A stretch of 47,309 nt of DNA from a virus: the IMG/VR virus record IMGVR_UViG_3300034402_000016, positions 1 through 47,309 of that record. One strand, written 5' to 3'. The position numbers and the translations under genes are program-made. Position 1 is the stretch's first letter. Each line of letters opens with the position of its first letter. This document shows, one piece after another, positions 1 to 47,309 of this stretch. The notes under the pieces are model-generated. The model was given only the letters and a program-made list of their open reading frames with translations, ran no database searches and was not told where the DNA came from.

Positions 1-22
1 GGTGTGGCCGTAAACGAGGTCT

Positions 23-58
23 TGCCAGATAATTTTTTGGAAAAAGTATCATCTGGTA
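23..58. repeat. Inverted half-sites related to the dispersed ATCTGGCA hairpin
   Basis: TGCCAGAT (23-30) and ATCTGGTA (51-58) form an inverted pair with one mismatch and a 20-nt AT-rich spacer. The same half-sites form compact hairpins at 5332, 16590, 22252 and 30276, but here their order is reversed and the spacer is long. The pair ends just before the -35 box of the promoter at 60-88, so a protein bound here could affect that promoter. The relation to the other copies is inferred from half-site identity only. Confidence 0.5.
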
Positions 59-59
59 G

Positions 60-88
60 TTGACATCTATAATCTATTAGATTATACT
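60..88 (+). promoter_or_regulatory. Consensus sigma70-type promoter
   Basis: A perfect -35 box TTGACA lies at 60-65 and TATACT at 83-88, separated by exactly 17 bp. The first gene starts at 114 behind a GGAGG at 101-105, giving a leader of roughly 20 nt. This is the best housekeeping promoter in the window and probably drives the early operon that begins with the SWIM-domain gene. Confidence 0.8.
68..86. promoter_or_regulatory. Operator palindrome inside the promoter
   Basis: Perfect 8-bp arms TATAATCT and AGATTATA with a 3-nt centre fill the spacer and most of the -10 box. A dimeric repressor bound here would block RNA polymerase. No classical repressor gene is seen in the window; the small LexA-like HTH protein at 11210 and the excisionase-like protein at 1199 are the only obvious small DNA-binding candidates. 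The binding partner is unknown. Confidence 0.65.
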
Positions 89-113
89 GCGTTTCAGGGT
101 GGAGGAAACGCAG

Positions 114-563
114 ATGCTCAACATCAATTCCGAGATTTTTGACCAGGTAGTCGCGGACGCTCTTCAAGCCGCGCAGGACTCTCCGAGATGGCTCTCCGCA
201 ATCGGCAAAGCGGTTCACATGCTGGAAGACAACCCCTTCGTCGAACTCCAGGCGGACGGCTCGCTCCTCGTCATGAGCGATACCAGCTTCAATACCTACG
301 AGGCCAACGGCGCCTGCCAGTGCATCGCCTTCACGCAGTTCCAGGTGCCTTGCAAGCATCGCGCGGCCCACAGGCTCATTCAGCTTTACAACGAGATGGT
401 TTCGGCGCGCGCCGCTCTTTCTACCGCCACAGGCGCGCCCGTAGCTGCTCAGGAAGAGGGCGTGGGGGGCATGCCCTCTTCCTTCGAGCGCAGGCCTTCG
501 GAGATCAGGCGCACGGTCGTCAATGGCCGCGCGGTCGAAAAGGTCCGAGGCATTATGATTTGA
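114..563 (+). CDS. SWIM zinc-finger protein
   Basis: A 149-residue protein with a SWIM-type zinc-binding signature, CxC at residues 68 and 70 followed by C80 and H82 (CxCx9CxH). SWIM domains bind zinc and act in DNA or protein contacts; stand-alone small SWIM proteins occur in phages and plasmids. The start at ATG 114 is preferred because GGAGG lies 8 nt upstream; a GTG at 99 would sit on the Shine-Dalgarno site. The C-terminal third is Gly/Arg rich and probably disordered. It is the first gene of the operon read from the promoter at 60-88. The exact role is unknown. Confidence 0.8.
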   Translation: MLNINSEIFDQVVADALQAAQDSPRWLSAIGKAVHMLEDNPFVELQADGSLLVMSDTSFNTYEANGACQCIAFTQFQVPCKHRAAHRLIQLYNEMVSARAALSTATGAPVAAQEEGVGGMPSSFERRPSEIRRTVVNGRAVEKVRGIMI

Positions 564-730
564 AGTATGAGGGGGCGGGGCGGCGTCGTGAGGCGCGCGC
601 CCGCTCCCTTTCAATTTGCGTGAGGCAGATTTCATGGCCGCGAACTGTAAGGGGAGGGGAGCAGTCGCTAACAGTTGCGAGCCATCAATTTTTACAACAG
701 GAACACGGGCAGGAGTCAGAAAGCCATGAG

Positions 731-1183
731 ATGCAACCCTACGAAGCCAACCTCATCGCCATCGGCGGCTTCGCCAAAGCTATCCGCCTCGCGCTCCTCA
801 AGCTCGGGATGCGGCGCTGCTCGCTACAACTCATCCATCGGCAGGCAGAGGCCCCGATTCCTGCTGTGCGCCTCAGTTGGTACTGCGCGTTTTGGAGATG
901 GTTCCTTGCGCTTTGGATGGCTCATCGCCAGGGCGCGGAGTTTCTTTTCGAGGATTTCTGCGCGCGCGTCCAGGCGCTGCGCGACATGGACGATCTTCAG
1001 TCGGCGAGCGCTGCCGAGTTGCTTGCGGAGGCCGACGGCGAGCACGGCGACATCGTGCGCGCCGCCTTTCTCAACGAGGAGACGGACAAGCTGATGCGCG
1101 AGATCGCCGAAGACATCGTGGTCAAGAGAAAGCTTCTGGCCTTCTATGCTGCCCGGCAGATGAGCGCACGCCGGGCAGCCTGA
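731..1183 (+). CDS. Hypothetical protein with Trp-rich hydrophobic centre
   Basis: A 150-residue protein not recognised as any family. Residues about 45-70 are rich in Trp and Phe and could be a membrane-associated or buried helix; the second half is a charged helical stretch rich in Ala, Glu and Asp. The start at ATG 731 is the best available, with AGGAG at 713-717 at a longer than usual distance, so the true start is uncertain. The 167-nt gap before it is GC rich and I see no convincing gene in it. It is followed 15 nt later by the HTH gene at 1199. Confidence 0.55.
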   Translation: MQPYEANLIAIGGFAKAIRLALLKLGMRRCSLQLIHRQAEAPIPAVRLSWYCAFWRWFLALWMAHRQGAEFLFEDFCARVQALRDMDDLQSASAAELLAEADGEHGDIVRAAFLNEETDKLMREIAEDIVVKRKLLAFYAARQMSARRAA

Positions 1184-1198
1184 AACGGAGTGAGAGGG

Positions 1199-1540
1199 AT
1201 GAGCGACACGCTGTTAGCCATTAAGGACAGGTTCTTCGAGTTGGAGCAGGATTTGAGCCGTGTCTGCTCGGCGATGCGCTTCGAGCTTGACAGGGCCGAG
1301 GAAGAGAACCGGCGGCTCAGGCACGAAGCGGAGAGCTTTAACCTGGAGATTTTCACCGAAGCGGAAGCGGCTGCTCGCTTCCAGGTCGCAAAAGAGACCC
1401 TCGCCGAGTGGCGCAAGAAATGGAATCTGCCGCACATCCGCGAGGGCGCGGTCGTGCGCTACACGAATTCGCACCTTGTACGCATCGCTCAAATATTGGA
1501 GAGGCCGCAGCTCCAAGAGGCCCAGCGCAAACGCGCCTAA
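1199..1540 (+). CDS. Coiled-coil protein with excisionase/MerR-like HTH
   Basis: A 113-residue protein. Residues 8-48 form a predicted coiled coil; residues 50-100 resemble a winged-helix excisionase-type domain (an FTEAEAAARFQV-type helix-turn-helix, then W and R residues, then a VVRY strand). Such proteins bind DNA as transcription or recombination directionality factors. The ATG at 1199 follows GAGAGGG. No integrase is present in the window, so a regulatory role is more likely than excision. It lies in the early operon. Confidence 0.7.
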   Translation: MSDTLLAIKDRFFELEQDLSRVCSAMRFELDRAEEENRRLRHEAESFNLEIFTEAEAAARFQVAKETLAEWRKKWNLPHIREGAVVRYTNSHLVRIAQILERPQLQEAQRKRA

Positions 1541-1608
1541 AAAATTCAAGGCCACCCGCCTCTCGCTAAAGATCAGGGTGGCCTATTCCAGAAGAAAGGG
1601 ACTTTGTC

Positions 1609-1854
1609 ATGCCCGAAACAGATAATACCACAATTCCCGATGAGGGCGTAAAACCTTCATCTGCTCCAGCCTTCCACACTCATTACTGCGCCTCCTGCAA
1701 GCAAACCTGGGAGCACGTCAATAGTTCCTTGTGCAAACGCCGGGGCCGGATGATGTGCGACCCCTGCTGGGATGACGCCATCGGCTCAAGCAATGTCGGC
1801 AGGCCATCCTCCAAAACTTCGCGTGCCTTGCAGCAGAAGGAGGCCGCCAGATGA
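1609..1854 (+). CDS. Small zinc-ribbon-like protein
   Basis: An 81-residue protein with two CxxC pairs (YCASC near residues 27-30 and MCDPC near 50-53), the pattern of a small zinc finger. The N-terminal part is Pro/Thr rich and the C-terminus is basic. It overlaps the next gene by ATGA. It is one of many small Cys-pair proteins in this genome. Function unknown; nucleic-acid binding is the usual guess for such folds. Confidence 0.7.
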   Translation: MPETDNTTIPDEGVKPSSAPAFHTHYCASCKQTWEHVNSSLCKRRGRMMCDPCWDDAIGSSNVGRPSSKTSRALQQKEAAR

Positions 1855-2303
1855 GGACTCTCTTTGCCATCAGCGACGATCTTCTCGCGCTCGACGCGCT
1901 ACTTGAGGAGATGGGCGGCGATGTCTCCGAATTCGAGGTGGACCAGGCCATTGACAGGTTCCTGAGCGACATCACGACCGAGCGCGACCAGAAGCTCGAC
2001 AATTACGCCGCCTATATCCGCGAGTTGGAAGCGCGCGCCGCCGCGCGTAAAGAGGAAGCGCATCGCTTAGCCGAGCGCATGCGCATAGATACAAACCGCG
2101 CGCAGGCCCTCAAGAATCGCCTCCAGTATTTCTTCCAGCTCCACCAGTTGAAAACGGTCGAGACGCGGCGCTTCAAGCTCACGCTCTGCCAGAACGGCGG
2201 AAAGCTCCCGCTGAATTTGGCCGTGCAGCCAGAAGCCTTGCCGGAGGAGTTTCAGACCGTAATTGTCCAGGCAAATAAAGGATTTGATTCGCCAGCGGCT
2301 TGA
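1851..2303 (+). CDS. Siphovirus Gp157-family protein, frameshifted near the 3' end
   Basis: A helical Gp157-family protein, usually found beside phage recombination genes. The first 143 residues look normal: an acidic N-terminus, a long Ala/Glu/Arg coiled coil, then a beta-rich end containing RRFKLTLCQNGGKLPL. After AAA at 2277-2279 the reading frame goes wrong and stops at 2303. Skipping one G at 2280 restores the usual Gp157 ending, with LPEEF...NKDLIRQRLEAGEE and a final RGHSIRIK up to the stop at 2365-2367, giving 171 residues. The cause is a mutation, a sequencing error or a programmed +1 shift. It starts inside the stop codon of the previous gene. Confidence 0.85.
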   Translation: MRTLFAISDDLLALDALLEEMGGDVSEFEVDQAIDRFLSDITTERDQKLDNYAAYIRELEARAAARKEEAHRLAERMRIDTNRAQALKNRLQYFFQLHQLKTVETRRFKLTLCQNGGKLPLNLAVQPEALPEEFQTVIVQANKGFDSPAA

Positions 2304-2367
2304 GGCCGGTGAAGAGTTATCGTTCGCCAGCCTTGGCGAGCGCGGGCATTCGATCAGGATTAAGTAG
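2281..2367 (+). other. Out-of-frame C-terminal remainder of the Gp157 gene
   Basis: Read from GAT at 2281 this segment gives 28 codons ending in TAG at 2365-2367 and matches the expected Gp157 C-terminus (an EAGEE motif, then a GERGHSIRIK-type ending). The next gene's GGAG Shine-Dalgarno site (2367-2370) begins on the last base of this restored stop, which is the spacing expected if the ancestral gene ended here. Confidence 0.75.
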
Positions 2368-2377
2368 GAGAAGACTG

Positions 2378-2644
2378 GTGGCTGCACAACACAAAATCAA
2401 AACGAGAGCCGAGCTTTTAGCCCTCCTCTCAATCCTGCGTGAGCGCTCACGCAGAAACTTCTCCATGCGGTACTTCGAGCCGCGTGTGAACGAACTAGAC
2501 CGCGAGCAGGCGGACCGCGCCACGATCTGCGAGCGCACAGATTACGCGCTCCTCAACAGAGTGTTGGAGGCCAGAAAGCAATATGCCCAGGAAAGCGATC
2601 AGCAAGAGGGAAGTGCGAATCTGGACCAACTTTCAATCACCTAA
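2378..2644 (+). CDS. Hypothetical early protein (88 aa)
   Basis: A basic, helical 88-residue protein with a GTG start at 2378 and GGAG at 2367-2370 (7-nt spacing). In-frame codons upstream of 2378 lie within the restored Gp157 coding sequence, so the later start is preferred. The sequence is rich in Arg, Leu and Glu and has no motif I recognise. It sits between the Gp157 gene and the probable recombination gene and probably belongs to that module. Confidence 0.6.
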   Translation: MAAQHKIKTRAELLALLSILRERSRRNFSMRYFEPRVNELDREQADRATICERTDYALLNRVLEARKQYAQESDQQEGSANLDQLSIT

Positions 2645-2669
2645 TTTTAGTCGGAGAAAGGATGCAGCC

Positions 2670-3689
2670 ATGTCACAAGCTTTAGTTCGCAAGCAAGAGC
2701 CACAGGAGGACGCGCCGTCGGCGCTCACCTCCGTTGACCGCTCGCAGTTTATGCCCGCCATGTCGGTCGAGCTGGCGCTTGAGCGTTACAACGCAATCAC
2801 GGAGTTCGTCGGCAGGATTCTCAGAAGGGACGTAGACTATGGAGTGATTCCGGGCACGGAGAAGTTCACGCTGCTCAAACCGGGCGCGGAGAAGCTAACC
2901 ACTTTCTTCGGCCTCTCGACGCGCTTCGAGCTGGTCGAGCGCATTGAAGACTGGTCCGGCGAGGAGCACGGCGGCGAGCCTTTCTTCTACTACCTCTATC
3001 GCTGCCAGCTCTGGCGCGGCGACGTGCTCGTCGCCGAATCCGACGGCTCCTGCAACTCCCGCGAGACCAAGTATCGCTGGCGCGAATCACAGCGCCTCTG
3101 CCCGGATTGCAAACAGGCCGCCATCATCAAGGGCAAAGAAGAATATGGCGGAGGATATGTGTGTTTTCGTAAGAAGGGCGGTTGCGGCGCTAAATTCGCC
3201 GTCGGCGACGCACGCATTGAAAGCCAGCAGGTCGGACGCATCGCTAATCCCGATGTCGCCGATCTTGTGAATACTCTTCAGAAGATGGGCCAGAAGCGCG
3301 CGCTCGTGGGCACGACCCTGCTGGCCGTCAACGCTTCTGAATTCTTCACGCAGGACGCGGAGGATCACGTCATAGACATGGAAGCGGTTCCTGCCTCTTC
3401 CCCGCGCCCGGTCAATTCGCCAACCAGCAGTAATCCCGCCTCTCACAAGACGGTCGCCAGCACGCCGGTCTCGGAGCTGCACAGACGCATCCACGAGTGG
3501 AGACAGAAGATAGCTAACGAAGAGATTGAAGGCTGGACCGTGCTCAACGAAATGCTGGGAGGATACGGCTGCGAATCAGTTGAAGAACTCAATTATGACC
3601 AGGCGATGGCCTACGGCACGGCTCTCAAGAGTCTGTACAACCAGGCGAAGAAGACAGCCTCCGGTGATTCTGATGGACCGCTGTTCTAG
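2670..3689 (+). CDS. Probable phage recombination-associated protein with zinc ribbon
   Basis: A 339-residue protein. Residues about 35-60 contain RDVDYGVIPGT followed by LLKPGAEKL, hallmarks of a conserved phage/plasmid family. A CxxC...C...C zinc ribbon lies near residues 140-175 with a GGGYVCF segment, then an NTLQKMGQKRALV motif that resembles the KxAxKRAxVdA helix of ERF/Rad52-type annealing proteins. The C-terminal tail after about residue 240 is Pro/Ser rich followed by a helical end. Its position next to Gp157, where phages usually carry a single-strand annealing protein, supports a recombination role. The ATG at 2670 follows GGAGAAAGGA. Function is inferred. Confidence 0.6.
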   Translation: MSQALVRKQEPQEDAPSALTSVDRSQFMPAMSVELALERYNAITEFVGRILRRDVDYGVIPGTEKFTLLKPGAEKLTTFFGLSTRFELVERIEDWSGEEHGGEPFFYYLYRCQLWRGDVLVAESDGSCNSRETKYRWRESQRLCPDCKQAAIIKGKEEYGGGYVCFRKKGGCGAKFAVGDARIESQQVGRIANPDVADLVNTLQKMGQKRALVGTTLLAVNASEFFTQDAEDHVIDMEAVPASSPRPVNSPTSSNPASHKTVASTPVSELHRRIHEWRQKIANEEIEGWTVLNEMLGGYGCESVEELNYDQAMAYGTALKSLYNQAKKTASGDSDGPLF

Positions 3690-3710
3690 GCAGCTTAGAG
3701 GGCATGCCAC

Positions 3711-3986
3711 ATGGCTACAGCCAAACTCGACCCGGAGGCCCAGCGCGCGCAGCGCGTAGAGGACATTAAAGCCCTCTGCCGTGCTCTTAACGAGGCGGGC
3801 GCAGTCCCGCACTGGAGTCCCGGCCATCTACACGGCTACATCAATGCCAAGTTCGATGTTCTTTACGGCCTCGACAGCATGGCCTTCGCAAGCTTTGACG
3901 AGCTGGAGCGGGACCTCGCTTCTCGCCTCGAAGCTTTAACCGGAAAACCGGCTGGCAGGACTTGCAGCCACATAAGGAGAACTTGA
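3711..3986 (+). CDS. Hypothetical protein upstream of ParB
   Basis: A 91-residue protein, mainly helical, with Trp and Tyr residues in the middle and a basic C-terminus. I do not recognise the family. It overlaps the ParB-family gene by a TGATG junction (its TGA ends at 3986, where the next ATG begins), so the two are translationally coupled. Its role may be tied to the ParB protein, but that is only positional inference. Confidence 0.55.
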   Translation: MATAKLDPEAQRAQRVEDIKALCRALNEAGAVPHWSPGHLHGYINAKFDVLYGLDSMAFASFDELERDLASRLEALTGKPAGRTCSHIRRT

Positions 3987-6052
3987 TGAGCAGAACGGCA
4001 CGGGTAGCACACGAGCGCGCAGCAGAAGGCAATGCGCGGCGGAATCTCAGCCAGGACGAGCAAAGGGCTGTAGAGGCCCTTGAAGCGCAAGGCTGGGCTT
4101 TGAGCTTCGAGACGAAGAGCTTTAGGGCGACGCACGCCGGGCTGGGGCTGGACACCTTTCCGTTTCCGACTATAGGCGAGGTGATTGAGACCGCGAATCG
4201 GCTGTCGCAGGACAGCGCAGGCGAAGAGGCAATACCGGCTCCCGAACCTGCCAATGAAGCTAAAGAGCATCTGCGACTGGCGCATGAAGTTGATCTGCGC
4301 GATGCCTTAGTCAAATGGCTGGAGGGACGCGGGAAGACGGTCCGGTGCGATGTAGACACGCCGGAGGGCGTGGCCGATGTCTATGCCGGAGATGAAGTCT
4401 ATGAGCTTCGGCACGCGCCAACTCTCGACGATTTTATTAGCGCCGTGCACGTCGTGCGTGATTATCGCGACCAACTCAACAGGGCGGGCAGCGCGAACGT
4501 CCTCGCCTGCTGCATCAGTGGACAACAGGGCGAAGAGATGCTGGCCCAGGCCAAAGCGAAAGAGGGAATATGCGCAATCAACTGGGAGTTCAACGAGGGG
4601 CTTTCAGAACTTCTCGACCGCCGTGCCTTCCTGATTGAAGACCTCAGAGTGCGTAAGGCCGCGCCCGGAGAGATCATCTCAGAGCTTGAAGCGGCTAACA
4701 CACTGCCTGCATTCCAAAGGCTCGTCTCCGATTACGAACTTCAGGCCATCATAGATGACCTTGCCGACTCGCGTTTCACGAACGAGGAAGAGACCCGAAT
4801 CAAGCTCGCGCTGGATGCGTGCGCGGAGAGGCTCGGCGCAACAAAGAGCGCCGATGCTGAAATGAATCCGGCCTCAGATGAAACGGATTCGCTCTTCGGC
4901 CTCAGACATTTCGCGCATGATGAACTCGACCTGCTCATCACGGATGGCGTCACGCAGATCAGAGAAGGCCTCGACGATGACGTAGTCGAAGAGTACACCG
5001 CGAAGATGAAGGCCGGAGTCCTGTTCAAAGCGGGCCGCGCGTTCTTCGATGGTGAAAACTATTACGTCTCGGACGGCTTTCATCGTAAAGCCTCAGCGCT
5101 CAAAGCCGGCGTCGGCCTGGACATGGACGTGCGCAAAGGTACGCTGCGAGACGCCATCCTGGATGCCGTCGGCGCGAACGCCGATCATGGCCTGCGCCGA
5201 AGCAACGCGACGAAGCGCCGCGCGGTCGAGACTCTTCTGCGCGATGAGGAGTGGTCTCAGTGGAGCAACCGCGAGATCGCGCGCCGCGCGGGCGTCTCCC
5301 ATGAATTCGTCGCGACCGTGCGCGAAGAGCTATCTGGCAGTCGTAGCCAGATGGAAGTCACGGCGCAACGCGGCGAGACGACCTACACGGTCAAGACCGA
5401 AAATATCGGCAGCTCCCCGAAGTCAGCACCGGCGGAAGCCCCTTCAGAGCAAGCGGGCGAACACATTGAATCAAACACCTCTGCTACATCAGACACTTCC
5501 ACAGAATCCACTTCCACACAAAGCCTATCAACAAACAGCCAACAGGAGGTCAACCCTCCCGAAGCTTCCGCCGGAGCTGAAACTACTACGAGCCTCACGC
5601 AACGCGACGAACGCCAGCCTGCTGCCCCGACAGTTGAAAGGCCGGGCAAAGGCACCGCCGCAACACCATCCGAAAGCCCCACACCATCGTCCTACGGGTC
5701 CGCAGCCTGGAAGAAGGCGACGATAAACCTGCATCTGCAACTCCAGCCCGATGACGGCCACGAGCTTGGTCGCAAGGTGCTCATCACGGGCGTGCAGGAA
5801 GGGGCCGTCGGAACTACGGTGATGAAACTCGTGCGCGCCTCGGAGATTGGCCTTCATGACGGCCCGGCAGGAATGGTCCTCCGGCAGGTCGCGGAGAAGA
5901 TGACCGAGCGCGCTTCGTCGAAGCCTCCAACCAAATCATCTGCCGCCAAGAAGAAATCTGCCGCCAAAAAGGCAGCGCCCGCGAAGAAGGCGTCTGCCGG
6001 GAAGAAACCTGCCGCCGCTTCCAAATCGAGTAGTAAAGCCAAAACCGCCTAA
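3986..6052 (+). CDS. ParB-family protein with degenerate nuclease-like N-terminal domain
   Basis: A 688-residue multi-domain protein. Residues about 100-200 look like a PD-(D/E)XK nuclease fold (GVAD at 128-131, then VYELRH at 138-143), but Arg142 stands where the catalytic Lys would be. Residues about 300-400 form a ParB/Srx-type domain with SDGFHRKASALKAG. An HTH follows (NREIARRAGVS, after RRSNATKRRAVETLL), as in phage and plasmid ParB-like proteins. Then come a Ser/Thr-rich linker, a small beta domain and a Lys/Ala-rich tail resembling histone H1. It heads the PRTRC-like cassette. The ATG at 3986 has AAGGAG upstream. It is probably a DNA-binding partition or regulatory factor; nuclease activity is doubtful. 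Confidence 0.75.
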   Translation: MSRTARVAHERAAEGNARRNLSQDEQRAVEALEAQGWALSFETKSFRATHAGLGLDTFPFPTIGEVIETANRLSQDSAGEEAIPAPEPANEAKEHLRLAHEVDLRDALVKWLEGRGKTVRCDVDTPEGVADVYAGDEVYELRHAPTLDDFISAVHVVRDYRDQLNRAGSANVLACCISGQQGEEMLAQAKAKEGICAINWEFNEGLSELLDRRAFLIEDLRVRKAAPGEIISELEAANTLPAFQRLVSDYELQAIIDDLADSRFTNEEETRIKLALDACAERLGATKSADAEMNPASDETDSLFGLRHFAHDELDLLITDGVTQIREGLDDDVVEEYTAKMKAGVLFKAGRAFFDGENYYVSDGFHRKASALKAGVGLDMDVRKGTLRDAILDAVGANADHGLRRSNATKRRAVETLLRDEEWSQWSNREIARRAGVSHEFVATVREELSGSRSQMEVTAQRGETTYTVKTENIGSSPKSAPAEAPSEQAGEHIESNTSATSDTSTESTSTQSLSTNSQQEVNPPEASAGAETTTSLTQRDERQPAAPTVERPGKGTAATPSESPTPSSYGSAAWKKATINLHLQLQPDDGHELGRKVLITGVQEGAVGTTVMKLVRASEIGLHDGPAGMVLRQVAEKMTERASSKPPTKSSAAKKKSAAKKAAPAKKASAGKKPAAASKSSSKAKTA
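5332..5352. repeat. Dispersed hairpin, copy inside the ParB gene
   Basis: ATCTGGC (5332-5338) and GCCAGAT (5346-5352) form a perfect 7-bp stem with a 7-nt loop, within the coding sequence just after the HTH. It belongs to the same family as the intergenic copies at 16590, 22252 and 30276. Because it is inside a gene, a pure transcription-terminator role is unlikely for this copy; ParB could bind it. Confidence 0.6.
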
Positions 6053-6064
6053 AGGAGTAACTCT

Positions 6065-6496
6065 ATGAAAGTGATTCTCGTTTCGGAGGGCAACACCTGC
6101 CTGGAAATCGAAGACGACATCGCGGGCGACGACGCCATGCTCAGGAAGGCGCTCTCGACCGCCGTGCCTTACGCCTCGAATGCCGAGATCAAGCGCGAGG
6201 GCGGCGAGGTCAGGGTGATTAAGAAGGCCGCGCCCAAAGGCCACGCGAGCGAAGCAGTCGCCATGCTGGCACGCGCGCCCGAACACGTTAACCCCGCGAT
6301 CATGATGCACAGGCGACTGCACGAGATGGAGGACGAGGCGGGGCATCTCTCGTCGAGAAAGCTGGCGGGCATGCGCAAGGAGATGGAGCTTGCCTGCGAA
6401 CAGGGGCGCATCGAATTGTGCGAAGTCGTTGACGCCCTCGAAGCCTTACAGGAATCGGCTGCCGAACCCGGACTGATCCTGCCCGTAGGATTCTGA
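6065..6496 (+). CDS. PRTRC protein C-like (candidate modifier of the cassette)
   Basis: A 143-residue protein behind AAAGGAG. The first ~60 residues resemble PRTRC protein C: a strand, then a helix with DDAMLRKALSTAVPYASNA, then strands with EVRVIKKAAPKG. Known C proteins are about 70 residues, so this one has an extra ~80-residue helical C-terminal region. In cassettes with E1-, E2- and JAB-like proteins a small beta-grasp protein is expected as the conjugated partner, and this is the best positional candidate. There is no terminal Gly-Gly, so processing or a different chemistry would be needed. The family call rests on a short match and gene order. Confidence 0.5.
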   Translation: MKVILVSEGNTCLEIEDDIAGDDAMLRKALSTAVPYASNAEIKREGGEVRVIKKAAPKGHASEAVAMLARAPEHVNPAIMMHRRLHEMEDEAGHLSSRKLAGMRKEMELACEQGRIELCEVVDALEALQESAAEPGLILPVGF

Positions 6497-6498
6497 CT

Positions 6499-7482
6499 AT
6501 GTTTGTTGATGTGACAACTCCTGCGCCGGACCTGCCTCCTCCGCTCCCGCCCGGCTCGGCCTACGAGGCCATCGATGAGTTGCGCCATGTGTTAGAGCTG
6601 GCGGTCGCGCTCGAGGATTTGCGCCGCTCTTTCCCGGAGGAATTCAGGAAGCAGGAGCCGGTCAGCGTCAGGGGCGCGCACGCGCGCATGGCCCAGATCG
6701 AGGCTGTAGTCAGGCACGCCCGTTTCCTCGAAGTGTTCCGCACGCTCTTTCCCGCAGAGTTCAAACGACACGGCGCAAGCCCGGGCGACCCGGAAGAGAA
6801 GATTTACAAGGCGGTCATGAAATTCGCGGACCTGATTGAGGAGAACTATTTCCCGCTGCCAGACCTCTTTATGGACGCCTGGGATGAGTGCGAGGCATTC
6901 CCCGACGAGATTCATATCCAGCCTATCTTCTGGCGCGATTCAGAAGAGGACCCGCACGAGCTTGGTTACGTCTTCCAGTTCATCCAGGTCGCGGCGGGCC
7001 TGATCGAGCCGGATGACGATTGCGATCCGGGCTGCCCTATCCTCACGCTTCACCGGATTGTCAGCGCGCACACGCCGCTCGGAGAAATAAACACCCAGCG
7101 GCTGGCGGCGATGGGCAAAAAGCTCAGGACCCCCTTACGACACCTCGCCCTCGCCTGCGATGTGCACGACAAATGCGCCGGCAACATCTGGATCGATTAC
7201 TGCGACGAGTATTACTTAGGCACCGGAATCGGCTGGACCGTTAAGGGTGTGCGGGGCCTGGCTCGTGATTATCAGAAGGCGCTCAAGCTGATGGACCTCG
7301 TGCACAGCCTGGACCAGTGGCTCAAGAAGGACATAGAGCACGTCAGGCAGGCCGCACGGCTCTGGGCAAAGGCCATGAAGCCAACCCGGCAAACAGGGCG
7401 CGGGCAGACCTTGGCGGAGATTCTCGCGCCGGAGGGAGATAACGACGGTGAAGAAGAAGCGATCATCCTCATCGCAGTCTAA
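6499..7482 (+). CDS. PRTRC protein F-position protein
   Basis: A 327-residue soluble protein starting 2 nt after the C-like gene. It occupies the place of PRTRC protein F, between C and B. The sequence is rich in acidic, Trp and aromatic residues, with a Cys/Asp cluster (DDDCDPGCPILT) near residue 175 and a second Cys/His region (ALACDVHDKC) near 215-225. I cannot confirm the F family from motifs, so the name is based on gene order. It overlaps the next gene by 35 nt, indicating coupling. Confidence 0.5.
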   Translation: MFVDVTTPAPDLPPPLPPGSAYEAIDELRHVLELAVALEDLRRSFPEEFRKQEPVSVRGAHARMAQIEAVVRHARFLEVFRTLFPAEFKRHGASPGDPEEKIYKAVMKFADLIEENYFPLPDLFMDAWDECEAFPDEIHIQPIFWRDSEEDPHELGYVFQFIQVAAGLIEPDDDCDPGCPILTLHRIVSAHTPLGEINTQRLAAMGKKLRTPLRHLALACDVHDKCAGNIWIDYCDEYYLGTGIGWTVKGVRGLARDYQKALKLMDLVHSLDQWLKKDIEHVRQAARLWAKAMKPTRQTGRGQTLAEILAPEGDNDGEEEAIILIAV

Positions 7483-8173
7483 CGGGCTGTCTGCAACTCC
7501 ATACGGGATGGTGCCGCCTGCGGGCGCAGAGGCCGCGCTCTACATCTACCCCGGCCAGTGGCTCTTCCAGTGGGTGGACAGTGGCAGGCAGTTCTTCAAG
7601 TATGTCTCGCCGGCGACCGTGCGGCAGGCGCTCAGCAAGGAGCCGATTGATAGCGGGTGGATTCCCGCGAACGTGATTCGCTGGGGCACGTCGCGCGCGG
7701 GCGTCTTCATGGTCGGGTTTTACCCGCCGGCTCTTTATGATGTGCCGGTCGAGATGGAGGGGCAACCCGTGGCCTTACGCATCCCCCTGCCCGCGCTTGT
7801 TTTTGCGGGCATCAACTCCGGCTACTACATGTGGGCCATGAAGGATGCCGTCCTTAATCCTTCCGGACAGCTTTTCCAGGCGCCCCTTCCGAATATCAAC
7901 AAATTCGGGCTGATCTGCTTCGGCTCGAACGATCACCCGCATGTCTCGCGCGGAGGTTTCCAGCGCGCATGGGAGATGATCTGGCGCTCGGCCTGGAATG
8001 ACCACCACATGCAGGACCGGAGCAAGGCCGCGCCCGCCGACGTGCGCACGCAGCTCAAGAGTCTGCATGAGGCGCAGGCGCAGGAGTTTCCGCTTGACGA
8101 TCTTGTTCCGATGCATACGACGCTCGACGGAGCAGTGAAGAGGCTGACGCGCAGGGGAGGCGAAGACTTCTGA
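7448..8173 (+). CDS. PRTRC system protein B (E2-like fold)
   Basis: A 241-residue protein with clear PRTRC B features: KYVSPATVRQAL near residues 51-62, a YYMWAMK segment near 126, then LFQAPLPNINKFGLICFGS (142-160) and a late EFPLDDLVP. Comparative studies of prokaryotic ubiquitin-like systems relate this family to E2 conjugating enzymes; the PN...GxxC segment matches the E2 active-site region, making Cys157 the candidate catalytic residue. The GTG start at 7448 has GGAGGGAG 8 nt upstream and lies inside the previous gene. It is expected to act with the A and ThiF proteins. Confidence 0.82.
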   Translation: MKKKRSSSSQSNGLSATPYGMVPPAGAEAALYIYPGQWLFQWVDSGRQFFKYVSPATVRQALSKEPIDSGWIPANVIRWGTSRAGVFMVGFYPPALYDVPVEMEGQPVALRIPLPALVFAGINSGYYMWAMKDAVLNPSGQLFQAPLPNINKFGLICFGSNDHPHVSRGGFQRAWEMIWRSAWNDHHMQDRSKAAPADVRTQLKSLHEAQAQEFPLDDLVPMHTTLDGAVKRLTRRGGEDF

Positions 8174-8820
8174 TGCTGCCTCTCGTAAGCCACAGCTTCG
8201 CGGCGCCGGAGACGAATGAAGACTGGTCCAGGCGCGCGCAGCTCTTTGAATTCATCCTCGCCGCCGGCGGCGTCTACGTGCGCGGACATCGCGACCTGAT
8301 GGCCGCGACCTTCTGCATCGGCTATTGCGAAGTCAAGGGATTGCCCGAGGTGGAAGAGGAGCTGAGGTTCGATTTCGAGCGAGTGCCGCGCGAGCACCTG
8401 GAATGGATGCTCATGCACGCACGGCGCGAGGCGCTGGTCGATAGGGAGATTCTTTTTCATCTCTGCATGGAAAAGGATACCTGGGCCGTCACCATCCCGC
8501 CGCAGAAGCAGAGCGTCGCATCCTGCGAGCCGCTGGACGACGGGCCGGATTCGAGCCACACGCGCGCGCTCATTGATGTTCACTCGCATCACCGGATGCG
8601 CGCACGCTTCTCTTCGGTGGACGACGCGGCGGAGCAGGGCTTCAGGATTTACGCGGTGATGGGGAACGTGCTGAAAGAGCCGGAGATTCGCGTGCGCGTG
8701 GGGCTGTACGGCTATTTCTGGGAGATACCGGCGAGTTGGGTCTTCGAGATGCCGGACGGGTTGGTTGATTGCGTGGAGGGTTTGAAGCCTCCACGCTCCA
8801 AAGGGCAAGGATTCTTATGA
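8173..8820 (+). CDS. PRTRC system protein A, JAB/MPN-type metalloprotease
   Basis: A 215-residue protein with an exact JAMM motif: H137-x-H139, seven residues, S147, two residues, D150. Glu100 is a possible catalytic acid upstream. JAMM proteins of the JAB1/MPN fold remove ubiquitin-like modifiers or trim their precursors using zinc, and PRTRC protein A is a known member of this type. All metal-ligand residues are present, so it is probably active. Its ATG overlaps the stop of protein B by one base (TGATG) and its own stop overlaps the next ATG. Confidence 0.82.
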   Translation: MLPLVSHSFAAPETNEDWSRRAQLFEFILAAGGVYVRGHRDLMAATFCIGYCEVKGLPEVEEELRFDFERVPREHLEWMLMHARREALVDREILFHLCMEKDTWAVTIPPQKQSVASCEPLDDGPDSSHTRALIDVHSHHRMRARFSSVDDAAEQGFRIYAVMGNVLKEPEIRVRVGLYGYFWEIPASWVFEMPDGLVDCVEGLKPPRSKGQGFL

Positions 8821-9068
8821 GTCTAAACAAGCGCCCGCCGTTAGCGGCGACAAACAAATTGCCGTTGCGGTTGGTAGCCCCCGACGAATATTCGGGCTAT
8901 CGAGTGGTAGACGCGCGCGGAAGAAACCTTTGCATGCTCTACAACTGGCACGAAGAGGGTGGCGTGCAGCACACCGTCCCAGACGAAGAGGTGCGCGAGG
9001 TCGGCGAGTGGATAGTGGCGACGCTGAATGCGGCTCTTGAGTCCGACGAAAGGAGCGACGGCGCTTGA
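8817..9068 (+). CDS. Small protein between PRTRC A and ThiF
   Basis: An 83-residue protein starting at an ATGA overlap with protein A. It has a YRVVDARGRNLCMLYNW segment followed by an amphipathic helix with WIVATLNAAL, a pattern common in short phage proteins of unknown role. It is not part of the usual PRTRC gene set as I know it. It could be an accessory of this version of the cassette or an unrelated phage gene. Confidence 0.65.
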   Translation: MSLNKRPPLAATNKLPLRLVAPDEYSGYRVVDARGRNLCMLYNWHEEGGVQHTVPDEEVREVGEWIVATLNAALESDERSDGA

Positions 9069-9135
9069 AAACGCGCCTTCGGTAGATACGCATTCCTGCG
9101 CCCTGTGAACAAGGGCGGTCTCCTGCGAGGTTTGG

Positions 9136-10050
9136 ATGAAGCCCAAAAATAATATTCTACGTAAATCCCAAACGCTCGACCTCTCCTACGCCCGCGCCGC
9201 GCAGGTCGTGCCCGGCGGCTATGACCATCTTCGCCTGGTGCTCGTCGGCTGCGGAGGCACGGGGAGCTTTCTCGCCCCTTCTGTCGCCCGCCTCGCGCGC
9301 GTGCTTCAGGACGCCGGACGCGACGTGTCCGTGCTCTTTGTTGACCATGACATCGTCGAAGACAAGAACATCCCGCGCCAGAATTTCTGCCTCGCCGAGC
9401 TGGGGATGAACAAGGCCGTGACGCTCGCCGCCAGATGCAGCATCGCGTGGAATATGGAGATCGGCAGTATCCCCGAAAAGTTCAGCGATGCCGCGCTCGG
9501 CAACAGCAACAGATTCAGCTCCCTCACCGTGCTCATCGGCTGCGTTGACAACGCAGCGGCGCGGCGCGCCATCAATGCAGCCCTTCGCCAGAATGTGCAA
9601 CGACGGGCCGCCAACCTGTGGTGGCTCGACTGCGGAAACCTGAAGGAGGCCGGACAGGTCATGCTCGGCTGCGCGACGAAGGAGAGCGGGCTGAAGGGCG
9701 CATTCCCGACCAGGACGATCTGCACGGCGCTGCCGTCGCCGGCGATGCAGGCTCCGGACCTTCTCGTGCCGCGCCCGGAGGAGTTGTCCGGCCACAAGCT
9801 CTCTTGCGCGGAGCTAGCGATGCTCAACGCGCAGTCGCTGATGGTCAACCAGTATGTCGCAGCGGTCGCGGCGGATTACCTGTTGAAGTTTACGACCGGG
9901 CAGCTCAATAGATTCGCGACCTATTTCGACCTGGCGAGCATGACGACCAAGTCGCTCTACGTGACGCCCGATGAGGTGGCGCGCGTCATCGCCAAGCCGC
10001 CTGAATTCCTGATGGCCGAAATCGGCGGTCGCAAGAGGAGAGCGGCGTAA
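9136..10050 (+). CDS. PRTRC ThiF-family protein (E1-like)
   Basis: A 304-residue E1/ThiF/MoeB-type protein. The Rossmann ATP-binding loop GCGGTGS lies at 38-44, Asp70 ends the second strand, followed by NIPRQNF (78-84, the E1 NxxRQ motif), Lys93 and GCVDN (135-139). A Cys196 in a CTALPSP segment sits where E1 proteins carry the acceptor Cys. The protein should adenylate the C-terminus of a modifier and pass it to a thiol, presumably on protein B. There is no zinc-binding Cys quartet as in ThiF/MoeB. It is the last large gene of the cassette. Confidence 0.85.
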   Translation: MKPKNNILRKSQTLDLSYARAAQVVPGGYDHLRLVLVGCGGTGSFLAPSVARLARVLQDAGRDVSVLFVDHDIVEDKNIPRQNFCLAELGMNKAVTLAARCSIAWNMEIGSIPEKFSDAALGNSNRFSSLTVLIGCVDNAAARRAINAALRQNVQRRAANLWWLDCGNLKEAGQVMLGCATKESGLKGAFPTRTICTALPSPAMQAPDLLVPRPEELSGHKLSCAELAMLNAQSLMVNQYVAAVAADYLLKFTTGQLNRFATYFDLASMTTKSLYVTPDEVARVIAKPPEFLMAEIGGRKRRAA

Positions 10051-10061
10051 AGGAGTGGCTC

Positions 10062-10148
10062 ATGAGTCTCGTTTATTTCTTCGCGGCTATCTGCGCTGCA
10101 GCCATCATCTACGCGGCCACTATTTACGCTCAGAGGAACGACCCATAA
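10062..10148 (+). CDS. 28-residue single-span membrane peptide
   Basis: A short gene with a strong AAAGGAG at about 10049-10055. The product is nearly all one hydrophobic helix (Phe, Ala and Ile rich) ending in QRNDP. It lies directly after ThiF and before the metallopeptidase-like gene. Its size and good ribosome site suggest a real small membrane protein; function unknown. Confidence 0.55.
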   Translation: MSLVYFFAAICAAAIIYAATIYAQRNDP

Positions 10149-10185
10149 CGGACTCAAATTCTCAATCTCGAAAGGCAGGTGAGTG

Positions 10186-10752
10186 ATGTCAATCACGTAT
10201 TCTCCGGCTAAAAACCCCGAAGCGATTGCGCGGAAAGTGATCAGCGAATTTTACCCTGACCTGACGCGCGTTGATTTTGTTTTCCTCTTCAAGATCAAGA
10301 AGGACAAAGACGGCGTGCCGGTCATCCCGGTGCGCAAAGGTAAGGATGTTTGGTTCGAGGTCAAACTTATCAGCGGCCTCAACGCCTATCTCTCTTCAGA
10401 GCGCATCACCGGCAACGGCGAAGAAGAGCCAAGACCTTATTTCGTCATCAGCCTCACGCAAATCGTCTGGGATCATCATCTCGACGAGGCGCAGCGAGAG
10501 GCGCTGATGGACACTGCCCTGTGCCTTTGTGATTACGATTCTGAGAAGGACAAGCTCTCAGTTCGGGGCTATGACGTAGAGGCGCATCACGAGGTGATGA
10601 AGAGGCGCGGCGCATGGGCGCCTGAGCTTGAGACCTTCGTGAAGGTTGCGCAGCAGAGGCCGCTGCCGGGAGTGGCTCCGGCGACTAAAGAGGCGTCCGG
10701 AAGGATCAAGCGCGCCGCCGCCGGGTCTCCGGCAACGCCGCCCGCGCAATGA
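10186..10752 (+). CDS. Phage metallopeptidase-like protein with lost HExxH motif
   Basis: A 188-residue protein resembling the putative phage metallopeptidase family: VDFVFLFK strand, KLISGLNAYL, a FVISLTQIVWD strand, a helix with LDEAQREALMDTAL, then YDVEAHHEVMKRRGAW. In the active family the helix carries HExxH; here the same place reads LMDTALCLC, so the zinc site is missing. It is probably a non-catalytic derivative. The C-terminal ~30 residues are a basic, Ala/Pro-rich tail. ATG 10186 is preferred over GTG 10183, with AAAGGCAGG upstream. Confidence 0.6.
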   Translation: MSITYSPAKNPEAIARKVISEFYPDLTRVDFVFLFKIKKDKDGVPVIPVRKGKDVWFEVKLISGLNAYLSSERITGNGEEEPRPYFVISLTQIVWDHHLDEAQREALMDTALCLCDYDSEKDKLSVRGYDVEAHHEVMKRRGAWAPELETFVKVAQQRPLPGVAPATKEASGRIKRAAAGSPATPPAQ

Positions 10753-10802
10753 GTTACGCGCTTCTCTATTTACTCTTTTACGACCATCACGAAGGAGACG
10801 AT

Positions 10803-11213
10803 ATGTCATCAAGAACCGGCAACACGCGCCAGAGCGTCAGGGATGAGCAGCGCGCGCGCTTCGGAGTCAATAGGTTCACGGACCAGCACCTGACCTGCAC
10901 GGACTGCGGCGGCGCGTTCGTGTGGACCGCCGCCGATCAGAAGTATTTCCGCGAGCAGGGATGGACAAATACGCCGAAGAGGTGCAAGCCGTGTCGGGCT
11001 GCTAATCGCAATGGCTCTCGTCGGGAAAGCGCGCCTGTCACTACAGCGCAGCCGACATTGCAGGCGAGACCGGCGCGGCAGAGGGATGACCGTCAGCGCG
11101 TCGAGACAGAGATTCGCTGTGCGAAGTGCGGCAAAGTTGCAACCGTGCCTTTCAAGCCGCATCAGGGCAGGCCCGTTTACTGCAATACGTGTTTCGTGCC
11201 GGGTAACAAATGA
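10803..11213 (+). CDS. Two-zinc-ribbon protein
   Basis: A 136-residue protein with an N-terminal probable zinc-ribbon domain (CTDCGGAF...DQKYFREQGW...RCKPCR) and a C-terminal CxxC-x17-CxxC domain (CAKCG...PVYCNTC). The linker is Arg/Gln/Thr rich. Start ATG 10803 follows GGAG; an upstream in-frame start at 10749 overlaps the previous gene and lacks a good site. Zinc ribbons of this kind are found in nucleic-acid-binding proteins of many phages and bacteria. It overlaps the next gene by ATGA. Confidence 0.72.
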   Translation: MSSRTGNTRQSVRDEQRARFGVNRFTDQHLTCTDCGGAFVWTAADQKYFREQGWTNTPKRCKPCRAANRNGSRRESAPVTTAQPTLQARPARQRDDRQRVETEIRCAKCGKVATVPFKPHQGRPVYCNTCFVPGNK

Positions 11214-11419
11214 ACTGTCCGAATTGCGGCCACCAAATTGAATTTAGGAATCTGCCGCGCACGCGTAGGCAGCGGCAAGTATTGGATTACTACATGAGTT
11301 TCTCTGCCCATAGGGGACATCCACCCTCATACGCAAGGATCGCGCTGCATATCGGAGTGAAATCAAAAGCTACGATCATGAAGCACGTTCAAGCTTTGAA
11401 ACGGCAAGGATTTATTTAG
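11210..11419 (+). CDS. LexA-like winged-helix protein with N-terminal CxxC
   Basis: A 69-residue protein beginning with CPNC and continuing as a LexA-type DNA-binding domain: RQRQVLDYYMSF, GHPPSYARIALHIGV, then KATIMKHVQALKRQGFI. It has no protease domain, so it cannot self-cleave like LexA; it is a stand-alone DNA binder. It is one of two small candidates for binding the operator at 68-86. Translation is coupled to the zinc-ribbon gene through ATGA. Confidence 0.72.
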   Translation: MNCPNCGHQIEFRNLPRTRRQRQVLDYYMSFSAHRGHPPSYARIALHIGVKSKATIMKHVQALKRQGFI

Positions 11420-11447
11420 TGAAGGCTTCTTTTGAAAGGATTTGACA

Positions 11448-11666
11448 TTGAGCGAAAAGCTTACAGTGACTTTCATTAAGGGCAAAAAGTCCGAAGCGAT
11501 TTGTGTGACCTGTGACGAGTGCGGTTGGCATGGCGACAACAACGTAACGTTCATGTCTATAGGGCAGAAAGCTTGGTTCCACCGCAAATATACAAAGCAC
11601 ACGAAATTTTCCTTTTGGACTATCGAGCAACCAAAGGAGCAACGGCGGCTTGACTGCGCCGCTTGA
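11448..11666 (+). CDS. Hypothetical protein with CxxC pair (72 aa)
   Basis: A small protein with CVTCDECGWHGDNN near residues 19-32, which could bind a metal, followed by an aromatic, basic stretch (WFHRKYTKH). TTG 11448 lies 7 nt after GAAAGGA; TTG 11442 is closer and less likely. The preceding leader contains GGCTTCTTTTGAA (11424-11436), repeated before the next gene. Function unknown. Confidence 0.5.
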   Translation: MSEKLTVTFIKGKKSEAICVTCDECGWHGDNNVTFMSIGQKAWFHRKYTKHTKFSFWTIEQPKEQRRLDCAA

Positions 11667-11681
11667 AAGGAGCGGCTTCTT

Positions 11682-12068
11682 TTGAATATGTCCAGACTGC
11701 CGAGTCTAGCTGAAGTAGCCGAGCGGGTAGATAAGTGTTTACTCGCAGCGCAGAGGCATAAGCGATTGGACTGCCTGCGTCAGGACTTAATTCAGGAACT
11801 GCTAGTTGTTCACGGAAACGGTTTTGATGCAGGGCTATTAGCGCGGGCGAGGGCGACTCCGAAACGCTTTTATTCCCAACAGGAAGTTTCAGAGTTCAGA
11901 GCAGATGGCACGAACTGGTCACAAATGTTCCGGGCTGCTTTAAGCAATATCGCGCGTGGAAATTTTAGTGCGAGAGTAATCGAGGATGTCAGACGTATGG
12001 GCGAACTGTCTGGTCTGTCAAACAAGCAAATTGGCTCAGCCTTGTCTAAGGCTGCGGCTAGAAGATGA
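11682..12068 (+). CDS. Hypothetical helical protein (128 aa)
   Basis: A mostly helical, basic protein of 128 residues, not recognised. The start is TTG 11682 or ATG 11688 behind GAAAGGAG. Residues about 65-105 hold FYSQQEVSEFRADGTNWSQMF, and the C-terminus has LSNKQIGSALSKAAARR, which could form an HTH-like helix pair. It lies just upstream of the replication genes. Confidence 0.55.
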   Translation: MNMSRLPSLAEVAERVDKCLLAAQRHKRLDCLRQDLIQELLVVHGNGFDAGLLARARATPKRFYSQQEVSEFRADGTNWSQMFRAALSNIARGNFSARVIEDVRRMGELSGLSNKQIGSALSKAAARR

Positions 12069-12086
12069 CGGGGCAATAGAAAACCA

Positions 12087-12263
12087 ATGGCAACTCTCAA
12101 AGAGGCAATCAAAGAGACCCGCGAACATCTCGAAATCAACGGCGACCCGGACGTCACGGACGAGGACGCCTTTGAAAATTTGATGGGCGAATGCGGTCAG
12201 GATTCGAGCGGATATTGCTCAATGGCAGGCTCGGAGTATTGCGAGTTTGAATGTCCCTTTTGA
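12087..12263 (+). CDS. Small acidic Cys-containing protein (58 aa)
   Basis: ATG 12087 to TGA 12261-12263 gives 58 residues, acidic and with four Cys in the second half (CGQ..., YCSM, YCEFEC). There is no strong Shine-Dalgarno site. It is supported by filling the gap between the helical protein and the initiator gene on the coding strand and by a plausible soluble composition. Function unknown. Confidence 0.45.
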   Translation: MATLKEAIKETREHLEINGDPDVTDEDAFENLMGECGQDSSGYCSMAGSEYCEFECPF

Positions 12264-12305
12264 GGGTAACGGGCAAGCGCATAACGAGTTTTTCAAGGAT
12301 GGTGA

Positions 12306-13151
12306 ATGGGTCTGAACCTCGTCGAAATCGTGCGGCGCTCGGCAGCAGACAAGCTGACCCACGTCGAGCTTGATCTCTATCTTTATTACTGCGCGTTCCG
12401 CGATGAAGGGACGGGAATCAGTAAACCCAGAAACAAGGACATTCACCGGGACAGGGGGATCGGTTACAGCAATATATCCAAAGTGAAGAACAGCCTGGCT
12501 GAGAAGCTTTGGATTGAGCTGAAGGGGGGCAGGCGGGTCAGACCGCTTGTCGGATTTGAAATCAAAAATAGCTCTGAGAGCCATTTTCGGGAGAAAGAAG
12601 GCACGCGCGCGCCGAAGGATTCTCCCTCGAAAAATAGCCCTCACGGCTATTCTAGCTCTCAGAGCGATATTTCAGAAGGCGCAGCCGAAGCAGAAAATAG
12701 CTCTGACGGCTATTTTTCAAATTCCAAAAATGGCTCTCACAGCCAAAATAGCTCTCAGAGCCATTTTCCCCCCACACCCCCCTATAAGGATAAAAACTCT
12801 TCTGCGATTAACAGCCTGCAGGCAGGCCAGCGCGCCGGCAGTGCGGGCGGGCTACCTAATTTTCGGGATGAGTACGGCAGGGAGCCGGATGAGCTATGCG
12901 ACAAAGCGTTCATCGAGGGCATGAAGCGGCGCGCCGAATTCACCGGCGTGAGCGTAGACACCGTGTGGCTCGACATGGACGCCAAGGCCAAAAAGCCGAA
13001 GACCTGCTATCGCTTCGTGAAATGGCTCCAGCGGGAGGTCGAAAAGCAGGAGAGGGGAGGCAAGCGTGAGACTGGTGAACGCGGCGCAGCAGCAGCCGGA
13101 AACAGCGCAGGAAACAGGTACGATCCCTGGTCCAGCCAGGAAACCGGATGA
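12306..13151 (+). CDS. Phage replication initiator (lambda O-like organisation)
   Basis: A 281-residue protein. The N-terminal ~85 residues form a winged-helix domain of the type found in phage replication proteins (LTHVELDLYLYYCAF, then ISKPRNKDIHRDRGIGYSNISKVKNSLAEKLWI). The middle (about residues 87-154) is low complexity, made of NSSxSHF/NSSxGYF units because the DNA carries palindromic iterons there. The C-terminal part (GREPDELCDKAFIEGMKRR...KWLQREVEK) is helical and may contact the helicase loader. Gene order initiator-loader and iterons inside the initiator gene match lambda O/P. It overlaps the next gene by 86 nt. Confidence 0.75.
   Translation: MGLNLVEIVRRSAADKLTHVELDLYLYYCAFRDEGTGISKPRNKDIHRDRGIGYSNISKVKNSLAEKLWIELKGGRRVRPLVGFEIKNSSESHFREKEGTRAPKDSPSKNSPHGYSSSQSDISEGAAEAENSSDGYFSNSKNGSHSQNSSQSHFPPTPPYKDKNSSAINSLQAGQRAGSAGGLPNFRDEYGREPDELCDKAFIEGMKRRAEFTGVSVDTVWLDMDAKAKKPKTCYRFVKWLQREVEKQERGGKRETGERGAAAAGNSAGNRYDPWSSQETG
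12565..12812. other. Probable replication origin: six palindromic iterons plus adjacent AT-rich stretch
   Basis: Six imperfect palindromes with core GGCTCTNAGAGCC flanked by AAAAT and ATTTT start at about 12565, 12631, 12652, 12694, 12727 and 12745. The last (12745-12767) and first (12565-12587) are the most complete. All spacings are multiples of three because they lie in an open gene. A C-rich run (12768-12781) and an AT-rich stretch (12782-12812) follow and could be the unwinding element. The arrangement parallels oriλ inside gene O. Confidence 0.7.
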
Positions 13152-13842
13152 ACTCTGCCAGTTTTGCTTCGGCTCGGGGATGGAGATGATGCCGAGATAC
13201 AGCGACCTTACGACGCAGGAGCAGCGCGGCGGCGCGCGCAGGTGCAGATGCCGAGTCGAGGCTGACCGCGCCGAAGCCAGGCGCCAGGCGCTCGCCGTCA
13301 TCCCGCGAGAGTTCGGCGTCCCGCGCCTGCACCTGATCGCGCCGGACGCGAAGAGATACGCGCAGCAGTTCGCCAAGCTGGAGATGCTCCGCAGCGACCC
13401 GGATCGTTCCTATCTCATCTGCGGTCGCAACGGGACCGGCAAGAGCTTCTTCGGCTGGGCGCTGTATGTGCACGCCATCGAGCAGGGAAGACGGGCGGCG
13501 GCCTGCACGCTCTACGAGCTGCTCAAGGAGTACAGGCGCTATACCTGCCAGCCTGCGCAGAACGACTGGAGGCCGCGCGTGCTGCCGGAAGACCTCAAGC
13601 AGAACGACACGCGCTGGACCATCTTCCTGGATGAGATTCACGCGGCCACGCCGAGCGAGTTCGCGACGAGGGAATTCTTTTATCTCCTGAAGGCTGCGAC
13701 GGAATACGGCCATCAGATGATCTACACGTGCAACGTGAAACCGGAGGTGTTGCACCAGCGCTGGTCGAGCGTGAATGAGTTCGAGGGCGATTCGATTGCG
13801 CGGCGGCTGGCGGAGTATTCAAAGCGGATAGAGATGTTTTGA
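13066..13842 (+). CDS. DnaC-like helicase loader ATPase
   Basis: A 258-residue AAA+ protein. Walker A GRNGTGKS lies at 120-127 and Walker B WTIFLDE at 184-190. The N-terminus carries a four-Cys cluster (C31, C34, C60, C62), a zinc site seen in DnaC/IstB-related loaders. The protein should deliver the host replicative helicase to the origin bound by the initiator, as lambda P or DnaC do. The GTG start at 13066 lies inside the initiator gene behind GGGAGG. The C-terminus contains RWSSVNEFEGDSIARRL, the sensor-2/arginine region usual in this family. Confidence 0.82.
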   Translation: MRLVNAAQQQPETAQETGTIPGPARKPDELCQFCFGSGMEMMPRYSDLTTQEQRGGARRCRCRVEADRAEARRQALAVIPREFGVPRLHLIAPDAKRYAQQFAKLEMLRSDPDRSYLICGRNGTGKSFFGWALYVHAIEQGRRAAACTLYELLKEYRRYTCQPAQNDWRPRVLPEDLKQNDTRWTIFLDEIHAATPSEFATREFFYLLKAATEYGHQMIYTCNVKPEVLHQRWSSVNEFEGDSIARRLAEYSKRIEMF

Positions 13843-13854
13843 GAGGTAGCTTAG

Positions 13855-14127
13855 ATGGGCATAGTCGAGCAACAGGAAGAGATTTCACCGGAATTGGAAG
13901 CGCTCATTGATGCCGTTGATGCGCTGCGTGAGAACGCCGCCAGTCTGGAAGACTCAGATGGCACTTATGGCGGCCATCTCAAACACCTCTCATTATCGCG
14001 CGATGAGCTTGGGCGCCAGCACGGGCGTGCCGCCGCCAAGCGTGAATTAGCCAACAGGCTTGAGCTTGAAGCCCGTTCAGTTTGCGCGAAAGAGCAGACT
14101 CAGAAAGGCCGGTCGAACAAGAAATGA
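13855..14127 (+). CDS. Hypothetical protein (90 aa)
   Basis: An acidic N-terminal half followed by a basic Lys/Arg C-terminus, largely helical and possibly a short coiled coil. No known motif. It starts 12 nt after the helicase loader with GAGAGGTAGC upstream and overlaps the next gene by ATGA. Probably an accessory gene of the replication operon. Confidence 0.55.
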   Translation: MGIVEQQEEISPELEALIDAVDALRENAASLEDSDGTYGGHLKHLSLSRDELGRQHGRAAAKRELANRLELEARSVCAKEQTQKGRSNKK

Positions 14128-14357
14128 TACCAGCGCGCAAAGTAGGCTCGAAGGTCAATACGATTGACCCGGAGGCGGTCAACCGAATCGGCGCAGTAGT
14201 CTGCGGAGTGATTAAAGGCGCGCTTCAAGGTGAATGCGCGCTCTCACCGCTTGAGGTTGGGAGACTTTCATTCAAGACAGCGGCTGAAGCCGAGTGGGTC
14301 AGACTGAGCGGCATGAAGGTCTATCGGGAATTGCGCCGGGTGTCCGTGCGCGGGTAA
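14124..14357 (+). CDS. Hypothetical protein (77 aa)
   Basis: ATG 14124 overlaps the previous stop (ATGA) and is preferred to an in-frame start at 14082 deep in the previous gene. The 77-residue product has a Val/Ile-rich strand-helix stretch in the middle and a basic end. Not recognised. Confidence 0.55.
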   Translation: MIPARKVGSKVNTIDPEAVNRIGAVVCGVIKGALQGECALSPLEVGRLSFKTAAEAEWVRLSGMKVYRELRRVSVRG

Positions 14358-14395
14358 CAACAGAAACCTTGACGGAGTTTGACGATGGAGGACTT

Positions 14396-15448
14396 ATGGA
14401 CGGAAACGACAACATCATCGGTGCGAAGGCGCAGGCACTCATTGATCGGCTTTGCGCCGTTGATTTTGAGCAGCCTGTTGTTGACAGAAACAAAGTAGAG
14501 CGAGCGATCCAAGAACATTTGCAGGCCCTTGGACTGCCTGCTCGCCCTGTGCGTTGGTCTGATAATGCCAGAGCTGCCAGAGCTGCCAGAGCTGCCAGAG
14601 CTGCCATAGATGCCAGAGCTGCCAGAGCTGCCAGAGCTGCCAGAGCTGCCAGAGCTGCCAGAGCTGCCATAGATGCCAGAGCTGCCAGAGCTGCCAGAGC
14701 TGCCATAGATGCCATAGATGCCATAGATGCCTGGTATTGGTGGCGCTGGCAGGCTTTCTACTCAGCACGCGAGGCGGTTTACTGGGTGGCCGCAGCCGAA
14801 GCGTCAAAGCGCGACATCCCGGAAGTAAACAAACTGATCGGAATCTGGTTGCCATGCGCAGACGCATACGAGGCCGGACTGTGGATGTACTGGATTCTTG
14901 AGTCAGAGGTGATCGTCGTGCCGCGTCCAGCCATGCGCCTCAAAGGTGAACAGCTTCACTGCGAAGATGGCCCGGCGGTCTGGTGGCCTGACAGCGCAGA
15001 GAAATATTTCTTTCTCAATGGCGTCGAGGTCCCACAAGTGATTGTTGAGACGCCCGCCGCACAACTCGATCCCCGAATGATCTTAAAAGAGTCTAATGCT
15101 GAAATCAGGCGGGAGATCGTGCGCAAGGTAGGCATCGAGCGCGTCTGCGAGAGTCTCGGCGCAAAGTGTATTGACCGGCAGGGCGATTATGAGCTGCTGC
15201 TGCTCAATCTGGGCGATGGGCGCAGACGCCCTTTCCTCAAGATGAAGAATCCCAGCATCGGAGTCTTCCACATTGAAGGCGTCGAGCCGTCTTGCCAGAC
15301 GGTCTCTGAGGCTCTCAACTTTCGCAACAGCTTGACGCCGGAGATGATTGACGACAAAGAAGGCGAGGAATGGTTTCAGCAGGGTGATGTCATTCTGCGT
15401 CCTCGCGGGGCAACTAAATTCAAATCTCAGCCGATAGTGCTGACATAG
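14396..15448 (+). CDS. DUF6745-type protein with Ala-Arg/Ile-Asp tandem repeats
   Basis: A 350-residue protein. Residues 58-111 are 18 tripeptides, ARA or AID, encoded by a 9-bp tandem repeat. The flanks are Trp and aromatic rich (WYWWRWQAFYSAREAVYW). Residues about 180-215 hold LHCEDGPAVWWPDSAEKYFFLNGVEVP, the typical DUF6745 segment. The C-terminal part has GDYELLLLNLGDGRRRPFLKMKNPS, also typical. The family is widespread in bacteria, plasmids and phages and has no established function. ATG 14396 follows GGAGGA. It pairs with the small gene at 15460. Confidence 0.72.
   Translation: MDGNDNIIGAKAQALIDRLCAVDFEQPVVDRNKVERAIQEHLQALGLPARPVRWSDNARAARAARAARAAIDARAARAARAARAARAARAAIDARAARAARAAIDAIDAIDAWYWWRWQAFYSAREAVYWVAAAEASKRDIPEVNKLIGIWLPCADAYEAGLWMYWILESEVIVVPRPAMRLKGEQLHCEDGPAVWWPDSAEKYFFLNGVEVPQVIVETPAAQLDPRMILKESNAEIRREIVRKVGIERVCESLGAKCIDRQGDYELLLLNLGDGRRRPFLKMKNPSIGVFHIEGVEPSCQTVSEALNFRNSLTPEMIDDKEGEEWFQQGDVILRPRGATKFKSQPIVLT
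14567..14728 (+). repeat. 18-copy 9-bp coding minisatellite
   Basis: Eighteen perfect 9-mers of only two kinds: GCCAGAGCT (13 copies) and GCCATAGAT (5 copies), in the order 4-1-6-1-3-3. The two kinds differ at two positions that always change together. Copy-number change keeps the reading frame and alters only protein length. Confidence 0.95.
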
Positions 15449-15459
15449 AAAGGATAGCG

Positions 15460-15726
15460 ATGAAGAAGAAGCTAATTCCGAGAGGCGCAAAGCCTCACAA
15501 CAACCATTTGGCAGAGGGTGAGGCGACCGGCCATTACCATGCCGCAGTCGCGCCTGACGTACAGGTTTGGGAATACGACGGCGGGTTGATTCTGGATGCT
15601 CCGTCGGGGACGGAAGTCACTCATCAGGAGCACAAGAGCATTCTCATTCCCCCGGGTGTGTTCGACCGCTCTATCGTGCAAGAGTACGACCACTTTGCCG
15701 AGGAGGCCCGCGAAGTCGTTGACTGA
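15460..15726 (+). CDS. Conserved small phage/plasmid protein next to DUF6745
   Basis: An 88-residue protein with LAEGEATGHYHAA near residue 17 and a beta-strand region ending THQEHKSILIPPGVF...EYD. These His-rich motifs define a small family commonly found near DUF6745 genes in mobile elements; the fold is probably a small cupin-like barrel. The His residues could bind a metal. Function unknown. ATG 15460 follows GAAAGGATAGCG. Confidence 0.6.
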   Translation: MKKKLIPRGAKPHNNHLAEGEATGHYHAAVAPDVQVWEYDGGLILDAPSGTEVTHQEHKSILIPPGVFDRSIVQEYDHFAEEAREVVD

Positions 15727-15738
15727 CGACGCGGGCCT
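15704..15738 (+). terminator. Stem-loop overlapping the stop codon
   Basis: AGGCCCGCG (15704-15712) pairs perfectly with CGCGGGCCT (15730-15738). A second small GGCC-TTCG-GGCC stem lies at 15734-15745, mutually exclusive with part of the first. No long U run follows, only TAATTCT, so termination may be weak or Rho-assisted. Confidence 0.45.
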
Positions 15739-15764
15739 TCGGGCCTAATTCTATGGGAGTAGCA

Positions 15765-15959
15765 ATGAGCACGGCAGCACCAGAACGTCAGACAAGCGCC
15801 AACTCCTGCCCGAAGTGTGGCGGGACCGAGATCAAGACCTGGGCGGCGTATGGCAGGAATCCGCGCGCGATGTGCCTCAACCCAAAGTGTAAGCATAAAT
15901 GGTCTCTATTCGTGGCGGCGTGGAAAGAGCAGGGCGAGCAGAAGGAAATTAAGCGATGA
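15765..15959 (+). CDS. Small zinc-ribbon protein
   Basis: A 64-residue protein with CPKCGG and CLNPKCKHKW, the pattern of a TFIIS/topoisomerase-like zinc ribbon. ATG 15765 is preferred because GGGAG lies just upstream; an in-frame ATG at 15753 precedes that site. The stop overlaps the next ATG. Nucleic-acid binding is likely for this fold, but the target is unknown. Confidence 0.65.
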   Translation: MSTAAPERQTSANSCPKCGGTEIKTWAAYGRNPRAMCLNPKCKHKWSLFVAAWKEQGEQKEIKR

Positions 15960-16225
15960 AGCGCAGCGAGCATAAATGTCAGGTTCCGGAATGCGAGAAC
16001 GCATGCCCTCGCGAATATCCCTTCTGCGCTTCTTGCTGGCGACAGGTTCCGAGAGAGCTTCGCGCGCCCGTTAGAAAGGAACTGGCGAAACGCTCCACGC
16101 CTGACCTGGACCGCTCAGCACTCTATTACGCTGTCTCGGCTGCGGTCGCAAGTGTCAGGGTTGGACAAGTCAGCGAGCCGAATTGGGAGCGCGCCTGGGT
16201 TGCTGCTGGCTTGCCGGAGTTGTGA
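15956..16225 (+). CDS. Cys-rich hypothetical protein (89 aa)
   Basis: The N-terminus has C-x4-C-x3-C and a later CASCWRQVP segment, so four or five Cys could bind zinc. The remainder is helical with WERAWVAAGLPEL at the end. Similar short Cys-rich proteins with a CxxCW...VP pattern occur in phages. It is coupled to the previous gene by ATGA. Confidence 0.6.
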   Translation: MKRSEHKCQVPECENACPREYPFCASCWRQVPRELRAPVRKELAKRSTPDLDRSALYYAVSAAVASVRVGQVSEPNWERAWVAAGLPEL

Positions 16226-16283
16226 TGAGAGATGACCGGCCCTGTATAAGTTATTGTCATCCTGTTTGTGGGTTGATTAGAAC

Positions 16284-16586
16284 ATGAGTAATAGAGCAAT
16301 CGAATTCATCATCGGTGATTATGGCCCGGCTGAACATCCGAAGCTCACCGTCGAGGTTTTCAGCGCCTACATCAAACCGTTTTATGAAGCTCTCAAGAAA
16401 GCCCTGCCCTATTACTGCTGGCATTACGAACCGGACCGGCAGACGTGGTTTATCCTGCCGGCCTACACAGAGCAGGCCGCACAGGTAGCGCTCGAACACT
16501 TCTCGGCAGTGTGGATCGTGCAAGGCGAGAAGCGCACGAATTTCAGGACCGGCGAAGTGATAGAGCAGGCTTCGTTGTTTGGCTGA
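16284..16586 (+). CDS. Hypothetical protein (100 aa)
   Basis: An alpha/beta protein with the segment YYCWHYEPDRQTWFILPAY, resembling small N-terminal domains found in some phage and helicase-associated proteins, where a W-x-Y-x-P-D...W-x-V pattern recurs. It ends three nucleotides before the dispersed hairpin at 16590. The start ATG 16284 has only a weak upstream site. Confidence 0.55.
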   Translation: MSNRAIEFIIGDYGPAEHPKLTVEVFSAYIKPFYEALKKALPYYCWHYEPDRQTWFILPAYTEQAAQVALEHFSAVWIVQGEKRTNFRTGEVIEQASLFG

Positions 16587-16589
16587 AGC

Positions 16590-16612
16590 TATCTGGCATC
16601 CGTTGCCAGATA
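16590..16612. repeat. Dispersed hairpin copy
   Basis: TATCTGGCA (16590-16598), loop TCCGT, TGCCAGATA (16604-16612): a perfect 9-bp stem, the longest of the family. It lies between two + strand genes, 3 nt after a stop codon and before an AAAGGAG site. Confidence 0.85.
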
Positions 16613-16643
16613 AATGAGGAGTTATTCACGAAAGGAGCACCTG

Positions 16644-17357
16644 ATGGAAGTCCCTACGATTGGAGTTGATAGAAATGAGGCGCGCAAGCGTGTGGAAGAG
16701 TTCACGGCGCGCAGGCGTAGAAATCTGACAGAATTGGACCGTGCGTTGTTCAAGGGTTACAAGGCTCTCTCGGAAGGTCTCTCTCTCATAGATGTCAACC
16801 AAGCGATCAAGATGGGCGGACAGTTCGATGATAATTACTGCCCGAAGATTGCCATTGCACGCGCAGACCTGAAGACTATCTATTTCGACCACAGACTGAC
16901 TTACGAGGAAAGCCCACAAGGTCAACTTGGCGGACTTTTCACTGCCTGGATAAGGTCCGATTGGGAACGCGACCCGATAGCTAAAGCACTGCGAGAGACC
17001 GAAGAGGCCCGCACAATCGGCATGCATGAGGCTTCGAGAAACCGGGGACTTCAGATTGAGCTTCCTGCTGGCACATTAGAGAAGCCGGATGAAAAAGCTA
17101 TCGGAGGTAAGCGCTGGTTCAAAGCCACCTACGCCTCGACAGTTCCCGAAGTGCCTTTCCACCTCAGGCCGAACGGCGACATTTCAAATTATTTCATTCT
17201 GTGGGAGGTCGCAGAGTGGCGCGGCCTATATCTTTCGCCGCGTGCACCCGCCGACCCGCTGCTCTTAGAGCGCATTGCGCATCCTATCTATGTGGTCGTC
17301 GCGCAGTGGGATTTGACTGAGCTTGAGCAGAAGCTATTGGAGGCGTTTCGACGATAA
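16644..17357 (+). CDS. Hypothetical protein (237 aa)
   Basis: A soluble alpha/beta protein with no motif I recognise. It has an Arg-rich helical N-terminus, a YFDHRLTYEES segment near residue 80 and a C-terminal strand-rich half with hydrophobic Trp/Tyr clusters (WEVAEWRGLYLSP, YVVVAQWDL). ATG 16644 is preferred, with AAAGGAG upstream. It is followed after 2 nt by the gene at 17360, so the pair probably works together. Confidence 0.6.
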   Translation: MEVPTIGVDRNEARKRVEEFTARRRRNLTELDRALFKGYKALSEGLSLIDVNQAIKMGGQFDDNYCPKIAIARADLKTIYFDHRLTYEESPQGQLGGLFTAWIRSDWERDPIAKALRETEEARTIGMHEASRNRGLQIELPAGTLEKPDEKAIGGKRWFKATYASTVPEVPFHLRPNGDISNYFILWEVAEWRGLYLSPRAPADPLLLERIAHPIYVVVAQWDLTELEQKLLEAFRR

Positions 17358-17359
17358 CT

Positions 17360-18184
17360 ATGGAAGTCATTGAACGAATCTCTTTGCGTGAGGTCGAGGA
17401 GAGCGGACAGCCGACCATCTACTACGCCGTCAATACTTGCTGGTGGACACACGACCCGGCCCATCTATCGCGGACGCCGCCGGCAACTGAAGCTGAAATC
17501 CTGCGCACGGCAGAGAATTTTCGCCTGAATGCGCAGAGGCCGGACGCGCCGCTTGATGAGTTCCTAGAACGTGCGCGACGTGCTCATGAACATCGGTTGC
17601 CATGCGACCCGCGCGGTTCTGTGCTTATGATGGGCGATTTGAATGGATTTCTTGCCGCCGCGCGCAACAGCCGCGAGCACTACGGCAAGCACGGCCTGCG
17701 CGCGTTCATGGCCGCCCATCACCTTAATTGTGTGCTTAGCCTAAAAGACCGTCTTTCATGGTCGGAAACAACCTGGGAAGCCTACAACGACGCGCTGGAC
17801 CGGTTGGACATCAGGAAGCAGGAAGCGCAGAAGAGAGAGGAATGTCGCGCACGCAGGCTGGCAGAGATGCCTCCTGACGTGCTCAAGCGGGCTATCGCGT
17901 TCATCAGGAGCGAGCTTCCCGAAGAGGTCAAAGAAGACATCCGTCGGTTACATGCGGAGTATGGCGAGGACTGGATTGGAGAGATGTCTGTCTTGGAACT
18001 GCCGGGTGGCAAAGGTCGCATCCCGCGCGGCCATTTCGAGTGGGGCATGCGCGTGCGCAACGCTCTGCGTAATCACGGTCTCAGCGATGACCTGCTGCTG
18101 AATTTGAACTGGGATGATTACTACGTGCAGGTCGTGGAGATTGCCGTCGGTCTCAGGCCAAATCCTTTGGAGGAGAAGCATTGA
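17360..18184 (+). CDS. Hypothetical protein with DUF6794-like C-terminus
   Basis: A 274-residue protein. The N-terminal ~150 residues contain VNTCWWTHDPAHL and a Gly/Asp segment and are unrecognised; a coiled helix with many Arg/Glu follows. The last ~85 residues (LPEEVKEDIRRLHAEY..., then PRGHFEWGMRVRNALR) resemble the DUF6794 pattern of a Leu-Pro start and a HF-x-x-GM-x-x-RN motif. Function unknown. The stop overlaps a TTG start of the next gene. Confidence 0.6.
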   Translation: MEVIERISLREVEESGQPTIYYAVNTCWWTHDPAHLSRTPPATEAEILRTAENFRLNAQRPDAPLDEFLERARRAHEHRLPCDPRGSVLMMGDLNGFLAAARNSREHYGKHGLRAFMAAHHLNCVLSLKDRLSWSETTWEAYNDALDRLDIRKQEAQKREECRARRLAEMPPDVLKRAIAFIRSELPEEVKEDIRRLHAEYGEDWIGEMSVLELPGGKGRIPRGHFEWGMRVRNALRNHGLSDDLLLNLNWDDYYVQVVEIAVGLRPNPLEEKH

Positions 18185-18396
18185 AACTCATAGCACAGTT
18201 AAATTCTAAAGATGGCAGCCGGAGCCGCGCCCCGCTTGTAACGGCTGTTCTTGAGTTCGACGCTGATTACGCTCGAATATATGCAGAAAGACTCGCAGAG
18301 AGCGAGGAAGCGGCAAAGAAATGGCTTGCCGAGCATGCGGAGCATATTCTACTTGAGAAGTGCTTTATCACATTCAAGCTGGAGCATTCGTCTTGA
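18181..18396 (+). CDS. Hypothetical protein (71 aa)
   Basis: A small alpha/beta protein starting with TTG at 18181, overlapping the previous stop (TTGA) with GGAGGAGAAG upstream. It has a beta strand, then a long Ala/Glu helix. Not recognised. Confidence 0.5.
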   Translation: MKLIAQLNSKDGSRSRAPLVTAVLEFDADYARIYAERLAESEEAAKKWLAEHAEHILLEKCFITFKLEHSS

Positions 18397-18397
18397 T

Positions 18398-18805
18398 ATG
18401 AAAGCACGCCTTCTCGGCTCAAATCCCCTCACCGCCCTCGTCCGCTGCCCATGCGGCTATCGCAACTTCTTCTCCAAACAGGACTGGTCCAAACTCGGCT
18501 TTGCCCGCTGTGACAATTGCAACGCAATAATCGCCTATAATTCTCTGCGTGTGATCTCGACCAGATGTGGGAGGTTTGGCATGAGCGAGTTGAACGCCAC
18601 TTTCGAGCAGACGCCGGAGCGAGAGGAGATCGTCGCGGAGTTGCAGAAGGCGCAGGCCTCGATGGAGCGCGTCGGCGAATTGCTGCGACAGGGCGGCTAT
18701 TCGGAGCGGGCGCGCCGCGCCGATAATATCGCGCAGCGGATCATCAACAAACGGGAGCTGCTCTGCCTCGATTGGCAGGATGAAGATGCCGAGAAGGCTG
18801 CCTGA
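18398..18805 (+). CDS. Zinc-ribbon/coiled-coil protein, possibly two genes
   Basis: From ATG 18398 the product has 135 residues: an N-terminal zinc ribbon (RCPCGYRNFF...CDNCNAI) and a C-terminal helical part with ELQKAQASMERVGELL. The ATG at 18581 has a good GGGAGG site and would give only the 74-residue helical part, so there may be one gene with an internal start or two merged ones. No clear Shine-Dalgarno precedes 18398. Confidence 0.5.
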   Translation: MKARLLGSNPLTALVRCPCGYRNFFSKQDWSKLGFARCDNCNAIIAYNSLRVISTRCGRFGMSELNATFEQTPEREEIVAELQKAQASMERVGELLRQGGYSERARRADNIAQRIINKRELLCLDWQDEDAEKAA

Positions 18806-18860
18806 AAGACGCGAATGCCGCAAGGTGCATAGCGCTCTCCTCGCGGCATCCAAGGCCCTA

Positions 18861-18874
18861 CGAAACCGGTTTCG
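18861..18874. promoter_or_regulatory. 14-bp perfect palindrome
   Basis: CGAAACCGGTTTCG in the 155-nt gap before the gene at 18961, in a region without coding signs. A dimeric regulator could bind it. No clear promoter boxes are seen beside it. Confidence 0.45.
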
Positions 18875-18960
18875 ACCTTATTTCGGTCTGTGTGCAGCCA
18901 GCTTAGTCTGATGATTAAGCTTTGTCAATCAATTCTCTTCAATCGAAGGAGCAAACAGAC

Positions 18961-19311
18961 ATGAGCGACGAACGAAACGAGCACACAACTTCGGAGACAG
19001 GCGCTGGCGCGGGTGCTGCGACGGCCATGAAGAAAGCCGAGATCGAAGTCAGGCTCAAGCCGGACCAGATCACGGACGAGCTTTTCCTCTATGGTCGTTT
19101 TGATAACGACACCGATAAGCTGCTCGGCGTCACGCCCCTGACCATCGCGCCACAGGAGGCGGGCCAGATGCACTATGACCAGATCGGCACTGGCAAGACT
19201 GTCCGGCAGTTCGTCGAGGAAAATTGTCCGGGCTACAGGGAAGGCGAGCCTCTTACCCTCAACTTTAACGAGACCGGCGTGCTCTTGAACTGGTCCGCTG
19301 CGGAAAAGTAG
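18961..19311 (+). CDS. Hypothetical acidic protein (116 aa)
   Basis: The start at ATG 18961 has CGAAGGAG upstream. The first ~25 residues are Ala/Gly/Thr rich and disordered; the rest is beta rich (EIEVRLKPDQITDELFLYGRF, then GVTPLTI, then LTLNFNETGVLLNW). It stands alone between two gaps and is closed by the hairpin at 19373, so it may be a separately transcribed unit. The family is unknown. Confidence 0.55.
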   Translation: MSDERNEHTTSETGAGAGAATAMKKAEIEVRLKPDQITDELFLYGRFDNDTDKLLGVTPLTIAPQEAGQMHYDQIGTGKTVRQFVEENCPGYREGEPLTLNFNETGVLLNWSAAEK

Positions 19312-19372
19312 CCGGGCCAATCTGACGACCGCAACTCATCAAGAATGGCTTCTGTACGGAAGCGTGCGCATT

Positions 19373-19410
19373 GGCGGCGGATTCATCACGCGTCCGCCGC
19401 CGCTTATTTG
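19373..19410 (+). terminator. GC-rich hairpin, probable terminator
   Basis: GGCGGCGGA (19373-19381) pairs perfectly with TCCGCCGCC (19393-19401) across an 11-nt loop, followed by GCTTATTTG, an imperfect U tract. It lies 61 nt after the stop at 19311 and just before a copy of the repeated GCGGAGCCACCCCTCC box. Confidence 0.6.
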
Positions 19411-19434
19411 CGGAGCCACCCCTCCAAAAATTAA
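19410..19434 (+). repeat. Intergenic box, copy 1 (GCGGAGCCACCCCTCC + AAAAATTAA)
   Basis: Matches the 20488 and 28187 copies through the GCGGAGCCACCCCTCC core and following A/T tract, then diverges. It precedes the VRR-NUC gene at 19464. Confidence 0.75.
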
Positions 19435-19463
19435 GAATCGAATACTCTGTATAAACCCTCTTG

Positions 19464-19997
19464 ATGAGGCGACGGCGTGAACGTACAGGTGGACTTTTCC
19501 CGGAAGACAGGCGGCGGACTCATCCCGTACCGTCTGCAACCCTCACTCCAGTTGTTCCCGAGTCCAAAATCCGCTCCGTCATTCTGAGCTACCTCCATCG
19601 CTCCTATGTGGTCGCAGAAGTCACTGATTCAAAAACAGTCCAGACGGTCAAAGGGCCGCGCCAGCTCTGCTATCCGGCGGGTTGGCCTGACATCACGGCA
19701 GTCCTGCCCGTTATTGGCAGACTCTGGGCCATCGAGTGTAAGACCGAAGATGGCAAGCTCAGACCGGAGCAGGAAGACCGGCTGCCGGAACTGGAAGCGA
19801 GCGGCGCGCTCGTGACCATCGCGCGCGATTTGACTGACGTCTCGTCGGAATTAAAGCGCCAACTGGAAATGCTCCCGAAGGGCGCATACATCGAATATAT
19901 CCAGAGGATGCGCCAAATCTGGCAGGAGACAGCCGAGCGAGCGGCCCAGCGCGAGCTACAAAAGAGCCAGGCGAAGAGGAGACAACAGAAGGTTTAA
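19464..19997 (+). CDS. VRR-NUC domain nuclease
   Basis: A 177-residue protein whose residues about 70-125 match the VRR-NUC fold: GWPDITAVLPV, then LWAIECKTEDGKLRPEQEDRLPEL and LVTIARDL. This PD-(D/E)XK-type domain cuts structured DNA; the D of GWPD and the E-x-K of IECK are the catalytic residues and all are present. Phages use such enzymes as Holliday-junction or flap nucleases. The C-terminal ~45 residues are a basic helix. It sits between the terminator at 19373 and the HTH gene at 20003. Confidence 0.8.
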   Translation: MRRRRERTGGLFPEDRRRTHPVPSATLTPVVPESKIRSVILSYLHRSYVVAEVTDSKTVQTVKGPRQLCYPAGWPDITAVLPVIGRLWAIECKTEDGKLRPEQEDRLPELEASGALVTIARDLTDVSSELKRQLEMLPKGAYIEYIQRMRQIWQETAERAAQRELQKSQAKRRQQKV

Positions 19998-20002
19998 GTT
20001 TT

Positions 20003-20485
20003 ATGTCACTACCCGAACCTCTCACAGCGCAATCGCCAGCCAAAACAGGGCGCAGGTCGTCAGGATGGACTGAGCAAAAGGCCGAATCTCGACGCGCTCG
20101 CAGACTACTGCGCCGATTGTCCGAGCGCAGCAAGGAGAGGAACGAGGCGCTCAATCTTGCCCAGACGCTCCAGATGCTCGCCGATATGGACGAGAACTAT
20201 CTTTTCCGCTCTGACCTCAACAAGCTGGTCAATAAAATCAGGACCTTCGGCGCTCGCTCGCATGACCGCGACGTGGTTGCCATTATGAAGGCCATCAAAT
20301 ACAACGGCTGCAACTCAACTTACGACATCTGCGAACAGACGAAAATCCCCGAAGCAGTCGTGCAGGAGATTGTAAGCGACATGGTTGCAGAAAGTGCTGC
20401 CGTGCTCCGACCGCGCGAGGGCAAAGGGCCAAAGCGCATGGACGTCTATCTTACCGGAAAACCCTTCCAAGGCTTCGTCGCCTGA
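20003..20485 (+). CDS. Hypothetical winged-helix-like protein
   Basis: A 160-residue basic protein. The middle is helical (LAQTLQMLADMDENY). Residues about 90-140 look like a winged helix: NGCNSTYDICEQTKIPEAVVQEIVSDMVAESAAVLR, followed by a basic strand. Probably a DNA-binding regulator, perhaps of the late genes that begin downstream. It is followed by the second copy of the intergenic box. Confidence 0.55.
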   Translation: MSLPEPLTAQSPAKTGRRSSGWTEQKAESRRARRLLRRLSERSKERNEALNLAQTLQMLADMDENYLFRSDLNKLVNKIRTFGARSHDRDVVAIMKAIKYNGCNSTYDICEQTKIPEAVVQEIVSDMVAESAAVLRPREGKGPKRMDVYLTGKPFQGFVA

Positions 20486-20487
20486 TT

Positions 20488-20541
20488 CCCAAAGCGGAGC
20501 CACCCCTCCAAAAATTAAATCCCTCCTTTCCTCTAGTCTTC
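20488..20541 (+). repeat. Intergenic box, copy 2
   Basis: Begins CCCAAAGCGGAGCC and is nearly identical to the copy at 28187 for about 50 nt, including AAATTAAATCCC and the pyrimidine-rich CCTTTCCT. It lies in the 195-nt gap before the lipoprotein gene; the rest of that gap holds no recognised gene. Confidence 0.8.
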
Positions 20542-20680
20542 AGGCTGTGAATGGGCGCGCGTGAGGCATCCGCAAAGCGTGACGAAACTTGAATGCAGAT
20601 GCCGATTTCGCCCTGTATGCCTTCGGGCGCGCTCTTCTTTCTACACCAATTCGGAATTGACCCCTCTGGAGGATTTTCAG

Positions 20681-21154
20681 ATGAGAAGAATGTTACTCAG
20701 CGCGCTCGCGCTCATCGTGGTATTCCTGACCACATTCAACGCTACGTGCAGTCGTTCGCAGCTCCAAACATCGGGCCGTACCTTCGAGGCCGTTGCACAG
20801 GAAGCGCAGCGCTCGACCGGCGAGCTGGTCAAAAGTGGGGACATGTCGAGCGAAGACGCCAGGGCAGCCAATGCGGTCTTGTACGAATTCGAGTCTTCGG
20901 CTCACGTCTTCAATCTTGCCCTTGTCAACTACGAATCCCTCTCGCCACAGGCAAAACGCGAACTATTGCAGACCACGATTGACGAGAGCGTGCGGATCAT
21001 CTCGCGCCTTGAGGACCAAAATGTAATCAGGTTCAAGACTGAGCGAGGCAGACAGAAGTTCGACAAGTGGCTTTCGCGTATCAAGATTGGCACGAGCGCG
21101 CTACGCATCGCTCTGGCTGCGCTGCCGCAGGACTCCCAGCAAGTCAATAACTGA
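20681..21154 (+). CDS. Putative lipoprotein
   Basis: A 157-residue protein with an N-terminal signal peptide: MRRM, a Leu/Val/Phe core, then a Cys at about residue 23 (NATC), a possible lipobox. The mature part is helical and polar with no known domain. ATG 20681 is chosen because GGAGG lies about 8 nt upstream. In a phage, a small lipoprotein near membrane proteins may be an outer-membrane spanin or a superinfection-exclusion factor; neither is shown. Confidence 0.6.
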   Translation: MRRMLLSALALIVVFLTTFNATCSRSQLQTSGRTFEAVAQEAQRSTGELVKSGDMSSEDARAANAVLYEFESSAHVFNLALVNYESLSPQAKRELLQTTIDESVRIISRLEDQNVIRFKTERGRQKFDKWLSRIKIGTSALRIALAALPQDSQQVNN

Positions 21155-21188
21155 CTACTGTTAACTGGCAAGCAATAAAGGGACAGTC

Positions 21189-21518
21189 ATGGACACGGCA
21201 ATGTCGGCGCCAAAGCAATCCCCCTTTCCTATCTCTCTCTCGCAGATTATCACGGGAGCCTTAACGGCCCTGCTGGTGTCTGCCCTGGTCGGCGCTCTCT
21301 CTGTATATGTTACGGCCACACGCACGAGCGACCGCCTTGTCACCGTCGAGCAGAAGATAGACACGAACAAGACAGAGACGGACGCGCAATTCAAGGAACT
21401 GCGCGACCACACCATCACGCGCGCGGAATTCCAGAGTTTCAAGGAAGCGATGCAGGACGTGCGAGCTGACATCCGTGAAATCAGAAATGCCCAGATGCAG
21501 GAGCAGCGTCGCCGATGA
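21189..21518 (+). CDS. Membrane-anchored coiled-coil protein
   Basis: A 109-residue protein with one transmembrane helix (about residues 18-40, ITGALTALLVSALVGALSV) followed by a long coiled coil. This layout occurs in phage proteins of the lysis region (inner-membrane spanin or holin-associated) and in other small phage membrane proteins. The stop overlaps the HD-GYP start by ATGA, so the two are translated together. Confidence 0.6.
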   Translation: MDTAMSAPKQSPFPISLSQIITGALTALLVSALVGALSVYVTATRTSDRLVTVEQKIDTNKTETDAQFKELRDHTITRAEFQSFKEAMQDVRADIREIRNAQMQEQRRR

Positions 21519-22105
21519 CGGCAACTGAACTTAAATCTGCAACGGCAGGCCTGCTTGCCGCCCTGGGGCTAAGGGATAAAGGCACGCGCGATCACTCAAA
21601 AAGGGTCGCGCGTGTTTCGGTCATTTTGGGGCAGAGGCTGCGCCTTGAGCCTTATCTCATGACTGCCCTCAGCTTCGGCGCCCTCCTGCATGACATCGGC
21701 AAGATTTCGACGAAAGAGGCCGTGCTCAAAAAGGAAGGCTCGCACACGCCAATTGAGCGCATGCACATGAAAGAGCATGCCTGTTGCGGCGCAGAGATGC
21801 TCGAAGAGCTGAAGATGCCCGAACTCGTGACGGCTTGCGTTCGCCAGCATCACGAGCGCTGGGATGGCCTGGGTTATCCGAGAGGCCTCAAGGGCACGGA
21901 GATCGGTTTGCTGGCGCGCATTGTAGCCGTGGCCGATGCCTACGATGCCATGACAAATAACCGCTGCTATCGCGCGGGCAGGAGCCATGAAGCGGCGGTC
22001 GCAGAGATTCAGCGCGGGAGCGGGAGCCAATTCGATTCTGATGTGGTCAGGGTGTTCCTGTTAATCAGCCAGGAACAACTAACGCAGATAGCGAGAGGGT
22101 TTTAA
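21515..22105 (+). CDS. Stand-alone HD-GYP domain protein
   Basis: A 196-residue HD-GYP domain. His27 in DHSKRVA, HDIGK at 59-63, a His in the HMKEHACCGAEML region (84-96), HHERWDGLGYP at 112-122 and IVAVADAYDAMTNNRCYR near 135-152 are all present; these are the metal ligands and the GYP signature. HD-GYP enzymes hydrolyse cyclic di-GMP and some other cyclic dinucleotides. There is no receiver or sensor domain. Occurrence in a phage late region is unusual; it could lower host c-di-GMP or attack a defence signal. Its ATG overlaps the upstream gene and its stop overlaps the next start. Confidence 0.85.
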   Translation: MTATELKSATAGLLAALGLRDKGTRDHSKRVARVSVILGQRLRLEPYLMTALSFGALLHDIGKISTKEAVLKKEGSHTPIERMHMKEHACCGAEMLEELKMPELVTACVRQHHERWDGLGYPRGLKGTEIGLLARIVAVADAYDAMTNNRCYRAGRSHEAAVAEIQRGSGSQFDSDVVRVFLLISQEQLTQIARGF

Positions 22106-22224
22106 TGGTCGGACAGATGGGTCCCAGCAGCGGCTGCATTCTCGGCTGCATGGTGACGCTGGTCATTGTGGGCTTCATGTTCGGCTGCGCACTGGTTGCT
22201 GGCCTCTTTTACTTGCTGAGCTGA
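22105..22224 (+). CDS. 39-residue membrane protein
   Basis: TAATG overlap with the HD-GYP gene. The product has a short polar N-terminus (MVGQMGPSSG) with two Cys, then one or two hydrophobic helices rich in Val, Phe and Leu with a further Cys. It may be a small holin-like protein or a partner of the HD-GYP protein. No family match. Confidence 0.55.
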   Translation: MVGQMGPSSGCILGCMVTLVIVGFMFGCALVAGLFYLLS

Positions 22225-22250
22225 TTTGGACGCTCTTTGACGCTATGGGC

Positions 22251-22273
22251 TATCTGGCAGCCGTTGCCAGATG
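22251..22273. repeat. Dispersed hairpin copy
   Basis: ATCTGGCA (22252-22259), loop GCCGT, TGCCAGAT (22265-22272). Identical to the copy at 30276 in stem and loop. It lies 27 nt after the stop of the small membrane protein and before the gene at 22286. Confidence 0.85.
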
Positions 22274-22285
22274 AGGTTATGCATG

Positions 22286-22432
22286 ATGGGACTTTTGGCA
22301 AGAATTTCAGAAGCAGTCGCCATGCGCGTGTTCATGCGGCTCGCGCATTACGACTTTGCGTTCAACAGGAATCCGGGCGGCGTGAGAAGCAGGTGGACGC
22401 GAGTAACAAATGAAAGGCTGAAGGATGAGTGA
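22286..22432 (+). CDS. Small basic protein (48 aa)
   Basis: ATG 22286, with other ATGs at 22279 (another frame) and 22283 (another frame), behind GAGG at 22273-22276. The 48 residues are basic, with one amphipathic helix (ISEAVAMRVFMRLAHYDF). It overlaps the next gene by 8 nt, which supports coupling. Function unknown. Confidence 0.5.
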   Translation: MGLLARISEAVAMRVFMRLAHYDFAFNRNPGGVRSRWTRVTNERLKDE

Positions 22433-22805
22433 AGCGAAAACAGTTGGATTGACCACAGAGCAAGCGGTACGCGAGAAGACGCTGGAGCTGCTGACCGACC
22501 TGATAGCGAGCGGAACGGTCGAGGCGGGCTATCACAAAGCCTGTGAGCATCCCGGTACTGTGCGCGCGCAGGCCGAGTGCAACTTGCGCCACGAGGAATT
22601 CAGGAAGCAGCAGGAGCAGGCGAATCGTCCGTCGGCGGTCTGTGGCCGCTATGGCGTTTATGCACACCGCTGCGATCAGGAACAGCCCGGCGGAGCAGTT
22701 AAGTATGGCGTTACGGCAGTGCGCAGAGAGCCGAAAGTGAACGGGCGTGTGGCAAAGAGACTCCGCCAGCAGGCCCGCAAGCAGGCCGCAGAGACTCATG
22801 GCTGA
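22425..22805 (+). CDS. Hypothetical protein before the terminase genes
   Basis: A 126-residue protein, helical with several Cys/His residues (KACEHPG, AECNLRHEE, CGRYGVYAHRC) that could form a zinc site. The C-terminus is very basic. It lies in the region where phages often have small packaging accessory genes such as HNH nucleases, but no HNH motif is visible. Confidence 0.55.
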   Translation: MSEAKTVGLTTEQAVREKTLELLTDLIASGTVEAGYHKACEHPGTVRAQAECNLRHEEFRKQQEQANRPSAVCGRYGVYAHRCDQEQPGGAVKYGVTAVRREPKVNGRVAKRLRQQARKQAAETHG

Positions 22806-23094
22806 CGAGATCAAGTTCTTAGCCTCTCTGCCGCCGATTCAGAGCGCCGTCACTTTCTCAGGCGGTAGAGGCGACGGCGCGCGCATCAAGCTTGACCTCC
22901 CGGCCAGCGAAGCCGACGCGGCCCTTCTGATTGCCCATCACGGGCGCGCCCGTCTCCTTGAAGTAACCATCAGGTTCGTTGACGCGCAACCTGAACAACA
23001 AAGCGATGAAACTGAACAAACGCCAAAAAGAGCACCTGCTCGCATTGATCTCAGAGGGCCTCGAAAGCGACGAGATCAACCAGCGCGCAAGTAA
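22798..23094 (+). CDS. Hypothetical protein (98 aa)
   Basis: ATG 22798 overlaps the previous stop. A beta-rich first half (FLASLPPIQSAV, then ARIKLDLPASEADAALLIAHHGRARLLEVTIRF) precedes a disordered basic tail. The fold is reminiscent of small phage proteins with a strand-helix-strand core. It overlaps the terminase small-subunit-like gene by 89 nt in another frame. Confidence 0.55.
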   Translation: MADEIKFLASLPPIQSAVTFSGGRGDGARIKLDLPASEADAALLIAHHGRARLLEVTIRFVDAQPEQQSDETEQTPKRAPARIDLRGPRKRRDQPARK

Positions 23095-23527
23095 GTTCAA
23101 GCCTCCTTACAGCGTTTCGCGTCAGCAGGTGGGCCACTATCGCAAGACGCGGGGCGTAGATGTCGAGGAGATCAAGAAGGAGTCCGAGCAGAGCGCGCTC
23201 AAAGTAGGCTTTGCGCGTAAGGAAAAGCGCGTCGAGTCGCTGAACAAGCTCGCAGAGGCTTTGGAAAAGGACCTACTTGAAGATGGCCGATTGTGGCTCG
23301 ACGATGTAAAAGCCGTCGGCTCGGGCGATTTCCAGCAGATCGTTGATTTCCAGTCTTTCAACGGGGGCGAATTGCAGCAGTTTCGGGGCGTCCTCGACGA
23401 CATCGCGAAAGAGATGGGCGACCGTCGCCAGAAAGTTGATGTGAAGGTTGATGCAAATGAGGCCCTGGCCGCGCTTCTGGGTGTGTCTCCTGACGAGTTG
23501 CCTGTTCCTGATAATGCTCACTCGTGA
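23006..23527 (+). CDS. Putative terminase small subunit
   Basis: A 173-residue helical protein. The N-terminal ~45 residues form an HTH-like unit (KQKEHLLALISEGLESDEINQ, then YSVSRQQVGHYRKTRG). A central coiled-coil region and a C-terminal ANEALAALLGVSPDELP follow. The HTH, coiled coil and position directly before the large terminase fit a small subunit that recognises the packaging site. The start ATG 23006 is inside the previous gene and lacks a strong site; the exact start is uncertain. Confidence 0.65.
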   Translation: MKLNKRQKEHLLALISEGLESDEINQRASKFKPPYSVSRQQVGHYRKTRGVDVEEIKKESEQSALKVGFARKEKRVESLNKLAEALEKDLLEDGRLWLDDVKAVGSGDFQQIVDFQSFNGGELQQFRGVLDDIAKEMGDRRQKVDVKVDANEALAALLGVSPDELPVPDNAHS

Positions 23528-25220
23528 GGAAGTCTATGCACGCATAAAGCAGTTACCGCCTGAGCAGCAGGCGGAGGCCGCGCAGCTTGCCCTCAAGGTC
23601 TATGGACCAGCCCCGCAGTCAGACCGATTTCTCCCCTACAGGTTCAAACCCGGCGAATATATCGAAAAGTTTTTGCGCTGGAAGCCCTGGTCCGGCATGG
23701 ACGCCGAGCATCCCGGACAGGTCCAAATCCTCGAAGCCTGCGCGCGTGTCATGCTCCAGCAGGAAGAGAAGGACAAGTTCGATAAGGGCGAGCTATCAGA
23801 AGAAGAATTGACCTGCTGGCAGCCCGGCCAGGTCATTCAGAACTGGATCAGGGTCGAATCCGGCAACGGCATCGGCAAGACCAAGAGCGCCTCCGGCATT
23901 CTCAATTGGTTCCTTGACTGCTTCACACCTTCGGCCATCTTCACCTTCGCGCCCGGCGGCGACCAGGCGCGGTTCGCTATCTGGTCAGAGATACGCGGCG
24001 ACCGCGAGAACAAGGGTCTGCCTGGACGCATCCTCGAAAAAGAGATCAAGGTCTCGGCCAAGCATTTCGCTGCACACCGCACGGTCAGCGAGGGACTTGG
24101 CAAAGGCGAAGAGCGACTCAAAGGCAAGCATGAAGCCTTCCAGCTCTTTATTCTCGATGAGGCAGACGGCATCTCCGACACCGTTTTCGATTCCATTGTC
24201 TCGATGACTTCGGGCGGCAACTCACTCGTCGTCATGTTCGCCAACCCCAAATCCCGCGCTTCAATGTTCCACCGCTGTAAGGCGCGCTCCTACGTTCAAT
24301 CCTTCCGCGTCTCGACGCTCTTTCATCCGAACGTGGTGGCCGGAAAAGAGGTCATTCCAGGCGCGGTCAAGCGTGATTTCGTCGAGAAGAAGCTTGAGAC
24401 CGATTGCACGATTGTCGAAGAGCATTCCGAAGACGATTTCACCTTCGAGCTTCCTTACGATGTCAATGTCGCCGGCCAGGCCTGCCCGCCTGGAACTGTC
24501 TTCAAGCCCAACTCACGCTTCATGACGGACGTGCTCGGCATCACGCCGCCGAATTCGTCAGATAGAACCTTGATTCCCGTCGGGCGCTATGAAGCGGCCA
24601 TTAAGCGTGAGGCTGCTCCTGGTGACGAGACAAAAGCGCGTGTTGGTGTTGATGCGGCGCGGTTCGGCTCCGACGCAGGGACAATCTATTTCAGATGGGA
24701 TGGGCAGGTCTGGCGTGAACGCGAGTTATTGCAAATGGAAGGCCCGGATTATGTGGCAGCCATTCGTGGCGCAGCCCTGAAGCTTAAAGCAAAGGGCGTG
24801 ACGAGTCTGCATATTCGCGTTGATGCAGGCTATGGCAGCGAAGTTATCGGCGGTCTCAAGCGCGACGATGTGCTCATCAGGTCCTTCCCTGATTACAAAG
24901 TGTATGAGGTTCACTTCGGCGGTGGCTCCTATGACAACGACTACTACAACATCGTGACGGAGATGTACGGCGAGGCGGCTGAGTCCCTGAAGACGCTCAA
25001 GGTCGTCTCTCCGCCGCCAGCGCTTGAAGAAGACCTTTGTGAGCGTATGTACGAGTGGCGCAACAAGCAGGGCAAAGACTGCAAAATCTTAGAAGAGAAA
25101 GAGAAATTTCGTAAGCGCAAACAGCGCTCCCCCGACGATGGCGACGGCTTTGTGCTTTGTGTCGCTCCCGATTTTCTATTCAAAACGAGGGAAGTGGGAA
25201 CCGTTGAATTCAGGATTTGA
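23514..25220 (+). CDS. terL: Terminase large subunit
   Basis: A 568-residue packaging motor. ATPase: Walker A SGNGIGKT at 116-123, Walker B LFILDEAD at 213-220 and a SMTSGGNSLVVMFANP coupling segment near 230-248. Nuclease (RNase H-like): VGVDAARFGSDAGT near 380, VDAGYGSEVI near 450, and SPDDGDGF near the C-terminus, supplying the acidic triad. It cuts and pumps DNA through the portal. ATG 23514 overlaps the small-subunit gene by 14 nt. The portal follows after 2 nt. Confidence 0.93.
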   Translation: MLTREEVYARIKQLPPEQQAEAAQLALKVYGPAPQSDRFLPYRFKPGEYIEKFLRWKPWSGMDAEHPGQVQILEACARVMLQQEEKDKFDKGELSEEELTCWQPGQVIQNWIRVESGNGIGKTKSASGILNWFLDCFTPSAIFTFAPGGDQARFAIWSEIRGDRENKGLPGRILEKEIKVSAKHFAAHRTVSEGLGKGEERLKGKHEAFQLFILDEADGISDTVFDSIVSMTSGGNSLVVMFANPKSRASMFHRCKARSYVQSFRVSTLFHPNVVAGKEVIPGAVKRDFVEKKLETDCTIVEEHSEDDFTFELPYDVNVAGQACPPGTVFKPNSRFMTDVLGITPPNSSDRTLIPVGRYEAAIKREAAPGDETKARVGVDAARFGSDAGTIYFRWDGQVWRERELLQMEGPDYVAAIRGAALKLKAKGVTSLHIRVDAGYGSEVIGGLKRDDVLIRSFPDYKVYEVHFGGGSYDNDYYNIVTEMYGEAAESLKTLKVVSPPPALEEDLCERMYEWRNKQGKDCKILEEKEKFRKRKQRSPDDGDGFVLCVAPDFLFKTREVGTVEFRI

Positions 25221-25222
25221 CC

Positions 25223-26719
25223 ATGGCTAATAACGAGAGTAACAAACCGAATTATAGATGCAAGGCATATGTCGCGATGTCGCGCGCGTGGAGGATTGTC
25301 AGGGACGTGTCGAAGACGGCGCTCCACCTGCGCGATCTGGGCAATGCCTATCTGCCGCAGTTTCCCGCTGAACACAATGATGATTATAAGAGCAGGCGTG
25401 AGGCGGCTACGCTTTTCAACGCCTACGCGCGCACTGTGCAGGGCCTCGTCGGCATGGTCTTCAAAAAGAATCCAGTCCTGAATGATGACGTGCCCGCCGC
25501 GATCAAACGTCACGCCGAGAACATCGATCTGGCAGGCTCTCATCTGGACGTGTTCTCGAAGGAAGCTTTTAATGATCTCTTCGATGGTCATGTCCTTGTG
25601 CTCGTTGATATGCAGAAGGCTCTTGAGGCAGGCGCGACGCTCGAAGATGAGATAAAGGCTGGCCGCCGTCCCTACTGGGTTAAGTACACCGCAGACCAGG
25701 CCGTCAACTTTCGGAGCCTGACCATCGACGGGGAAAAGGTCATCGGCCAGATTACTTTCGAGGAAGAGACGAACGTCGAGACGGGCGAATACGGCGAAAC
25801 GACAGTCATGCGCTATCGCACCTTCAGGCTCATCCCTTACATGGATGCTGTAAGCCGTGAGCTGAAACACATGGTCGTCTGGGAACTCAAAGAGAAGCAA
25901 AAGGGGTTAAACGGAGAGGACGTTTTCCCAATCATAGACGAGGGAACGGTCGCGGGCTTCTCTCGCATTCCGGTCGCCGTCGCCTATGGCAAGAGGACGG
26001 GCTTTCTTCAAAGCCAGCCGCCGCTTCTTGACCTTGCGCTCCTCAATATCAGCTACTACCAGAAAAAGTCGGACCGCGATCAGAATCTGCACAAGTGCAA
26101 TTTTCCGATCCCCATATTCAAGGGACTCGAAGAGCACATTAAAAAGGTTGAGGTCGGCTCCGGACTCGGCATCAGGGTGCCGGCGGATGGCGATGCTTTC
26201 TACATGGAGCCTGCCGGTAATTCACTGGAAGCCGCGCGTCTCGACCTTCAGGACCTGCGCGGCGAGATGGCTGCGCTCGGCCTCTCCATCATCGCCGGGC
26301 AGCCCCAGGTTGAAGCCACAGCCGCAGAAACGATTATAGATTTCACGCAGGAGTCATCCGAGCTTGAGACGATGGCCCGCTCCTTCAGCGACATGCTTGA
26401 GCAATGCATGAGCTTTCATGCGCAATATCTGGGCCTCGGAGAAGATAAGGGCGGCTCGGTCAGCATGGGAACACACCTGAAGAGCATGCGTCTTACGCAG
26501 GCGCAGATCGCGACTTACAGCAGCATGGCCGCGCAGGATCAGCTCTCACACCTGACGCTCTGGGAGATCATGCAAAACTCGGACGCTCTCCCCGATACGT
26601 TTGACGCAAAGATAGAGGAGCAGAGGCTGAAAGACCAGGCGAAGAATCTGGGCGCAGGATTACTGAAGCAATTCGACAAGGGCGCGGGTGCTGAAAGTGG
26701 AGCGGGAGCAGACCAATGA
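25223..26719 (+). CDS. Portal protein (DUF4055 type)
   Basis: A 498-residue protein with the features of the DUF4055 portal group: YLPQFPAEHNDDYKSRREAATLFNAYARTVQGLVGMVF near residues 45-85, then DLFDGHVLVLVDM, and a middle FRLIPYMDAV region. It forms the dodecameric ring at the head vertex through which DNA enters. The position between the terminase and minor head genes is canonical. ATG 25223 has AGGA upstream. Confidence 0.87.
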   Translation: MANNESNKPNYRCKAYVAMSRAWRIVRDVSKTALHLRDLGNAYLPQFPAEHNDDYKSRREAATLFNAYARTVQGLVGMVFKKNPVLNDDVPAAIKRHAENIDLAGSHLDVFSKEAFNDLFDGHVLVLVDMQKALEAGATLEDEIKAGRRPYWVKYTADQAVNFRSLTIDGEKVIGQITFEEETNVETGEYGETTVMRYRTFRLIPYMDAVSRELKHMVVWELKEKQKGLNGEDVFPIIDEGTVAGFSRIPVAVAYGKRTGFLQSQPPLLDLALLNISYYQKKSDRDQNLHKCNFPIPIFKGLEEHIKKVEVGSGLGIRVPADGDAFYMEPAGNSLEAARLDLQDLRGEMAALGLSIIAGQPQVEATAAETIIDFTQESSELETMARSFSDMLEQCMSFHAQYLGLGEDKGGSVSMGTHLKSMRLTQAQIATYSSMAAQDQLSHLTLWEIMQNSDALPDTFDAKIEEQRLKDQAKNLGAGLLKQFDKGAGAESGAGADQ

Positions 26720-26913
26720 AGCTCAAGATAATATCCGACGGTACGAGCGCCGGAACGAAGCTGGTTGATGAATCTGGCAATGAAATCGAGGGTGTAACCA
26801 GCCTTCGATGGCAGTGGGAAAAGAGGCTGTCGGATGGAGTTCCGCTCGTCACCATAGAACTCAAGGGCGTTCCACTGATGACGCCTGATGAGATAGCCCA
26901 GCAAATCCTTTAA
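26716..26913 (+). CDS. Small phage head-region protein (65 aa)
   Basis: ATGA overlap with the portal. The short beta-rich product (MKLKIISDGTSAGTKLVDESG, then WQWEKRL...VTIELKGVPL) is typical of small proteins found beside portal genes in several phages; its role is not established. It overlaps the next gene by one base. Confidence 0.65.
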   Translation: MKLKIISDGTSAGTKLVDESGNEIEGVTSLRWQWEKRLSDGVPLVTIELKGVPLMTPDEIAQQIL

Positions 26914-27932
26914 TGCTTTCTCTCTTCAAACAAGCCAAGGCGCTTCAGAAGGAACTCATCAGGCTTGATGCCGCTGCGGCTGAAGACCTGGTCCAGGCCT
27001 ATGGTGAAGCCTATCGCCGAATTCAGGTGCAGCTCGATGAACTGAAGAAAGAGATGGCCGACGCGCGCCTGCGCGGAGACGCTATCACCGTCGCCTGGCT
27101 CATGCGCAGGGACCGCCTTGCCACGCTGCTGCGCCTCGTCGAATATCACATCAATTCTTTCTCGACCTATGCTGAAGATGTCATCACAAGGACGCAGTCA
27201 GACGCGGTCGAGATGGCGCAGGACCATGTGCTCAAGCTGGCCGGTATCGGCCTCGTCATTGCCGCTGGCCTGATGCGCTTCCCGCGTCCGGCTCAGGCCC
27301 TCGCGCGGCTGCCGCAATTTGCCGTGCAGGACCTGGCCGGACGTGCCGCCGACGGCGCGCCGCTCAAGCGCCTCCTCGATTCCCTCAGCCAGTTAGCGCA
27401 GGTGCGCGTGCGCAGGGTCGTCATCAGCAGCATCTCTCTTGAGCAGACGCCGCAGCAGCTCTCGGTGCGCGTGAGAGAGGCTTTAGGGCAGGAGTTGACT
27501 CACGCGCTGACCATCGCGCGCACGGAGCAGGTCAATGCTTACCGCGAGAGCGCGCGCAGGCTCTTCGAGGCGAACAGGGAAGGGATAACCGGCTGGGTCT
27601 GGATGTCGGCGCTCACTGAGCGAACGTGTGCGCTCTGCTGGGCCATGCACGGGACGGTTCACAAGGTGACTGAGACGCTGGACAGTCATCCGAATTGCAG
27701 GTGCATTGCCGTGCCGATTATGCGCGGCGCAGAGGCCGCATTCGACACGGGTGTAAATCTCTTCGACGAGCTGACTGACAAAGAACAGCGGGAAATCTTA
27801 GGCCAGTCCGCGTTCAAGGCATTCAAGGCTGGCAAGGTGAAGCTTGCAGACTTTGTTGGAGAGCAGCGGTCGAGGCGCTGGGGCAAGTCTCGTTATACGA
27901 AGAGCCTGATAGAGGTTCTAGGCTCTCAATAG
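26913..27932 (+). CDS. Minor head protein (Mu F/SPP1 gp7-like)
   Basis: A 339-residue protein. The C-terminal half has the phage head morphogenesis domain: ARTEQVNAYRESARRLFEAN, then WMSALTERTCALCWAMHGTV and SHPNCRCIAV, with Cys residues that bind a metal. Such proteins assist head assembly and are packaged. The N-terminal half is a long helical region. It is the last gene before the 388-nt non-coding gap. Confidence 0.85.
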   Translation: MLSLFKQAKALQKELIRLDAAAAEDLVQAYGEAYRRIQVQLDELKKEMADARLRGDAITVAWLMRRDRLATLLRLVEYHINSFSTYAEDVITRTQSDAVEMAQDHVLKLAGIGLVIAAGLMRFPRPAQALARLPQFAVQDLAGRAADGAPLKRLLDSLSQLAQVRVRRVVISSISLEQTPQQLSVRVREALGQELTHALTIARTEQVNAYRESARRLFEANREGITGWVWMSALTERTCALCWAMHGTVHKVTETLDSHPNCRCIAVPIMRGAEAAFDTGVNLFDELTDKEQREILGQSAFKAFKAGKVKLADFVGEQRSRRWGKSRYTKSLIEVLGSQ

Positions 27933-28186
27933 CTGGTTTGAAACCAGTTGTTTGAAACAATGCTTTTCGAGGTTATATACCTGACGCACCCAAAGCCGGA
28001 TACTTATTGGTGGTAATAAGTATATTACTAATAGTAACTACTCTCCGCATTGCCTGATTCTTCACCTCATTTGAGGAGAAAAAACGAGCAAGGTTCTTTA
28101 ATCCTGCATGTATTCCTATAGCATATAACTACAGTTACACACCCCTGCAATCTTCTCTTCACCCGTGAAAAGAATATCTTACTTAT
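27933..28186 (+). promoter_or_regulatory. Palindrome-rich non-coding island
   Basis: This AT-rich stretch has no gene I can support but carries at least six palindromes: CTGGTTTGAAACCAG (27933-27947) directly abutting TTGTTTGAAACAA (27948-27960); ATACTTATT-6 nt-AATAAGTAT (28000-28023); TTACTAATAGTAA (28025-28037); CCTCATTTGAGG (28065-28076); TAACTACAGTTA (28126-28137); and TTCACCCGTGAA (28158-28169). It separates the minor head gene from the scaffold gene in what should be one operon. It may hold a promoter with operators, a structured RNA or a packaging site. Confidence 0.7.
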
Positions 28187-28241
28187 CCCAAAGCGGAGCC
28201 ACCCCTCCGAAAATTAAATCCCGCCTTTCCTTTAATCTCCA
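28187..28241 (+). repeat. Intergenic box, copy 3
   Basis: CCCAAAGCGGAGCC, then ACCCCTCC, GAAAATTAAATCCC and a pyrimidine-rich CCTTTCCTTTAATCTCCA. Nearly identical to the copy at 20488. Two further hairpins follow before the scaffold gene: GCCGC/GCGGC (28251-28268) and CCGGGC-GGT-GCCCGG (28278-28292), the latter followed by an A run. Confidence 0.8.
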
Positions 28242-28320
28242 TCCTGCATAGCCGCGAATGCATGCGGCACATTCTGCCCGGGCGGTGCCCGGAGCAAAAA
28301 ACATTTGGAGCGGTGCTCGA

Positions 28321-29070
28321 ATGGCAACATTTCGATTGAAGAAACAGGTCGCAAAGCTCGACGAGGTGCAGGAGGCATATCGCGGAGCTTATGTCGAAAA
28401 GGACGGGGCATTTCATCTCGATCCAGCCAAGCTGGAAGAGATTGAGTTCGATGACAAGGCGGAACTGGCCGGCGCGCTTGAGAACGAGCGCAAAGAGCGC
28501 AAGCGGTTGGCGGAAGAGGCCAAGAAATACAAAGACCTTGACCCGGAAAAGGCGCGCGCGGCTCTCCAGAAGCTTAATGAGCTTGATGAAAAAAACCTCA
28601 CGGACAAAGGCGAGTTCGACCGGCTGCTGAAGAAGCGCTCGGACGAATTCGATGTGCGAGAGACCGAGCTGAAACAGCAGCTCGAAAGCCTGACCGGCAA
28701 GCTCAATCAGTACGAGCTGATCAATCCCGTGCGTGAGGCGGCTCTCAAAGCCGGCGTCCTGGCTGATGACATCGAGGATGTCCTCAAGATTACAGGGCAC
28801 AGGTTCAAGCTCGTCGAAGGCAAGCCCGTCGTGCTCGACAAGGACGGCGACCCGAGCAGTCTGACCCTGGAGAAATTCTGGGGCGAAGAATTCAAATCGC
28901 AAAAGCCGAAGTTCTACGGAGCTTCGGGCGCTGGCGGGAGCGGTGCTCCGGCGGGTGGCACTGGCGGCGGTTCAGGCGGAGCCAAGACCGTCAAGCGCGG
29001 CGACTTCGACAAGATGGACCCGGCCCAGCAGGCCCAGTTCGTCAAGGAGAAGGGCGTCATCACCGATTAA
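28321..29070 (+). CDS. Capsid scaffolding protein
   Basis: A 249-residue highly charged protein. Residues about 45-150 form a long coiled coil (ENERKERKRLAEEAKKYKDL, then FDRLLKKRSDEFDVRETELKQQLESL). A Gly/Ala-rich linker near 205-220 and a short helical C-terminus (GDFDKMDPAQQAQFVKEKG) follow, the usual site of coat binding. Position just before the coat gene fits. ATG 28321 is preferred over an upstream in-frame start inside the leader. Confidence 0.85.
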   Translation: MATFRLKKQVAKLDEVQEAYRGAYVEKDGAFHLDPAKLEEIEFDDKAELAGALENERKERKRLAEEAKKYKDLDPEKARAALQKLNELDEKNLTDKGEFDRLLKKRSDEFDVRETELKQQLESLTGKLNQYELINPVREAALKAGVLADDIEDVLKITGHRFKLVEGKPVVLDKDGDPSSLTLEKFWGEEFKSQKPKFYGASGAGGSGAPAGGTGGGSGGAKTVKRGDFDKMDPAQQAQFVKEKGVITD

Positions 29071-29106
29071 TCCCTTGAGCGCCCAAAGTGCGCGCGCAGG
29101 GATTGT
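29067..29106 (+). other. Imperfect hairpin between scaffold and coat genes
   Basis: AATCCCT at the end of the scaffold gene pairs with AGGGATT about 25 nt later, with an inner GCGC/GCGC pair. It could modulate the ratio of scaffold to coat mRNA; there is no U tract. Confidence 0.4.
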
Positions 29107-29133
29107 AACCAAAGAAGGAAAGAGTAAAGAGTC

Positions 29134-30267
29134 ATGTCGAACACACTGACAAATTTGATTCCCGATCTTTTTGAGGCCCTCGACGTGGTCTCGCGCGAGC
29201 TGGTCGGATTTATTCCCGCCGTCACGCTCGACGCGAATGCCGAGCGCGCGGCCCTCGGTCAGACGATCCGTATCCCCATCACGCCCGCCGCTTCGGCGAG
29301 CGATGTCACGCCCGGCACGACCCCGCCCGACGATGGCGACCAGACCATCGGCAATACCAGCCTCTCGATCACCAAGTCGAGGGTGGTTCCTTTCCGCTGG
29401 ACTGGCGAAGAGCAGAAGGGCATCAACAGCGGCCCGGGCTACAAGAACATCCGCGTGCAGCAGATCGCGCAGGCGCTGCGCACGCTCGTCAACGAGGTCG
29501 AATCGGACGTTGCCCTGCTTTACAAGCGCGCCTCGCGCGCCTACGGCACGGCCGGCACGACGCCTTTCGCGTCGAACCTCTCCGAAGCCGCGCAGGTCCT
29601 GAAGGTCCTGAAGGACAACGGCGCGCCCGAAGGCGACCTGCACCTCGTTATCGGCACGACGGCCGGCGCGAACATGCGCAGCCTCGCGCAGCTCAATAAG
29701 GCCAATGAGGCCGGCGGCGATGACCTGCTTCGTCAGGGCGTCCTGCTGAACCTCTTCGGCATGATGATCCGCGAATCGGCGCAGGTGAAGGCGCACACCC
29801 AGGGCACGGGTGCCAACTACCAGGTGAATCACGCGGCCTACGCCGCCGGTGACACCGACATCACGGTCGATACGGGCACGGGCACCATCGTCGCCGGCGA
29901 CATCGTCACCGGCGCAGGCGACTCGAACAAGTATGTTGTCGGCTCGGCGCTGGCAGCCAACGTGTTCTCGCTCAATAAGCCGGGCCTTCGCCAGGCGCTC
30001 GCCGATAACGCGGCGATCACGGTCGGCAGCAGCTACGCCGCGAACATGGCCTTCCACAGAAGCGCCATGATCCTGGTCGCGCGTCCGCCCGCACTGCCGG
30101 AAGAGGGCGACATGGCCGATGACCGCATGATCGTCACCGACCCGCGCTCGGGCCTCTCCTTTGAGGTCGCGATGTACAAGCAGTATCGCCGCATCCGCTA
30201 TGAGGTCTCGCTCGCCTGGGGCGCCGCGAACATCAAGCCGGAGCACACGGCCATCCTGCTCGGCTAA
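29134..30267 (+). CDS. Major capsid protein (P22 coat-like)
   Basis: A 377-residue protein whose N-terminus (NLIPDLFEALDVVSRELVGF, near residues 7-26) and the motifs SLSITKSRVVPFRWTGEE, FHRSAMILVARPP and a C-terminal SFEVAMYKQY match the P22 gp5-like coat family with the HK97 fold. It forms the icosahedral shell. An AAAGAAGGAAAGAG site precedes ATG 29134. GC content and Gly/Ala/Thr use are higher than in neighbours, as expected for a highly expressed gene. Confidence 0.92.
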   Translation: MSNTLTNLIPDLFEALDVVSRELVGFIPAVTLDANAERAALGQTIRIPITPAASASDVTPGTTPPDDGDQTIGNTSLSITKSRVVPFRWTGEEQKGINSGPGYKNIRVQQIAQALRTLVNEVESDVALLYKRASRAYGTAGTTPFASNLSEAAQVLKVLKDNGAPEGDLHLVIGTTAGANMRSLAQLNKANEAGGDDLLRQGVLLNLFGMMIRESAQVKAHTQGTGANYQVNHAAYAAGDTDITVDTGTGTIVAGDIVTGAGDSNKYVVGSALAANVFSLNKPGLRQALADNAAITVGSSYAANMAFHRSAMILVARPPALPEEGDMADDRMIVTDPRSGLSFEVAMYKQYRRIRYEVSLAWGAANIKPEHTAILLG

Positions 30268-30275
30268 TCAGGGCC

Positions 30276-30296
30276 ATCTGGCAGCCGTTGCCAGAT
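30276..30296. repeat. Dispersed hairpin copy
   Basis: ATCTGGCA (30276-30283), loop GCCGT, TGCCAGAT (30289-30296), 8 nt after the coat stop codon and directly before the larger hairpin at 30302. Confidence 0.85.
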
Positions 30297-30301
30297 AGAC
30301 A

Positions 30302-30354
30302 GAAGAGGCGGGATGAGGAAAGGCATTGGAGTGCTCCTCCTCATCCCGCTCTTC
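30302..30354 (+). terminator. Long hairpin after the coat gene
   Basis: Bases 30302-30319 pair with 30338-30354 in a 17-bp stem with a single bulged G and an 18-nt loop. AACTTC follows rather than a U run, so it may be a partial terminator, an RNase III processing site, or an mRNA stabiliser for the abundant coat transcript. Confidence 0.6.
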
Positions 30355-30374
30355 AACTTCGCGAAAGGCAAGTA

Positions 30375-30557
30375 ATGAGTCAGATAGAGACCGTCAAGGT
30401 CGAGCTGCCCGACGGCGACTACACGATCATCAATAAGTCTGATTTCGATCCATCGCGGCATACGCTCTTCAGCGAGGAGAAAGATGTCGCCACGCAGCCG
30501 AGTGTCGCTCCGGTAGGTACAGCCAGGACGCGCAGGCAGAGAGCAGACAGCAAGTAA
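30375..30557 (+). CDS. Small head-tail region protein (60 aa)
   Basis: A short protein whose first half (IETVKVELPDGDYTIINKSDFDPSRH) resembles small phage proteins found after the coat gene, followed by a disordered basic tail. ATG 30375 is preferred to an upstream in-frame start inside the hairpin. It ends immediately before the next ATG. Confidence 0.6.
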   Translation: MSQIETVKVELPDGDYTIINKSDFDPSRHTLFSEEKDVATQPSVAPVGTARTRRQRADSK

Positions 30558-30833
30558 ATGGGGCTTGAAGACGCAGAGATAGTTACAGCGGCAGAAATCT
30601 GCGGCGAATTGTACGAGGCCGTGCAGTTCAACGCAGGCTCTCTGACCGCCGGCCAGTTGGCCTCTCTTCGCGTGGACATCACGACCTGGAACTCGATTCG
30701 CGACAAGCACCTCAATCTCAAGGACGTTGACCTCGGCACAAAGGCCAAGCGCGCGGCCATCAGAGAGCGCGTGCGGCGAATGCTCTGGTTCGACGATTCG
30801 AGCAGCGTGAGCATCCGGATGGTGAGGGGATGA
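30558..30833 (+). CDS. Putative head-tail adaptor protein
   Basis: A 91-residue helical protein in the position of the first head completion protein (gp6/gp15-like). The sequence LEDAEIVTAAEICGELYEAVQF, then TTWNSIRDKHLNL is consistent with a small helical bundle but not diagnostic. It starts directly after the previous stop and overlaps the next gene by ATGA. Confidence 0.55.
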   Translation: MGLEDAEIVTAAEICGELYEAVQFNAGSLTAGQLASLRVDITTWNSIRDKHLNLKDVDLGTKAKRAAIRERVRRMLWFDDSSSVSIRMVRG

Positions 30834-31213
30834 GCGAATACAGCGACGCAATCGAGGAAGCGCGCGCCGAACTGGCAGAGGTCGCGGCTGATGTCCTGCT
30901 CGACACCTGCACGCACAAGCGGCCTCCTGTCCCGCAGCCCGTAGGCGGAGGCGAAGAGGATGAGCCGGAGACGATAGAAGAGGACGTGCCCTGCGAAGCC
31001 GAGCCTTTGAGCGTGTTTCAGAGGGTCGTCGCGCAGAGCATCAACGCTTCGGCCACGCATAAGATCAAGCTCCCGGCCACAAAGCAGCTTCAGCCGATGG
31101 ACCTGCTCATAGTCGCCGAGCGGGGAGCGACTCCGGAGCAGACCTTTCAGGTCTTCGGCGACATCACCAAGCCTCAAGACCTCTGGCGATTCGTGCTGGG
31201 CACTCTGCAGTAA
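30830..31213 (+). CDS. Putative head closure protein
   Basis: A 127-residue protein with TCTHKRP near residue 27, an acidic loop (GGGEEDEPETIEEDVPCEAEP), and a beta-rich C-terminus (LQPMDLLIVAERGATPEQTFQVFG). The His/Cys start followed by a beta barrel fits head-closure proteins of siphoviruses, and the location between adaptor and HK97 gp10-like genes agrees. Confidence 0.6.
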   Translation: MSEYSDAIEEARAELAEVAADVLLDTCTHKRPPVPQPVGGGEEDEPETIEEDVPCEAEPLSVFQRVVAQSINASATHKIKLPATKQLQPMDLLIVAERGATPEQTFQVFGDITKPQDLWRFVLGTLQ

Positions 31214-31218
31214 ACGAT

Positions 31219-31569
31219 ATGGCTAACGAAACGGTACAGCTCAGAAGCAATGTCGGCAACGTGAAGGAGGCCGTGCACGAGATGGCTGCCAGGCTCATTA
31301 ACCAGGTGGCTCACGGTACGAAAGAAGACGCGATCGAGGGAGCGCCGGAAGACACGGGCTTTTTGAAAAGCAAGATCGAAGTGACCGAGGAGGCGACGCC
31401 GGAGAAACCCCAGGCAAAGCTCGAATCGGGCGCGCCCTATTCCGAGCCGGTCAACTTCGGCCATCACACCAGAAGCGGCAGCTTCGTCGCGGCCGACCCA
31501 TTTTTTACGAGCGCCGTCGAGCGCGCGCCCGCGAGGGCCGCAGAGGCGGCTGAATCCATGAGGAACTGA
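31219..31569 (+). CDS. HK97 gp10-like head-tail joining protein
   Basis: A 116-residue protein with the family pattern: an N-terminal helix (KEAVHEMAARLINQVAH), EGAPEDTGFLKSKIEV, APYSEPVNFGHHTRSG, then PFFTSAVE. The APxDTGxL...YxxxVxFGhHtR...pF series is characteristic. It helps join or complete the neck and tail. It overlaps the next ATG by one base. Confidence 0.83.
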   Translation: MANETVQLRSNVGNVKEAVHEMAARLINQVAHGTKEDAIEGAPEDTGFLKSKIEVTEEATPEKPQAKLESGAPYSEPVNFGHHTRSGSFVAADPFFTSAVERAPARAAEAAESMRN

Positions 31570-32018
31570 TGAGTGTTTCTGATTTGATTGCGGTTCCTCT
31601 GTTCTTTGCAAAGCGGCTTGCTGAAGGCGCGAATGTCGTCGCCTTAATCGGCGACCGCGTTTATGACGGCGACATCCCGGATGTCACCAGGACGTTTGAT
31701 CCCTACCCGTGCTGCCTCGTCGCCTATCAGGGGGGTGCCGACACGCAGACGACGAACGCAAGGCGCGTTATGGCGAAGCCGCTCTATCTGGTCGAGCTGG
31801 TGACGAAAGGCCCGCTGACGACCGGCTTCAAAGCCGCTCTCAAGGAGATGGACGATCTCCTGCAGCAATGCACGAATTATGAGCACGAGGATATTCCGAA
31901 CTTCTTCTTTCATTCGTGGAGAGAGCAGGCCAGCTCGAGGTCGAGCATAGACACGGCCATCGGCAAGTTCAAATTCAGAGGCGGGTTCTATCGCGTCGAA
32001 GCAATTCCGACAAATTAA
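31569..32018 (+). CDS. Tail terminator-like protein
   Basis: A 149-residue alpha/beta protein in the tail terminator position. It has GDRVYDGDIPD, then PYPCCLVAYQGG and a strand-rich centre, like lambda gpU or DUF3168-type proteins that cap the tail tube. Family membership is inferred from size, motif style and gene order. Confidence 0.6.
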   Translation: MSVSDLIAVPLFFAKRLAEGANVVALIGDRVYDGDIPDVTRTFDPYPCCLVAYQGGADTQTTNARRVMAKPLYLVELVTKGPLTTGFKAALKEMDDLLQQCTNYEHEDIPNFFFHSWREQASSRSSIDTAIGKFKFRGGFYRVEAIPTN

Positions 32019-32033
32019 GAGGAGTGAGAAGAG

Positions 32034-33341
32034 ATGAGCGCAAACGCAACAGTTAACCAGGTCGTCCTGATCGGCGACCAGGCAGCGGCGGACACACCGG
32101 TCACGCCTGACATGCAGTTCTCCGGGCTGAACGTGGATTTCGACGAGCAGCTTGAGACCAACTTTTATCGGCCGGCCGGTTCGAAGGTCAACAAGATGGG
32201 CGTCCTCAATGATGTCTCATCGAAGGGCACCTTCAACGGCGTTCACTCTTATAGGGAAGCCATCTGGCCATTCGAGTCGTATGTCGGATCGGGCGGCGGA
32301 CCCGATACGCTCGCCGGCGGCGGCAAGAAGTGGCGGTATAAGCCCTCTCTTGGCGACGTGGACCCTTACGTGCTCTTCACGATCCAGAAAGGCTCCAAGC
32401 AGCGCGGCCGCCAGGTCAATGACATCCTCTTCAACTCTATCCAGATCGCTCTCTCGCGCAAGGGCGTAAACATCTCCGGCAACATCCTCGGCAAGGGTGT
32501 GACGCCCGGCGTAACGATGAACCTTGAACGCAATGAGGTTCAGAGTCTTGCCAAGACGGGCACGCCGACCGCCGGCACCTTCACCCTGACCTACTCGGGG
32601 CAGACCACGTCGGCCATTGCTTATAACGCCTCGGCCGCGACCATCAAGGCCGCGCTCGAAGCCCTCTCGAATATCGCCGTCGGCGATGTATCGGTGAGTG
32701 GCGGTCCTCTGCCAAATACGGCGGTCGTCATCACCTTCAAGGGCGCCCTCGGCAACACGAACGTCGGCGCGATAACGGTTGATTCGACCAGCGTCACCGG
32801 CGGCACGTTCGCCATCACCACGACCACGCAGGGCAACGCGGGCGCGACCGAGATTGCCCCGATGCCCATCGCAGGCAAACAGGTCAGCCTCTTCCTGGAT
32901 GATGCATACGGCGACATCGGCACGACGCAGCTCACGGACAACTTCTCCTGCCAGATCAACCTGCCCGACAAGTACCGGCCGAAGTCCGTCATGAATCGCG
33001 ACCTGGACTCTTACAAAGAGCCGGTCGAGCAGCCGATGGAGCCGACCTGCGTGCTGACGATGGAGGCCAATTCTTTCAGCGATGCGCTCTACGCTGCGGC
33101 CAAGGCCGGCGACCTGCCGACGCAGTACCTGCGCATTGACGCAGAGGGCATCGTCATCGGCGGCGGAGTCACGGACCCCTTCCAGTGGGTCTTCGACGTG
33201 CCCCTCAAGCTTCAGGGCGCGACCGAGAACGGCGATTCCGACGGCGTTGATTCTTACACCTTCACTTTCCAGATCGTCGAGGATGACGACATGGGGTCGT
33301 TCTTCGACACCTACTTCGTTAACGACATAGCGAGTCTCTAA
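32034..33341 (+). CDS. Major tail tube protein with inserted beta-sandwich domain
   Basis: A 435-residue protein in the tube position. The N-terminal ~170 and C-terminal ~150 residues form the tube domain (YRPAGSKVNKMGVLNDVSSKGTFNGV... and YTFTFQIVEDDDMG). Between them, about residues 175-285, is an inserted domain beginning TAGTFTLTYSGQTTSAIAYNASA and containing a VVITFKGALGNTNV-like strand; this repeat-type domain occurs in other phage structural proteins and is likely displayed on the tail surface. ATG 32034 follows GAGGAGTGAGAAGAG. Confidence 0.78.
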   Translation: MSANATVNQVVLIGDQAAADTPVTPDMQFSGLNVDFDEQLETNFYRPAGSKVNKMGVLNDVSSKGTFNGVHSYREAIWPFESYVGSGGGPDTLAGGGKKWRYKPSLGDVDPYVLFTIQKGSKQRGRQVNDILFNSIQIALSRKGVNISGNILGKGVTPGVTMNLERNEVQSLAKTGTPTAGTFTLTYSGQTTSAIAYNASAATIKAALEALSNIAVGDVSVSGGPLPNTAVVITFKGALGNTNVGAITVDSTSVTGGTFAITTTTQGNAGATEIAPMPIAGKQVSLFLDDAYGDIGTTQLTDNFSCQINLPDKYRPKSVMNRDLDSYKEPVEQPMEPTCVLTMEANSFSDALYAAAKAGDLPTQYLRIDAEGIVIGGGVTDPFQWVFDVPLKLQGATENGDSDGVDSYTFTFQIVEDDDMGSFFDTYFVNDIASL

Positions 33342-33907
33342 TGGAACTATCAACGCTGGCTCACGCTCCCGAATTCCTGGACAACCTCGTCACTGAAAAG
33401 TTTGAGGCTGCGGGCGAGAGCGTGGACATCACGGTCAACATAGACGCCTTTACGAGCGTCTTCTGGCGTCGCATCTCGGCGCAGATTAGAGACAGGTATC
33501 TCGGGGGCGTAAAACCCGACGGGCAGAAGTCTGCGAAGAGCAGGAGGGGCAAAAGGGGCGCGCCTGCTAAGCCAGAGCCTGACGAAGCATTCAAAGGGCT
33601 GCACAGTCCTTTCGAGCTGATGGCGCTTGAGGATGACCAGGAGCGGACCATTTACGTGGACCTGCTGCTGACGCCGGGCATCCCCGGCCAATCGCCCGTT
33701 CTAGTTGACTGGGGCGTGAAGCTCGATGGCCTGCCCATTAAGCCTTCGCGCGAGGTCCTGATGGGAATGCCGACGCCCGCCGTGCGTGCGCTGTGGCTCT
33801 TCTGCAGGAGGCTGGCGGACACCGTAAAAAAGCTTCCGACCCGAAAGACAAGTCCCAGCAAGACGACCGAAGAGACTACAGAAGATGGCTCGTCAACCAG
33901 GGATTAG
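33341..33907 (+). CDS. Tail assembly chaperone (gpG-like)
   Basis: A 188-residue protein placed between tail tube and tape measure, as for lambda G. It binds the tape measure during tail assembly. It has a basic, low-complexity loop (KSRRGKRGAPAKPEPDEAF) and a C-terminal helix with MPTPAVRALWLFCRRLADTV, followed by the slippery AAAAAAG at 33826-33832. The remainder after the slip site, KLPTRKTSPSKTTEETTEDG-like, is polar and dispensable-looking. Confidence 0.78.
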   Translation: MELSTLAHAPEFLDNLVTEKFEAAGESVDITVNIDAFTSVFWRRISAQIRDRYLGGVKPDGQKSAKSRRGKRGAPAKPEPDEAFKGLHSPFELMALEDDQERTIYVDLLLTPGIPGQSPVLVDWGVKLDGLPIKPSREVLMGMPTPAVRALWLFCRRLADTVKKLPTRKTSPSKTTEETTEDGSSTRD

Positions 33908-34122
33908 GGCGGGAGAAATTCTTTAACACGCGCAAGCCCGCTTATGTGAGCAGGCACAAGATAGCGCGCTCTCTGGGCGTATCCGTCCCGGCATTGAAAG
34001 CGGTTCCGGACCACTACCAGGAAGAGGCATACACCATTTTGCGCGCAGAGTTTGAAGCGCGCAGGGAGATCGCAGGGGAGCTGGACATCCCGATTCATCT
34101 GGTCGTCTTACCTGAATTCTAA
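33793..34122 (+). CDS. Tail assembly chaperone extension (gpT part, made by -1 frameshift)
   Basis: This frame overlaps the G gene and has no good ribosome site; its real translation is expected to begin at GCT 33832 after a -1 slip from the G frame. The fused G-T product would be about 260 residues (164 from G plus 96). The T part continues from ASDPKDKSQQDDRRD into WLVNQGLGREKFF and a conserved-looking helical end. Lambda-like phages need the two products at a fixed ratio for tail assembly. Confidence 0.8.
   Translation: MALLQEAGGHRKKASDPKDKSQQDDRRDYRRWLVNQGLGREKFFNTRKPAYVSRHKIARSLGVSVPALKAVPDHYQEEAYTILRAEFEARREIAGELDIPIHLVVLPEF
33826..33832 (+). other. Programmed -1 frameshift slippery site
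   Basis: A AAA AAG in the zero frame of the G gene (GTA AAA AAG codons at 33824-33832). This is the classical slippery heptamer. A -1 slip puts the ribosome into the T frame, which is open to 34122. Confidence 0.88.
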
Positions 34123-34137
34123 ATGAGGCTTTGAAAA

Positions 34138-37100
34138 GTGGAACTCGGAACGCTCATTCAATATTTCAAAGCCGATACGTCAGACTTCGATGCAGGCCTG
34201 GCGCGTTCCGACCGCAATCTTAAATCCTTCCAGAATAGCTCTCGCAGCATCATTCAGGACATCACGGGCCGCTTTCCTCTCGCGGGCCGTGCAAGCCAGG
34301 CTCTCGCCGGCGACCTCCTGCACATGGCCGATTCGGGCGAGAAGGCCGTGCAGAAGGCGCAGCGGCTGCGCGAACAACTGCGCGGACTCGAAGACCAGGC
34401 CCTCAGAGTTAAAAACCGCTTTTCTGATTTCAACCAGACCCTGAAGATTAACTTTGGCGGGCAGATTGACACTAATTTCCTCAAGCAATTCAGGCAGGTG
34501 GAGGATTACGCGAGCCGCGTGGAGATGCTCCACTCAAAGGGCTTCAGCTCTGATTACATGAGCAAGGTTGAGCGCGCGGCCTTCCAGTTCACAAAGCTGG
34601 AGAGGGACGGCGGGAAGGCCCTCGACCTCATCGCCGGCAAGTCTTCCAAAGTTACTCAGGAGCTGTCAGAGGTCGAAAAGGCGGCAGCAAGCGCCTCGAC
34701 CGGGTTTGGCGCGATGGCCGGCCCGCTGGGCATCGCCGTCGCTGGCGCCCTGGCTCTGGATGCTGCGCTCATTGCCGTCGGCGGCACGCTCGCCAAAGGC
34801 ACTTACTCGCTGGTCAAGAGCACCAATGAGTATGCCGGAAATCTTCAGGACCTCGCGCAGAAAACAGGCATCAGCGTCGAAATGTTGAGCGTGCTCAAAC
34901 TGGCGGCGGAAAACTCCGGCTCCAGCATTGACGGCGCGAATTCTGCGTTAGGCCGCTATCTTAAAGGCGTCTCCGATGTGAATCATGGCAACACCGAGCT
35001 TGAAAAGAAATTCAAGCAGGCGGGCTTCACAGCGCAGGACATGAAGGATGCCTATAAGAGTTCGGACGATGCCATTCGCATTCTGGTCCAGCGCATCGGG
35101 TCTCTCTCTTCAGAAGAGGACCGCCTCAACGCGCTCCAGAAGGTCGGCGTGCGTAACGGGCAGGACTTAAACGGCATTATCAGAGAGATGAATGGGAACC
35201 TGGCCGATTATGAGAAGACGGCAAAAGAGCTGGGCCTCGTCACCACACCGGAGCAGGCAATCGAGGCCGATAAGTTCAATGACACCCTTCATATTTTAGG
35301 ATTGGAGTTCAAAGCGCTCGGTTTTCAGGTGGGCCGTGAGTTCACGCCGGAACTAACGCGTGACATGGAGCTGGTTGGCGATGCCATGAAGCGGGCCAAA
35401 GGCCCTGTTAGCGAATTCGCGCACCTGGCCGTGATGGAATTACACGGGGCAACGGTTGCCGTTGGGATTCTTTACGACACTGTAAAGAATCTTCCGCAAG
35501 CATTCAGGGAAGCCTCTTACTCTCCGGACCTGGCCCTTATTTACGCAGCGACTGACGCGGTTCGTGACAATCTCAAGCCCAGGAAATTTGATGTCGGCGG
35601 CGAACTGACCGGCAATGTTGGCAAGAGAGTGATCGGCGACGAAGAGGACAAGAGCCGCGAATCGAAGGCGCAGCGCGCCGCACGCCGCGCACTCGCTATC
35701 GAGGAAGTCGGCCTCCAGGAGCAGCAGCGCATCTACCGCGAGAAGCTTGAAGACGAAGAGCGGCTCTACCGCGAGAGCCAGCAGACGCTCTCGGACTACA
35801 CGAGTCACAGAATCGCCGCGCTCAAAAAGCTCTACGAGGAAGAGAAGGCGGTCTTCGATAAAGAGCGCGCGCTGATTAACGCCAGCCGTCTCGAGCAGGG
35901 CGAGAAGGATGTGCGCCTGCGCCAGCTCAAGGAAAAAGAGGAGGCGGCCAGAAGTAATTATGAGCGGCAGGCAGGGACGGACGGCCAAATCCAGAAGGAT
36001 GCCGACCGGAAAGAGTTTGAGAACAGGCAGCAGCACAATGCCGCATTGCTCCGTATCAAGGAGCAGCACTATCAATCCCTGAACCAGCTAGAGCAGCGCG
36101 CGGCACAGCAGGGTCTGACTACTTTCGTCGAGGCCGAAACGGCGAAATACAATCGCCAGCTCGAAATCCAGAAAGCGCAGGCCGAAGCCCTGACGGAGGC
36201 CCGCAACCGGCTCAAGCCGGAGACGGCGGGCTATAAACAGCTCGACGACCAGATCAAGGCAATCAACGATGCGCAGATGGATGGCCAGGAAGAGCACTTC
36301 CGGAATCTCGCGGAGGCTCGCCTCGCCGACCTGCAAAATGCGCAGCGCTACGCGCAGGGCCTTCGTGCCATCGGCGCGCAGATCATAGACATCAACCAGG
36401 AAGTCTATGCTCTGCAGACACGCGCCCTCGAAGATAATTCCTTCTATCGCAGCCAGGCCATCGAGCGCACACGCGTGCTCGAAGTCGCGCAGGCCCAGGA
36501 ATCGCTCAGGCGCACGGCCGAAGACCTGAAAGAGCGGAAGGCAATCCTGCAGGCGGCCATTGAGGAAGAGAAGGCTCTGGCTGCGCGCTTGGCCTCTCAA
36601 ATCACCGTCGAGAATCGCGAGCAGCTCAATAAGCAGATCGCGGACATTCAGGCCTCTTCGGAAAAGAAGCAGGCCGAGATAACGAAGACCAACGAGTTGA
36701 TCGTCGCCAACGAGAAGGTGACGGCCGAGCGCATCGCCGAGATCAACAGGCAGGCCCAGGAGAAAATCCTTCAGAAGTGGCGCGAGATTGCCAGCGACAT
36801 CACGGACGTGCTGGCGGATGCGATTGACGCAGGAGCAGAGAAGGGCGGTAAGGGCTTCTTCGAGAGCCTGGAGCGCAGCGCGCTCGATACTATTCGCAAG
36901 ATAGAGCGCGAGCTGCTCAACTCGGCCATCATGACTCTTCTGAAGCCCGACGCGCCTCATCAGGGCAGCCAGGCGGGCGGCGTGGTCGGTGCCATTACCA
37001 ACAAGATTCTTGGCTGGCTCGGCCTCGGCCCGAAAGACCAGCAGCAGGGCGAGGACGCCAACACGACCGCAGTCGCTTCCAATACGACCGCGACAGATAA

Positions 37101-37599
37101 GAACACGCAGGCTATCTACGCGCTGACGCGCGCGATCCAAAGCGGTGCCTTCCAGCCCGGAGGCCAGCAGAGCGCGGGCATCAGCGGGGGCTACTGGGCG
37201 GGGTTGGCGAATGCGCTTATCGGGAGCCTCGGCGGCGGGTTGTCCAGCGGCCTTTCGGGCGGCTTCGGCGGCGGAGCCTTGAGCGATGGCGGAGGCTACG
37301 GTGAAGTCGTCGGCTACTCCATCGCCCCGCCAACCATGACTCCGGGCCACGCCAACGGAGGCTCTTTCGGCCCGAATGAGATGTTTCCCGTCGGCGAGCA
37401 GGGCGAGGAGATGATCTACACGGGGAGCCAGAGCGGCGTGGTTGTGCCAAACCACAAGCTCAAAGGCGGGGGCGAGCAGATCGTCCATAAGACCTACAAC
37501 CTGAATTTCGTGCTGCCGCCTGAGAATCGCCTGCCCGGACCCAATCAGCGCATGGTCGTCGGTCAAATGCTCGAACACTTGAAGAGCGCGGAGAATTAA
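34138..37599 (+). CDS. Tail tape measure protein
   Basis: A 1153-residue protein with a GTG start. The N-terminal region contains coiled coils, then a hydrophobic section at about residues 195-230 (MAGPLGIAVAGALALDAALI), then a conserved tape-measure section (LQDLAQKTGISVEMLSVLKLAAENSG). A very long coiled coil (about 520-920) and a Gly/Ala-rich C-terminal part with hydrophobic helices follow. Its length sets tail length; by the usual ~1.5 A per residue this predicts a tail of roughly 170 nm. Confidence 0.93.
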   Translation: MELGTLIQYFKADTSDFDAGLARSDRNLKSFQNSSRSIIQDITGRFPLAGRASQALAGDLLHMADSGEKAVQKAQRLREQLRGLEDQALRVKNRFSDFNQTLKINFGGQIDTNFLKQFRQVEDYASRVEMLHSKGFSSDYMSKVERAAFQFTKLERDGGKALDLIAGKSSKVTQELSEVEKAAASASTGFGAMAGPLGIAVAGALALDAALIAVGGTLAKGTYSLVKSTNEYAGNLQDLAQKTGISVEMLSVLKLAAENSGSSIDGANSALGRYLKGVSDVNHGNTELEKKFKQAGFTAQDMKDAYKSSDDAIRILVQRIGSLSSEEDRLNALQKVGVRNGQDLNGIIREMNGNLADYEKTAKELGLVTTPEQAIEADKFNDTLHILGLEFKALGFQVGREFTPELTRDMELVGDAMKRAKGPVSEFAHLAVMELHGATVAVGILYDTVKNLPQAFREASYSPDLALIYAATDAVRDNLKPRKFDVGGELTGNVGKRVIGDEEDKSRESKAQRAARRALAIEEVGLQEQQRIYREKLEDEERLYRESQQTLSDYTSHRIAALKKLYEEEKAVFDKERALINASRLEQGEKDVRLRQLKEKEEAARSNYERQAGTDGQIQKDADRKEFENRQQHNAALLRIKEQHYQSLNQLEQRAAQQGLTTFVEAETAKYNRQLEIQKAQAEALTEARNRLKPETAGYKQLDDQIKAINDAQMDGQEEHFRNLAEARLADLQNAQRYAQGLRAIGAQIIDINQEVYALQTRALEDNSFYRSQAIERTRVLEVAQAQESLRRTAEDLKERKAILQAAIEEEKALAARLASQITVENREQLNKQIADIQASSEKKQAEITKTNELIVANEKVTAERIAEINRQAQEKILQKWREIASDITDVLADAIDAGAEKGGKGFFESLERSALDTIRKIERELLNSAIMTLLKPDAPHQGSQAGGVVGAITNKILGWLGLGPKDQQQGEDANTTAVASNTTATDKNTQAIYALTRAIQSGAFQPGGQQSAGISGGYWAGLANALIGSLGGGLSSGLSGGFGGGALSDGGGYGEVVGYSIAPPTMTPGHANGGSFGPNEMFPVGEQGEEMIYTGSQSGVVVPNHKLKGGGEQIVHKTYNLNFVLPPENRLPGPNQRMVVGQMLEHLKSAEN

Positions 37600-37604
37600 G
37601 AGAG

Positions 37605-38303
37605 ATGGCGGGAGCAGAGTTTCATGAAGTCCTGTTAGACATCGAGTATGCGCCCGGCGCGTCGGGCGGAGCCTCCTTCAGCAACTCACTGCTCGACGCT
37701 CCATCAGGCATCGAGCAGCTCGCCTCCAACAGTCTGAAAGACCGCTGGCGCGGCGCGATTGATTTCAACCTGCTCAGCCCATTTGGCATCGAGCAGTTGT
37801 ATTCCTTCTTTCTCTGTCGCGGCGGGAATCGCTGCTGCTTCCGCTTCCTTCCTCCGCGCTTTAACACCTTCGATAACGACCTCATCGCGGTGGCCGACGG
37901 CACGGAAGAGAGTTTGTCGATTTATAGAGAATTTACGGACGGCCTCTACACCTATCGCAAGCGGATAGTGAAGCCAGCCTGGGGAACGATCTCGCTGACG
38001 CTGGACGGCGCGCTCGTCGGCTGCATTAACGAAAACGGCGTGCTGGAGCAGCCGACCTTCGGCGGTCCGGTCTTTGGCGAGTGGCCTCCAGCAGTAGTCG
38101 TTAATCTCGATTACACGACCGGGATCATCACGCCCACGAGCGGCAATATTACGGCGGGCGAGTGGCGCGTCTTCGCCGGGCAGTTTCATCTTCCCGTGCG
38201 CTTCGGCTCCGGCTCATTCAATGGCCGCTATGACAAGGTCGCCAACCAGTGGGGCGGTATCACGGTTGAGGAGGTCCTGCCGAAAACCATCGGCCTCTCT
38301 TAA
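37605..38303 (+). CDS. DUF2460 distal tail protein
   Basis: A 232-residue protein of the DUF2460/TIGR02217 type: an N-terminal IEQLASNSLKDRWRGAIDFNLL, then a middle FRFLPPRFNTFDNDL, and a C-terminal EWPPAVVVNLDYTTGIIT, VFAGQFHLPVRF. These proteins form the ring at the tail tip in gene-transfer-agent-like and many phage tails. It begins 5 nt after the tape measure stop. Confidence 0.85.
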   Translation: MAGAEFHEVLLDIEYAPGASGGASFSNSLLDAPSGIEQLASNSLKDRWRGAIDFNLLSPFGIEQLYSFFLCRGGNRCCFRFLPPRFNTFDNDLIAVADGTEESLSIYREFTDGLYTYRKRIVKPAWGTISLTLDGALVGCINENGVLEQPTFGGPVFGEWPPAVVVNLDYTTGIITPTSGNITAGEWRVFAGQFHLPVRFGSGSFNGRYDKVANQWGGITVEEVLPKTIGLS

Positions 38304-38309
38304 AGACCC

Positions 38310-39182
38310 ATGCCTTTATCACTTGAAATGCTTGCACACCTGGAAGGGAACCTGACCCTCGCCACGCTCTGGAGAGTCGCCCAGCGGCTACCGGACGGGA
38401 CGGCGGGCGAAGTCATTCGCGTGTGCAATTACGACGAGGACATCGAATATCCGGCCGGCTCCGGCGAAATCTACACGGCGCTGCCTTTGAATCCGACTGA
38501 GGTGCAGCGCAAAGAAGGTCTCGCTCCCAACAACACGCAGACCCCGACGCCGCTCGTGGACCCGTTTACGACAGCGAGCCTGCTCAGGGGCAAGTGGCGT
38601 GAGGCGCGCGTCGAGAGAATGGTCGTCAACTTCGCGGACCTCTCGATGGGCATCGCCGAAAGGGATGTGGGCTTTATCGGCCCCGTGTCCATCAAGAACG
38701 GGGTCGCCGTGCCGGAGTTGCGGAGCCTCGCGCAACTCCTCAGCCAACCCATCGGCGAGAAGACGAGCGAGCGTTGCCGGTGGAAGCGCCTGGGCGGGGC
38801 GGGATGCAGCCAGCCGCTGGCAGATTACACGCACGCGGGCACGGTGACGGCCATCGAGGACCGCGAGCGCTTCACCGTGAGCGGGGGAAGCCTCGCCTCC
38901 CCCTACTTCGTGCGCGGCACGATCAAGTTTCTGAGCGGGGCAAATGAAGAGCTTGAAGAGGAGATCATCTCGCATGTGGGCGGAGCGCTCACCCTCTTTC
39001 TGCCGATGATTGAAGAGGTGCAAATCGGCGACGAGATTGAGATCGTGAAGGGTTGCGACCGCCGATGGCAGACATGCGTCACGTTCGTTAATCCGGACAA
39101 TCCTTCGGGAACGAATATCGAGAATTTCAACGGGGAGCCATTCCTGCCAGGAAAGGACAAGGTCTATACCTACCCGCAGTGA
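38310..39182 (+). CDS. DUF2163/BR0599-family tail hub protein
   Basis: A 290-residue protein. The sequence CRWKRLGGAGC near residue 152 and the C-terminal CDRRWQTCVTFVNPDNPSG...NFNGEPFLPG are signatures of the DUF2163 family. It follows DUF2460, as in gene transfer agents and related siphophages, and forms part of the tail-tip hub. Confidence 0.87.
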   Translation: MPLSLEMLAHLEGNLTLATLWRVAQRLPDGTAGEVIRVCNYDEDIEYPAGSGEIYTALPLNPTEVQRKEGLAPNNTQTPTPLVDPFTTASLLRGKWREARVERMVVNFADLSMGIAERDVGFIGPVSIKNGVAVPELRSLAQLLSQPIGEKTSERCRWKRLGGAGCSQPLADYTHAGTVTAIEDRERFTVSGGSLASPYFVRGTIKFLSGANEELEEEIISHVGGALTLFLPMIEEVQIGDEIEIVKGCDRRWQTCVTFVNPDNPSGTNIENFNGEPFLPGKDKVYTYPQ

Positions 39183-39219
39183 GGCGGCAGATACTTGGAC
39201 GGATTTGGACGGGAGCAGC

Positions 39220-39651
39220 ATGCCGGAAGTCACACGAAAGCAGATTGTCGAGGCCGCACGCAGCTATATCGGCGTGCCTTACGTCGCCGGAGGGCAGGAC
39301 CGCAGCGGCGTGAACTGCGCTGGCCTCCTGATCGCCGTCGGGCGCGACCTGGGCCTCTCAGAGCTTGAATTCGAGGGCCGGGCCAACTTCTCGAAAGACC
39401 TCTCCCTCGACGGACTCTTCAGCCTTCACATGGACAAGCTCCCAGATTGGAGAGATGCGCGCGAAGCGGATGTCGTCAGCATCGCGTATGAGAACGACCC
39501 GGAGCACTGCGTGATCGTCACCAAGGTTGATTGGTCAGGGATATACGGCGTCCACGCGCGCAGAAAATACGGCGTCATCGAGCACAGGTTTTACGGCAGG
39601 CTTTTGACGGGAGCAACTGCCGGCTACAGGGTGAGAGGGAAAGTTGATTAG
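39220..39651 (+). CDS. NlpC/P60 tail-tip peptidase
   Basis: A 143-residue NlpC/P60 hydrolase. Catalytic Cys33 is in VNCAGL, His96 in PEHCVIV and His112 in GVHARR. In this position the enzyme cuts host peptidoglycan during tail passage or assists hub assembly, rather than acting as the lysis enzyme. ATG 39220 with GGGAG upstream is preferred over an in-frame start at 39205. It overlaps the next TTG start. Confidence 0.85.
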   Translation: MPEVTRKQIVEAARSYIGVPYVAGGQDRSGVNCAGLLIAVGRDLGLSELEFEGRANFSKDLSLDGLFSLHMDKLPDWRDAREADVVSIAYENDPEHCVIVTKVDWSGIYGVHARRKYGVIEHRFYGRLLTGATAGYRVRGKVD

Positions 39652-42364
39652 GAAGCAGATCATCACTCTGGCTTTGGGCATCGCGCTATTTATCGCGTGG
39701 GCCTTGGACTATGTCATTGGCCTGCCGCGCGACGGGGTGATGCGCGCAGACCCCGTCTCTATTGGCGTCATGCTCGCCATCACGGCCATCACCTACACGG
39801 CCCAATACGGGCTGCAACGGCTTCTTGCGGGCAAGCAAAAGCCCTTGGAGCGCGGCAGGCTCAACGGCGGGCTGCAACTACAGGATTCCGATTTCGGGCT
39901 GTTCATCAACGAAATCTACGGCGGCGATCCGGGCGACGGCCTCGGCGGCGGAGTTAAAGTAGCGGGCATCATCCAGGATGCGAGCGAGATGCGCCGAATC
40001 GTCACGACCTCGCAGGAATCAACGGGAAGGGGCAAGGGTGGCGGCGGTGGCGGCGGCTCGACTCAGACCGTCAAGACGACCAAGTATTACATGGACCTCG
40101 ACATCAAGTTCGGTCGCGGCCCCCTCGTCTTCAAAAAGATATGGTTCGTCACATCGGAGGGCATGAAGCTCGTCTACGACGTGACGACCGATTTTACTCA
40201 GACCGGCGTGATTGACCCGGACTTTCCGGCCGAAGACCCGCAGGACCACTTCTTACTGCCCGACCCGAAGCTGGGAGATGACAACCCGAAGTATCGCTTC
40301 AGCCATATCCCTGCGCCCGATCCACAGGGAACGATTGAAGGCACGATCGTCGCCGGAGGCTATTCGGCCATCCGTATCTATTCGGGCACTGGGACGCAGC
40401 TTCCCGACCCGCTTTTTGCTGGCATCAATGACGCCAAGTATGGCGCGCCCGCCGGGCAGATTGCATATCGAGGGCATGCGCATATCGTCTTCGAGAATGT
40501 GGATGTGAGCGGCGGCGTGCCGATCGTGCTCGCGCTCGTCGAGCACGCCGAACTCAAGACGCTGGATGCCATTCTGGAAGACAGGGCGAGGCGCGCGGGC
40601 GCTGACCCTTCCGATCTCAACTTCGCGGACCTCTCTGACATTCCCGTGCGCGGCTACGTCATCACGCAGGAGCAGGCGCCGCGCTCGGACATGGAGGAGT
40701 TGGCGAGAGTTTTCGACGCGAATTTCTTCGAGGACATAGACGGCACGATCACGGGCGAGCATCAGGACTATTCGACCGTCGTCGTGATTGACGATGACGA
40801 GATAGGCGCGCGCGCCAAGGGGGGCGACGAGTCATCGGCCAGCGCTCCACCGGATAAGGTGACGATTGAGCAGGCGCAGGCCACGACCCTGCCGACGCAG
40901 CTCCATTACCGCTTCCTTGATACGGGCAAAAATTACGATCCGAATAAGGCCACCGGACTCCGCCAAGTCACGACTTCGGAGAAGAACGAGACGGTTGAAT
41001 TCCAGGTCGTGATGACCTTCGAGGAGGCCCAGAAGGCCGTTGACCGCGACATCCAAAAACTCTGGGCTGAGTGTGACATCTTCTCTTTCAACCTCTTTCC
41101 GAAATACGCGTATCTGAGACCCGGCCAGCGAATCATCGTGCCGAAAGATGGCGAACTCTGCACGGTCAAGCTCGAGGAAGCCAGCGGCGCCCTGCCCGGC
41201 CCTCGAAAGATGACCGCGCGTTCGCAGAAATCGCTCCCGGTCACGCTGCCTGTTTCCGGCGGCGGTTCACAGACGCCGAAGCCCGCCAACCTTCCGGCCA
41301 ACACGGTCGCCACCTTCATGGACATCCCGCGCCTGCTGACGCAACAGAATGTGCCGGGCTTTCTTGTGGCCGCAACACCGAAAGACTTGCAGGGCGGCGC
41401 TTATGAATGGACTGGCGCAACGCTCTGGGTTGATAAGGGCGATGGACCAAAGCAGATCATGGAGTTTGATGCGCCGGCGACGATGGGGCGCGCGGTCGGC
41501 GTGTTGCCTGACGTGCCCGGAGGCTGGAGCGAGGGCGACTGGGACGATACGAGCACCGGAGCGGTTGATCTCTTCGGCGACAAAGAATTGCAGACGACCA
41601 GCGATGACGAGGTGCTCGACGGCGCGAATGTCTTGGTCTGGGGCAACGAGGTCATCGCATTCGTCAATGCCGTGAAAGTGGGCGGCTATCCGAACAGGTG
41701 GACCGTGAGCCGTCTTCAGCGAAAGTTGAAGAGCACGGGCGCTGCCTCGTCAACCCACGTTGACGAGGAGCGCGTCTGCCTGCTCGATGCTGCCGTCAAG
41801 TTCGTCAAGGTGGATGTCTCAGAGAAGGATAAAGAGCGGACCTACTGGGCACCCACAAACGGCCAGGCGCGCGCCGATGCCGCGCCCATCACCTTCACCT
41901 GGACCGGGCGGACCATCGGCGATTCGGCCAGCGTCGCGGGCGTGGATGAACACGTGCCGACGGTCACACTGGCAGCGATGGTCTCGAAGATTGAAGCCCG
42001 CGAGGATTGGCTCATCATCACGCCGGCTCCGGACGCTTACGGCGCCACTCTCACGCACGGCGAAATCCACATTGAGAAATCGGACGATGCCGACGCATTC
42101 GAGGTGTGGCCGATGGACGCCGGGCCGACGCACGTCATTCCGCAGAAGCCTTATGAGTGCGAAATCAAATATCGCTGGCATAACGGCTCAGCCGAAGACG
42201 CCGGCAACGGTGTCGGCTGGTCAGACTGGTCTCCCAATGCGACCGCCGCCAAGATCGGCGATCCGATTCAAACGCCGGGCGAGGCCCTGGACGGCTTCGA
42301 TTTTGACCCCAACGATTCGCTCGTCAACAGGAAGCTCGTGCAGCTACAGGACCCGATACAATGA
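39644..42364 (+). CDS. Tail tip / host-specificity protein (TipJ-like)
   Basis: A 906-residue protein with a TTG start overlapping the peptidase stop. Two hydrophobic helices lie at about residues 5-30 and 43-65. The central part, with FDANFFEDIDGTI near residue 365 and a mid-region beta-rich architecture, resembles gpJ/TipJ tail-tip attachment proteins, and a Gly-rich loop (GKGGGGGGGS) lies near residue 130. The C-terminal ~150 residues include a fibronectin-like end (PYECEIKYRWHNGSAED). It forms the tip and contacts the receptor. Its stop overlaps the fibre ATG. Confidence 0.83.
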   Translation: MIRKQIITLALGIALFIAWALDYVIGLPRDGVMRADPVSIGVMLAITAITYTAQYGLQRLLAGKQKPLERGRLNGGLQLQDSDFGLFINEIYGGDPGDGLGGGVKVAGIIQDASEMRRIVTTSQESTGRGKGGGGGGGSTQTVKTTKYYMDLDIKFGRGPLVFKKIWFVTSEGMKLVYDVTTDFTQTGVIDPDFPAEDPQDHFLLPDPKLGDDNPKYRFSHIPAPDPQGTIEGTIVAGGYSAIRIYSGTGTQLPDPLFAGINDAKYGAPAGQIAYRGHAHIVFENVDVSGGVPIVLALVEHAELKTLDAILEDRARRAGADPSDLNFADLSDIPVRGYVITQEQAPRSDMEELARVFDANFFEDIDGTITGEHQDYSTVVVIDDDEIGARAKGGDESSASAPPDKVTIEQAQATTLPTQLHYRFLDTGKNYDPNKATGLRQVTTSEKNETVEFQVVMTFEEAQKAVDRDIQKLWAECDIFSFNLFPKYAYLRPGQRIIVPKDGELCTVKLEEASGALPGPRKMTARSQKSLPVTLPVSGGGSQTPKPANLPANTVATFMDIPRLLTQQNVPGFLVAATPKDLQGGAYEWTGATLWVDKGDGPKQIMEFDAPATMGRAVGVLPDVPGGWSEGDWDDTSTGAVDLFGDKELQTTSDDEVLDGANVLVWGNEVIAFVNAVKVGGYPNRWTVSRLQRKLKSTGAASSTHVDEERVCLLDAAVKFVKVDVSEKDKERTYWAPTNGQARADAAPITFTWTGRTIGDSASVAGVDEHVPTVTLAAMVSKIEAREDWLIITPAPDAYGATLTHGEIHIEKSDDADAFEVWPMDAGPTHVIPQKPYECEIKYRWHNGSAEDAGNGVGWSDWSPNATAAKIGDPIQTPGEALDGFDFDPNDSLVNRKLVQLQDPIQ

Positions 42365-43980
42365 AAAACCTAATTACCATCTTCATTACCATCTTCGCCT
42401 TCATCATAATGCTCTCGGCTGGCGCGCGCGCGCAGACGCCAGGCACATCGCAATACCCGACAGGCCTGGACACGACAACCACTTTGCCGCAGCTCGCGGA
42501 CCTGAAGAGCACTTACCTGACGGCGGCCATCAATGCGAGCGTGACCACCATCACGGTCGCTTCGACGAGCGGCTTCCCGTCGGCGGGCGTGGCCTGGATT
42601 CAGAATGAGCTGTTTGCCTATACGGGGACGACTGCGACGACATTCACAGGAGTCACGCGCGGCCTCGGCGGGACGACTGCGACGACGCACGCGCTGCGCG
42701 AGACGGTAATGTCTCGCATCAGCGGAGCAGGACACGTCAACGCAGTCGGAGATGCTGCGCGCGAGCTGGAGAAGAAGGTCGGCATCGGCGCGTCAAACGC
42801 CGCGAGCGCATCTACGGGCTACGTGCTCACCAAACAGAGTGACGGCACGACTTCCTGGCAGGCAGCGGCAGCGGGCGAAAGCCCTCTTACTTTCAGCAGC
42901 CCGCTCTCTCGCTCGGTCAATACCGTTTCAATCATTCAGTCCGACTCGACGCACAACGGGTATCTCTCTTCGGTGGACTGGAGCACCTTTAATAGCAAGC
43001 AAGCGGCCCTCTCAGTCACTAATGATACGAACGTCACTGGCTCTGTGGCGGGCGGTGTGCTGACGCTTGGCTGGACCAGTACGCTCGCTAAATCAAGGCA
43101 GCACGCGGCAACCGTTTACACAGACCAGGCGAATACCTTCGCCTTCCTGCAATCATTCCAGGCGGGAAATAAATTTGAGCTAAAAGACCCGACCGATACA
43201 ACCAAGAAGTTTCAGTTCGACGCTTCCAGTATCGCGACCGGAACAACTCGCACAGTCAATATCCCTGATGCCAACTCGACAACCGCGCAGACAAAGAGCG
43301 CGACGACCAATCAATTTCTAACCTCGATGAGCGCGCAGGGAGTGTTTAGCGCGGCGCAGGTAGCCTTTAGCAACCTCTCAGGCTCAGTCGCCGCTTCGCA
43401 GATGCCCGCCCTGACTGGCGATGTTACCTCGACAGCCGGAACGGTTGCGACGACTCTGGCGAGCGTCGGAACGGCGGGCACATATAGAAGCGTTACAACG
43501 GACGCGAAAGGGCGAGTCACGGCGGGGACTAATCCGACAACCTTTTCCGGCTATGGCCTCTCGGATACGAGCGCCAATCTGCGCGACACCCTGACCGATG
43601 AATCAGGCACAGGCGCGGCCCTCTTCCAGAATGGGAACATCGGCAACGCAACGGGAACCACGCTGGACCTAACCGGAGTGGCTAAAACTGCCGTCACGTT
43701 TCAAAACTCGTGGGTTAATACGGGCGGCGGTTATGCTAATGCAACCTATCAAAAGTCAGCCGGGATAGTTTGCCTGCAAGGTCTGATACAGGGCGGCGCG
43801 GCTGGCTCAACGGTCTTCACTCTGCCTTCTGGATACTACGGCAGCGCGATGATCTTTTACACACAATCACAGGGCGGACCGGCCAGGATTGATATAGGAA
43901 CGAACGGCGCGGGTCAGGTCAGCGTCTCGTCATACTCAGGCACATGGGTCTCAATCTCAGGTCTTTGTTTTGTCCCATAG
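42361..43980 (+). CDS. Tail fibre 1 with N-terminal signal peptide
   Basis: A 539-residue fibre. It starts with a signal-peptide-like segment (MKNL, a hydrophobic Ile/Phe core, GARAQ). Residues about 60-110 form a domain shared with fibre 2 (ASTSGFPSAGVAWIQNELFAYTG). The middle is Thr/Ser/Gly repeats typical of fibre shafts (DVTSTAGTVATTLASVGTAGTYRSVTTDAKGRV). The C-terminal ~100 residues should bind the receptor. The last 72 bp are duplicated downstream at 45866. ATG overlaps the tail-tip stop. Confidence 0.85.
   Translation: MKNLITIFITIFAFIIMLSAGARAQTPGTSQYPTGLDTTTTLPQLADLKSTYLTAAINASVTTITVASTSGFPSAGVAWIQNELFAYTGTTATTFTGVTRGLGGTTATTHALRETVMSRISGAGHVNAVGDAARELEKKVGIGASNAASASTGYVLTKQSDGTTSWQAAAAGESPLTFSSPLSRSVNTVSIIQSDSTHNGYLSSVDWSTFNSKQAALSVTNDTNVTGSVAGGVLTLGWTSTLAKSRQHAATVYTDQANTFAFLQSFQAGNKFELKDPTDTTKKFQFDASSIATGTTRTVNIPDANSTTAQTKSATTNQFLTSMSAQGVFSAAQVAFSNLSGSVAASQMPALTGDVTSTAGTVATTLASVGTAGTYRSVTTDAKGRVTAGTNPTTFSGYGLSDTSANLRDTLTDESGTGAALFQNGNIGNATGTTLDLTGVAKTAVTFQNSWVNTGGGYANATYQKSAGIVCLQGLIQGGAAGSTVFTLPSGYYGSAMIFYTQSQGGPARIDIGTNGAGQVSVSSYSGTWVSISGLCFVP
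43909..43980. repeat. 72-bp direct repeat, copy 1
   Basis: Encodes the last residues of fibre 1 (SVSSYSGTWVSISGLCFVP) and its TAG stop. An exact copy lies at 45866-45937, 1957 bp downstream. Similarity ends sharply on both sides. Confidence 0.95.
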
Positions 43981-44025
43981 AGGTTAGTCACAATAAGAAC
44001 TTCAACTTGAAGTGAGGTGGAAAAG

Positions 44026-45858
44026 ATGAGAAGGATTTTCTTTGCAATTTGCTTTTTGCTTCTGCTGGCCGGTATAGCTTTTGGTCAGTCAACTCCGGGC
44101 ACGGTGCGCTTTCCCTCGAATCTTGACGACCAGGATTCTCTGATCAGGGCAAAGGATAACTCGCGTGCGCTCCTGACAGTCAGCATGACTTCGGGCAGCG
44201 CCCAGGTGACTGTCGATAGCACGACGAGCTTTCCCGCGACTGGTGTGCTCCTGATTGACAATGAGCAGATCACCTACACGGCCAAGACCTCGACGACCTT
44301 TACGGGGCTAGGGCGGGGAGCCTTCAGCACGACCGCTGCATCGCACAATATCAACACATCCGTGCGCGGGGCGATTGTGGCCGCCGTGACTAATACCCAT
44401 GCGAGCGCGATAGCAGCGACGCAGGCCAAGATCGGCACGGGCGCGAGCACGCCGACGGGCGGCACGATTCTGAAGGGTACTGGCACGGGCACGAGCGCCT
44501 GGAGCGCGCCATCTTCAGGCGACTTGCTGGCCTGGCTTGGCTATACGCCGATGCAGGGCGGTAATAACCTCTCAGAGATAACCAGCGCCTCTACGTCGCG
44601 CACGAATCTGGGCTTAGGCTCGATAGCGACGCAGAATTCTACGGGCATCAGTGTAACGGGCGGGACTCTCTCAAATATCACCTGCATGAACTGCACCAGC
44701 ATCGGCTCGGCTGCCAGCGGCGGCTCGGCTGCGACTGGCGACCTGACGTTCAACTTTGATTCGGATGCGAGCGGTGGCGGAGTGATGCGCGTACAACGGG
44801 GCGGCGTTGATAAAGCCGTATTCAATAATGACGGTACAGCTTACTTTGCCGGAAATCTGGGGCTGGGGAAATCAGCGCCTGCACGCCAGCTCCACTTCAG
44901 CGCACCCTCAGACGGCTACTTCGCGACGTTCGACCCCGAAACTTTAAGCTTTGGCCGCTTTAACATGGCCCTGACCACAGCGACAAACACTGGCTCATCG
45001 CGCAAAAATCAAGCTTTAGGCATTGGGTGGAATGTTGCACCTGGCGGCGGCAGAGAGCAGGCAGGAGAGCCTGCATTCTGGGCTTTTCAGCTTGAATCAC
45101 ATTATGAGCCGACAACGGGGAATGATGTTTTCGAGTGGTATACGCAGGTCAATAATGCGAGCGGGGCAGTCGTTGCGCGTCCCTACTTTTCCAGTGTTGA
45201 CAAGTCTACGTTTGCCGTTCAAAACATTCTCAGTCAAGAGCAGCTTTCGATTAAGAACAGCGCGCAGACGGATACCCTGGCCGAGTACACCTCCGGCTGG
45301 TATTTCTATCATTCTATGGATGTAAGAGATTTTAAGGTTAGTAGTTCGGGCGCGGTGCAGCTTCTGCATATTCCGAGCACTCTGCCAGAAGGCATTGAGT
45401 CGCGCATCATCAGAGGCGCAGACGATACTAACTATCCTTTCCACGATTCGGCATACCTCACGAGTGCTCCAACCTATTCAGCGCCCGATGGCTCGATTAT
45501 CCAGAATCGCGGTGGCGCGGGCGGCAATCCCGCTCTATACATGCGAGAAGCTGGCGCGTGGGTTGGCGTTCAGCCGAGACTAACAAGGTATGTCGGCTCA
45601 GCAACGGTTGACCCGCCCTCGCTGGCAAACGGCGCATCGTGGACCACGCAGGTTTCAATTAGCGGTTGTACGGTTGGCGACCCCGTAATAGTGGGCTTCT
45701 CAGGGTTTACCGTTGCCAGCTTAGGCTATGAAAACTGGCAGATGAGTGGCAGGTGCATCCAGACGGGCGGCGACGTGAGAGTGACTATCACGAACTTGAC
45801 AGGCTCAACACAGGATTTGCCGAGCGGAGTGATGAAGGTTATTGCAGAAGCAAACTAA
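44026..45858 (+). CDS. Tail fibre 2 with N-terminal signal peptide
   Basis: A 610-residue fibre. ATG 44026 lies behind GAGGTGG; an in-frame GTG at 44017 overlaps that site. It begins with a clear signal peptide (MRRIF, hydrophobic FAICFLLLLAGIAFG, Q). Residues about 45-130 share the FPATGVLLIDNEQITYT and GLGRGAFSTTAASHN-type domain with fibre 1. The middle (NLGLGKSAPARQLHFSA) and the C-terminal part differ from fibre 1, so this looks like a paralogue with its own receptor-binding end. It lies between the two copies of the 72-bp repeat. Confidence 0.8.
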   Translation: MRRIFFAICFLLLLAGIAFGQSTPGTVRFPSNLDDQDSLIRAKDNSRALLTVSMTSGSAQVTVDSTTSFPATGVLLIDNEQITYTAKTSTTFTGLGRGAFSTTAASHNINTSVRGAIVAAVTNTHASAIAATQAKIGTGASTPTGGTILKGTGTGTSAWSAPSSGDLLAWLGYTPMQGGNNLSEITSASTSRTNLGLGSIATQNSTGISVTGGTLSNITCMNCTSIGSAASGGSAATGDLTFNFDSDASGGGVMRVQRGGVDKAVFNNDGTAYFAGNLGLGKSAPARQLHFSAPSDGYFATFDPETLSFGRFNMALTTATNTGSSRKNQALGIGWNVAPGGGREQAGEPAFWAFQLESHYEPTTGNDVFEWYTQVNNASGAVVARPYFSSVDKSTFAVQNILSQEQLSIKNSAQTDTLAEYTSGWYFYHSMDVRDFKVSSSGAVQLLHIPSTLPEGIESRIIRGADDTNYPFHDSAYLTSAPTYSAPDGSIIQNRGGAGGNPALYMREAGAWVGVQPRLTRYVGSATVDPPSLANGASWTTQVSISGCTVGDPVIVGFSGFTVASLGYENWQMSGRCIQTGGDVRVTITNLTGSTQDLPSGVMKVIAEAN

Positions 45859-45865
45859 GTAGAGA

Positions 45866-45937
45866 GCGGGTCAGGTCAGCGTCTCGTCATACTCAGGCAC
45901 ATGGGTCTCAATCTCAGGTCTTTGTTTTGTCCCATAG
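45866..45937. repeat. 72-bp direct repeat, copy 2
   Basis: Exact copy of 43909-43980. On the minus strand it encodes the last ~21 residues and the stop of the glycosyltransferase-like gene, so one DNA sequence ends a fibre gene in copy 1 and a membrane protein gene in copy 2. Confidence 0.95.
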
Positions 45938-47115
45938 CTTCCTTTGACCATCTCCCATAGACTGAGTATGACCGGAGACGCGAAGACGATAAAGTAAACA
46001 TCCAGCACAGACCTGTGGCCCGTGTGCGCCCAGAAAATCCCCGTCAGCAGCATAAATGACAGGGCGAGGCCGAGAACCAGAAGTGTTTCCGGTCTCCTGC
46101 GTTTCATTAAGAGACCAACAAGGCCGAGCATCTGGACTGGGAAATAAGAAGCGAAGTTGACGATTGTCGCCATCCTGCCTTTGCTCGGATTGACGACGGG
46201 CGAGAACCCCGCCAGATTCTTCTTTAGTCCGTTGGAGATGGTCTCAGTGGGATGCTCGCGTATATACGCAACCCCCATATCCTTGAATCGGTCGCTCTGC
46301 TCCATCTCGCCGAGTGCTAGGATGTTCTCCTGCTCTGCCTTGCTCAGATGATCCCATGCCACGCCTTCGCTCTCGTCAATGCTCGCGGACGGGTAGCGGG
46401 AAAACGTATCCGGGTTATTCGCGATCCAGAGGAAGTGACCCGCCTGCGATGTCAGCACCAACCGCCCGAATAAAATCTCATTACGAATAATCCAGGGAGA
46501 TACGACCAAGCAGAATCCGATGAGCGCGGGGAGAGTGTTGCGCAGGCCAGCCGTGTAAAGAAGCCACGCGAGGGCCACAACTATGAAGGGCGCGAGGCTC
46601 GCCCTTGTCAGCAGGCTCAGGGCCAGACAAACGCCAGCTAGAGCCGAGAGCCATGCCCGCCGCTTCAGCCCCGTTTCGATTAGCAGCAGGACCGAGAGGG
46701 CGGTGAGAAAAGTAAAGAGGGATGTTTCCTGAAGGCTTGCGTCATGCCAAACGTAATAGGGATAAACGGAAGTGATAAGCAGGGCTATCAGTCCAACCCT
46801 TTCACCAAAAAGATGCTTTGCCAGTAGATAGCTGATAAAGGCTGTGCCTGTTCCAATCAAGGCTTGAGCTATAACTACGGTCCACCCGAATCTTCCGCCC
46901 AATGTAGCGACCGCGAGAAACAAAGGATAAACCGGAGGCCAGAGGGCGCACTTGACTCCCATCCAGTTATCAACACAGAATCCTCGCCCCGACAAGAGGC
47001 TTTCGGTCACATGATAAAAGAGAGAGTAGCCCGTCTCAAGATAATCACCATCTCGCGTGCTCAGACGAGGCAAGAGCCTAAGCGCGAAGGCCATGATTAA
47101 GAGCGCGTTTTTCAT
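45871..47115 (-). CDS. Membrane glycosyltransferase, GT39/ArnT-like
   Basis: A 414-residue polytopic protein with many hydrophobic helices. The N-terminal loop RDGDYLETGYSLFYHVTESLLSGRGF has acidic residues in a periplasmic loop, as in lipid-linked sugar transferases of the GT-C class (GT39, PMT/ArnT), followed by VYPLFLAV, AFISYLLAKHLFG and VYPYYVWHDASLQE. These enzymes move sugars from polyprenyl phosphate donors to surface molecules. It is the only long minus-strand gene. Its last ~21 residues are encoded within the 72-bp repeat, so its natural C-terminus seems replaced. Confidence 0.75.
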   Translation of the reverse strand: MKNALLIMAFALRLLPRLSTRDGDYLETGYSLFYHVTESLLSGRGFCVDNWMGVKCALWPPVYPLFLAVATLGGRFGWTVVIAQALIGTGTAFISYLLAKHLFGERVGLIALLITSVYPYYVWHDASLQETSLFTFLTALSVLLLIETGLKRRAWLSALAGVCLALSLLTRASLAPFIVVALAWLLYTAGLRNTLPALIGFCLVVSPWIIRNEILFGRLVLTSQAGHFLWIANNPDTFSRYPSASIDESEGVAWDHLSKAEQENILALGEMEQSDRFKDMGVAYIREHPTETISNGLKKNLAGFSPVVNPSKGRMATIVNFASYFPVQMLGLVGLLMKRRRPETLLVLGLALSFMLLTGIFWAHTGHRSVLDVYFIVFASPVILSLWEMVKGSYGTKQRPEIETHVPEYDETLT

Positions 47116-47309
47116 GTTTCTTCTTACAGAGAACGCTTAACAGAAAATAACCAGCCATCAGGCTTTGCAAGACATTGCCGTAGATGATCTCGCTATTACC
47201 ACCCAGACCGTTAAATAGGTACACGGTGAACCCGATGAAGATGGCGTGACAACCCGGACCAGCCTGCGCACTGCCGAACATCTTCAAAAGGATGCCGATA
47301 AATAAACCG
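47078..47309 (-). CDS. C-terminal end of a membrane protein, cut by the window edge
   Basis: The minus-strand frame stays open to the window edge (47309), so the M at 47287 is not necessarily the start. The visible part has three hydrophobic stretches (GLFIGILLKMF, AIFIGFTVYLFNGLGG and NVLQSLMAGYFLLSVLC) and a basic tail (KKKHEKRALNHGLRA). It resembles the last helices of an O-antigen polymerase/ligase-type protein, but this is not certain. It overlaps the glycosyltransferase start by 38 nt, suggesting one operon. Confidence 0.55.
   Translation of the reverse strand, partial: GLFIGILLKMFGSAQAGPGCHAIFIGFTVYLFNGLGGNSEIIYGNVLQSLMAGYFLLSVLCKKKHEKRALNHGLRA

What the first reader, a model, noticed from the sequence alone, without database searches (positions are those of the whole stretch)
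3986..10050. A PRTRC-like ubiquitin-type conjugation cassette embedded in a tailed phage
Protein B with an E2-like PN...GxxC segment (Cys157), protein A with an exact JAMM motif, and an E1-like ThiF protein with GxGxxG, NxxRQ and a candidate acceptor Cys196 lie in PRTRC order behind a ParB-family gene. PRTRC sets are best known from plasmids and integrated elements; here the set sits between early and replication genes of a phage, with all predicted catalytic residues kept. It may modify host or phage proteins during infection, protect against defence, or serve plasmid-like maintenance.
Basis: partly seen in the sequence, partly recalled or inferred. Interest (0 to 1): 0.9.

Follow-up and report, generated by a model that had tools for sequence, protein, structure and literature searches.

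The report
Phage-borne ubiquitin-like protein-tagging cassette
This bacterial virus carries an apparently complete ubiquitin-like protein-tagging pathway (tag, activating enzyme, transfer enzyme and tag-trimming protease) next to a DNA-partition-type gene; such cassettes were known from plasmids, and here they turn up across several groups of tailed phages.

Summary
Confirmed and extended. Window 3986-10050 encodes, in one direction, a ParB-like protein, a ubiquitin-like protein (Ubl), a helical protein, an E2-like enzyme (Prok-E2_D, 1.4e-26), a JAB/JAMM peptidase and an E1/ThiF protein, in a 47-kb IMG/VR record with terminase, portal, major head, scaffold and tape-measure genes. K58-G59 are the only invariant columns in 34 relatives. 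In other loci the Ubl is a separate gene ending exactly, or within a few residues, after that KG. Cassettes without JAB have Ubls ending at KG (7/7, plus 1/1 in a second set), while nearly all extended Ubls have a JAB beside them, so JAB probably matures the Ubl. The E1 cysteine is more likely C224 than C196. Twenty-three other viral contigs carry the whole cassette; 18 also have terminase or portal genes. A related cassette lies in an apparent Acidobacteriota prophage. The E1 tree places these in a sister clade of canonical PRTRC; PRTRC cut-offs are missed and proteins E and F do not match. Biochemistry is inferred with good support; target and benefit are unknown.

The parts
3986..6052 (+). 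ParB-like protein (central ParB-type region) with a C-terminal 'E-like' domain at about 5690-5941; N-terminal third unassigned
   Evidence: phrog_1033 ParB 4.7e-7 over residues 314-450; E-like domain 3e-16 against the gene that precedes the Ubl in other loci; ParB-like gene upstream of the cassette in 57 loci, 14 of them viral
6065..6496 (+). P0002: Ubl (residues 1-59, 6065-6241) fused to a helical tail; predicted cleavage after K58-G59 (codons 6236-6241)
   Evidence: K58 and G59 the only invariant columns of 34; 9 of 34 relatives hit PRTRC_C and 5 of 34 hit Prok_Ub; hhalign to PRTRC_C E=9e-7; AF2 pLDDT 87, beta-grasp-like secondary structure then helices
6499..7482 (+). P0003: helical protein in the PRTRC_F position (called F here), function unknown
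   Evidence: Homologous to the gene before E2 in plasmids and MAGs; AF2 pLDDT 83, nearly all helix; no PDB fold match
7448..8173 (+). P0004: E2-like conjugating enzyme (Prok-E2_D/PRTRC_B), catalytic Cys codon 7916-7918; start 7448 (GTG) or 7508 (ATG) uncertain
   Evidence: PF14460 1.4e-26, TIGR03737 5e-21; Cys in 95 of 96, one gap
8173..8820 (+). P0005: JAB/JAMM metallopeptidase (PRTRC_A-like), predicted Ubl maturation and deconjugation enzyme
   Evidence: TIGR03735 5e-11, PF14464 8e-6; JAMM residues conserved; co-occurrence with Ubl extension
8817..9068 (+). P0006: small protein, 83 aa from the ATG at 8817, not part of the conserved core
   Evidence: No family hit; not among the shared clusters
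9136..10050 (+). P0007: E1/ThiF-like activating enzyme; candidate thioester Cys224 (codon 9805-9807)
   Evidence: TIGR03736 4.3e-42, PF00899 2e-14; catalytic motifs and C224 conserved

Best explanation
A temperate-type tailed phage, probably of Acidobacteriota, carries a complete ubiquitin-like conjugation operon of a PRTRC sister clade. Proposed working: (1) JAB (P0005) cuts the Ubl-tail precursor P0002 after K58-G59; (2) E1 (P0007) adenylates Gly59 with ATP and takes it as a thioester on C224; (3) the Ubl passes to C137 of the E2 (P0004); (4) E2, perhaps with the helical protein P0003 and/or the tail as adaptor, attaches it to a target; (5) JAB can remove it. Targets are probably the element's own or host DNA-maintenance/replication proteins (ParB-E first), serving replicon maintenance or regulation. 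Step 1 rests on comparative evidence; steps 2-3 on family membership and residue conservation; steps 4-5 and the role are inference (role about 0.4).
For: Family hits and conserved catalytic residues. Ubl identity and invariant KG. Natural splitting of Ubl from tail just after KG. JAB-less cassettes with E1 and E2 have zero Ubl extension in 7 of 7, while 72 of 80 JAB-bearing ones are extended (Fisher p=1.1e-6, not corrected for relatedness); a separately fetched set agrees (13 JAB-bearing with 1-4 residues after KG, 1 JAB-less ending at KG). Five-gene order conserved in about 80 loci including 23 other viral contigs; 18 of these have terminase/portal hits. ParB-like gene upstream in 57 loci; DnaN nearby in about 20 non-viral loci. 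Integrase and host genes flank the cassette-bearing phage genes on an Acidobacteriota contig. Published precedent: the DUB BilC exposes BilA's C-terminal glycine before activation (PMC11354881).
Against: No biochemistry. JAB/extension co-variation rests on few independent changes (3 to 5 pairs; none opposed, not significant on the tree). E1 hits in solved structures cover mainly the adenylation half. Foldseek gives no significant match for the Ubl-tail model (the best-probability hits are ubiquitins or Ubls, E>1). No E3, proteasome or receptor seen. DnaN is absent beside viral copies, weakening a replication link for phages.
Confidence: 0.72

Rival explanations
1. Counter-defence or host takeover: the phage tags host defence or metabolic proteins with the Ubl during infection to inactivate them.
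For: Early-region position; in the E1 tree the cassette moved between phage and non-phage genomes several times.
Against: Plasmids and chromosomes carry the same cassette with ParB or DnaN neighbours; outside the generic E1 hits, no defence-gene signature.
Confidence: 0.2
2. Defence or superinfection exclusion carried by the (pro)phage, analogous to Bil or CBASS Cap2/Cap3, tagging incoming phage proteins.
For: Related E1-E2-JAB-Ubl operons (Bil, CBASS) act in defence; E1 matches PADLOC E1-E2 models 1.7e-8; a prophage relative exists.
Against: PADLOC hits cover only the shared adenylation domain; Prok-E2_D, the KG-ended Ubl and the ParB link are not CBASS/Bil features.
Confidence: 0.15
3. Non-conjugating sulfur-carrier or regulatory pair: ThiF-like E1 makes a thiocarboxylate on the Ubl for a cofactor or tRNA, and the E2-like protein is a binder.
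For: E1 is ThiF-like; the Ubl end is KG, not GG.
Against: A conserved E2 cysteine (95 of 96), a JAB and an extra E1 cysteine (99 of 103) fit a conjugation relay; no rhodanese or biosynthetic partners found in the cassette.
Confidence: 0.08
4. Decaying passenger genes without function in the phage.
For: P0006 is inserted between JAB and E1; no near relative available to measure selection.
Against: All reading frames intact with catalytic residues kept at 30-56% identity across phyla; at least 18 phage contigs keep the full cassette.
Confidence: 0.05

Closest known systems
PRTRC system (NCBIfam TIGR03735, 03736, 03737, 03738 and others) of proteobacterial and Deinococcus plasmids
   Same: Same order (ParB-E-C-F-B-A-ThiF), homologous ThiF, B, A and C, Ubl ending in KG, ParB upstream
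   Different: Scores below curated cut-offs for B, A and ThiF; Ubl fused to a helical tail; F and E not detectably homologous; E-like domain fused to ParB; sister clade in the E1 tree; on phages
Operon type 6d of Iyer, Burroughs and Aravind 2006 (PMC1779556)
   Same: Ubl with C-terminal glycine, JAB, E1, E2-like, alpha-helical protein; that set already includes Anabaena copies
   Different: That paper lists stand-alone Ubls and bacterial operons; here fused Ubl-tail and tailed phages; the absolutely conserved downstream E2 histidine was not found in this clade
Cyanobacterial plasmid cassette (e.g. pANACY.02)
   Same: Five core genes, including fused Ubl-tail, in the same order
   Different: Plasmid setting with DNA polymerase III beta and gamma/tau genes; E-like protein is a separate gene
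Bil (BilABCD) and CBASS Cap2/Cap3
   Same: Ubl-type relay with JAB processing (Bil)
   Different: Different E2 family and operon; antiphage role shown for them, not here

Membership tests
PRTRC system (canonical) | ThiF protein above TIGR03736 cut-off | tested here: not met
   144.1 vs 144.75 bits; E 4e-42, a near miss
PRTRC system (canonical) | Protein B above TIGR03737 cut-off | tested here: not met
   75.1 vs 131.45 bits
PRTRC system (canonical) | Protein A above TIGR03735 cut-off | tested here: not met
   42.4 vs 101.8 bits
PRTRC system (canonical) | Protein C (Ubl) | tested here: inconclusive
   P0002 itself no hit; 9 of 34 relatives hit TIGR03738; profile match E=9e-7
PRTRC system (canonical) | Proteins E and F | tested here: not met
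   hhalign probabilities 4% and 0.1%
PRTRC system (canonical) | ParB-family gene and gene order | tested here: met
   ParB-like first, then C/F/B/A/ThiF positions; remote profile match to PRTRC ParB E=2e-10
Iyer 2006 type 6d operon | Ubl + JAB + E1 + E2 + helical protein together | tested here: met
Iyer 2006 type 6d operon | JAB with N-terminal domain holding conserved Arg and Trp | tested here: inconclusive
   R40 and W104 present in the window, conserved in 56 and 58 of 89; whether they are the residues meant in the paper was not established
Iyer 2006 type 6d operon | Absolutely conserved His downstream of E2 Cys | tested here: not met
   H143, H145 and H167 not conserved in the clade
Ubiquitin-like conjugation pathway (functional) | E1~Ubl and E2~Ubl thioesters, isopeptide conjugates | not testable with these tools
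   needs biochemistry
Tailed phage | Terminase, portal, major head, tape measure genes in the same record | tested here: met

The most novel reading that the evidence does not exclude
Several lineages of tailed phages of Acidobacteriota, Chloroflexota and others encode their own complete, self-maturing ubiquitin-like conjugation pathway, with a Ubl made as a Ubl-tail precursor cut by a phage JAB, and use it to modify partition or replication proteins (or host proteins) during lysogeny or infection.
Probability: 0.5. Interest if true: 0.9.

Novelty: new variant of a known kind. Interest (0 to 1): 0.78.

Why it matters
Bacterial ubiquitin-like conjugation has so far been shown to matter in antiphage defence (Bil, CBASS). 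Phages that carry a full E1-E2-Ubl-JAB relay would put the machinery on the other side of that conflict, or reveal a role in replicon maintenance that has been open since PRTRC cassettes were named. Splitting of the Ubl precursor at KG and its co-variation with JAB give direct, testable predictions for a system whose biochemistry I found undescribed in the library searched. The searches found no paper describing this cassette in phages, but that library lacks many journals and preprints.

Tried and rejected
Single-sequence scans of viral contigs with E1 and E2 found nothing; alignment queries were needed. tblastn of E2 against named phages: no hit; E1 gives only distant ThiF-type hits there. 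Solved-structure searches with E2, JAB and Ubl profiles gave no meaningful relatives. Fold searches of Ubl-tail and F models: nothing significant. PF05133 portal: no hit. Homology of F to PRTRC_F and of the E-like domain to PRTRC_E rejected at present sensitivity. Cys196 as the E1 acceptor rejected in favour of C224. A chromosomal cassette family in Acidobacteriota was examined as possible prophages: no match to the window's or the L042 prophage's structural proteins within 20 kb, so not counted as phage. A DnaN-like hit in one F member (L087) was seen and not pursued.

Full report
What is there. The window is a 47,309-base IMG/VR virus record. Genes at 3986-10050 run in one direction and are tightly packed (JAB starts on the last base of E2). 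HMM searches identify an E2-like enzyme (PF14460 1.4e-26; PRTRC_B 5e-21), a JAB/JAMM protein (PRTRC_A 5e-11; Prok-JAB 8e-6) and an E1/ThiF protein (PRTRC_ThiF 4e-42; PF00899 2e-14), behind a ParB-like protein (phrog_1033 5e-7). Downstream lie terminase, portal, head morphogenesis, major head and tape-measure genes, scaffold and tail genes; upstream a Gp157/Gam-like gene. All canonical PRTRC models are missed at their curated cut-offs, ThiF by less than one bit.

The overlooked Ubl. P0002 (6065-6496) has no direct family hit, but its orthologues sit before the helical gene in cyanobacterial plasmids. In Pseudanabaena plasmids the same protein is split into two overlapping genes, a 65-70 aa protein ending LAGTKG plus two residues and an 83 aa helical one. 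Across 34 fused relatives K58 and G59 are the only invariant columns; 9 of the 34 hit PRTRC_C and 5 hit Prok_Ub, and a profile built without the PRTRC-like members still aligns to PRTRC_C (E=9e-7). AlphaFold2 gives pLDDT 87 with strand-strand-helix-strand-strand order, a looser segment at 53-60 containing the KG, then helices. Foldseek is not significant for this two-domain model, though its best-probability hits are ubiquitins and Ubls. In many other loci the Ubl is free and ends exactly at KG.

JAB and the extension. Among loci where E1 and E2 are both seen, 7 of 7 without a JAB have a Ubl ending at KG; of 80 with a JAB, 72 have an extension (2-5 residues, or a longer extension that is usually a helical tail, as in the window, 84 residues). 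Fisher p is 1.1e-6, but many loci are kin; on the E1 tree only 3 to 5 independent pairs exist, all concordant or neutral, too few for significance. Loci fetched afterwards from Acidobacteriota agree: 13 JAB-bearing with 1-4 residues after KG, one JAB-less ending at KG. JAB processing of a Ubl precursor has a published precedent in Bil (PMC11354881).

Catalytic residues. In 103 E1 sequences the nucleotide-site residues D70, N78, R81, Q82, K93 and D138 are all but invariant; C224 is present in 99 with four gaps, C196 in only 64. E2 C137 is present in 95 of 96; JAMM residues in 87-88 of 89.

Spread. Alignment-based scans found 27 viral and 58 genome loci by E1 and two viral loci by E2. The core order Ubl-F-E2-JAB-E1 recurs in about 80 loci, 23 of them other viral contigs with all five parts; 18 of these 23 match a terminase or portal model (one, L029, only weakly). 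IMG/VR records may be fragments or prophage pieces, so these are lower bounds. The closest relatives by E1 are viral L030 and L012 and contigs of one Acidobacteriota MAG (51-56% identity). One of these contigs holds an integrase (PF00589 3e-21), a P22-type coat protein, a portal-like DUF4055 protein and a tape-measure protein beside host genes such as an epimerase and a Ham1 protein: an integrated prophage with the cassette, though a MAG contig could be chimeric. This makes Acidobacteriota the likely host group and temperate life likely for the group; the window shows only an excisionase-like HTH gene.

Phylogeny. The E1 tree separates canonical PRTRC (proteobacteria, Deinococcus, Bacteroidota, two Acidobacteriota) from a second clade with cyanobacterial plasmids, Chloroflexota, Acidobacteriota and all phages (SH-aLRT 100). 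Viral rows do not form one clade, so the cassette moved repeatedly between phages and other genomes, or some 'genome' rows are prophages.

Context and role. A ParB-like gene lies just upstream in 57 loci, 14 viral. The window's ParB-like protein ends in an E-like domain that is a separate gene in cyanobacteria. DnaN lies near the cassette in about 20 non-viral loci, DnaX in 14, and neither near viral copies. This favours a tie to replicon maintenance or replication, but does not exclude counter-defence or superinfection exclusion. The first description of this operon type (6d) proposed reversible tagging as addiction or protection (PMC1779556).

Standing. What it works like: a self-maturing Ubl-conjugation relay, about 0.75 to 0.8. 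What it is a member of: Iyer type 6d in the broad sense; not canonical PRTRC by the curated tests; a sister clade. Searches of the paper library found no report of this cassette in phages, but that library omits many journals and preprints.

Noticed in passing
L134-L148 (Acidobacteriota genomes): A chromosomal version of the full cassette occurs in up to three copies per genome, with a sigma-54-activator-type ATPase, a second AAA ATPase, a DUF1257 protein and a radical SAM protein as shared neighbours; some copies lie near an integrase.
   Followed up: partly
L095: A contig binned as Heimdallarchaeota carries the cassette with the order Ubl tail-F-E2-E1-JAB; may be a binning error.
   Followed up: no
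L002, L043, L044, L050 and others, downstream of E1: DNA polymerase III beta (DnaN) and gamma/tau (DnaX) genes sit near the cassette in many non-viral loci.
   Followed up: partly
L077, L068, L075: Cassette apparently interrupted: L077 has E2 in two pieces with a reverse-transcriptase-like ORF between them; L068 and L075 have a split E1.
   Followed up: no
window 10183-10752: Putative phage metallopeptidase family protein (PF18894 3e-11) just after the cassette, also near it in L042, L030, L012 and L017.
   Followed up: no
window 21515-22105: HD-domain (HD_5, HD-GYP-like) phosphohydrolase, PF13487 4e-32, unusual in a phage.
   Followed up: no
window 45871-47115 (-): Membrane mannosyltransferase-like protein (PMT_2 6e-12) on the opposite strand at the record's end.
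   Followed up: no
window 11210-11419: Short ORF resembling the LexA N-terminal DNA-binding domain by eye.
   Followed up: no
L042, L012: In these close relatives the gene before the Ubl is a DUF3102 protein with the E-like domain, not a ParB: the E-like domain, rather than ParB, may be the constant partner.
   Followed up: partly
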